Position numbers and translations under genes: made by a program. 34,164 nucleotides of DNA, taken from NCBI GenBank assembly GCA_013154235.1, contig JAADCV010000031.1, forward strand, positions 1 to 34,164, written 5' to 3'. The notes under the pieces were generated by a model. The model saw only the letters and a program-made list of their open reading frames with translations. It did not search any database and was not told the DNA's origin. This DNA comes from Thermoproteota archaeon. Its GTDB lineage: Archaea > Thermoproteota > Thermoprotei_A > Sulfolobales > Ignisphaeraceae. Below are positions 1 through 34,164 of this stretch, in pieces (position 1 is the stretch's first letter; the number at the start of each line of letters is the position of its first letter).

Positions 1-143
1 AATTAATGGTGAACTGAGGCAGCTAGGTATGTTCTTCGTATCTATTATCTAATACCTGGGATAGCTGATCCCTTTAGATTTTACGAAAGGATGGCTAGTC
101 TATAGCTAGTTTGTTCTAGTCATTGGTTTGGAAGCTAGTGAAC

Positions 144-151
144 TATTAAAA
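144..151 (+). promoter_or_regulatory. TATA-like box before the toxin-antitoxin pair
   Basis: An A/T stretch (attaaaat) lies about 45-50 bases before the GTG at 195. An archaeal start point about 25 bases downstream would fall near 172. That leaves a short leader for the start at 195 and would exclude the earlier in-frame GTG at 153. Nothing else recognisable is seen in bases 1-143. Confidence 0.4.
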
Positions 152-194
152 TGTGTTAGGGCTAGTACTGATAGAGCTAGGTAAGGTGTTTAAA

Positions 195-398
195 GTGTCT
201 AGGGTTATTAAAGCTAGGTATGAGAAGGGTGTGCTAAAGCTACTGGAGCCGGTGCAGCTTAGAGAAGGTGAAGAGGTTCTAGTTAGAATAGAGAGACTTG
301 AGGATAGAAGAAGAATAGTCGAAGAGTTCTATGGGAAACGTGGCTCCGCATCAAAAGAGCTACTTGATGAGTTCATGTTAGAGGCTGAAGCTCAGTGA
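195..398 (+). CDS. vapB: DUF104 / AF2212-like antitoxin (VapB type)
   Basis: This is a 67-residue protein starting MSRVIKARYEKGVLKLLEP, the characteristic opening of the DUF104 (AF2212-like) antitoxin family. A short beta-rich DNA-binding region (VIKARYEKG, EEVLVRIE) is followed by a charged helical tail that should bind the toxin. An in-frame GTG at 153 would add 14 residues foreign to the family. The GTG at 195 has a GGTG-like motif just before it and a TATA-like box at a suitable distance. The stop overlaps the next start (GTGA), so the two genes are translationally coupled. By family knowledge it neutralises the PIN nuclease and represses their shared promoter. DNA target and specificity cannot be read from sequence. 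Confidence 0.85.
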   Translation: MSRVIKARYEKGVLKLLEPVQLREGEEVLVRIERLEDRRRIVEEFYGKRGSASKELLDEFMLEAEAQ

Positions 399-844
399 TA
401 CTCTTAGATACTAATGCTATAGTATACTACCTTCACCGTGTTGAACCTTACGCTTCTAAGGTAAAAGAGATACTAGTTGAAAGAGAAGACATTGCAGTAA
501 CCCTTAGAATTGTTGACGAAGTAGTTTTCACACTCATAAGGCTTGAAGCTTGGAGGAAACTTGGAGTGAGGAAGCTGGAGCAGCTACGGGACTATATAAG
601 GAAGCGTGGTCTAGAAGGATTTAGCGATGCCATAAGCGATTTTGAAGAATTAATAAATAAACTTGGAATATTGGTTCTAGAGGATAAAGGTGATCTCAAA
701 GAGCTTCTAGAAACTATGAGAAGGTATGGTCTTCTACCTGGAGACGCACTAATCGCGGTAACAGCTGAGCACTATGGTATAGATACCATACTTACGTTTG
801 ACGAGGACTTCAAGAGGGTCCCATGGCTCAAAGTAATCCCTTAA
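395..844 (+). CDS. vapC: PIN-domain ribonuclease toxin (VapC type)
   Basis: This 149-residue protein is a PIN domain. The acidic residues expected to hold Mg2+ are present: D5 in LLDTN, E42 in VDEVV, D117 in PGDALIA and D136 in TFDEDF, so it should be catalytically competent. The GTG start overlaps the antitoxin stop by four bases, the standard layout for these pairs. By family it is an Mg2+-dependent endoribonuclease, often cutting tRNA or rRNA, and is held inactive by the upstream antitoxin. It ends 116 bases before tRNA-Arg. Toxin-antitoxin loci are mobile in archaea, so this may mark the edge of an accessory segment. The RNA target is unknown. Confidence 0.9.
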   Translation: MILLDTNAIVYYLHRVEPYASKVKEILVEREDIAVTLRIVDEVVFTLIRLEAWRKLGVRKLEQLRDYIRKRGLEGFSDAISDFEELINKLGILVLEDKGDLKELLETMRRYGLLPGDALIAVTAEHYGIDTILTFDEDFKRVPWLKVIP

Positions 845-941
845 CTCTTCCCTACGATCATCAGACATAATTATTCCTTAAACGGGATATGCTTGCTCTT
901 CTCATTAACGATTAAGGTCTACAGCTTCTTCACGAAAGGGA

Positions 942-951
942 CTTATATAAG
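942..951. promoter_or_regulatory. Palindromic TATA element without an obvious gene
   Basis: The perfect palindrome CTTATATAAG lies in the 116-base gap between the PIN toxin and tRNA-Arg. It resembles the palindromic promoter at 20146-20157, but no gene start lies about 25-40 bases away on either side. It could drive an unannotated short RNA or be a remnant. The rest of 845-960 shows no gene. Confidence 0.3.
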
Positions 952-960
952 ATATGTTTG

Positions 961-1038
<78 letters not shown>

Positions 1039-1083
1039 TCAGCACAGCGGTAGGTATTTAGAGGGTTATAGCTTTGTATAGAT

Positions 1084-1143
1084 GTGGCGTGATGATGGTC
1101 TTGAGTGCTGAGTTCAGTGATGATCCCTAGCGGGTCTGACCTA
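1084..1143 (+). ncRNA. C/D box guide RNA (2'-O-methylation guide)
   Basis: All four boxes are exact and evenly spaced. C box GTGATGA is at 1089-1095, a 12-base guide at 1096-1107, D' box CTGA at 1108-1111, a 5-base spacer, C' box GTGATGA at 1117-1123, a second 12-base guide at 1124-1135, and D box CTGA at 1136-1139. This is the canonical archaeal dual-guide layout bound by L7Ae, Nop5 and fibrillarin. The predicted targets are CACUCAAGACCA (D' guide) and ACCCGCUAGGGA (D guide). Under the N+5 rule, methylation falls on the fifth target base in each. I could not assign these to a known rRNA or tRNA site. The D box ends two bases before the convergent glycosyltransferase stop codon. The transcript ends are estimated, and the terminal stem is weak. 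Confidence 0.85.
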
Positions 1144-2292
1144 TAGGGGAATCGCCTTTAGCGCGGGTGGCACGTTTCTGCTTTTGTTCTCGAGCGCCAT
1201 CCTAATCATTCCGAGCATCTCTCGTGCGAATCTCTCGGGGCTGAAGAACATTGTCTTAGCTCTCACCCTCTTTCGCATCTCCACGATTCTATCGCGAGGC
1301 ATTCTAAGAACCTTTACTATTGCTTCCACGAGCTCTCTGAACCCCGTGTAGACCACCATGTCCTTCTCTGGGCTAAATACTTCCGCTACCCCCGTTGTCG
1401 AGTGCGTAACAACTATAGCTCCCTGACTCATGGCTTCGAGTGGCGCTAGACCAAAGTGCTCACCTATTCTAGCGTGTACATACACCTTCGCTTCTCTGTA
1501 CATGTCTATGAGCTGCCTCCTGCTAGCGTCAACAACTAGCTCTGCATCCTTGGTCTCGTCTATCATTGCTCTCAGCTCCTCGTAGTAGTCTGCAAACCTA
1601 GGATCTCTAGGACCTACAATTACCAGCCTGCTGTTAGGAACGTACTTCTTTACCTCCCTAAACGCTTCCACAACCACCCTATGGTTCTTCTGTGGAACCA
1701 ATCGTCCTACAGTTAGTATAACCGGCTCACGCTCTCTCTCGAGATCTGGCTCCTCCTCTAAGTACTCCCTAGATATGCAGGGGTAGACTATGTTCGCCTC
1801 TATTCCGAACATGCTGTAGAGAGCTCTAGCAGTGTAGAGACTGTTAACTACATGTACGTCGGGGACCCTATACATGACCGGCTCGAATATGGGGAATCGA
1901 TAGAACTTGTAGAACTCTCTAAGCTTCTCCTTGCTAAGCTCTTCCTCTATCGGGAAGTGAATGTATATTACTATGGGGGTTCCTGGCGCAACCACCTTTG
2001 ATGCCACTGCATAGAGGGGTTCGTGAATCATTATCACTACCACGTCCGGCTCGAACTTCTTAATAACCTTATCAAAGGATAGAACCACGTCGCAGAACCT
2101 CTCAGCGACACCCTCCCCAACCCTGCTCTCTATGAACCACGTCTTCGCCGGCAGAGGGTTTCTACCAACATCGCCCGTTAACACACCAACGTCTATACCC
2201 ATCTCAACGAACTGCCTAACCAGATGCCTCGTAAGCTCCTCACTACCACCAACAACCGATAGATGAGGATGCACCACTAGTACCTTCAGCAA
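1141..2292 (-). CDS. GT4-family glycosyltransferase, Alg11/PimA-like
   Basis: This is a GT-B fold glycosyltransferase of about 383 residues. The N-terminal half opens KVLVVHPHLSVVGGSEE, typical of GT4 enzymes that transfer a sugar from a nucleotide-sugar donor. The C-terminal half has the donor-binding segment VGRLVPQKNH and the motif GEHFGLAPLEAMSQGAIVV, containing the conserved EX7E glutamates. The YIHFP and GEHFG segments recall Alg11-type mannosyltransferases of N-glycan or dolichol-linked oligosaccharide synthesis, but donor and acceptor cannot be fixed. A TTG at 2292 has AGGTG six bases before it and gives the usual MLKVLVVHPHL start. A GTG at 2301 is the alternative. There is no signal peptide or membrane segment, so a cytosolic membrane-associated role is inferred. 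It stands alone, convergent with the C/D guide RNA. Confidence 0.9.
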   Translation of the reverse strand: MLKVLVVHPHLSVVGGSEELTRHLVRQFVEMGIDVGVLTGDVGRNPLPAKTWFIESRVGEGVAERFCDVVLSFDKVIKKFEPDVVVIMIHEPLYAVASKVVAPGTPIVIYIHFPIEEELSKEKLREFYKFYRFPIFEPVMYRVPDVHVVNSLYTARALYSMFGIEANIVYPCISREYLEEEPDLEREREPVILTVGRLVPQKNHRVVVEAFREVKKYVPNSRLVIVGPRDPRFADYYEELRAMIDETKDAELVVDASRRQLIDMYREAKVYVHARIGEHFGLAPLEAMSQGAIVVTHSTTGVAEVFSPEKDMVVYTGFRELVEAIVKVLRMPRDRIVEMRKRVRAKTMFFSPERFAREMLGMIRMALENKSRNVPPALKAIPL

Positions 2293-2435
2293 CGCAAGCA
2301 CCTACGAAACATAGCATTGCTAGGATTTTAGCTGTAGTGAAGGAGCTGTAGGCAACCAGATCAAACTCCCATCCAGCTCTAGACCCATCTCTGCAGTAAC
2401 CTGTACATGTACCCGATCCCAGCAACTGCTCTGCG

Positions 2436-2476
2436 CTACGGTAAACCCCTTACGCAGCGCACTGCGAGAACCGTAG
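2436..2476. repeat. Nested inverted repeat (possible structured RNA)
   Basis: CTACGGT (2436-2442) pairs with ACCGTAG (2470-2476). Inside, CGCAG (2453-2457) pairs with CTGCG (2462-2466) around a four-base loop. A further CTGCG at 2432-2436 could compete for CGCAG, so two mutually exclusive folds are possible. The layout of lower stem, internal loop and upper stem, with ACA at 2481-2483, resembles an H/ACA guide. However, the three-base 3' side of the loop is too short for a normal pocket. Confidence 0.35.
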
Positions 2477-2550
2477 AAGCAACACCTAGCTTTAACACCA
2501 GGCATATCGTGCTTATAGTAGTTGATGCGCGTGTAGTGAGAGCCGAAATC

Positions 2551-2560
2551 AATTAAAATT
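2551..2560 (+). promoter_or_regulatory. TATA-like box of the MFS gene
   Basis: The A/T element aattaaaatt ends 31 bases before the ATG at 2592. A start point near 2583 would leave a very short leader carrying GGGGGTG. This favours 2592 over the in-frame GTG at 2562. Confidence 0.5.
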
Positions 2561-2591
2561 TGTGGATATTGAGGCTGTAGGGGGTGCTGCT

Positions 2592-3797
2592 ATGAGTAGC
2601 GCCAAGAAGGTTGGTGTCGTTATACTGGATCTAGCCTTCATGTCCGTGAACTTCAGCGCTCTGACGCTCATGGCAGCACTCTCTAGCTACTTGGTCGCTG
2701 CAGGAGTATCTGGCCACTTACTAATGGTGTCTGCAGCTGCGTACTCAGCGGGCATATTCGTAGCGTTTCTAGCTGGCCATAGCAGGTATCTAGAATCGAG
2801 GCCACGGTTGGTAATACCTCTAGCGGCTACTCTAGCAGGCGTGCCACAGATCGTGATACCGTACGCTCCTCCGCAAGCGCTACCCGTACTCCGGTTCTTG
2901 CAGGGTCTCGTAATGATGTGCTTACCGATATTCTCAGCGCAGGTAGGCGAGCTCTTCGTTAGTGCTAGGCCGTTCTACATGGGCATAATAATATCGGGCA
3001 TCTTCATCGGGGGGCTCGTTGGCGAAACCATAGGGCCGGCACTAGCATCGCTAGTAGGGTGGAGACAAGCCTTCGTAGTCCTCGGAATCGCGATGCTTGT
3101 GATGGCGGGTATATGGTTTGCTGCAACACCTTCGTGGGCGCTACCAGCTCATCGATCAGAGGCACAGGCTCAGCAGAGACCCCGGGGAAAGGTGCTGTCG
3201 AAGTTCACCATAGTATGGGGATTCAGCTTCTTCCCAACCATATGGGTCGTGTTCACGCTAGCGCCGATGATGAAGCTCCTTGTGATGTCGACACTAGGGG
3301 CTCCCGAAAGCGTCGCTTCAGAAATAGCTACTTTGCTAGAGGTATCCTACGTGGTTTGGACAATAATCCTAGGCTTCATAGCTTACGTCATCTCTAGGAG
3401 GGAGACGAGGCCCCGAGCGCTATTCAATAGATTCGCTATGGTGCAGCTTATAAGCTTCGTGATAGCGATCATAGGGCTAGCGCTAATAGCGCTTCACCCA
3501 AGCATAGCCGCTGTCATGGCAGGCGTAGTGATAGCGGGTATAATTCAGGGGACTGGACCTACGTTCTGGTCAACGCCATCCACTGCATTTCCGCGGGAGC
3601 TAGCTACGCGCGCTGGCTACCTTCTTGGCCTGATAAGCAACTCTGCCGCTATGGTAGGACCCTTCACAACGCTAGCTATACAGAGTGTAAGTCCGGCAGC
3701 AGCATGGGTCTCGCTAGTTATAATGAGCGCAATAGGCGCGGTGCTCACAGGTGTGGGAATGAGAATGAGGCTACCCATAGAGGAGGCTGGGAGCTAA
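2592..3797 (+). CDS. Major facilitator superfamily transporter
   Basis: This 401-residue membrane protein has about twelve hydrophobic spans in two halves, separated by a polar loop near residues 190-205 (HRSEAQAQQRPRGK). The first half carries RFLQGLVMMCLPIFSAQVGE, whose arginine and glycines resemble MFS motif B, and a glycine-rich span ending GWRQAF like motif C. These mark a secondary transporter, probably of the drug/metabolite antiporter type. The substrate cannot be predicted. The ATG at 2592 follows GGGGGTG at good spacing, whereas the earlier GTG at 2562 lies right after the TATA-like box. The gene is convergent with the pyrophosphatase, 19 bases apart, and has no operon partner. Confidence 0.88.
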   Translation: MSSAKKVGVVILDLAFMSVNFSALTLMAALSSYLVAAGVSGHLLMVSAAAYSAGIFVAFLAGHSRYLESRPRLVIPLAATLAGVPQIVIPYAPPQALPVLRFLQGLVMMCLPIFSAQVGELFVSARPFYMGIIISGIFIGGLVGETIGPALASLVGWRQAFVVLGIAMLVMAGIWFAATPSWALPAHRSEAQAQQRPRGKVLSKFTIVWGFSFFPTIWVVFTLAPMMKLLVMSTLGAPESVASEIATLLEVSYVVWTIILGFIAYVISRRETRPRALFNRFAMVQLISFVIAIIGLALIALHPSIAAVMAGVVIAGIIQGTGPTFWSTPSTAFPRELATRAGYLLGLISNSAAMVGPFTTLAIQSVSPAAAWVSLVIMSAIGAVLTGVGMRMRLPIEEAGS

Positions 3798-3816
3798 AAA
3801 GCTGCGTTAAGGCTGA

Positions 3817-5949
3817 CTACAGGTGAAGGGGATGGAGCTGTGCTATCAGCGGTGCCATAACGGTAGACGCTATAGCCATGAGCTTTATCAGTATGTTTAT
3901 AGATGGCCCCGAAGCGTCTTTTAGAGGATCCCCTACTGTATCCCCTATTACTGTAGCCTTGTGGGTCTCCGAACCCTTTCCTCCGAGGTTCCCCATCTCC
4001 ACAAACTTCTTGGCATTATCCCACGTATTGCCAACATTGCCCTGGAACAAGCCTAGCAAGAGCCCTGAGGCTATAGATCCTAGAAGCATTCCTCCTAAGC
4101 CAGCTGGACCTAGCGTTACTCCGACCACGAGAGGTGCTACTAGTGCTATGGCACCGGGAAGCACTAGCCTCCTAAGGGCGTAGCGTGTCACTATCTGCAC
4201 AGCTCTAGCATAATCGGGCTTCTCCTTCCACTCGAGTATCCCCGGCTTCTCGCGGAACTGGCGGCGAATCTCCTCAACTAGGCGAAAGGCTGCTGCGGTA
4301 ACAGCTTGAACAACGACCGCTGTGAATAGTGCGGGCAGTACTGCACCTATTATGAGTCCCGAGATGAAGAGCGGTCCGTAGATAGGGTCGCCTAAAGTGA
4401 AGAGCTTCTTCATGAGCTCGCCAACCGTTATTCCAGGGTACTTAGCTGAGTATGCTGAGTAGAGCATTGCGACGTAGCTAAAGAGGAGAGCTAGCGCTGT
4501 TAGTGCTGCGGATCCTATTGCGTAGCCCTTCGAGATGCTCTTCATGGTGTTACCAGCTGAGTCAAGCTTATCCGCTAGCTCTCTAACCTCCTCCGGGTAC
4601 CCGGCTTGCTCTGAGAGCCCGGCAGTGTTATCCACGATTGGCCCGTAAGCATCTGCAGACACAACGATGCTGGTCATGGAGAGCATCCCCACGCCTGCAA
4701 GCGCTATAGCGTAAACACCTGCAGCTATCGAGCTTCCGAGAGCGCTCGTACCCATAATGAAAGCTCCTACAGCAGCTAGCGCTATGGTGACTATAGGTAT
4801 AAACGTGCTGTAGAACCCCATCGAGAACCCGCTTAGTATCGTGAGAGCGGGGCCTGCTCGCGAGTACCTTGCAACCATCTTAACCGGCTTGTAGAGAGGC
4901 GATGTAAAGTAGTCGGAAGTGAATCCCACCACACCTCCTGTTACAAGCCCGAACACTGATGCTAGCCACGCAAACATAAGGGAGCTACCGCTAACGCCAA
5001 CCGTCGCGATTAGTGTAGCTATGGCAACGCCAACAATACTCACTACAGAGGTCGCGGTAAGGGTTCTACCAGGCTCCTTTAGAGGCGATACTGATACGAA
5101 TTGAGCTGTTACCAGCGTTGCTAATAGAGCTACAGCTGCGAATAGCATTGGGTAAGCTATAAACGAGACCCCCTTCAGCATCGAGCCTATAACCATTGCA
5201 GCAACGACGCTCTCTACATAGGACTCAAAGAGATCCGCACCCATGCCAGCGCAATCACCAACATTATCCCCGACGTTATCAGCTATAACCCCGGGATTCC
5301 TAGGATCGTCTTCAGGTATCCCAACCTCTACCTTGCCGACGAGATCCGCACCTACGTCAGCAGCTTTAGTGTATATCCCGCCACCAACTCTCGCGAATAG
5401 AGCTACCGTGCTAGCACCAAAAGCATAGCCTAGGAGAGCTTGAGCTGCAAACCTTGCGCCCGAAGCCCCGCTGAGCCCTCCGTAAGCAACGAATAGCAGA
5501 GCTACCTCGAGCATGCCTATGCCCGCTACCAGAAAGCCAGTAACGGATCCTCCCCTAAAAGCAATTGAAAGAGCTTTGCGCAGCCCGCGCTCTGCAAGAA
5601 GCTTCAGGACCCTTATGTTAGCTAGTATCGCAACATACATTCCACACATACCTATGATTGCCGAGCTCAGACTCCCTACGAGGTACGAGATCCCCATATC
5701 CATAATCAGCGGGCTTCCAATAGCTACTCCAGCTAGCGCTATAGCTACCCCTATAGCGCTAGCTATGGAAAGTATCACGCCGTACTGAGCCTTCATGAAG
5801 GCTATAGCGGCCTCTCTAATATAGCTGTGAATCTCTGACGCTCGATCCCTAGGAACGTCCTTACGCAGTATAGACAGAACGTTGAGACCAACGTATAGCA
5901 CAGCGAGACCTCCAGCAATCGCAGAGAGCACAACCGCTACCAAAAGCAC
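3817..5949 (-). CDS. hppA: Membrane proton-translocating pyrophosphatase (K+-independent type)
   Basis: This integral membrane protein of about 710 residues has roughly 16 hydrophobic spans. It hydrolyses pyrophosphate and pumps ions outward across the membrane. The diagnostic substrate-binding loop is intact: DVGADLVGKVEVGIPEDD, then NVGDNVGDCAGMGADLFES, and near the C-terminus WDNAKK and GDTVGDPLKD. At the position that decides potassium dependence (GNT-x-K/A), it has lysine (GNTMKS, about residue 470), the mark of the K+-independent H+-pumping class. The start is uncertain. A GTG at 5958 overlaps the AGGTGG motif, and the TATA-like element at 5968-5973 would place transcription start near 5945-5949. 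So the GTG at 5949 or the TTG at 5943 is more likely, perhaps leaderless. It probably recycles the pyrophosphate made by tRNA charging and RNA synthesis. Confidence 0.96.
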   Translation of the reverse strand: MLLVAVVLSAIAGGLAVLYVGLNVLSILRKDVPRDRASEIHSYIREAAIAFMKAQYGVILSIASAIGVAIALAGVAIGSPLIMDMGISYLVGSLSSAIIGMCGMYVAILANIRVLKLLAERGLRKALSIAFRGGSVTGFLVAGIGMLEVALLFVAYGGLSGASGARFAAQALLGYAFGASTVALFARVGGGIYTKAADVGADLVGKVEVGIPEDDPRNPGVIADNVGDNVGDCAGMGADLFESYVESVVAAMVIGSMLKGVSFIAYPMLFAAVALLATLVTAQFVSVSPLKEPGRTLTATSVVSIVGVAIATLIATVGVSGSSLMFAWLASVFGLVTGGVVGFTSDYFTSPLYKPVKMVARYSRAGPALTILSGFSMGFYSTFIPIVTIALAAVGAFIMGTSALGSSIAAGVYAIALAGVGMLSMTSIVVSADAYGPIVDNTAGLSEQAGYPEEVRELADKLDSAGNTMKSISKGYAIGSAALTALALLFSYVAMLYSAYSAKYPGITVGELMKKLFTLGDPIYGPLFISGLIIGAVLPALFTAVVVQAVTAAAFRLVEEIRRQFREKPGILEWKEKPDYARAVQIVTRYALRRLVLPGAIALVAPLVVGVTLGPAGLGGMLLGSIASGLLLGLFQGNVGNTWDNAKKFVEMGNLGGKGSETHKATVIGDTVGDPLKDASGPSINILIKLMAIASTVMAPLIAQLHPLHL

Positions 5950-5967
5950 CAAAACCACCTATAGATG

Positions 5968-5973
5968 TATAAG
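5968..5973 (-). promoter_or_regulatory. TATA-like box of the pyrophosphatase gene
   Basis: Read on the minus strand, GTTGCTTATACATC lies about 20-25 bases before the candidate starts at 5949/5943. Purine-rich CGAAAAG just upstream could serve as a TFB recognition element. The short distance suggests a leaderless mRNA. Confidence 0.4.
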
Positions 5974-6069
5974 CAACTTTTCGGGATCAAAAGCAGATAT
6001 GGTAATCGAGACCCTGCACAACCTAATCAAAGCTTATAGGGAGGCAGCCAACCGCAAACTATACGGACT

Positions 6070-6148
6070 GCGGCGGTCGTCTAGCCTGGTCTAGGACGCC
6101 GGCCTGCCGAGCCGGAGATCCCGGGTTCAAATCCCGGCCGCCGCACCA
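6070..6148 (+). tRNA. tRNA-Gly (anticodon GCC)
   Basis: The acceptor stem GCGGCGG pairs fully with CCGCCGC, followed by discriminator A and encoded CCA. The anticodon stem CCGGC/GCCGG holds the loop CTGCCGA, giving anticodon GCC for GGC/GGU glycine codons. The T arm is CCGGG-TTCAAAT-CCCGG. There is no intron. A possible TATA element (cttatagg) lies about 35 bases upstream. Confidence 0.96.
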
Positions 6149-6224
6149 TAGTACCCACCTAATTACATTCTCAATCCGCGAGAGCCACAGTTATCGAATG
6201 CTACTAGCAAGTGGTTGCATCATT

Positions 6225-6956
6225 CTAGTCTTCATGTACCCGCCGAATCGCTACCCATAGCAGCGCAAGCATCTCGATAGTTAGCAGTAACGCGCACAGA
6301 ACGAGTATTGCAGCGCTACCTCTCTCGATCCCAAGAAGAACCTTGCTTATCTTCGCTATGCTATATGTAGGAATCGCTGCGAGCAGGTAACGAGCTTGCG
6401 AGGGCAATAGCGTATCTGGGTAGTAAACTGGCGGAAGCAACGTCATTAACGAGGCGATTAAGCTAGCCTTGGGCCCTACCGTAAAGGGGTCTCTGCTAGG
6501 TATTAGATATCCTATGCACGTCGCAACTATCCAAGAGGAAAGAGCTATGAATACGTACACTAGCACTATCAATGGCGTTGGACGTAAGTACGCGAGTATA
6601 GCTTCGTAAGGAATGCTCATTATGGTTGCCGCCATCATATGTCCGAGCGATATTCCTAGGAGAAATTCTATTCGCGAAAGAGGAGAGGCTAGGAAGAGCT
6701 CCCTAAGCTTTATTGCCTCATAGTAAGCGTCGTAGATTACAGACAGCATGCAGCTACTAAACAGCGTGTATATAATTGCTCCTACGAGAACGTGTAGCGC
6801 AACCCTCTGGATCCCAAAGGCGGCAAACATGAACATTAGCCACAGATTCAGCAGTGCTGACGTAGCGTAGCTAAACCACGACTTTACTCCTCTCCTCGCA
6901 ATCATTATCGCTATCGCAATTATCCTCGCTAGTGCACATACCATAGAAAGACGCAC
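6225..6956 (-). CDS. ABC-2 type transporter permease
   Basis: This 243-residue hydrophobic protein has about six membrane spans and matches the general layout of ABC-2 family export permeases. It has a short cytoplasmic N-terminus, a central pair of spans joined by a polar loop (YEAIKLRELFLASPLSRIEF, the usual coupling region), and C-terminal spans. It overlaps the end of the ATPase gene by 28 bases, so the two form one operon. The start could be the GTG at 6956 or the ATG at 6944. The substrate is not predictable; relatives export drugs, lipids or polysaccharides. Its partner ATPase is frameshifted, so this permease may no longer work unless another ATPase serves it. Confidence 0.8.
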   Translation of the reverse strand: MRLSMVCALARIIAIAIMIARRGVKSWFSYATSALLNLWLMFMFAAFGIQRVALHVLVGAIIYTLFSSCMLSVIYDAYYEAIKLRELFLASPLSRIEFLLGISLGHMMAATIMSIPYEAILAYLRPTPLIVLVYVFIALSSWIVATCIGYLIPSRDPFTVGPKASLIASLMTLLPPVYYPDTLLPSQARYLLAAIPTYSIAKISKVLLGIERGSAAILVLCALLLTIEMLALLWVAIRRVHED

Positions 6957-7803
6957 TCTAGATCAATCTTCCTAACGCTCAGCTCTACAGAGCTAGCAAG
7001 CTGCCTAAGGACCTTCTCTAGGCTCTGCCTATCTACGAACAGCACACAGTTACTACCAACATCTACGCACTTGAAGACCGCATTGCTGCGCCCTAGCAAG
7101 CTAGCTACACGACTGCACGTAGAAGCAACATCGATTCTAGCAACATACTTCTCTAGTTGGTTAACAAGACCTACGGAATCTCCTTTGGCTACAACTCTCC
7201 CTCTATTCAATAGAATTACCTCCGGAACGTGTTCCTCAACACTGTGAAGAATATGGGACGTAACGAGTATACGAACGCCTTCTCGAACGCGCTCCTTGAT
7301 TAAGCTCCACATCCTATTAGCGTTAAGAGGATCTAGCCCAGCGCTAGGCTCGTCAAGGAATATCGCTTCAACACCCTCTGGAGCTAGAACTGTAGCTATG
7401 AGCACTAACCTCCTCATTCCTCCAGAGAGCTTTAGGCACGGAGTCCTAGCGTAGCTATCTAATCCAACAGACGATAGAACCTCTTTCGCTCTCCTAAGAG
7501 AATAGCGCCAGTCGTAGCCACGAATCCTTAGGTACGTAGACACGTGATCTAACGGAGTTAAGGAGCTATCAAGCGCTGCATCCTGAGGAAGCAATGCTAT
7601 TCGCTTCCTAACCTCTCACACTCCTTAACAGCATCGAGACCTAGAACTTTAACTAAGCCCTTAGAGTGCTTAAGTAGTGCCGATACTATTTTAACAAAAG
7701 TTGTCTTCCCAGCTCCATTAGGGCCTATCAAAGCTACGAGCTTCTCACCAATCTCGATAGATACTCCATTAAGTGCTACAACACCTTCTTCATAGACTTT
7801 CAC
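6929..7803 (-). pseudogene. ABC transporter ATPase, frameshifted
   Basis: The two halves of one ATPase lie in different frames. The first (7803-7597) has Walker A GPNGAGKTT and stops soon after KECERLGSE. The second (7594-6929) carries the Q-loop LLPQD, signature LSGGM, Walker B AIFLDEPSAGLD and the H-loop histidine in TSH. Adding one G near 7611-7613 would join them as ...ECERVRKRIALLPQD, the normal family sequence. The N-terminus is also odd. The frame continues upstream as WIEVRELVKVYEEG with no start codon, but the ATG at 7825-7823 would give MIEVRELVKVYEEG if one G (7822) were absent. So there is evidence for two single-base indels. It could be a decaying gene, sequencing error at short G runs, or programmed -1 shifting. 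It would power the permease at 6225-6956. Confidence 0.8.
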
Positions 7804-7959
7804 AAGTTCCCTAACTTCGATCCATGTATCGATTGCTTTGCACCTATATTTACCATAATTATGCTGGAATTAAGCAGTATTGAGCACATTAAGTTAGTCA
7901 AGTTAAGAAAACTAGCAAGAATACGCTAGCTGCAATGGGAATCCACGTAAGGGAATCTC

Positions 7960-9213
7960 TTAGCGATAGGTATCCTTAACTACTGCTCTCGAAGGCACAT
8001 CGCGATACACTGTAACCCCGGGATATATTATGGCGTAGCTACCTATCTTAACCCCCGGAACTATGGATACGTTAACGCCGGTCTTTACGAAGCCTCCTAT
8101 TAGCGCTCCCAGCTTTCTACGACCACTATCGATCCGCTTGCCCTTTATCGTAACCTTAACGTTCTTCTCATCGAATCTCAGGTTAGCAAGGAGAGTTCCC
8201 GCGCCTAGATTAACATTCTCGCCCACTACGCTATCCCCTATGTATGTTAGGTGCGCTGCATGCGCATGCTCCATAACCACACTCTCCTTGATCTCAACTG
8301 AGAACCCTATGTGCGAACCATGCATTATCACCGAATAGGGTCTCACGAATGCGCTCGGCCCCACAACAACGTCCCTCCCTATGTATGCTGGACCCATAAT
8401 GTAGGTAAACCCTCTAACCTCAGCACCCTCCTCGACGATTACGGGACCCTTGATAACTACGTGCTGATCCACGCTTCCCCTAACAACCTTCTTATCGATT
8501 TTGGATAGAAGTTTCTTGTGAACCTCTATGATAGACCACGGATAGCCAACATCGTGCCACACTTCATCACCAACCTCTATAGCTCTGAACCCCCGACCGC
8601 ATCGGTACGCCATAGAAACAAGATCCGTAAGCTCATACTCGCCTCTAGGAGAAGCCTTAATTTCGCTCACTAGGCCATGCAAATCCTTGGGTATCAGCAT
8701 CACCCCAGCGTAAGCTACGCCAGGAGCTTTGCTAGGAGGCTTCTCCTCTATAGACACCGCTATAGATCCCTGAAGCCTCACGGCACCGTATCTAGATACA
8801 TCATCTACCCTAACGCACATAATGAACGGTTCTCTCCTCTCAACTGCCCTAACTAATGAGTGGGCCACAGCGTCTGGATCTACATATATGTCTCCATATA
8901 CAACAATCAAGTCCTCGCCACTGGCTTTCTCAAGAGCTCTTTCAACTGCGTGGGCTGTCCCCAGCTCCTTACCCTGCTCAACGAATTCGCAGCTCATATC
9001 CAGTTCATTACAGATTGCCTTAACTCTATCGATTAGAAGATCCTTCATGTACGACACCACAATAATAGAATGACTAACGTTGATCCTCTTGAGAAGCTCT
9101 AGAGGATAGCTTATCAGCGGCCTATCTAGTATCGGTATCAGAGGCTTAGGCCTAGTCTCAGTAAATGGTTTCAACCTTTCTCCTTTACCAGCAGCAAGAA
9201 CCACCCCTATCAT
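7960..9213 (-). CDS. Bifunctional sugar-1-phosphate nucleotidylyltransferase / acetyltransferase
   Basis: This 417-residue fusion has an N-terminal nucleotidyltransferase domain (about 1-230). It opens VVLAAGKGERLKPFTETRPK, the G-x-G-x-R-L-x-P loop that binds the NTP, and has VVYGDIYVD as the metal-binding segment. The C-terminal half (about 250-417) is a left-handed beta-helix of hexapeptide repeats (VIVEEGAEVRG, YIGRDVVVG, VVGENVNLGAGT), the acetyl-CoA-type acyltransferase fold. The layout is that of GlmU and the Sulfolobus ST0452 family. These archaeal enzymes activate glucose-1-P, GlcNAc-1-P or related sugars and acetylate amino-sugar phosphates. Its product probably feeds glycans or the glycosyltransferase nearby; exact specificity is unknown. 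The ATG start is preceded by a TATA-like gctttatt around 9246. Confidence 0.9.
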   Translation of the reverse strand: MIGVVLAAGKGERLKPFTETRPKPLIPILDRPLISYPLELLKRINVSHSIIVVSYMKDLLIDRVKAICNELDMSCEFVEQGKELGTAHAVERALEKASGEDLIVVYGDIYVDPDAVAHSLVRAVERREPFIMCVRVDDVSRYGAVRLQGSIAVSIEEKPPSKAPGVAYAGVMLIPKDLHGLVSEIKASPRGEYELTDLVSMAYRCGRGFRAIEVGDEVWHDVGYPWSIIEVHKKLLSKIDKKVVRGSVDQHVVIKGPVIVEEGAEVRGFTYIMGPAYIGRDVVVGPSAFVRPYSVIMHGSHIGFSVEIKESVVMEHAHAAHLTYIGDSVVGENVNLGAGTLLANLRFDEKNVKVTIKGKRIDSGRRKLGALIGGFVKTGVNVSIVPGVKIGSYAIIYPGVTVYRDVPSRAVVKDTYR

Positions 9214-9266
9214 GGTTCCTCGAGAAAGCTCTTTTGCTGAACTGGGAATAAAGCCGAGATGAGCTC

Positions 9267-9932
9267 TTAGAGTGTCGTTCCGTAGGGTGCCTCAACGAGC
9301 CCCGGCCTAGGGACTATAACCGCCTTCTTATGCCCCTCAGGCGTTGGTACGTACAGCAGCTTCGACTTGTATATCTCTACCTTCCTAAGGGGATAGATCT
9401 TCTTAGCCTCAGCGAATATGGTCTGAGCAAGATCGCCGAATATCATTGCTTGTATCAACTCATCAAGAGTCTTCTCGCTCGCGGTTTTCGTTATTAGGTC
9501 TATCATTACCTTCCTTATTGCCCTTTTCTGAGAGGTTTTACACCTATAGGTAGTCCAAGTCATTCCAGTTATCCTTAGCTTATACCCGTCCTTAGTCTCC
9601 ACATTGACTATCGCTGTAACTTTGCTGCTCTTCCTCCTAGTTAAGCTCCTTATATAGTCTCTAGCTAGCTCATGACCCTTGAACCTAGTGTAAGCATACT
9701 CCTGCTCAACCTTCCAAACCTGGAAGTACAAGTGGACATGTACTTGCGTTATATCCCCCGTTAGGTCGTAGAGCGTTACCTCCACAACTCTGCCGAGAAG
9801 CTTCCACGGCTCATCAGCAGGGGTGGTAGCTACCGGAACCTCTCCGAATACTGGTGGGGCGAGCACGGTATACCACTTCTTCATTCTCCAGCGCTCTCTA
9901 CCCGTTAACCTAAACTTCTGCGCCTTAGACAC
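9267..9932 (-). CDS. rps3ae: Ribosomal protein S3Ae (eS1)
   Basis: This is a 221-residue protein of the S3Ae/eS1 family of the archaeal and eukaryotic small subunit, recognised by KKWYTVLAPPVFG near the N-terminus, the KGHELARDYIRSLTRRKSS segment and a basic middle. It binds near the mRNA exit region of the 30S platform. The GTG start is preceded by GAGGTGA. It lies 13 bases after the Pcc1 stop. A TATA-like element (minus-strand GCTTTTAAG, 9964-9972) inside the 3' end of pcc1 suggests its own promoter. Confidence 0.97.
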   Translation of the reverse strand: MSKAQKFRLTGRERWRMKKWYTVLAPPVFGEVPVATTPADEPWKLLGRVVEVTLYDLTGDITQVHVHLYFQVWKVEQEYAYTRFKGHELARDYIRSLTRRKSSKVTAIVNVETKDGYKLRITGMTWTTYRCKTSQKRAIRKVMIDLITKTASEKTLDELIQAMIFGDLAQTIFAEAKKIYPLRKVEIYKSKLLYVPTPEGHKKAVIVPRPGLVEAPYGTTL

Positions 9933-9945
9933 GTGCTCACCTCGC

Positions 9946-10224
9946 CTAGGCTACGTGGCTGGACTTAAAAGCGTGATTGATAATCCTGACCGCCCTGAGA
10001 GCTATGAACAGATGGCTGAGCAAGTCATCAACTGTATTCCTGCAAGTGAGTGTCGACACGCTGTCTAAGCATACAATTTCAGCTGTGAAGTAATTGCCCT
10101 CGCATTTCACCCCTATTTCAACTCCATTAGGAGCGCTAGCGTTGTCCGGCTCTAGGGATCTAGATGCCGACTCGCACTGCTCCCTACTATCTGTAGGTAT
10201 AACGATGTACACTCGCATCCTCAT
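9946..10224 (-). CDS. pcc1: KEOPS complex subunit Pcc1
   Basis: This 92-residue protein fits the Pcc1/Gon7-like fold. The family signature is visible as SLEPDN (residues 23-28), a central strand pair (EIGVKCEGNYFTAEIVC) and the helix TVDDLLSHLFIALRAVRII. Pcc1 dimerises KEOPS and binds Kae1. The complex makes threonylcarbamoyl-adenosine at position 37 of ANN-decoding tRNAs. The ATG overlaps the upstream stop (ATGA) and has AAGGTG five bases before it. Kae1 and Bud32 lie a few genes upstream in the same run. An unusual feature is the four cysteines in so short a protein. Confidence 0.88.
   Translation of the reverse strand: MRMRVYIVIPTDSREQCESASRSLEPDNASAPNGVEIGVKCEGNYFTAEIVCLDSVSTLTCRNTVDDLLSHLFIALRAVRIINHAFKSSHVA
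9964..9972 (-). promoter_or_regulatory. Internal TATA-like box before S3Ae
   Basis: Minus-strand GCTTTTAAG is centred 36 bases before the S3Ae GTG, inside the end of pcc1. Similar elements precede S6e, aIF5B and L7Ae, which supports it as an internal promoter. Confidence 0.4.
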
Positions 10225-11384
10225 AGCAGCACCTTCACGAGCTTATCCATGCTAGAGCTACATACGCACCCTCTTTCAAAAGCCAGTTCATCTTGGTCTA
10301 GGGGCCAAGAAGGATTGATCTGCGTTAGGGGTATACAGTACGAGTCCTCCACTCTGAATATCGTTAAGCTACTCGATATGCCATGAGCTCTCAGAAGCTT
10401 AGCGAGAGTGTTTAGAGGATCTTTGCTAGAGGCTTCCCACTGCTCAACTCTAGCTCCACGAATATACATTCTTCCTCCCTTCATCTCTCCCCGTATAGCT
10501 GCCTCGATGTACTCACCTATCCGCTTGTAGAATCTCTCTAGCAATCCGACGAGAAGCTTCGTGTACCTGAAGTCGAATAACGAGGATATTATCGCCTCGT
10601 GCAGCTCTGCATCTATGGCAGCAAGCATCGAGTAGCTAAGCTCGTTAATATCCATATTTTCGCTGGTTCTCGCAACTACTCTCCATCCTAGGGGCTCAAA
10701 TCCTTTAGGATTATAGCTTTTGTATATCTCGCTGAGTTTAGAGGATAGCTTCTTCAGCTCGTCCTCCTCTAACGGACCAAGTTTATCTGGTACCCCAACC
10801 TCCTCTAGAAGACCGCGAGACCCATTTATCGATAGCGAGACCCCTGGTGCATAAGGCTCTATCGTTCTAAACAAGCATTCAGAGAGCTTGGCGAAGGGAT
10901 ACCTGAAGAGCCTTAGGCTATGCTCGTTTATAGCTAGGATCCCACTTGAAATAATCTCCGAGAGCTCACCTCTAACAGCTTCTAGAACCCTATCGTCATA
11001 GCTCGAGCCTTGGCTCGAGGCGATACTCGATGATACTGCGAGAGCCACCTGCTCTGGAGACACTACCCACAGTTCCTGCGCCTCCTTAACTAGTCTAATA
11101 ACTGAAAAGCGTTTCACCCCTAGGATATCCTGAAGAAGCTTTATTCTAACACCCCCAACAACTCTATGCTGTCTTACACCACAGAGTATCAGAATCGATG
11201 AGGAGTCTATAGGCTTCGGCGCCTCGAAGAAGGGCGCGAGCTCGAAGTCCACTTCTCTAGCGCTTGCTAGGTTCGCTAAAATCGCGGAGCAAACTATGGA
11301 CTCTGGATCAAGAGCGTAGACCAGGGATAGCTTAGACACGCTTTTAAAGATCTGGCTAAGGGACTCGAAGGAGCTTAACGACAC
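10221..11384 (-). CDS. Degenerate RecJ/Cdc45-like protein (inactive DHH superfamily)
   Basis: This 387-residue protein lies between S15 and Pcc1, where crenarchaea commonly carry a RecJ-like gene. The N-terminus SLVYALDPESIVCSAILANL aligns by eye with the first DHH motif (usually H-x-D-x-D-G followed by a helix), but the metal ligands are mostly lost. The segment where a DHH triad would stand reads SVIRLVKEAQELWVVSP, with no DHH. This resembles the catalytically dead Cdc45/RecJ homologues that bind MCM and GINS at archaeal replication forks. A replication-fork role is therefore inferred, not shown. The C-terminal part has no motif I know. The GTG start lies within a GGGGTG stretch. It is translationally coupled to pcc1. 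Confidence 0.6.
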   Translation of the reverse strand: MSLSSFESLSQIFKSVSKLSLVYALDPESIVCSAILANLASAREVDFELAPFFEAPKPIDSSSILILCGVRQHRVVGGVRIKLLQDILGVKRFSVIRLVKEAQELWVVSPEQVALAVSSSIASSQGSSYDDRVLEAVRGELSEIISSGILAINEHSLRLFRYPFAKLSECLFRTIEPYAPGVSLSINGSRGLLEEVGVPDKLGPLEEDELKKLSSKLSEIYKSYNPKGFEPLGWRVVARTSENMDINELSYSMLAAIDAELHEAIISSLFDFRYTKLLVGLLERFYKRIGEYIEAAIRGEMKGGRMYIRGARVEQWEASSKDPLNTLAKLLRAHGISSSLTIFRVEDSYCIPLTQINPSWPLDQDELAFERGCVCSSSMDKLVKVLL

Positions 11385-11425
11385 CCCACAAACCCACTAC
11401 TTAGGTTAGGTAGTAGGTAGCAAAA

Positions 11426-11935
11426 CTATGTAGCGGCTCCCTCCTGCATAAACTCCGTGAACTCGATGGCGCGACTGAGATACTGCGATACCAGAACCTT
11501 CGCTCTCTCTGGACGGTACTCGAAGTCTGGCGGAAGCTTACCTACGCGCTTATAGTACTTTATCAACGCCCTTATCTTGGACTCTATCTCTATAAGCCCC
11601 CTCTTACTAGCGAAGTCCTTAGGATGCTCTTGAAGATGCCTACGCAGGTTAACAGCTCGAGCCATTAGCCGCAGTAGATCCTCGGGTATCGGGGGGAGCA
11701 ACCCATACCTCTCTAGAATCTTCGTGAGCTTAACCCCTAGAACTGACTTAACTAGCGGTATCCCATACTGATCTCTGAGTATTATACCTATCATAGAGGG
11801 CGTGTAGCCCATCTTCGCCAACTCAACGATTAGGGCCTCTATCTCTTCGGGGGAGTAGTGCACCCACTTAGGCATGCCAACCCTAACAGGCCTTGTCGAG
11901 TGCGACTGTCCCTTGTCTCGCTTCTTTCCAGCCAC
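11426..11935 (-). CDS. rps15: Ribosomal protein S15 (uS15, S13e type)
   Basis: This 169-residue archaeal S15 has the N-terminal extension typical of archaea and eukaryotes ([21 protein letters not shown]). The core three-helix domain follows, with [12 protein letters not shown] and [17 protein letters not shown] contacting 16S rRNA helices 20-22. The GTG start immediately follows the TAA of the preceding gene, with GGTGAGTAA as binding site. It binds the central domain of 16S rRNA early in assembly. Confidence 0.97.
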
Positions 11936-12541
11936 TTACTCACCACCGGAATCGTCATTTAGATTGTTGGGGCTTAATAACTGTTTGTTGGATGCTAGCC
12001 ACTCTCCCAGCTTCCTAAATGCTCTAGCCCTATGGCTTACAGAACACTTAGCTTCCTCACCAAGCTCCGCGAAAGTTCTGTTAAACCCTTCGGGGATGAA
12101 TATGGGATCGTAGCCAAATCCATACGCTCCCCTAGGCTCAAGCGATATGCTTCCCCTTACAACACCCGTGAATACCATTACGAGATCGTTCTTCAGTGCT
12201 ATAGCTACAGCAGCTTTGAAATACGCATCTCTCTTACGGCATCCATCTAGAAGCTTTAGAACGCCTCTAAGGCCTATCGTTCGATACACGTAGCTACTGT
12301 AAGGCCCTGGAAAACCATTGAGTGCATCTATGAATAGCCCTGAGTCCTCGACAATAATGGGCTTCCCAAACTTCTTGAACGCATGCTCTGCTGCAACCCT
12401 CGCTATCTCCTCGAGATCATCGCTCTGAATCTCGAGTTTCTCAACATTGGCAGGATAGAGCTCAATTCCAAACTCTTTGAGCACCCTATTAGCTTCGGCG
12501 ACCTTATGCTCGTTCCGGGTAGCGAAGGCAATCCTAATCAT
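11936..12541 (-). CDS. rdgB: XTP/dITP diphosphatase (RdgB/HAM1 family)
   Basis: This enzyme of about 201 residues removes pyrophosphate from non-canonical purine nucleotides (XTP, dITP). The family motifs are intact: FATRNEHK at the N-terminus (phosphate binding), VEDSGLFIDALNGFPGP (catalytic acidic residue), GYDPIFIPEG and the C-terminal SHRARAF. The ATG at 12541 lies about ten bases after GGGGTG, all inside the end of bud32. A GTG at 12553 would add MKKI but sits on the binding site. The pyrophosphate it releases could be used by the membrane pyrophosphatase, though no direct link is seen. Confidence 0.94.
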   Translation of the reverse strand: MIRIAFATRNEHKVAEANRVLKEFGIELYPANVEKLEIQSDDLEEIARVAAEHAFKKFGKPIIVEDSGLFIDALNGFPGPYSSYVYRTIGLRGVLKLLDGCRKRDAYFKAAVAIALKNDLVMVFTGVVRGSISLEPRGAYGFGYDPIFIPEGFNRTFAELGEEAKCSVSHRARAFRKLGEWLASNKQLLSPNNLNDDSGGE

Positions 12542-13289
12542 TATCTTCTTCACCCCATACGCTTCTCCTACGCCTCTCTACGTATCTACCCATAGCCCTT
12601 ATTTCGCGCACCTTCCTTAGGACAAGCTGCGCGCCTTTCATATGTTCGGAGTATCCCTTAACTAGACATTCCTTAAGCTCGCTCTCCTTATCGAAGTGCG
12701 TGCTCTCTATGGCTCTAAACGCTATGTGGATATCTATCGCGTAATCCTCGATTAGAGAGGTGTACTCCGCTAACCCAAAGTCTATTAGGTAGAGCCCGCT
12801 AGGCGATAGTAATAGATTTGAGGTTGTCGGATCTCCGTGCACTATACCAGCGTTGTGGAGCTTAGCTAGGTACTCTCCGAGAGCATACAGATACCTGCAC
12901 GCCTCGTCAGCGCAAGAACGGTTGATAGCGTCCCGCAGAATCTCCCCCTTCACAAACTCCATTATTATGATGCCGCTATCCACATCTACCCACAGAACTC
13001 TAGGAACTGGTATCCCTAGACGCAATGCATCGAGAAGCGCTCTAGCTTCGACCCTAGTTCTTCTAGATCTGAGCTTCTCGTCTATTAAGGGCATAATGAA
13101 TGGTTTGGGAAGCCTGATTTTGGCGACTGCTGGAATACCGAAGAACATGCACTTGAATATACGAGCCTCTGCACCAGTAGCCAGCTCTCTGCACTCGCTA
13201 ATAGCATCGACCTCCATAATCTTGCCAGCGCTGTATATGGTGATGCGGGATAGCGATATAGATTTCTCTAGCAGCCTCTCGACCTCCAT
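12534..13289 (-). CDS. bud32: KEOPS kinase/ATPase Bud32
   Basis: This 251-residue small atypical kinase matches Bud32. It has glycine loop GAEARIFKC (39-47), ATP lysine K57 in VAKIR, the family segment RLPKPF, glutamate E81, the catalytic HGDPTTSNLL with D153 and N158, and IDFGLA with D170. It ends in a basic tail (GRYVERRRRS) expected to touch tRNA. In KEOPS it hydrolyses ATP next to Kae1 during t6A synthesis. An extra 25-30 residues precede the kinase core. The ATG overlaps the kae1 stop by about 20 bases and has GAGGTTG before it. In some archaea kae1 and bud32 are fused; here they are separate but coupled. Confidence 0.95.
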   Translation of the reverse strand: MEVERLLEKSISLSRITIYSAGKIMEVDAISECRELATGAEARIFKCMFFGIPAVAKIRLPKPFIMPLIDEKLRSRRTRVEARALLDALRLGIPVPRVLWVDVDSGIIIMEFVKGEILRDAINRSCADEACRYLYALGEYLAKLHNAGIVHGDPTTSNLLLSPSGLYLIDFGLAEYTSLIEDYAIDIHIAFRAIESTHFDKESELKECLVKGYSEHMKGAQLVLRKVREIRAMGRYVERRRRSVWGEEDND

Positions 13290-14287
13290 ACAACCTCAAC
13301 CTCGTCGACACGCCACCTCTGCCTCACCACAGCATCCTCGACAGGGATCGTTATACCGCACCTAAATGCTAGTAGCCCTGTCCAAGCTATCATAACCCCA
13401 TTATCAACAGCGTACTTAGGAGGAACAACATGCATTTTCACACCGTAGAACTCCGAGAAAGCCCTAAGCTTATCTCGAAGAATTGGACTAGCTGCAACTC
13501 CTCCCACTAGCAGAACCTCTCTCTTCCCAGTCTGCGCTAAGCATCTAGCAGCTATCTCGAGGATGCTGCCGTACGCAACCTCTCTAAAGGAGAGGCAGAC
13601 GTCGCCTCCCTTACCCCTAGGCGCAAGCCTTCTATACGCTCTTATAGCAGCGGTTAGCAAACCTGAGAACGCTACATCTTGTCCCCGAACAACGTAGGGC
13701 AGATCGACAAAGTCTCTTCCGGTAGCAGCGCACCTATCAACAACATGCATACCCTCAACAACGTAGGGGGGCCCTAGCCCGACTTCTCGAGCAAATGTGT
13801 CTAGCAGATTACCTAACGCGATGTCTAGGGTTTCTCCAAACACTCTATACCTACCCTTAACGAATGCTAGAACAGCAGTATTCCCTCCAGACAGATACAC
13901 CACTACAGGATCCTGAGCGCCAGTAATCTTCAACCCGATCTCTATGTGGGCAACAGCGTGATTTACTGGAACCAAGGGCTTTGAGTAGTAGCTAGCTAGC
14001 ATCCTAGCTATCGTAGCCCCGACCCTAAGACAAGGGCCCATGCCAGGGCCTAGAGCTACAGCGATAGCATCAATATCGCGGATACCTACCCCTGCCTCAC
14101 GAAGTGCTCGCGCTACAGCCTCCGGCCCTCTCTCTGCGAAGAGTCGAGAAGCCTCTCTAGGATGTATACCTCCCCTCTCGGGGACGTACTTTACGCGAAC
14201 ATCAGCTAAAATGAAGTTCTCGCGCTCATCAGTAACTATACCCACTCCAAATGTATGTGCTGTTGACTCTATTCCTAGAACTATCAC
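13268..14287 (-). CDS. kae1: tRNA threonylcarbamoyladenosine synthase Kae1
   Basis: This 339-residue member of the TsaD/Kae1/Qri7 family of the actin-like ATPase fold is the catalytic subunit of KEOPS. It transfers threonylcarbamoyl from TC-AMP to A37 of tRNA. The iron-binding histidines are present in NHAVAHIE (H110, H114), with the third ligand D295 in [11 protein letters not shown]. The nucleotide loop [10 protein letters not shown] and [14 protein letters not shown] are also intact. Length is normal. The GTG start overlaps the S27ae stop (GTGA), placing it in the translation operon just before bud32. Confidence 0.97.
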
Positions 14288-14475
14288 TTTCTTTGTGCCT
14301 CAGATACGAACATTGTGTAGTTGCACTTACCGCAGTGCCACCTAGGCTTGGGCCACTTGTGGAACGCCATTACCGACCCGCATCTAGGGCATATCCTGTT
14401 CTTCAATTTTATGGTGCCACTATTATAGTCGTACTCATAGAGCTGCGACCTAAACTTCTTCCCGTCCTTCCCCAT
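14284..14475 (-). CDS. rps27ae: Ribosomal protein S27ae (eS31)
   Basis: This 63-residue zinc protein has a CPRC...CGKC four-cysteine finger and the family sequence [20 protein letters not shown]. In eukaryotes it is made as a ubiquitin fusion; here, as in other archaea, it stands alone. The ATG at 14475 has GAGGGGG six bases before it. A TTG at 14490 that overlaps the S24e stop is less likely. It is a 30S protein near the decoding site. Confidence 0.96.
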
Positions 14476-14486
14476 AGAGAGCCCCC

Positions 14487-14834
14487 TCAAGCCTCTATTC
14501 CGAGCCTCTTAAGGAGATACCTAGGCTCAACTAGCTTCATCTTCGCTGCATCCCTATACACGTGCACATGGGCCTTCGAAGCACCCCTGCCGTACTCTCC
14601 CAGTATTCTCTTCACAACAACAAGCTCAGGGCTCACGCCATAGAGCTTAGCTACGAAGTCCCTTACCTGCGCTCTAGAGGGTGTTCCAGTGGTTATGTGA
14701 TCCATGTAGAGATCCAGCTCTATTCTGTCGAGAAGCTTATTGTACCACTCCCTAACTACAGTGACCTGCACACCCTCAGCTAAGCTAAACGTCTTACCTT
14801 CGTTCCCCAGCTTCAGCTCCAGCGCTACACTCAT
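14487..14834 (-). CDS. rps24e: Ribosomal protein S24e (eS24)
   Basis: This 115-residue S24e family protein is recognised by the strand-helix region [26 protein letters not shown] and the conserved [10 protein letters not shown]. The ATG at 14834 gives the usual N-terminus ([14 protein letters not shown]), whereas a GTG at 14867 would add a hydrophobic stretch not seen in the family. An element resembling a TATA box (minus-strand CGCTTTAAAG, about 14871-14880) lies inside the 3' end of spt4, so a second promoter is possible. Confidence 0.96.
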
Positions 14835-14859
14835 ATCTTGCCACACCAAAGACAGAAGG

Positions 14860-15069
14860 CTATACACCGACCTTTAAAGCGTATCTACCCGGCTTCTCTA
14901 TACCTAGCAGCTTAGCTATTCTGGATCTCTTGGGGTCTATTATTATGACCATACCGCTCCACTCTTCGCTAAACTCTGTGGATCCGCATATAGGGCACCG
15001 CTCTTCTTCAACTCGAACGAGCGCCTTGCACCTCATGCATGCCTTGAGCCCCTTCATTCCGCGGGACAC
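14860..15069 (-). CDS. spt4: Transcription elongation factor Spt4 (RpoE'')
   Basis: This 69-residue zinc protein has CMRC...CPIC ligands (KACMRCKALVRVEEERCPICG) and the Spt5-binding part FSEEWSGMVIIIDPKRSRIAKLLGI. It pairs with Spt5 (NusG-like) to keep RNA polymerase processive. The GTG start shares one base with the RpoE stop (TAGTG). An ATG five codons in (15057) is the alternative. Its place after rpoE is the usual archaeal order. Confidence 0.96.
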   Translation of the reverse strand: MSRGMKGLKACMRCKALVRVEEERCPICGSTEFSEEWSGMVIIIDPKRSRIAKLLGIEKPGRYALKVGV

Positions 15070-15626
15070 TACTTACCACCTGACTTAGCTTTGTACTCTT
15101 TAATCCACTCTATCTTACCTAGGTAGGGCTGCCTCATCGTCAAGCTCATCCTGGGTAGCCTCTGAGCTGATGCTCCGCTAACGCTTGTTACCCTAGCTCT
15201 AACCTTATCGCCTTTCATCAAGACCCTCTTGCTCTGCCTAAGTACTATAGCTCCGCGCACGGGGTCGAAGAACGCCTCTTCATCAGCTATCTGGGATATG
15301 TGTATCAGTCCGTCTATCGGTCCAACCCTAATGTGTGCGCCGTGCTTTGCAACATTCTCTACGGTAGCCTCTATAACTTCGTTTATCATAGGCACATATG
15401 CTAGCACCTCAAACTCGACTTCGTGATACGTAGCTCCGTCGCCCATAACTATGTAGCCCTCGGGAGAGACCTTAAGGTTTCTCAACGCTATTATTAGCCC
15501 CAGATCTCTGCTGTACATACCCTCGAACTTCTTCTTGAGCTCGCTCAGCGCTGCAGTCTCTAAGCCCTTATCAAGCTCAGAGGGATCTATTCTGACGACG
15601 CCTCTCAGCTTATACACTCTAAACAT
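15069..15626 (-). CDS. rpoE: RNA polymerase subunit RpoE (E', Rpb7)
   Basis: This 185-residue homologue of Rpb7 has an N-terminal RNP-like domain (about 1-80), followed by an S1 RNA-binding domain (NEVIEATVENVAKHGAHIRV, GLIHISQI). With RpoF it forms the polymerase stalk that binds nascent RNA and helps open promoters. The ATG has AGGTGGG eight bases before it. The gap of 44 bases upstream shows no clear TATA box, so it is probably co-transcribed from the aIF2-gamma side. Confidence 0.97.
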   Translation of the reverse strand: MFRVYKLRGVVRIDPSELDKGLETAALSELKKKFEGMYSRDLGLIIALRNLKVSPEGYIVMGDGATYHEVEFEVLAYVPMINEVIEATVENVAKHGAHIRVGPIDGLIHISQIADEEAFFDPVRGAIVLRQSKRVLMKGDKVRARVTSVSGASAQRLPRMSLTMRQPYLGKIEWIKEYKAKSGGK

Positions 15627-15670
15627 GCGTTCCCACCTAAACTTACTTAACCCAATTCCTAGTGACGAAA

Positions 15671-16069
15671 CTAGCTAAAAGTATTATAAGGCCCCTCCAC
15701 GCCCCTCTTAGATCTTCGGAATATAGCTACCTTAATGCCGCGTCTCCTAGCTTTCTTAGCCATCTCCAGATCTGCTGTAACAACAACAGCCCCTAGCTTC
15801 TCAGCAGTGCAAAGAATCCTATCGTCAAAGCTGTCACCATGGCAATCCTCCTCTATCACATCAACAACGTTGTTAACAATCGTTTCTAGGAGCCAGCTAG
15901 CTAGTCTTCCGCGCTCGCTATGCTCCCTAGAGAGCTTAGCTAGCTCTTCAACAACAGGCTTAGTCGCTACAGCTCTAAGCCCTGCTAACTGCTCAAGAAT
16001 TCTATCTAGGTTCAGCTCCCTCTTAGCAACAAGGAGGAGTATGCTCGTATCCAAAATAGCTACGTTCAA
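15671..16069 (-). CDS. PIN-domain nuclease, Fcf1/Utp24-like
   Basis: This PIN protein of about 132 residues has the acidic set D6 in AILDTSILL, E in PVVEELAKL, D and D in DSFDDRILCTAEKLG, and D in VVTADLEMA, so a metal-dependent nuclease is likely. It ends in a basic tail (KKARRRGIKVAIFRRSKRG). Unlike the toxin at 395-844, it has no antitoxin beside it. It sits between aIF2-gamma and rpoE, a conserved archaeal setting that suggests pre-rRNA processing like Fcf1/Utp24. The TTG at 16069 overlaps the aIF2-gamma stop (TTGA) and gives MNVAILDTS. Earlier GTG and ATG codons (16087, 16102) are alternatives. Confidence 0.82.
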   Translation of the reverse strand: MNVAILDTSILLLVAKRELNLDRILEQLAGLRAVATKPVVEELAKLSREHSERGRLASWLLETIVNNVVDVIEEDCHGDSFDDRILCTAEKLGAVVVTADLEMAKKARRRGIKVAIFRRSKRGVEGPYNTFS

Positions 16070-17295
16070 ACCCTTGGTATACCCCACCCTACTAGCCTCC
16101 ACCTATCCCTAACCTGCCTGCTAATAGCAACCTTACTGTTCGGCAGAACAACTACCGGTCTCCTCAACACTACCTCAACCGTGTCCTTAGTAACCTTCGT
16201 TACTATACCTAGGGTCACAGCAGTACCCACAGTCAGCATGAGGACCTCCCTAGGCCTTATAGGCTCCACCCTCTCCTGCGCCCTGCTTCCAACAACGCGT
16301 TCAAACAAATGATACTCTATAACCATGTGGTTAACCGGATCAGGAACCTTGTGCCCAACAACATTACCTATCATCAGATCTCCCTTCGTTAGCGACGGGT
16401 CGAGCGACGTGCCTATGGCAACAAGGCCTCCGGGTCTAGCCTCATCCACTTCTATGTTACCGTATCTAATGCTCTCAACTCTAGCTGTCAGAGGCACATA
16501 CTCGTACTTTCTAGGAGCTATCTCCCTACGTATGCCTGGCTTGATCTCTATCTCGTCTCCAACCCTTATCACGCCCTGCAGAAGCGAGCCTCCTAGAACA
16601 CCACCAACGAGCTCGCTAGGCCTTGTCCCCGGCTTGTTAACATCGAAGCTCCTAGCTACATACATTAGCGCGGGGCCCTCGAGATTGCGTGGAGGTGGAT
16701 GAAATAGCTTAGCCATAGCCATTACTAGGGCGTCGATATTAGTTTTGTGCAGTGCGCTAACGGGTATTACTGGAGCGTCAGCATAGGATGTCTTACTTAG
16801 GAACTCGCGGATCTCGCGATAATTCTTCTTAGCCTGCTCCTTATCAACAACGTCTAGCTTGTTCTGCACTACTATCAGCTGCTTAACGCCGATTATCTCT
16901 AAGGCCATTAGATGCTCCCTTGTCTGGGGCTGCGGACACGGCTCGTTAGCTGCAACTACTAGGAGCGCTGCATCCATCAAGGTTGCACCGGCTAGCATTG
17001 TCGCCATCAGGATCTCGTGGCCAGGAGCATCTACGTACGAAACCCTTCTAATGAGCTTCGCTTCCGAACCATCGCTGCACCTAAGCTCGGTTGTATAGCA
17101 ATCCGGGGGCTCAAGTCCTTCGCACACAGCTATATTACCATCTGCGTACCCGAGCTTTATCGTCATCGACCTCCTCATCTCCTCGGAGTGCCTCGCTGTC
17201 CATACCCCGGTGAGCGCTTGAACTAGCGTAGTCTTGCCGTGGTCCACGTGGCCTACGACACCTATGTTCATGTCAGGAACAGGTAGCTTACTCAA
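16066..17295 (-). CDS. eif2g: Translation initiation factor aIF2 subunit gamma
   Basis: This 409-residue GTPase brings initiator tRNA to the small subunit as part of aIF2. The G motifs are GHVDHGKTTL (G1), VDAPGHE (G3), QNKLD (G4) and SALHK (G5), followed by two beta-barrel domains that hold Met-tRNAi (FDVNKPGT, GGLVAIGTSLDPSLTK). The zinc knuckle inserted before G3 is unusual. Relatives have two CxxC pairs; here only CEGLEPPDC and one further Cys before SDGSE are seen, so the fourth ligand is missing. The TTG start has GAGGTGG six bases upstream. Confidence 0.97.
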   Translation of the reverse strand: MSKLPVPDMNIGVVGHVDHGKTTLVQALTGVWTARHSEEMRRSMTIKLGYADGNIAVCEGLEPPDCYTTELRCSDGSEAKLIRRVSYVDAPGHEILMATMLAGATLMDAALLVVAANEPCPQPQTREHLMALEIIGVKQLIVVQNKLDVVDKEQAKKNYREIREFLSKTSYADAPVIPVSALHKTNIDALVMAMAKLFHPPPRNLEGPALMYVARSFDVNKPGTRPSELVGGVLGGSLLQGVIRVGDEIEIKPGIRREIAPRKYEYVPLTARVESIRYGNIEVDEARPGGLVAIGTSLDPSLTKGDLMIGNVVGHKVPDPVNHMVIEYHLFERVVGSRAQERVEPIRPREVLMLTVGTAVTLGIVTKVTKDTVEVVLRRPVVVLPNSKVAISRQVRDRWRLVGWGIPRV

Positions 17296-17330
17296 AATAC
17301 CACCTCGAGGCTATCACTAGCGCGCGATAC

Positions 17331-17984
17331 TCAGTACACTAAGATAGTGTTTATCTGAACTATGTCCTCAGATATTGTGTTTCCTCTAACCAGCTTCCTG
17401 CGCCTCTCTCCCTTCTCACGAGGTCGGAAACCGGGGCCCGATGATAACAGTACATATTTCTTTACCGGACCCGGAATGTCTGGCCTCATTGGGAATCCAG
17501 CGAGATCCGATCCTCCCCTTATCTCGAGCTTCTTACCGGGGAGCCCAACTATCGACGCATCGATCACATCACCTATCCTGAGCCCAACTAGCTTCATAGC
17601 CTTGTCTCCGCCTACCCTTATCTGGAACGCTGGTGCGCGGAGAACCTCTCCCAATGCTCTATCCTTACCCACCTTCTCCATCATGAACCCCGCGGGGACC
17701 CTAACCTCTTGAACATCTATGCTGGAGTCTGCAACAACCTTACCAACGATCTTAGCTTTCTCCTTGCTTCCCTCACCACCCTCCTTAAACACCCTAACGA
17801 CTACGATCCCTATCTCAGGCTTTATCCTATCTATTATAACAGGATGCATCTTTATCTTAGGTAGCTCGCGCTGCTCCTTATGCTTATCCTCGTACTCCAA
17901 GCTCTCGTCTGCAACAACGAGTACTGGAACAGCTATAGGGTTCCTAGCTCTAGGATCTGCTACCACTATCTTGAATTCCGGCAA
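17331..17984 (-). CDS. rps6e: Ribosomal protein S6e (eS6)
   Basis: This 217-residue S6e family protein is recognised by [18 protein letters not shown] at the start, the [14 protein letters not shown] segment and the basic [19 protein letters not shown] region. Archaeal S6e is often about 120-150 residues; this one is longer because of an insertion or extension around residues 40-100 ([12 protein letters not shown]...). The start is TTG with GAGGTGA upstream. A TATA-like TTTTAAGC at 18027-18034 lies about 45 bases upstream, suggesting its own promoter after the aIF5B stop. It is a 30S component. Confidence 0.94.
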
Positions 17985-18026
17985 GTCTATGCTTCACCTC
18001 CGGTAGAAATGGGGCTGTACGCGACG

Positions 18027-18034
18027 CTTAAAAC
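18027..18034 (-). promoter_or_regulatory. TATA-like box before S6e
   Basis: Minus-strand AGTTTTAAGCG is centred about 47 bases before the S6e TTG, partly overlapping the gap after aIF5B. It shares TTTTAAGC with the elements before aIF5B and (in part) L7Ae and S3Ae. Confidence 0.45.
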
Positions 18035-18036
18035 TA

Positions 18037-19866
18037 TCATCGGAGTAGCGCTAGGAGAGCTGCGAAATCCGGGTTTCTACTACCTTTAATCTTCAGTATC
18101 TCGCGCAGCACCTCCTTCATATCATCGTCTAGCGAATCCTTAAGCTCCTTAACTAGGGTTCTAGCGTGATGAAGAGGTATGTCTGTGTACAGCACATCGC
18201 CTTCCTTAACATGTCTTCCGACCATGACGTTTCCGCGAATGGATATCGCAACCTCATCTCCTTTCCTCGCTTCCTTAACCGGCTTGCCCATGTGCTGTAT
18301 CTGCATCACTTCGCCTACATACCTACCATCCTTTCTCATCAATGGGTACCCAGGCTTTATTACCCCTCCAAGAACCTCTATTCCTACGATGGCTGGATCA
18401 CTCCTCCTAAACACAAAACCGGGGAGGATCCTAATCTTTCCGGGGAGCACGAGCCTAGCCATGAGGTTCTCGCGCTCCTTCCTCTTCTCCTCCTCAACCC
18501 ACTTCTCGTACTCCTCTATCAGTCTGTAGATAACGTTGTTCCTAAAGACCTTCACACCCTCCCTTTCAAGCACCTCCTCTGCCTCAGGAAGCGGTTTTAC
18601 ATTGAATAGAAGTACCACGCCTAGGTACCTGTTCTCCCTAGCGACTATAGCTGCCTCGATAGCCTCCCGCTTTGTCAGGGGCCCTACATCAGCTAGCCTT
18701 ATGGGAATGGATTTTCTCTCAAGCGCTGCAACGAGAGCCTCTAGCGTACCAAGGGTATCAGCCTTAACAACAACACCATTAACTTCCCTCCTAAACCTAA
18801 CGGTCTGAACCTCTTCCTTAACCCTCCTCTTGTACTCCTCGACGAGGCTCTCGTCAGGAACCACATAGATGGGCGATCCAGCTATAGCGTCATCGAGCCC
18901 CGGAGCTGCTATCCTTACTCCAGCTGCAGCGCTAACCTCTTCAACCGGGCTAAGTCCCGATTTAACCATCCTAATATCTGTTAGGGGTCTAGGCATTAGG
19001 AGAGCCCTAACTTTCGTTACTATAGGCCCATTCACCCCCTCTAGCACTATGGTGTCTCCTCTACGGATAACACCATCGTATATTATCACGTCTATCGTAG
19101 TTCCATAGCCAGGCTGCTCCTTAACCTCCAGGATAACTCCCTTAGCTGGCCCCTCAGCATACATCAGCCTTTGAGACATGTACTTCTGGGTAATGCCCGC
19201 TAGAACAGCTAGGAGCTCTGGGATCCCCTCTCCCGTCTTAGCGGATACTGGTACTATAGGCACGGTCTTCAGAAAGTCTCTAACTCTATCAAATCTATCG
19301 GCTATAACTCCATGGGATGCCAGCTGGCCTATCAGCATGTATATAGCGTTCTCAAGTCTCTTCACGACAGCTGGACTCTGGTTTTTCACTGACTCTATAA
19401 ATGGAGCATCTGGAGTGGGCTTCCACCCAGGTATCTTATCTATCTTGTTGGCTGCAACTACAAAGGGTACCTTGCGCTCCTTCAATATCTCTATACTTTC
19501 AACAGTTTGAGGCATGACCCCCTCGTTGATGTCTATCACAAGTATAGCTATGTCAGCGACGCTACCTCCTCTCCTTCTAAGGTTAGCAAACAGCTCATGA
19601 CCTGGGGTATCTATGAAGAGCAAGCCAGGTATCTCTAACTTAAAGGGGATAACCTTTCTAAGGGGCTCAGCGATCTTCTCAATAACTGATGCCGGAACGA
19701 GGCTCGCGCCAACGTGCTGCGTTATCTCTCCTGGCTCCTTCTTAGCTACAGCTGTACCCCTTATCTTATCCAAAAGCGTGGTCTTACCATGGTCCACGTG
19801 ACCTAGAACCACAACTATAGGCTGCCTGAGCCTAGGCTTACGATCCTTATCAGAACCGCTGCTCAC
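18037..19866 (-). CDS. infB: Translation initiation factor aIF5B
   Basis: This GTPase of about 609 residues, the archaeal IF2/eIF5B, joins the ribosomal subunits. The motifs are GHVDHGKTTLLDKIRG (G1), ITQHVGAS (switch I), DTPGHELF (G3), ANKIDKIPGW (G4) and SAKTGEG (G5). Domain II follows, then the domain III/IV linker helix and a C-terminal barrel (KIRILPGFVFRRSDPAIVGIEV). No intein is present in the P-loop, where some archaea carry one. The GTG at 19866 has AGGTG six bases upstream; a GTG at 19875 overlaps that site. A TATA-like element lies at 19902-19909. Confidence 0.97.
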   Translation of the reverse strand: MSSGSDKDRKPRLRQPIVVVLGHVDHGKTTLLDKIRGTAVAKKEPGEITQHVGASLVPASVIEKIAEPLRKVIPFKLEIPGLLFIDTPGHELFANLRRRGGSVADIAILVIDINEGVMPQTVESIEILKERKVPFVVAANKIDKIPGWKPTPDAPFIESVKNQSPAVVKRLENAIYMLIGQLASHGVIADRFDRVRDFLKTVPIVPVSAKTGEGIPELLAVLAGITQKYMSQRLMYAEGPAKGVILEVKEQPGYGTTIDVIIYDGVIRRGDTIVLEGVNGPIVTKVRALLMPRPLTDIRMVKSGLSPVEEVSAAAGVRIAAPGLDDAIAGSPIYVVPDESLVEEYKRRVKEEVQTVRFRREVNGVVVKADTLGTLEALVAALERKSIPIRLADVGPLTKREAIEAAIVARENRYLGVVLLFNVKPLPEAEEVLEREGVKVFRNNVIYRLIEEYEKWVEEEKRKERENLMARLVLPGKIRILPGFVFRRSDPAIVGIEVLGGVIKPGYPLMRKDGRYVGEVMQIQHMGKPVKEARKGDEVAISIRGNVMVGRHVKEGDVLYTDIPLHHARTLVKELKDSLDDDMKEVLREILKIKGSRNPDFAALLALLR

Positions 19867-19901
19867 ACCATACACCTAAACCTCGATGTATAGCTCCAAA
19901 G

Positions 19902-19909
19902 CTTAAAAT
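19902..19909 (-). promoter_or_regulatory. TATA-like box before aIF5B
   Basis: Minus-strand CTATTTTAAGCTTT is centred about 40 bases before the aIF5B start. This leaves a leader of roughly 13 bases containing AGGTG. Confidence 0.45.
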
Positions 19910-19923
19910 AGGTGCTCAGAAGC

Positions 19924-20115
19924 TTAGCGCTTACCACGCTTACCTAGGTAGTGCTCGGTCCAAGGCAATCTCTTCGGGTCTCTACCCATCTTGTATGCCT
20001 TGAAGCACTTACTGGAGCAGAACCAGAGGATCGCACCGCTATTCTTAACGTACATTATACCAGTGCCAGGCTCTATCGTTGCACCACAGAAGCTACACTT
20101 TCTCTTGCTCACCAT
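19924..20115 (-). CDS. rpl24e: Ribosomal protein L24e (eL24)
   Basis: This 63-residue zinc protein has CSFCG...CSSKCFKAY ligands and the family ending [19 protein letters not shown]. It is a 50S protein at the subunit interface. The start is ATG. It is driven from the palindromic promoter it shares with S28e and is followed 57 bases later by aIF5B. Confidence 0.97.
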
Positions 20116-20145
20116 ACTAATCCCCTTAGGTGCGTGAGTGCTTCA

Positions 20146-20157
20146 GCTTATATAAGC
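20146..20157. promoter_or_regulatory. Palindromic bidirectional promoter of L24e and S28e
   Basis: GCTTATATAAGC is a perfect 12-base palindrome in the gap between the divergent genes. Its centre is 36 bases from the L24e ATG and 41 bases from the S28e ATG. Start points 25 bases to either side would leave leaders of about 10-15 bases. Because the TATA box is symmetric, direction must be set by flanking TFB-binding bases. Confidence 0.65.
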
Positions 20158-20191
20158 CCTATCGACTCGTCATCCTCGGGTGTGGAAGAGC

Positions 20192-20455
20192 ATGCCCAAG
20201 GTAGTCGAGGAGGTTAGAACAAAGGATTACGAGGTTAACGTGATTGAGGAGATAGGCTTTCCAGCTGAGGTCGTACAGATCCTAGGGAGAACGGGCGTAA
20301 CGGGAGAGGTTACGCAGGTTAGAGTTAGGATCCTCGAGGGTAGGGATAGAGGTAGAGTACTTACTAGAAACGTTAGAGGGCCGGTTAGAATAGGAGATAT
20401 ACTGATACTTAGAGAGACTGAGAGAGAAGCTAGGAAGCTTACTGCTAGGAGGTAA
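20192..20455 (+). CDS. rps28e: Ribosomal protein S28e (eS28)
   Basis: This 87-residue S28e is recognised by the [29 protein letters not shown] core and the ending [19 protein letters not shown]. It sits at the mRNA exit of the 30S. The ATG at 20192 is preferred over a GTG at 20180. Archaea usually carry L7Ae, S28e and L24e in one direction. Here S28e lies between them but points the other way. Its N-terminal stretch of about 15 residues ([15 protein letters not shown]) before the core is a modest extension. Confidence 0.96.
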
Positions 20456-20475
20456 AAACAAGGGTATACACTTTT
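20453..20475. terminator. T-rich ends of the convergent S28e and L7Ae genes
   Basis: After the S28e stop, the plus strand has CTTTTTA at about 20470-20475. For L7Ae, the minus strand reads TTGTTTTTA across 20453-20461. Archaeal termination commonly occurs at such T runs without a hairpin. The gap is only 49 bases. Confidence 0.45.
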
Positions 20476-20504
20476 TACTAGGGTCAGCACCAGTTTTAGC
20501 GTCG

Positions 20505-20891
20505 TTATTTACCAGCCTTTGCTCTTAGCTCGTTAGCTATCTTTATGAGCTCGTCAACGAGGTCCTTAGCTCCACCCGGATCTATTATGCATGCAGATGC
20601 TGCTGCAACCTCTATTCCAGCAGCCTCGCCAAGTCTCTTCTTGCTAGGCACGTAGAGGTATGGTATCTTCTTCTCCTCACATAGTAGCGGTAGGTGTGCG
20701 ACAACCTCCGGAGGATCTACGTCCTCTGCTATCAGCACTAGCTTGCACAGACCTCTCTCAACACCCTTCGTGGTCTCGTTAGTGCCCTTCTTGATCTTTC
20801 CGCCGGTCTCTCTCGCCTTCCTTAGTGCTTCGTATGCTTTCTCAGCTACATCGGGGGGTGTCTCGAACCTTACATAGAACGGCTTGGACAT
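20505..20891 (-). CDS. rpl7ae: Ribosomal protein L7Ae (eL8), K-turn binding
   Basis: This 128-residue protein has the RNA-binding segment [16 protein letters not shown] and the loop [26 protein letters not shown] that grips kink-turns. It is at once a 50S protein, a core protein of C/D and H/ACA guide RNPs, and part of archaeal RNase P. It would therefore bind the C/D RNA at 1084-1143. The ATG start is preceded by GGGGATGA. A TATA-like GCTTTTAAG (minus strand, 20941-20949) lies about 54 bases upstream in the 67-base gap after GluRS, so it probably has its own promoter. Confidence 0.97.
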
Positions 20892-20940
20892 GAGTCATCC
20901 CCATCCGATTCCGTCGTCGTCCACACCTCTGGATCCTTAG

Positions 20941-20949
20941 CTTAAAAGC
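20941..20949 (-). promoter_or_regulatory. TATA-like box before L7Ae
   Basis: Minus-strand AAGCTTTTAAGCT is centred about 54 bases before the L7Ae ATG, in the gap after the GluRS stop. It shares GCTTTTAAG with the S3Ae element. Confidence 0.45.
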
Positions 20950-20958
20950 TTATAGCTC

Positions 20959-22713
20959 CTACGAGTGCGCGTAGATCACATCAACACTATTACCAACAGC
21001 GCTATCTATGCGTCCAAAGCCCACCCGTATCATCTGAACGACCTCGCCTACTAGGTTCCTTAGAATAGATTCTCCGACAGCCCTACGCTTCCTGAGCCTC
21101 TTGCCGCTAGCCTCGTATATAGTTACTCGCACAGCGTGCTCTACGGGAATCCACTGCACTATACGGTACCCCTTAGCCTTCGCGACCTCAACACCGCCTT
21201 TAACCACCTTAGCAACAATCGAGTTGTTCTTCTCTTCTATGTACTCAATGTTTGCAAACTCCATAAGCCTGAGGCCTCCCTTTGACCGCAGGTGCTCTGC
21301 GTCGTCTCTAGAGATCACTATCTCTGGCCTAGAGAGTAGGTACTGCCTCTCACCTAGGTTCTCAGAGGGATGAAACCTTATCCTAACCTGTAGCGGAGTC
21401 TCTAAGTTCGTGAGCACAACTCGTACAGGGTTTAGCACTACGAATACTCGCTTGCACTTTCTATCTCCTATCTTTCTGTTTAGCGATGCAATATTCTCCC
21501 AACTAACTGTTGCATCCGTTCCCTTCACTCCAAGCTCTAGTATTAGCTCTCGTATGGTCTCTGGGAGTATGCCTCTTCGGCGTAGCGATGCTATGGTTCC
21601 GAACCTGGGGTCGTCGTACCCTAGGAACATCCTTCTGTACCTCTTTAGAAGCTCCTTAATCCTAGACTTGCTGAGTATGAAGCCCTCGATGCTGACCCTA
21701 CCAAAGTTTATTACTTCTGGATACCTCCACCCCATATGCCTATACACGTACATCTGCTTGATTGTGTTCACTGCATGCTCACGGCCTCTCAGTATATGAG
21801 TTACCCCTAGAACATGATCGTCAACAGCAGCGGCGAAGTTGTATGTAGGCCATACTACGTACCTATCGCCAGTTATGGGATGCGGGTTTCTAGACGTGTC
21901 TATTACTCTGAATGCGACCCAGTCCCTTACAGCGGGGTCAGGATGTGTTAGGTCTGTCTTTATTCTTATTACAGCCTCTCCCTCACCGTAACACCCTTCG
22001 AGCATCTTATCGAAGCGCTCAAGCTGGGTAGCGGGATCCTCCTCCCTATGTGGACATGGCTTACCTTCATTCCTAAACTTTCTAAACACGTCTGCTGGAC
22101 ACAGATCTACGTATGCCTTACCTTCCTCGAGGAGCTTGCGAATCACGTCGTAGTAAAGCTCCATTCTAAGGCTCTGTATGTACTCCTCATCCCATCTAAT
22201 GCCCAGCCACTCGAGATCCTCCTCTATAGCTCTGTAAGCCTCGGGTATAGGCGTCTTTATCCTAGGATCTGTATCCTCAAATCTCAGCACAAACTTACCG
22301 TTGTACATCCTGGCATATTCATGGCTCAGTATGGCAGCCCTAGCGTTACCTAGATGGATCACAAAGTCCGGATTCGGAGCGAATCTCGTCTTTACGTAGC
22401 CCCACATCTCTACGTTAGGGAGCGGGGGCAACCCCTTCTTCTCCTCCTTTCTCTTCTCCTCGCTGATTCCAAGCTCAGACGCTTTCCTTCGTAGCTCATC
22501 CGGACTCAAGCCATTGATCTCTTCGACAACCTCCTTCACTACCTGCGCAACTTCCTTAGCGCACCTCCTCAGATCCTTAACCTCGCCTAGAACCTTGTTG
22601 ACTACCGGACCCAGCCTAGCCTTACCATACCTAAGCGCATTTTCTAGCGCATACCTAAGCGCTATTCTCTTCACGAGCTCCTTATCAGACTCGCTTAAGC
22701 ATGGTGAGCTCAT
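20959..22713 (-). CDS. gltX: Glutamyl-tRNA synthetase, archaeal type
   Basis: This 584-residue class I synthetase has about 100 N-terminal residues of helices, then RFAPNPDFVIHLGNAR with the HIGH-like HLGN (120-123). RFEDTDPRIK and the KMSKS-like ILSKSRIKELL follow, and the C-terminal half is the beta-barrel anticodon domain of the archaeal/eukaryotic GlnRS-like branch. It charges tRNA-Glu; archaeal enzymes usually also charge tRNA-Gln for later amidation. The last H of HIGH is N, a variant known in crenarchaeal enzymes. The ATG has GGTGAAGGAG just upstream and overlaps the DUF2118 gene by 29 bases. Confidence 0.97.
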   Translation of the reverse strand: MSSPCLSESDKELVKRIALRYALENALRYGKARLGPVVNKVLGEVKDLRRCAKEVAQVVKEVVEEINGLSPDELRRKASELGISEEKRKEEKKGLPPLPNVEMWGYVKTRFAPNPDFVIHLGNARAAILSHEYARMYNGKFVLRFEDTDPRIKTPIPEAYRAIEEDLEWLGIRWDEEYIQSLRMELYYDVIRKLLEEGKAYVDLCPADVFRKFRNEGKPCPHREEDPATQLERFDKMLEGCYGEGEAVIRIKTDLTHPDPAVRDWVAFRVIDTSRNPHPITGDRYVVWPTYNFAAAVDDHVLGVTHILRGREHAVNTIKQMYVYRHMGWRYPEVINFGRVSIEGFILSKSRIKELLKRYRRMFLGYDDPRFGTIASLRRRGILPETIRELILELGVKGTDATVSWENIASLNRKIGDRKCKRVFVVLNPVRVVLTNLETPLQVRIRFHPSENLGERQYLLSRPEIVISRDDAEHLRSKGGLRLMEFANIEYIEEKNNSIVAKVVKGGVEVAKAKGYRIVQWIPVEHAVRVTIYEASGKRLRKRRAVGESILRNLVGEVVQMIRVGFGRIDSAVGNSVDVIYAHS

Positions 22714-23227
22714 GCTCCTTCACCAGCACAGCCCTTAGGACTTGAACCTCGCTCGGTATAAGTTCAGATATAGCAAAGAGCACCCCATCTATAGGAGATC
22801 TAACTACCCTCACCTCGTGCTTCCCCGTTACTACATAGAAGAGCCTTTCCCCCTTAGCAACCTTGCTACCTTCCTTCACGAGAGGGTAGACGCTCTTACC
22901 TCTAGCCTCTACCACTGTAGTACTCTTACCCTTCTCTAGGAGGTACCCGTACTCGCCGTAAACTGCTAGGGTGTCGAGGTTTGCTACAGCTTTAATAGGG
23001 TCTATCGCTATGCCTACAACGAAGTTCGTTAGAATCTCTGTGAACTCCTCGCAGCTGTTTAAGCGCCTATAGCTAAACACTTTCTTACTTCTATCCACAT
23101 AGACTCTGCAGTTTGGGTTCAGCACACTCTCTAAGGGGTTAGATAGCGCTAAAGGAAAGTACGTTGGGTCGTAGAGCTTCTCGATATCCCTATACGATGC
23201 CTTTACGTATGTGTATGCGCCCAACAT
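22685..23227 (-). CDS. DUF2118 family protein (biotinyl/lipoyl-like domain)
   Basis: This 180-residue archaeal protein of unknown function matches the DUF2118 family. The last third has the hairpin layout of biotinyl/lipoyl carrier domains: YPLVKEGSKVAKGERLFYVV, then VRVVRSPIDGVLFAISEL. The modified lysine (normally MKM) is replaced, as the turn reads SPIDG, so it is probably not biotinylated. The first 100 residues show no motif I know. The start overlaps the prenyl synthase stop (TGATG), and the end overlaps gltX by 29 bases, so it is firmly in this operon. A role linked to lipids or translation is only context. Confidence 0.75.
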   Translation of the reverse strand: MLGAYTYVKASYRDIEKLYDPTYFPLALSNPLESVLNPNCRVYVDRSKKVFSYRRLNSCEEFTEILTNFVVGIAIDPIKAVANLDTLAVYGEYGYLLEKGKSTTVVEARGKSVYPLVKEGSKVAKGERLFYVVTGKHEVRVVRSPIDGVLFAISELIPSEVQVLRAVLVKEHELTMLKRV

Positions 23228-24231
23228 CAGTATCCTCTAGAGACTATGAACTCTATTAGCTCGCGAAGCATTCGCTTGCGATCATCGTTGACGAAGTCTA
23301 TGCCTTCCAGCAGCTCCAGAGCTTTCGAGGCGTAATCCCTAGCCATGCGCTCGCTCTCCTCTATGGCTCCAGTCCGCTCAATTATTCTAGCAGCTCGCTC
23401 TATGTCGGTCTCGCTATTCAGCTCCTTCTTTAGAACCTTTAGTAAGTGCTCTCTGTCTTCGCTGCTCGCCCTTCTCAAGGCTATGATTATTGGCAGCGTC
23501 TTCTTACCCTCTCTAATGTCGCTGTAGCGAGGCTTACCGAGTTTCTCGGTGGCAACAGTTATGCCTAGAATATCATCCTTTATCTGGAAAGCTATGCCAG
23601 CGTACCTCATTACGCTACGCGCTTTTTCGATCACTTCTGGAGCAGCTCTAGCTGCGATAGCTCCTATTGCTGCGCAGGCCTCGAAGAGAGCTGCGGTTTT
23701 CTTGCGGATCATCTCGAGGTACTCCTCTATAGATACGTCGTCTCGGTTCTCGAACTCCATATCCATAGCTTGGCCTTCAGCTAGCTCGATCGATGCTTCA
23801 GTTAAAGAGCTCAGCATGCTCACGGTTTGCCAGGGCTCTAGACCTTTTTCAGTGGTTTTCGCGATCAGGTGGAAGGAGTATGCGTAGAGGAGGTCTCCAG
23901 CAAGTATTGCCATGTCTATGCCCCAGACTGTATGAACTGTTGGGACTCCCCTCCTCACAGTATCCTTATCCATTATATCGTCGTGAATTAGCGTGTAGGT
24001 GTGCAGAACCTCTACTGCTGCCGCCGCGTATGACAGCGCTTCGGTGCTAGAGCATCCTAGACCCTCACCAAATAGATGCACCACGGCTGGTCTAAGCCTC
24101 TTTCCTCCTGCCTTAACATAGTGTAGCGCAGCATCGTAGAGCTTGCGCGTCGGTCCGCGCACGCTCTCCATGATTATAGAGTCCACAGCTCTGGCAACGC
24201 GGGACACGTACTCGAGCAATTCCTTGCTCAA
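23227..24231 (-). CDS. gds: Polyprenyl diphosphate synthase (GGPP synthase type)
   Basis: This trans-prenyltransferase of about 334 residues condenses IPP with allylic diphosphates. It has GGKRLRP (substrate binding), first aspartate motif HDDIMD (D84-D88) followed by RRG, and second motif KDDILG. The fifth residue before the first motif is tyrosine (YTLIHDD). An aromatic side chain here limits chain length in archaeal type I GGPP synthases, so C20 product is inferred. That product is the precursor of archaeal ether lipids. The TTG at 24231 has GGGTGA five bases before it; the GTG at 24240 overlaps that site. It follows IPP isomerase directly. Confidence 0.95.
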   Translation of the reverse strand: MSKELLEYVSRVARAVDSIIMESVRGPTRKLYDAALHYVKAGGKRLRPAVVHLFGEGLGCSSTEALSYAAAAVEVLHTYTLIHDDIMDKDTVRRGVPTVHTVWGIDMAILAGDLLYAYSFHLIAKTTEKGLEPWQTVSMLSSLTEASIELAEGQAMDMEFENRDDVSIEEYLEMIRKKTAALFEACAAIGAIAARAAPEVIEKARSVMRYAGIAFQIKDDILGITVATEKLGKPRYSDIREGKKTLPIIIALRRASSEDREHLLKVLKKELNSETDIERAARIIERTGAIEESERMARDYASKALELLEGIDFVNDDRKRMLRELIEFIVSRGY

Positions 24232-24243
24232 CGCATTCACCCG

Positions 24244-25326
24244 CTACTGGTAGCACGGAACGTAGGCGTTTTTATTCCTTAGTCCTAGCTTTCGTGCGCA
24301 TACCCACTGGGCTAGCTTATCCATTATCACTAGGGGAGCGCTAGCTAGCTCCTTAATGCTGCTAGCTCCTAGGAGAACCATCACGCTTCTGAGGGTCCTA
24401 ATCATGGACTCGACGTTTCTAGTGCCGCAAACAGCGTCGAGTAGGGCTGGTCGAGCTATTCCTACAATGTCCGCGCCTAGCGCGATACTTACCGCGATAT
24501 CGACTCCGCGCCTAATCCCGCCGCTAGCTATTATTATGGTGCTGGGCGCTCCGCTCCTAGCCTCGATAATGGATGCTGCAGTGGGTATGCCCCAGTCAGC
24601 TAGCTCGAAGTATATGGAGTCCGATCCCTCGCTATACCTTCTGAGCATCTCTATGCGTACCCAGTTGGTTCCTCCCGCACCAGCAACGTCTATAGCGTGC
24701 ACGCCGCACTCGGATAGCAGTTTAGCTACCTCGCGGCTTATTCCGAACCCCACTTCCTTCACGATCACTGGAAGCCCTAGCTCCCTTACCGCGCTCCTTA
24801 TGGAGTCAAGAACCCCTCTGAAGTCTCTGTCTCCCTCTACCTGAACTATCTCGTGCACGGGATTCAGATGTATTGAGATGGCGTCTGCCTCTATCTCTTC
24901 GGCTAGCTTCCTAGCGCCTTCAACACCTATTTTAGCAAGCTGCACACCGCCGATGTTAGCTATCACGGGAACGTCCTTAGCTATGCGGCGAACAACCTTG
25001 TAGCTTTCAGCAAGGCTCGGGTCTAGCAGCATAGGGCGCTGGCTGCCAACCTCGATAGCTATTCCAAGCTCTTGAGCTATCCTAGCTAGCCTCTCGTTAA
25101 CTTCCTTAGCCTTGAGCGACCCACCGGTTATAGCTTCTATAAGCAGCGGTGCCCTAAGGCTCCTTCCTAGGAACTCTACGGAGGTGTCCACATCCTCTAT
25201 CGAGATCTCTGGGAGTGCGTTGTGCACGAACCTAGCGCACTCTAACCACGTGGATAAAGGACCCTCAACGTCTCCTCGAAGCGCTATCTCGAGGTGCTCA
25301 TCCTTTCGGGTAGATATACCCTTCAC
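24244..25326 (-). CDS. fni: Isopentenyl-diphosphate delta-isomerase type 2
   Basis: This 360-residue FMN- and NADPH-dependent TIM-barrel enzyme converts IPP to DMAPP. The family segments are RKDEHLEIAL at the start, PLLIEAITGGS, SQRPML, the loop ISIHLNPVHEIVQVEGDRDF, KEVGFGIS and the FMN-phosphate sites AGAGGTNW and ASGGIRRG. The length is usual. The GTG overlaps the IPK stop (GTGA). It stands between IPK and the prenyl synthase, in pathway order. Confidence 0.97.
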   Translation of the reverse strand: MKGISTRKDEHLEIALRGDVEGPLSTWLECARFVHNALPEISIEDVDTSVEFLGRSLRAPLLIEAITGGSLKAKEVNERLARIAQELGIAIEVGSQRPMLLDPSLAESYKVVRRIAKDVPVIANIGGVQLAKIGVEGARKLAEEIEADAISIHLNPVHEIVQVEGDRDFRGVLDSIRSAVRELGLPVIVKEVGFGISREVAKLLSECGVHAIDVAGAGGTNWVRIEMLRRYSEGSDSIYFELADWGIPTAASIIEARSGAPSTIIIASGGIRRGVDIAVSIALGADIVGIARPALLDAVCGTRNVESMIRTLRSVMVLLGASSIKELASAPLVIMDKLAQWVCARKLGLRNKNAYVPCYQ

Positions 25327-26075
25327 TCGACCACCCGCGTACCTACGCTAGGCTCTGAACAGAGCGCCTCGTAAAGTAGCTTGGGCTGCGATCCTATTAC
25401 ATACACATCCCCTATGCTATGCACCCTACCTCTACCCTTTGCTAGCTTAGCGTGCATTCCGCCCGTCACATCCACGTAGCGGGATCCTACTCTATCTATT
25501 CTATCTAGGTCTCTAGATATCGATACTAGCTTCGCAACCCTACCCCCAACGTATACCCCTGGCACCGTTGTAACAAACACGAGCTTGCTAGCCCTCATAG
25601 CCGAAGCTACCTCCCACGATATATCGTCCCCCGACAGAACTCTGTAACCACCGCTGCTATCTAGAACAGCGTCCCCGTACATAACCGGGACTACCCCCCG
25701 CGCAACAAGCTCCTCCACAACACCGAGCTCTAGCTCCTTACCCCGCTCTAGGGATAGAGCAATAGCATGGGTATCTACCCCAACCGCGGGAATCCCAACA
25801 AGGCAGAGAATCTCTACCACCGTCTGGTTAAGCTCGCGCATGAAGAAGACTGTCTGTATAAACGCGTCTACTGTACGTAACCCACCGTGCTCTGACACTA
25901 CGTAGTGACCAAAGCTCCCCCCGCCATGCACAACAACTAGCCTATCTATGCAGGACTCAGCGAGAGCTCTCTTAAGAGCTCTCCCCAGAGCCTCGGTTAT
26001 ACCGAAATCTACATCGAAAGGCTTACCCTTTCTAGTAATCACCGAGCCTCCTAGCTTAACAACCGCTAGCTTCAT
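25323..26075 (-). CDS. ipk: Isopentenyl phosphate kinase
   Basis: This amino-acid-kinase fold enzyme of about 250 residues turns isopentenyl phosphate into IPP, the last step of the archaeal alternative mevalonate pathway. VVKLGGSVIT binds ATP, and VVHGGGSFGHYV carries the histidine that holds the substrate phosphate. GDAVLD and the lysine-rich loop GGMHAKLAKG complete the nucleotide site. The ATG at 26075 gives the normal MKLAVVKLGGS start. A TTG at 26084 would add three residues. It overlaps the upstream unidentified gene by about 20 bases. Confidence 0.96.
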   Translation of the reverse strand: MKLAVVKLGGSVITRKGKPFDVDFGITEALGRALKRALAESCIDRLVVVHGGGSFGHYVVSEHGGLRTVDAFIQTVFFMRELNQTVVEILCLVGIPAVGVDTHAIALSLERGKELELGVVEELVARGVVPVMYGDAVLDSSGGYRVLSGDDISWEVASAMRASKLVFVTTVPGVYVGGRVAKLVSISRDLDRIDRVGSRYVDVTGGMHAKLAKGRGRVHSIGDVYVIGSQPKLLYEALCSEPSVGTRVVE

Positions 26076-26790
26076 AGCAATCAACCTCTATAGAGACCAC
26101 ATCGAGCTCCTTACCAAGCCACGGAAGCACTACCTTTAGCCCCTCGCAGCTGCTGCAGGAACCTTCTCCAGCTATAGCGGTAGAGAGTGCTGATTGAAGC
26201 CTTAGGTACTCAAGGGCATCGCTGCATCTCTCAGCGCTCAGCACCTTCGAGACGACGTGCGAAGCTAGCTTGTTAGCTAGGTTCAGCAGAGCTCTATCGC
26301 GTTCTAGAGGTGTTTCACGAGCCGCAGCCTTCTCAACACTTCTGATACTCACCTTGAGCCGCAGCCTCATAGCGGGTCTAACGAACTCGTCTACCCTAGC
26401 AACGCAGGGAACTCCGTACCGAGCGCAGCAGTGTAGCGCTAGCACAGCTCCCGGATCGATTTCTAGAACAGACGCCTCCATCATCGATACCCTAGATAGA
26501 TCGCGCGATGATCTAGATAGGGAGCTCAGCGAGGCCTGCATGCATAGCGCTAGCTGCACTAGCCTAGGAAGATTTCGGAGGTCTGATAGAGGTCGTAGCT
26601 CATCAAGCCCTAGTTCCCTGCATAGGTTAGTGTACACGATAGCAACATCGTTATCAATATTGTTGTATCCCCCACCTAGCCTAGGGCCAAAGCGCACCCG
26701 TGATCCTAAGGGTATCGATAGATGAGTTGAGAAAGAGCTTCTTAGAGGGGTAGATACTAGCAGCTGTGGTACCCAGAGCCACACAGCCAT
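26056..26790 (-). CDS. Unidentified protein in the mevalonate kinase position
   Basis: This is a 244-residue protein I do not recognise with confidence. It has a good start (AAGGAG, 7 bases, ATG), packs tightly between MEMO and IPK, and uses codons like its neighbours, so it is a real gene. Crenarchaea often have mevalonate kinase here. However, the GHMP phosphate loop (P-x-x-x-G-L-G-S-S-A-A) is absent; the nearest stretch is FGPRLGGGYNNIDNDVAI at about 34-51. The opening VSTPLRSSFS and the late helices LANKLASHVVSKVLSAERC weakly recall GHMP-fold proteins. Several cysteines (C118/C119, CSSC near 217, final GC) are notable. It may be a diverged or non-catalytic GHMP homologue, or a new family. 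Confidence 0.5.
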   Translation of the reverse strand: MAVWLWVPQLLVSTPLRSSFSTHLSIPLGSRVRFGPRLGGGYNNIDNDVAIVYTNLCRELGLDELRPLSDLRNLPRLVQLALCMQASLSSLSRSSRDLSRVSMMEASVLEIDPGAVLALHCCARYGVPCVARVDEFVRPAMRLRLKVSIRSVEKAAARETPLERDRALLNLANKLASHVVSKVLSAERCSDALEYLRLQSALSTAIAGEGSCSSCEGLKVVLPWLGKELDVVSIEVDCYEASGC

Positions 26791-26794
26791 AGTT

Positions 26795-27661
26795 TTACTC
26801 CTTACGGAACTCTATGGCTGCGTAGCCGACAACAGACGTCTTGTCGCCAGTAACATCGCCGCTAGTCGCGTAAGCTAGCACCTTACCCTTTTCGCACCCT
26901 CTTTTTCTAGCGACACACATAGCTATAGCTACAGCAGCTATACCGCACGCAGTTAGATTCGACTCCTCGTAGTACTTTAGAAGCCCCTCGAAGTCGAGTG
27001 CCTCAACGTAGCTAAGCGCTTTTCTATCCTTAGACACAGCAACCTCGTACGGTTCGTAGTGGCTCCAGTCACTAGTTGCGATAACTACAGTACCCTCATA
27101 CTCGTCAAGGATCTCGCTGATAGCTACACAGAGATCCTTCACAACCTCTCCATGCTGAAGCCCTACAGCTATCGGCACTATTCTAGGCAAGCACTCTTCG
27201 TATAGATACTGTATGAAAGGTAGCTGAACCTCTATACTGTGCTCAAACTCAAACGCCCTAGAGTCAATATCTAGAAAGCTAGAGAGCTTGGCGAGTTTCA
27301 TAGCGACCTCACTATCTATCTCTACCTCGCCTAGCGGAGTAATCCAGCGCCCTCGATCCATAACAGCAACTGGAGAACCTAGCCCGCTGTGATTAGGGCC
27401 GATGATAATTACCGTGCGAGGAGCCCCCGAAGCAGCTAGTCGAGCATACGCATGAGCCGCTATAGCACCACTATATCTGTAGCCCGCATGAGGCGTCACG
27501 AAGCCTATAGCTCTAGGGTCTACAGTAAAACATCTGTTCCTAAGTTCTGAAGGATTTACCTGGGGCCCTAAAGGATGCTTGAAGCACCTCTCTATCTCCG
27601 CAATCAAAAGACCCCTATCGCTAGGATAAAAGGAGCCAGCAGCTACAGGATAGCGCAACAT
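26795..27661 (-). CDS. MEMO1 family protein
   Basis: This 288-residue member of the MEMO/AmmeMemoRadiSam B family is recognised by YPVAAGSFYP at the start, FVTPHAGYRYSGAIA, IIGPNHSGLG, EFEHSIEVQLPF and ATSDWSHYEPY. The histidines of PHAGY, EHSIE and SHYEP and a cysteine (LTACGIAA) occupy a site like that of metal dioxygenases. Human MEMO binds copper or iron. The archaeal role is unknown; the location between S2 and the lipid-precursor genes is conserved in many archaea. The ATG lies two bases after the S2 stop. Confidence 0.93.
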   Translation of the reverse strand: MLRYPVAAGSFYPSDRGLLIAEIERCFKHPLGPQVNPSELRNRCFTVDPRAIGFVTPHAGYRYSGAIAAHAYARLAASGAPRTVIIIGPNHSGLGSPVAVMDRGRWITPLGEVEIDSEVAMKLAKLSSFLDIDSRAFEFEHSIEVQLPFIQYLYEECLPRIVPIAVGLQHGEVVKDLCVAISEILDEYEGTVVIATSDWSHYEPYEVAVSKDRKALSYVEALDFEGLLKYYEESNLTACGIAAVAIAMCVARKRGCEKGKVLAYATSGDVTGDKTSVVGYAAIEFRKE

Positions 27662-27663
27662 GG

Positions 27664-28284
27664 CTACAGCTTGGTCTCGAACTCCTCGTAAGGTACCGGA
27701 AGATCCTCGTCTGGACCTATTGATCCGCGCTCTCTCAGTACTTGTCTAGCAAGTATCCAGAATAGCAGCGCCAGCGCTTTCCTACCCTTGTTGTTAGCAG
27801 GTATAACTAGGTCTACACCAGTAAGCTTGTTATCGGTGCTGGCAAATGCTACAACCGGTATCCCTACCTCTATAGCCTCATCAAGCGCCTGGCTATCAAC
27901 CCTAGGATCAGACAGCACAACGACATCCGGTTCGTAGTACCAGTCAAGCCTTGGATTAGTTAGAGTGCCAGGTATGAACCTCTCCACCACTGGCTTCGCT
28001 CCTGTGAACTCGGCGAACCTCAGTACTGGTCTATATCCGTACTGCTTGGTGGAGACAACCATTACCTTATCCGGCTCGAACCTCGATAGGAACCTTCCAG
28101 CAATGCGCAGCCTTTCATCGGTCTTCCGAACATCAAGTATGTACAGCCCATCGGGCCTTACCTTAAACACGAATTTCTCCATGTGTTTCGTACAGCTATG
28201 CGTACCTATATGGACACCTGCCTGCAGATATACTTCGAGAGGCACTAGCAGATTGAGCTGCGGAGCCGATGATTCTTGACCCAT
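27664..28284 (-). CDS. rps2: Ribosomal protein S2 (uS2)
   Basis: This archaeal S2 of about 206 residues, without the bacterial coiled-coil insertion, is recognised by [44 protein letters not shown] and [21 protein letters not shown]. The ATG at 28284 has GAGGTG six bases upstream; the GTG overlapping the rpoN stop is less likely. It closes the S13-to-S2 operon. Confidence 0.97.
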
Positions 28285-28289
28285 ATACA

Positions 28290-28487
28290 TCACCTCACAG
28301 CGTAGTACATTGCCTCCCTAATCAGCTCAACATGGGATAGGAGCATTCTCCTACAGCAGTACCTCTTAACGCCGAGCTCGTCTAGAACCTTTCTCGGATC
28401 CTCACCCTTTTCAACGCGCTTCCTGAACTCCTCCCATACAGCACCTATCGGATACCCGCAGGTGAAGCAACGGACGGGGATGATCAT
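28290..28487 (-). CDS. rpoN: RNA polymerase subunit RpoN (Rpb10)
   Basis: This 65-residue zinc protein has CFTCG at residues 7-11 and the adjacent cysteine pair in [16 protein letters not shown], the zinc-bundle signature of Rpb10. It helps join RpoD-RpoL to the large subunits. The ATG lies seven bases after the S9 stop. Confidence 0.97.
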
Positions 28488-28494
28488 GCGCGCC

Positions 28495-28983
28495 TCACCT
28501 ATAGGACTTCTGCCTAAACCTCCTAGCGCTATACCTAAGCCACTTTTCAGGCTCAGTTCTCCTCGGGTCTCCTGAAAGCATGTGCCTATCGAACTCTCGG
28601 TAGAGATCCTTGAGCACGCTGAGCCCGAAGAACGCCACTATTCCTCTGGCAATAGCCATCCTCACGGCATCGGCCTGCGCCATAACGCCTCCGCCCTCAA
28701 CTTTCACATCTATATCTATACTGTTCCGAAGCTCTGGAGCTAGAAGCAGGAGAGGCTCTATCATCTTGAGCCTAGCCATCTCTATAGGCCATATCTCTAT
28801 CGGGACACCATTCACCTTAAACCTCCCGTTGCCTGGCCTAATTATTGCTCTAGCAATAGCGGTCTTCCTCTTGCCGACACTGATAACTATTCTCTTGCCA
28901 GCAACAATCTTTGGGTATGCTCCTAGGGTCTTTACCTCAGGCTGAGCCTGCCTAGCCTCTTGAGGAGCTGCTCCGCTGCTCAT
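28495..28983 (-). CDS. rps9: Ribosomal protein S9 (uS9)
   Basis: This S9 of 162 residues is recognised by [20 protein letters not shown] and the C-terminal [24 protein letters not shown], whose tail reaches the P-site tRNA. The ATG at 28983 overlaps the L13 stop (ATGA). It has about 20 low-complexity residues ([15 protein letters not shown]) before the core. Confidence 0.97.
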
Positions 28984-29477
28984 AGCCCTACACCTTTCCA
29001 ACCCATCGCTTTAGCTATCTCTGCTAGTGTTACATACTCGCTTCTCTTAAGCTGATCTGCTAGGGTATCAGCTATAGCCACTATCTCCCTGCCGCTGAGC
29101 TCCTCGGGAACCCCTATGTATGCCCTTACTCTCTTTAGCGCTTGTCTACCTTTCCAGCTCTCTTTCGGGAGCATTCCCCAGACAGCCTTCTTGAATATTG
29201 CTATGGGGTTCCTAGGTCGGTGGGGTGAGTGCCTATACGGGTTCTTATGGGTTTTCACTTCCAGCCAGAGCTTGTAGCTCTCTATAACCATGTGCTTATC
29301 TCCTGTCACAACAGCTTTCTCAACGTTGACAACATGCACTCTGAACCCCATTAGCGCTAGCTTAGCTACGTAGCTAGCTAGCCTTCCTAGTATTGCTCCC
29401 TCAGCGTCTATGACTATCTCCCTGTTCTTAGCTCTCGATAGGTACTCGGTTAGAGGTACAGTTTCTTGCGTGCTCAT
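28980..29477 (-). CDS. rpl13: Ribosomal protein L13 (uL13)
   Basis: This 165-residue L13 has [29 protein letters not shown] and the KAVWGMLPK segment. It binds 23S rRNA early in assembly. The ATG overlaps the L18e stop (ATGA), and its own stop overlaps S9 in the same way, so the three are translationally coupled. Confidence 0.97.
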
Positions 29478-29836
29478 ACTAGTATCCTCACCCCGCTACC
29501 CCTTGGATTCTCCTTAACAAGATCAAGTATGTGCATAGTCTTGCCTCCTGCAGCCCTAATCTTCTCTACAGCTGCTAGGGAGAACGACATTGCTGCAATC
29601 GTAACTGGCTTATTCAGCGCACCAGCTCCAAGCACCTTTCCGGGCACTACAACTACCTCACCAGGCTTAGCGTATCTCGATATCTTGCTCAGGTTTACAA
29701 CTACCCTTCTTCTCCTAGGTCTTTCAAGTAGCTCGGCTACGTACCTCCATATCCTAGCGTTATTAGCTCTAGCAGCCTTTCTGAGTTGCCTAATGGTTAG
29801 CCTCCACACGTAGTTCGTGGGGCCAGTTCTACGCAA
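29474..29836 (-). CDS. rpl18e: Ribosomal protein L18e (eL18)
   Basis: This L18e of 120 residues has [21 protein letters not shown] and the L15-like core [22 protein letters not shown]. The TTG at 29836 has GAGGTGA five bases before it, placed inside the last codons of rpoD. The GTG at 29845 lies within that motif. The product belongs to the 50S subunit. Confidence 0.96.
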
Positions 29837-29841
29837 GTATA

Positions 29842-30705
29842 TCACCTCTTCAACACTTCATCCTTCCACTTAGCCACCTTCTTCGAGATGTCCTCGAGCT
29901 CGCCTATAAGTATGTTGATCGCTTCCCTCACTATAGTCTCGGGTTTTAGGGCACCCGTAGACTCTATATATAGAACGTACTCGTCCTGCCTAGGCACAAT
30001 ATCTATAGCCTTGCTAGGGCAGTTAGCAACACACTGCTTACATGCAATGCAGTTCTCGCTATCCACTACGACGGGCCTCGAATCCTTCATCGTTATCACT
30101 CCCTTTGGGCACAGTGTTGCGCAAACTCCGCAGCCAGTACAGCTATACTCATCGATGACCACATCTACAACGTACCTAGATACCGCAACCGTAGCTGGAC
30201 TCCACTTAGCGTGCTCCAAGCCTCTGCCTAGACGTGCACGCAGCTCCAGCTCTATCTTCTGCCTAGGCGCTAGAATAACTATGGGTATGTTCTTGAACAC
30301 AGGCCTCACATCGTCGTCGAGCGGGACTATATCCCCCGAGTAGACGACAACCTCCCTATCCCTAGCTTCAGCCTTTAGCGTTAGGTAAGCAAAGCACTTC
30401 TTACACACATCTTCAGGAGGCCTTTCCTCACTCTCAGTGCTGCTACACTTAGCGCAGACCTCAGGCGGGACCTCCCCATACTTTCTAAGTGCTATCTCTG
30501 AATAGAGAGGAATCAAGCCTAGCCTATGAGCTAGTATCTCATCGAACAGTACGGAGCTGTTCTCTAGAACTACAACTTCATCAACAGCCATGCAAGGGAC
30601 CTTGGCTAGAGCGTACCTCCTGATCAAGTTAATTAGCGCTAGGGGGTAGCCAGAGGCCTTGAGCTCTATAGAAAAATCGTCTAGCTTGCGGATCTCGATA
30701 GGCAT
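29842..30705 (-). CDS. rpoD: RNA polymerase subunit RpoD (Rpb3) with two ferredoxin-type clusters
   Basis: This 287-residue archaeal Rpb3/AC40 homologue dimerises with RpoL to start polymerase assembly. The alpha-like dimerisation parts are residues 1-60 and 240-287. An inserted ferredoxin domain has two complete four-cysteine sets, C189/C192/C195/C199 and C219/C222/C225/C229, each ending CP, so two 4Fe-4S clusters are likely. A further CxxC pair (C84/C87 and C101/C104) could bind zinc. Cluster number varies among archaea; Sulfolobus RpoD holds one 3Fe-4S. The ATG lies six bases after S11 with GGGTG upstream. Confidence 0.97.
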
Positions 30706-30711
30706 TGAGCG

Positions 30712-31113
30712 CTACACCCTTCTACCGCGCCTACCTCCAGGTCTCCTCGTCGTGTCGTGAGGTATCGGCGTAACGTCCTCTATCCTACCTATTATGAATC
30801 CGGCTCTAGCGAGCGCTCTTATCGCTGCCTGAGCACCAGGACCGGGCGTCTTAGGTCCGTGGCCTCCCGGTGCACGCACCTTTATGTGGATAGCATTGAT
30901 GCCCTTCTCCATAGCCTCCTGCGCAACCCTATAAGCAACCATCATCGCCGCGTAGGGGCTAGGCTTCTCTCTGTCGGCCCTCACAACCATTCCACCAGAT
31001 CCTCTAGCAACAGTCTCCGCACCAGTTATGTCTGTGATGTGCACTATAGTATTGTTAAAGGACGCATAGATGTGCGCAATGCCCCACTTGAGCTCGCGAG
31101 CTGCAAATGCCAT
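30712..31113 (-). CDS. rps11: Ribosomal protein S11 (uS11)
   Basis: This 133-residue S11 has [47 protein letters not shown] and the basic tail [11 protein letters not shown]. It sits on the 30S platform. The ATG has GAGGTGG six bases upstream. It precedes rpoD, the standard archaeal order. Confidence 0.98.
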
Positions 31114-31124
31114 ACTCTACCACC

Positions 31125-31637
31125 TCATTGGCTCTGACTCGAGGCCTTCTTCGCAAAGGGGGACAGCGGGTAGAAATCTATGTAGGGCTCCTCTTCGCGC
31201 GAGACGAGGTAGTTTGGAGACGTTACCCTCCTCCCCTTTATCGCTATGTGGCCGTGGACTATGAGCTGCCTAGCTTGGTGAGGCGTCTTCGCTAGCCCCT
31301 TCCTCCACACTATGGTCTGCAGCCTGCGCTCCAGAAGCGCCTCAACAGTTAGATTCAGCACATCGCTCAGCGTGGCATCAGATGATGGAAGTACGCCCAT
31401 CTTATAGAGCCTCTCAACGAGCATCCTCGCCTGAGCCTCACGCTGCTCTGGGGGCAGAGCTAGCAGAGCTCTAGCTCGATGTCTAATCCTCCTAAGCATT
31501 GTTTGGAATATCCAGAGCTCCCTCTTATTCCTCAGACCATAGTACCCAACAATCTCCATCTCCCTTACTAGCCTCTCCTTTATCCAGGGATGACCCGGAG
31601 ACTCCCACTTCTTACGAGGCTTCTTAGGGTCACCCAT
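31125..31637 (-). CDS. rps4: Ribosomal protein S4 (uS4)
   Basis: This 170-residue archaeal S4 has the S4 RNA-binding domain [31 protein letters not shown]. The N-terminus ([16 protein letters not shown]) is typical of the archaeal form and lacks the bacterial zinc finger. The ATG follows a strong GGAGGTGATG site. It is a primary 16S rRNA binder of the 30S body. Confidence 0.97.
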
Positions 31638-31643
31638 GCATCA

Positions 31644-32090
31644 TCACCTCCTTCTCTTAACACCGACAGTTGGACCTAAGCGACCAGTGGTGTGCGTCCT
31701 CTGGCCACGCACCTTGTATCCAAGTGCGTGCCTAATACCCTTCCAGCTGCGAATCCTGATCTCGCGCTCAATATCCTGCCTTGCATAGAACACTAGATCC
31801 GATCCTACTAGATGCATATCCCTTCCAGTCTCATAGTCTTTTCTACGGTTGAACATCCATACAGGTATCCCATACCTACCTGGGTCACGCAGAGCATCCT
31901 CTATCCTCTCAACTTCAGCTTCCGTAAGGAAGCCTACCTTCATCCTAGGGTCAAGCCCCAGAACCCTACACAGCGCTATAGCAAAGTTGTACCCAACACC
32001 CTTGATCTTGGACAGCCCCCAAGCTAGAGGCAGCTCTCCAGATATGTCAGTGCCAGCGATTCTAACTATGTGTCTATACTCTCGACTCAT
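31644..32090 (-). CDS. rps13: Ribosomal protein S13 (uS13)
   Basis: This S13 of 148 residues has IVRIAGTDISGELPLAWGLSKIKGVG and the C-terminal GIRHALGYKVRGQRTHTTGR. It contacts 23S rRNA and P-site tRNA. The ATG at 32090 has GGTG seven bases before it, better than the GTG at 32099. It is the first gene of the operon running to GluRS; the TATA-like box is at 32140-32147. Confidence 0.97.
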   Translation of the reverse strand: MSREYRHIVRIAGTDISGELPLAWGLSKIKGVGYNFAIALCRVLGLDPRMKVGFLTEAEVERIEDALRDPGRYGIPVWMFNRRKDYETGRDMHLVGSDLVFYARQDIEREIRIRSWKGIRHALGYKVRGQRTHTTGRLGPTVGVKRRR

Positions 32091-32139
32091 CCTAAGCACC
32101 GCTACGTCTCGCTATAGCTAAGGCAGATTACGAACAGAG

Positions 32140-32147
32140 GTTTAAAG
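32140..32147 (-). promoter_or_regulatory. TATA-like box of the S13 operon
   Basis: Minus-strand TTCTTAAAGCCTTTAAACCTC lies in the 160-base gap upstream of S13. CTTTAAAC is centred about 53 bases before the ATG, leaving a leader of about 27 bases. The doubled TTAAA may give alternative starts. Confidence 0.5.
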
Positions 32148-32197
32148 GCTTTAAGAACGGATCTATACGAACCCTGATTACTGAAAGATCAAGTCAA

Positions 32198-32226
32198 AAG
32201 GCTTAGGGGCTAGATAACGAAGCCTT
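32198..32226. repeat. Inverted repeat between tRNA-Ser and S13
   Basis: AAGGCTT (32198-32204) and AAGCCTT (32220-32226) form a 7-base stem with a 15-base loop, just after the 3' end of tRNA-Ser in its direction. It may help end or process the tRNA transcript. There is no T run beside it. Confidence 0.3.
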
Positions 32227-32250
32227 AGACCCGCCCATGCAAAACAGTAT

Positions 32251-32339
32251 TGGCGCCGGGGGCGGGATTTGAACCCGCGCGGGGCCGTTGCCCCACCGGC
32301 TCTCCAGGCCGGCCCCTTAGGCCGCTCGGGCACCCCGGC
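32251..32339 (-). tRNA. tRNA-Ser (anticodon GGA)
   Basis: This is a class II tRNA with a long variable arm (GGGGC-AAC-GGCCCC). The acceptor stem GCCGGGG pairs with CCCCGGC, followed by discriminator G and encoded CCA; G is the expected serine identity base. The anticodon stem CCGGC/GCCGG holds the loop CTGGAGA, giving anticodon GGA for UCC/UCU. The T arm is GCGGG-TTCAAAT-CCCGC. There is no intron. It lies between S10 and S13 on the same strand. Confidence 0.95.
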
Positions 32340-32381
32340 GCCTCCAGAGTGTGGGCGCTGTACTACGGGTAAAAACCTTGA

Positions 32382-32699
32382 TTACCTTCTCTTAAGCTCG
32401 ATCTCTATGTAGACATTCTCTGGGACTCTAACTCTCATTATCTGCCTCATGACGTGCTCGTCTGCCTCTATGTCTATCAGTCTCTTGTGTATTCTTAGCT
32501 CCCACTTGTCCCAGACCTTGGATCCCTCACCATGCGTTGGTCTCAGTGTTGGGATGACTAGCCTCTTCGTTGGCAAGGGTACTGGCCCCCTTATTCTCAC
32601 TCCAGCACGCTTCGCTATGTCGACTATCTGCGAGACTACGTAGTTGAGGTTGTTGACGTCAGTGCTCCAGAGCCTTAGCCTCACGATGGTTGTCGGCAC
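32382..32699 (-). CDS. rps10: Ribosomal protein S10 (uS10)
   Basis: This 105-residue S10 has the segments [39 protein letters not shown] and [13 protein letters not shown]. The GTG at 32699 has GGGGTGA upstream; a further in-frame codon at 32735 is outside the family's N-terminus. The GGGG of the binding site can pair with an upstream CCCC (see 32707-32725). It follows aEF-1A in the usual archaeal order. Confidence 0.97.
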
Positions 32700-32706
32700 G
32701 TGCTCA

Positions 32707-32725
32707 CCCCAAAAATATCTTGGGG
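32707..32725 (-). promoter_or_regulatory. Hairpin covering the S10 ribosome binding site
   Basis: In the aEF-1A/S10 gap the mRNA reads CCCCAA, a 7-base A/U-rich loop, then TTGGGG, whose GGGG is the start of the S10 site GGGGTGA. The 6-base stem could hide the site or mark an mRNA processing point. Stability at high growth temperature is uncertain. Confidence 0.4.
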
Positions 32726-32752
32726 GACTCCGCAAAACGCTTATCTAGATCC

Positions 32753-34111
32753 TTACTTGGTTCTGATCTCTACCTTTGCAGGCTTCACGTCGGTTACTAT
32801 TCCGATGCCTATGGTCTTGCCCATGTCTCTCATAGCGAACCTTCCTAGCTGCGGGAACTCGCTGAACTTCTCGATGACCATGGGCTTTATCGGCTTGAAC
32901 CTAACTATGGCTATGTCTCCCATCTTTATGAACGGCGGGTTCTTTTCGGCGATCTTACCGGTCCTTGGGTCGAGCTTAGCTATTATCTCTACTATTCTGC
33001 ATGCTACGCTAGCAGTATGCGCGTGTACTACTGGCGTGTACCCTGGCGCTATAGCGGAGGGGTGCCACACAATCATTACTCTAGCCGTGAACTCCTCAGC
33101 TACCGTCGGCGGGTGATCTAGGTGGCCAGCTACGTCACCTCTCCTTATCTGGTCCTTGGACACGCCTCTAACGTTGAACCCTATGTTGTCTCCAGGTAGT
33201 GCCTTCTCTATTCTCTGGTGATGCATCTCAATGCTTCTAACGTCGCCGACTACGCCCGGAGGCATGAACACTACTCTATCGCCAACCTTCAGGACGCCAG
33301 TCTCAACCCTGCCTACAGGCACTGTACCTACTCCGGAGATCACGAAGACCTCGGATATTGGAATTCTTAGAGGCTTGTCTACCGGCTTCGGAGGCTCCTT
33401 GACGCTGTCCAGCGCCTCTAGCAGTGTCCTAGCTCCGTTTACACCGTACTTCTTCTTTATCTCCTGGATCTTCTTCTCGTTCCACCAAGGCATGTTGGGG
33501 CTCGGCTCGACTAGGTTGTCGCCGACCCAGCCAGATACTGGCACTACCCAAACATGGTCAAGCTTGTATCCAACCGCCTTGAGGAACTTCACCAGTATTG
33601 ATAGAACTTCCTCAAACCTCTTCTCGGAGTACGGAGGCTCGGTAATGTCCATCTTTGTGATAGCTATTATCATCTGGTCGATACCCATTGTCTTAGCCAG
33701 CAGTATGTGCTCCCTTGTCTGGCCCTCAGGGCTCATACCAGCCTCGAACTCACCCTTCTTAGCAGACACAGCAAGGATAGCTACGTCCGCTTGGCTAGCT
33801 CCGGTTATCATGTTCTTAACGAAGTCTCTGTGGCCCGGCGCGTCGATAATTGTGTAGTAGTACTTCTTCGTCTCGAACTTTCTGTAGGCTAGAGTTATAG
33901 TTACGCCGCGCTCACGCTCCTCCTTCAGCCTATCTAGTAGCCAAGCGAACTTCTCAGTCTCCTTACCAGTCTTCTTAGCTAGCTCCAGCACCTCTTTCCA
34001 CGTCTTTTCATCGACAGCCCCTATCTTAACTAGGAAGTGGCCCATCATAGTGCTCTTTCCGTGGTCTACGTGGCCAATGACTACCACGTTTAGGTGTGGC
34101 TTCGTGCTCAT
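32753..34111 (-). CDS. tuf: Translation elongation factor aEF-1A
   Basis: This 452-residue GTPase delivers aminoacyl-tRNA to the ribosome. It has GHVDHGKSTMMG (G1), EERERGVTITLAYRKFET (switch I), DAPGHRDFVKNMITGASQAD (G3), ITKMD (G4) and PVSGWVGDN (G5), followed by two barrel domains (ISGVGTVPVGRVETG, FNVRGVSK). It is longer than many archaeal EF-1A (about 435) because of an insertion after MPWWN (EKKIQEIKKKYGVNGAR) before TLLEALD. The ATG has GGGGGT upstream. S7 is probably just outside the window. Confidence 0.98.
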   Translation of the reverse strand: MSTKPHLNVVVIGHVDHGKSTMMGHFLVKIGAVDEKTWKEVLELAKKTGKETEKFAWLLDRLKEERERGVTITLAYRKFETKKYYYTIIDAPGHRDFVKNMITGASQADVAILAVSAKKGEFEAGMSPEGQTREHILLAKTMGIDQMIIAITKMDITEPPYSEKRFEEVLSILVKFLKAVGYKLDHVWVVPVSGWVGDNLVEPSPNMPWWNEKKIQEIKKKYGVNGARTLLEALDSVKEPPKPVDKPLRIPISEVFVISGVGTVPVGRVETGVLKVGDRVVFMPPGVVGDVRSIEMHHQRIEKALPGDNIGFNVRGVSKDQIRRGDVAGHLDHPPTVAEEFTARVMIVWHPSAIAPGYTPVVHAHTASVACRIVEIIAKLDPRTGKIAEKNPPFIKMGDIAIVRFKPIKPMVIEKFSEFPQLGRFAMRDMGKTIGIGIVTDVKPAKVEIRTK

Positions 34112-34164
34112 AGGCGCATACCCCCTACTTACACCATTATTCGCGATTCTCGATTACCGAGGCC

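Follow-up and report, generated by a model that had tools for sequence, protein, structure and literature searches.

Box C/D sRNAs predicted to aim at position 34 of tRNA-Leu(CAA) have been described in Pyrococcus (PMC7994747, PMC7668247). The methylation of C34 in this tRNA is therefore a predicted one, yet it was not detected among the tRNAs of P. furiosus which were analysed (PMC7668247). In a review of Pyrobaculum data, the sRNAs which target tRNAs usually have one guide without target, and archaeal C/D sRNAs are reported to occur as circles (PMC7994747). Circular rearrangement and mobility of modules are also known for archaeal sRNAs (PMC4644070): in Mka sR88, whose targets lie in rRNA, the two guides are repositioned relative to its relatives sR39/119, following a duplication within one genome.

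We studied a gene of this kind in a window (the whole stretch of 34,164 nucleotides which was analysed) from the MAG of a Thermoproteota archaeon. It is very probable, in our judgement, that this gene codes for a box C/D sRNA whose D' guide is directed at C34 of tRNA-Leu(CAA), whose D guide is likely an orphan and whose two modules have been swapped. Its box architecture, its target tRNA and the nucleotide at +5 are the same as in the Pyrococcus guides for Cm34, while the archaeal order is different and the guide stands here at D', the comparison covering architecture and target position. As in Mka sR88, the two guides are repositioned relative to the relatives. Unlike Mka sR88, the sRNA of the window carries a tRNA guide and is present in one copy, and the rearrangement lies between genera.

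The sRNA gene and its surroundings

A complete C-D'-C'-D array can be read directly at 1089-1139 on the forward strand, and it occurs only once in the window (Table 1). The initial annotation had reported two exact GTGATGA boxes, two exact CTGA boxes, guides of 12 bases and an internal spacer of 5 bases, in a non-coding gap of 102 bases between a tRNA-Arg gene and a convergent glycosyltransferase gene; direct reading gave the same boxes and lengths, and the same gap (1038 to 1141). Between box D and the stop codon of the glycosyltransferase on the other strand there is a single base (1140). Only this neighbour is convergent with the sRNA, as the tRNA-Arg gene points away from it. Further upstream, at 153-844 (+), one can notice two overlapping frames, the first for an AF2212-like protein of antitoxin type and the second for a PIN-domain protein, that is, a VapBC-like toxin-antitoxin pair.

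Table 1. Positions, in the window, of the elements of the sRNA gene and of its neighbours.
Feature	Positions	Strand	Remarks
Box C	1089-1095	+	GTGATGA, exact; same in congener G002
D' guide TGGTCTTGAGTG, 12 nt	1096-1107	+	pairs with tRNA-Leu(CAA) 31-40; guide and box in 106/197 genomes
Box D'	1108-1111	+	CTGA, exact
D'-C' spacer, 5 nt	1112-1116	+	GTTCA; TCT in congener G002
Box C'	1117-1123	+	GTGATGA, exact; same in congener G002
D guide TCCCTAGCGGGT, 12 nt	1124-1135	+	probably orphan; best candidate tRNA-Leu 38-46
Box D	1136-1139	+	CTGA, exact
tRNA-Arg(CCG), divergent neighbour of the sRNA	961-1038	-	ARAGORN and Rfam
Family-4-type glycosyltransferase, convergent neighbour of the sRNA	1141-2301	-	ORF; Pfam PF00534
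Possible overlapping divergent promoters	1056-1072		TATA-like A+T-rich letters at suitable distances
Possible promoter element of the sRNA, TATTTAG	1056-1062	+	letters and distance only
Possible promoter element of tRNA-Arg, GCTATAAC	1065-1072	-	letters and distance only

The pattern TGATGA-N8-14-CTGA-N1-14-TGATGA occurs once in the window and in none of 100 shuffles, and the only matches in the window to RTGATGA-N12-CTGA, with at most one mismatch allowed, are the two halves of the sRNA, both of them exact. In the whole MAG, the C-D'-C' pattern is found at 57 sites and its reversed control at none. The element has what is expected of an archaeal box C/D sRNA, that is, four boxes in order, a 5-nt spacer, guides of 12 and 12 nt and, for the D' guide, a complement of at least 9 nt in a stable RNA (the tRNA-Leu(CAA) of relatives) with the target nucleotide 5 nt from the box. 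The comparison with Rfam reveals a weak likeness to several archaeal C/D families, the best being sR5 (E 0.00026), and no match to any C/D family at the gathering score: sR5 (RF01304), sR23 and sR9 are alike in boxes and spacing, but their guides are different and the sRNA stays far under their gathering scores (25 against 40 bits for sR5). The folding of the 60-mer is not more stable than that of shuffles (z 1.03), as is expected for a guide RNA.

One could imagine that the boxes were arranged by chance within an intergenic gap. However, zero such arrangements are expected from both the reversed pattern in the genome and the shuffled window, the guide and the boxes are kept in a congener despite changed flanks, and the guide is conserved across the order (see below); a chance arrangement is thus extremely improbable. 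The element at 1089-1139 is an ordinary archaeal box C/D sRNA, one of a rich and normal complement, and the genomic excess of such sites together with the conservation of the guide bears out what the initial annotation had proposed. Elsewhere in the same genome, at G000:C14:24817-24897 (-) (loci L010-L012), four C-guide-D units stand back to back, each CTGA being followed by the next RTGATGA after 2-3 bases; they form either two dual-guide sRNAs placed back to back or one four-guide RNA.

The D' guide and the wobble base C34

The D' guide GGUCUUGAGU forms 9 Watson-Crick pairs and 1 G-U pair with positions 31-40 of tRNA-Leu(CAA), a pairing which was computed on the tRNAs of relatives, as the MAG is 79% complete and its own gene is absent from the assembly (the tRNA-Leu genes (CAG), (UAA) and (UAG) were found in it, (CAA) was not). 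With the tRNA of the same family, the guide positions 2-11 upstream of D' are engaged, G31 forming a wobble pair with U and C32-C40 Watson-Crick pairs, while guide positions 1 and 12 are left unpaired; the energy is -17.0 kcal/mol and the shuffle p of the nine-pair run is 0.0023. Base 1103, the fifth upstream of D', lies opposite the wobble base C34, exactly as the box D'+5 rule has it. The anticodon region reads CTCAAG in 10/10 genes of relatives, and the anticodon arm of the mature tRNA is GCGGG CUCAAGA CCCGC in G005, G006 and G008, which belong to the same family.

If G-U pairs are counted, the D' guide also pairs over 10 positions with tRNA-Leu (UAA, UAG, CAG) and with tRNA-Ser(CGA) (shuffle p 0.06). 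A G-U pair on the target base, which would arise with tRNA-Leu(UAA), is expected to make a poor substrate. Among the 20 LSU and 20 SSU rRNAs scanned, no conserved match of the quality of tRNA-Leu(CAA) was found for this guide.

The initial annotation could not place the targets of the two guides and suggested that the site might be an uncommon one. As regards the D' guide this was mistaken, since C34 of tRNA-Leu(CAA) is not an uncommon target, sRNAs for it having been predicted in Pyrococcus before (PMC7994747, PMC7668247). The annotation had also taken the 12-base targets too literally, the actual pairing being at guide positions 2-11. In the organism's own genome, where it had suggested a search, the exact 12-base targets gave nothing but self-matches in the tRNA loci, and the rRNA genes are absent from the assembly. 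It had named as a refutation that neither guide complements a stable RNA over at least 9 bases; this does not hold, for the D' guide forms 9 contiguous Watson-Crick pairs with the tRNA-Leu(CAA) of relatives.

Conservation and probable exchange of the guide modules

A neighbouring protein has 83% identity to one encoded in the MAG JALWBS010000173.1 (Desulfurococcales archaeon); as no other named record holds a close relative, the organism is assigned, by NCBI name, to Desulfurococcales. In the congener G002 (contig C173), the sRNA lies between the same neighbours, tRNA-Arg and the glycosyltransferase. In the alignment of the two, box C, the first guide, D', C' and D are identical and the second guide differs at four positions, while the spacer and the flanks have diverged; boxes and guide kept amid changed flanks are the pattern of selection expected of a guide RNA. 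A match with one mismatch in another congener, G001, was rejected as an sRNA because it has no C boxes.

The 15-mer GGTCTTGAGTRCTGA, which joins guide and box, is present in 106/197 genomes of the order, against 1/197 for the reversed control. Most of the occurrences which we read have recognisable C/D boxes around them, the exceptions being L248, L249, L286 and the second hit of L178. In this family of sRNAs (GGTCTTGAGTR-CTGA, 106 genomes), the tRNA-Leu guide and the adjacent CTGA are identical to those of the window, but in the relatives this guide precedes box D, often together with degenerate C' and D' boxes, whereas in the window and in G002 it stands before D' and all four boxes are perfect.

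No C'-guide-D module comes after the tRNA-Leu guide in 91 of the 93 occurrences which we read, a frequency which is biased because the search required an exact CTGA and swapped copies with a degenerate D' would be missed. In most of these 91, the guide precedes box D and stands behind a partner guide which follows box C; among the 93, the opposite order, with this guide before D' and the partner before D, is seen in the window and G002 alone. In several members of the sister genus, the partner guides have AGCGG as a core, placed in the same register, as in ACATTTAGCGGGG-TTGA and GCTCAGCGGTG-TTGA. Given this shared core, the simplest explanation is an exchange of places between the two modules of a single gene. 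A circular rearrangement is the most likely mechanism of the swap; it would be enough for the gene to be duplicated in tandem and then to lose its outer halves. The same genome does contain the four-unit back-to-back array mentioned above. None of the other loci scanned in the same family adjoins tRNA-Arg. Hence, the gene has probably also moved.

Several other features of the family can be mentioned. Many families of the order have partner guides with a conserved start CTCGG (L164, L166, L170, L171, L175, L177 and others), often followed by CYGAG at D', so that a small hairpin is possible (GCTCGGC-ATC-GCCGAGC in L177); in the genomes tested, guides of this type gave no rRNA target. One and the same 3' flank, TCACAAAGCRTGAT, follows box D across families of the order (L163, L178 and L235, with variants in L216 and L248); it may belong to the end of a convergent gene which they share. 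In G004 the tRNA-Leu guide occurs twice: L286 has the 3' flank of L289 but lacks both C box and partner guide, and seems to be a duplicate of the gene which was truncated.

The D guide

The best match of the D guide is to tRNA-Leu 38-46, in the 3' side of the anticodon stem and the start of the variable loop, with G42 as the predicted nucleotide and a shuffle p of 0.03-0.08 or, in the wider range, 0.03-0.14; it covers 9 contiguous positions of ACCCGCUGG, 7 of them Watson-Crick and 2 counting G-U. It could be argued that both guides act on tRNA-Leu, D' at C34 and D at 38-46, one after the other since both would occupy 38-40. In favour of this are the nine contiguous positions of the window guide and the D guide of the congener, which keeps AGCGGG and retains 8 of the pairs, both its transitions at positions 8-9 still pairing with G. 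However, the shuffle p is hardly convincing, the partner guides of other relatives do not keep the pairing, and we know of no Gm42 among methylation sites, so that we find a double action on this tRNA quite unlikely. Highly doubtful is the most elaborate form of the idea, that of a circularly permuted sRNA with both guides on one anticodon arm (Cm34 and Gm42), in which the permutation restored four perfect boxes and a former orphan guide became a second guide for tRNA-Leu.

A lineage-specific site in 23S or 16S rRNA is another conceivable target, all the more since no rRNA genes were found in the MAGs of this genus. Two LSUs of the same family contain GCCCGTTAGGG, with which the window guide forms 11 contiguous pairs including two G-U, but this sequence is mismatched to the D guide of the congener, and no site in the rRNA of relatives pairs well with the D guides of both congeners. 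Moreover, the partner guides are variable inside the sister genus, and those of relatives share no common site when compared with their own LSU and SSU. We therefore consider an rRNA target unlikely. A further candidate, CCCGCUGGGG in the 23S of relatives, was rejected, as the match is on the antisense strand.

Most likely, the D guide is an orphan; if it touches the anticodon stem of tRNA-Leu at all, this second contact would be a weak one. This follows from the unconvincing p, from the pairing which is not kept elsewhere and from the rule drawn from Pyrobaculum, where tRNA-directed sRNAs usually have one target-less guide (PMC7994747). The term "dual-guide" used in the initial annotation thus describes the anatomy correctly, with its two guide slots, but hardly the function, as the D guide lacks a convincing target.

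Discussion

The search with Pfam of the 79% complete MAG returned neither fibrillarin (PF01269) nor Nop (PF01798). The genes of fibrillarin and Nop5 are adjacent in many archaea, so that, at this completeness, a single gap in the assembly could explain both absences. A genuine lack of the two proteins is very unlikely given the 57 sites of C/D type.

We infer from these comparisons the following course of events. The gene would be transcribed into a box C/D sRNA of about 51-60 nt, on the two C/D kink-turns of which L7Ae, Nop5 and fibrillarin would assemble. The D' guide would then pair with positions 31-40 of tRNA-Leu(CAA), in its anticodon arm, and fibrillarin would 2'-O-methylate the wobble base C34, the resulting Cm34 favouring, presumably, a strict decoding of UUG. 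The guide modules would have been exchanged in this genus relative to the ancestral gene.

With this reading, a guide RNA which was not annotated receives a concrete target. Across an entire order of archaea, the guide for C34 of tRNA-Leu(CAA) is strongly conserved while its partner drifts, and the swap of the guides in one genus would be a clean case of modular rearrangement in an sRNA whose tRNA target is conserved.
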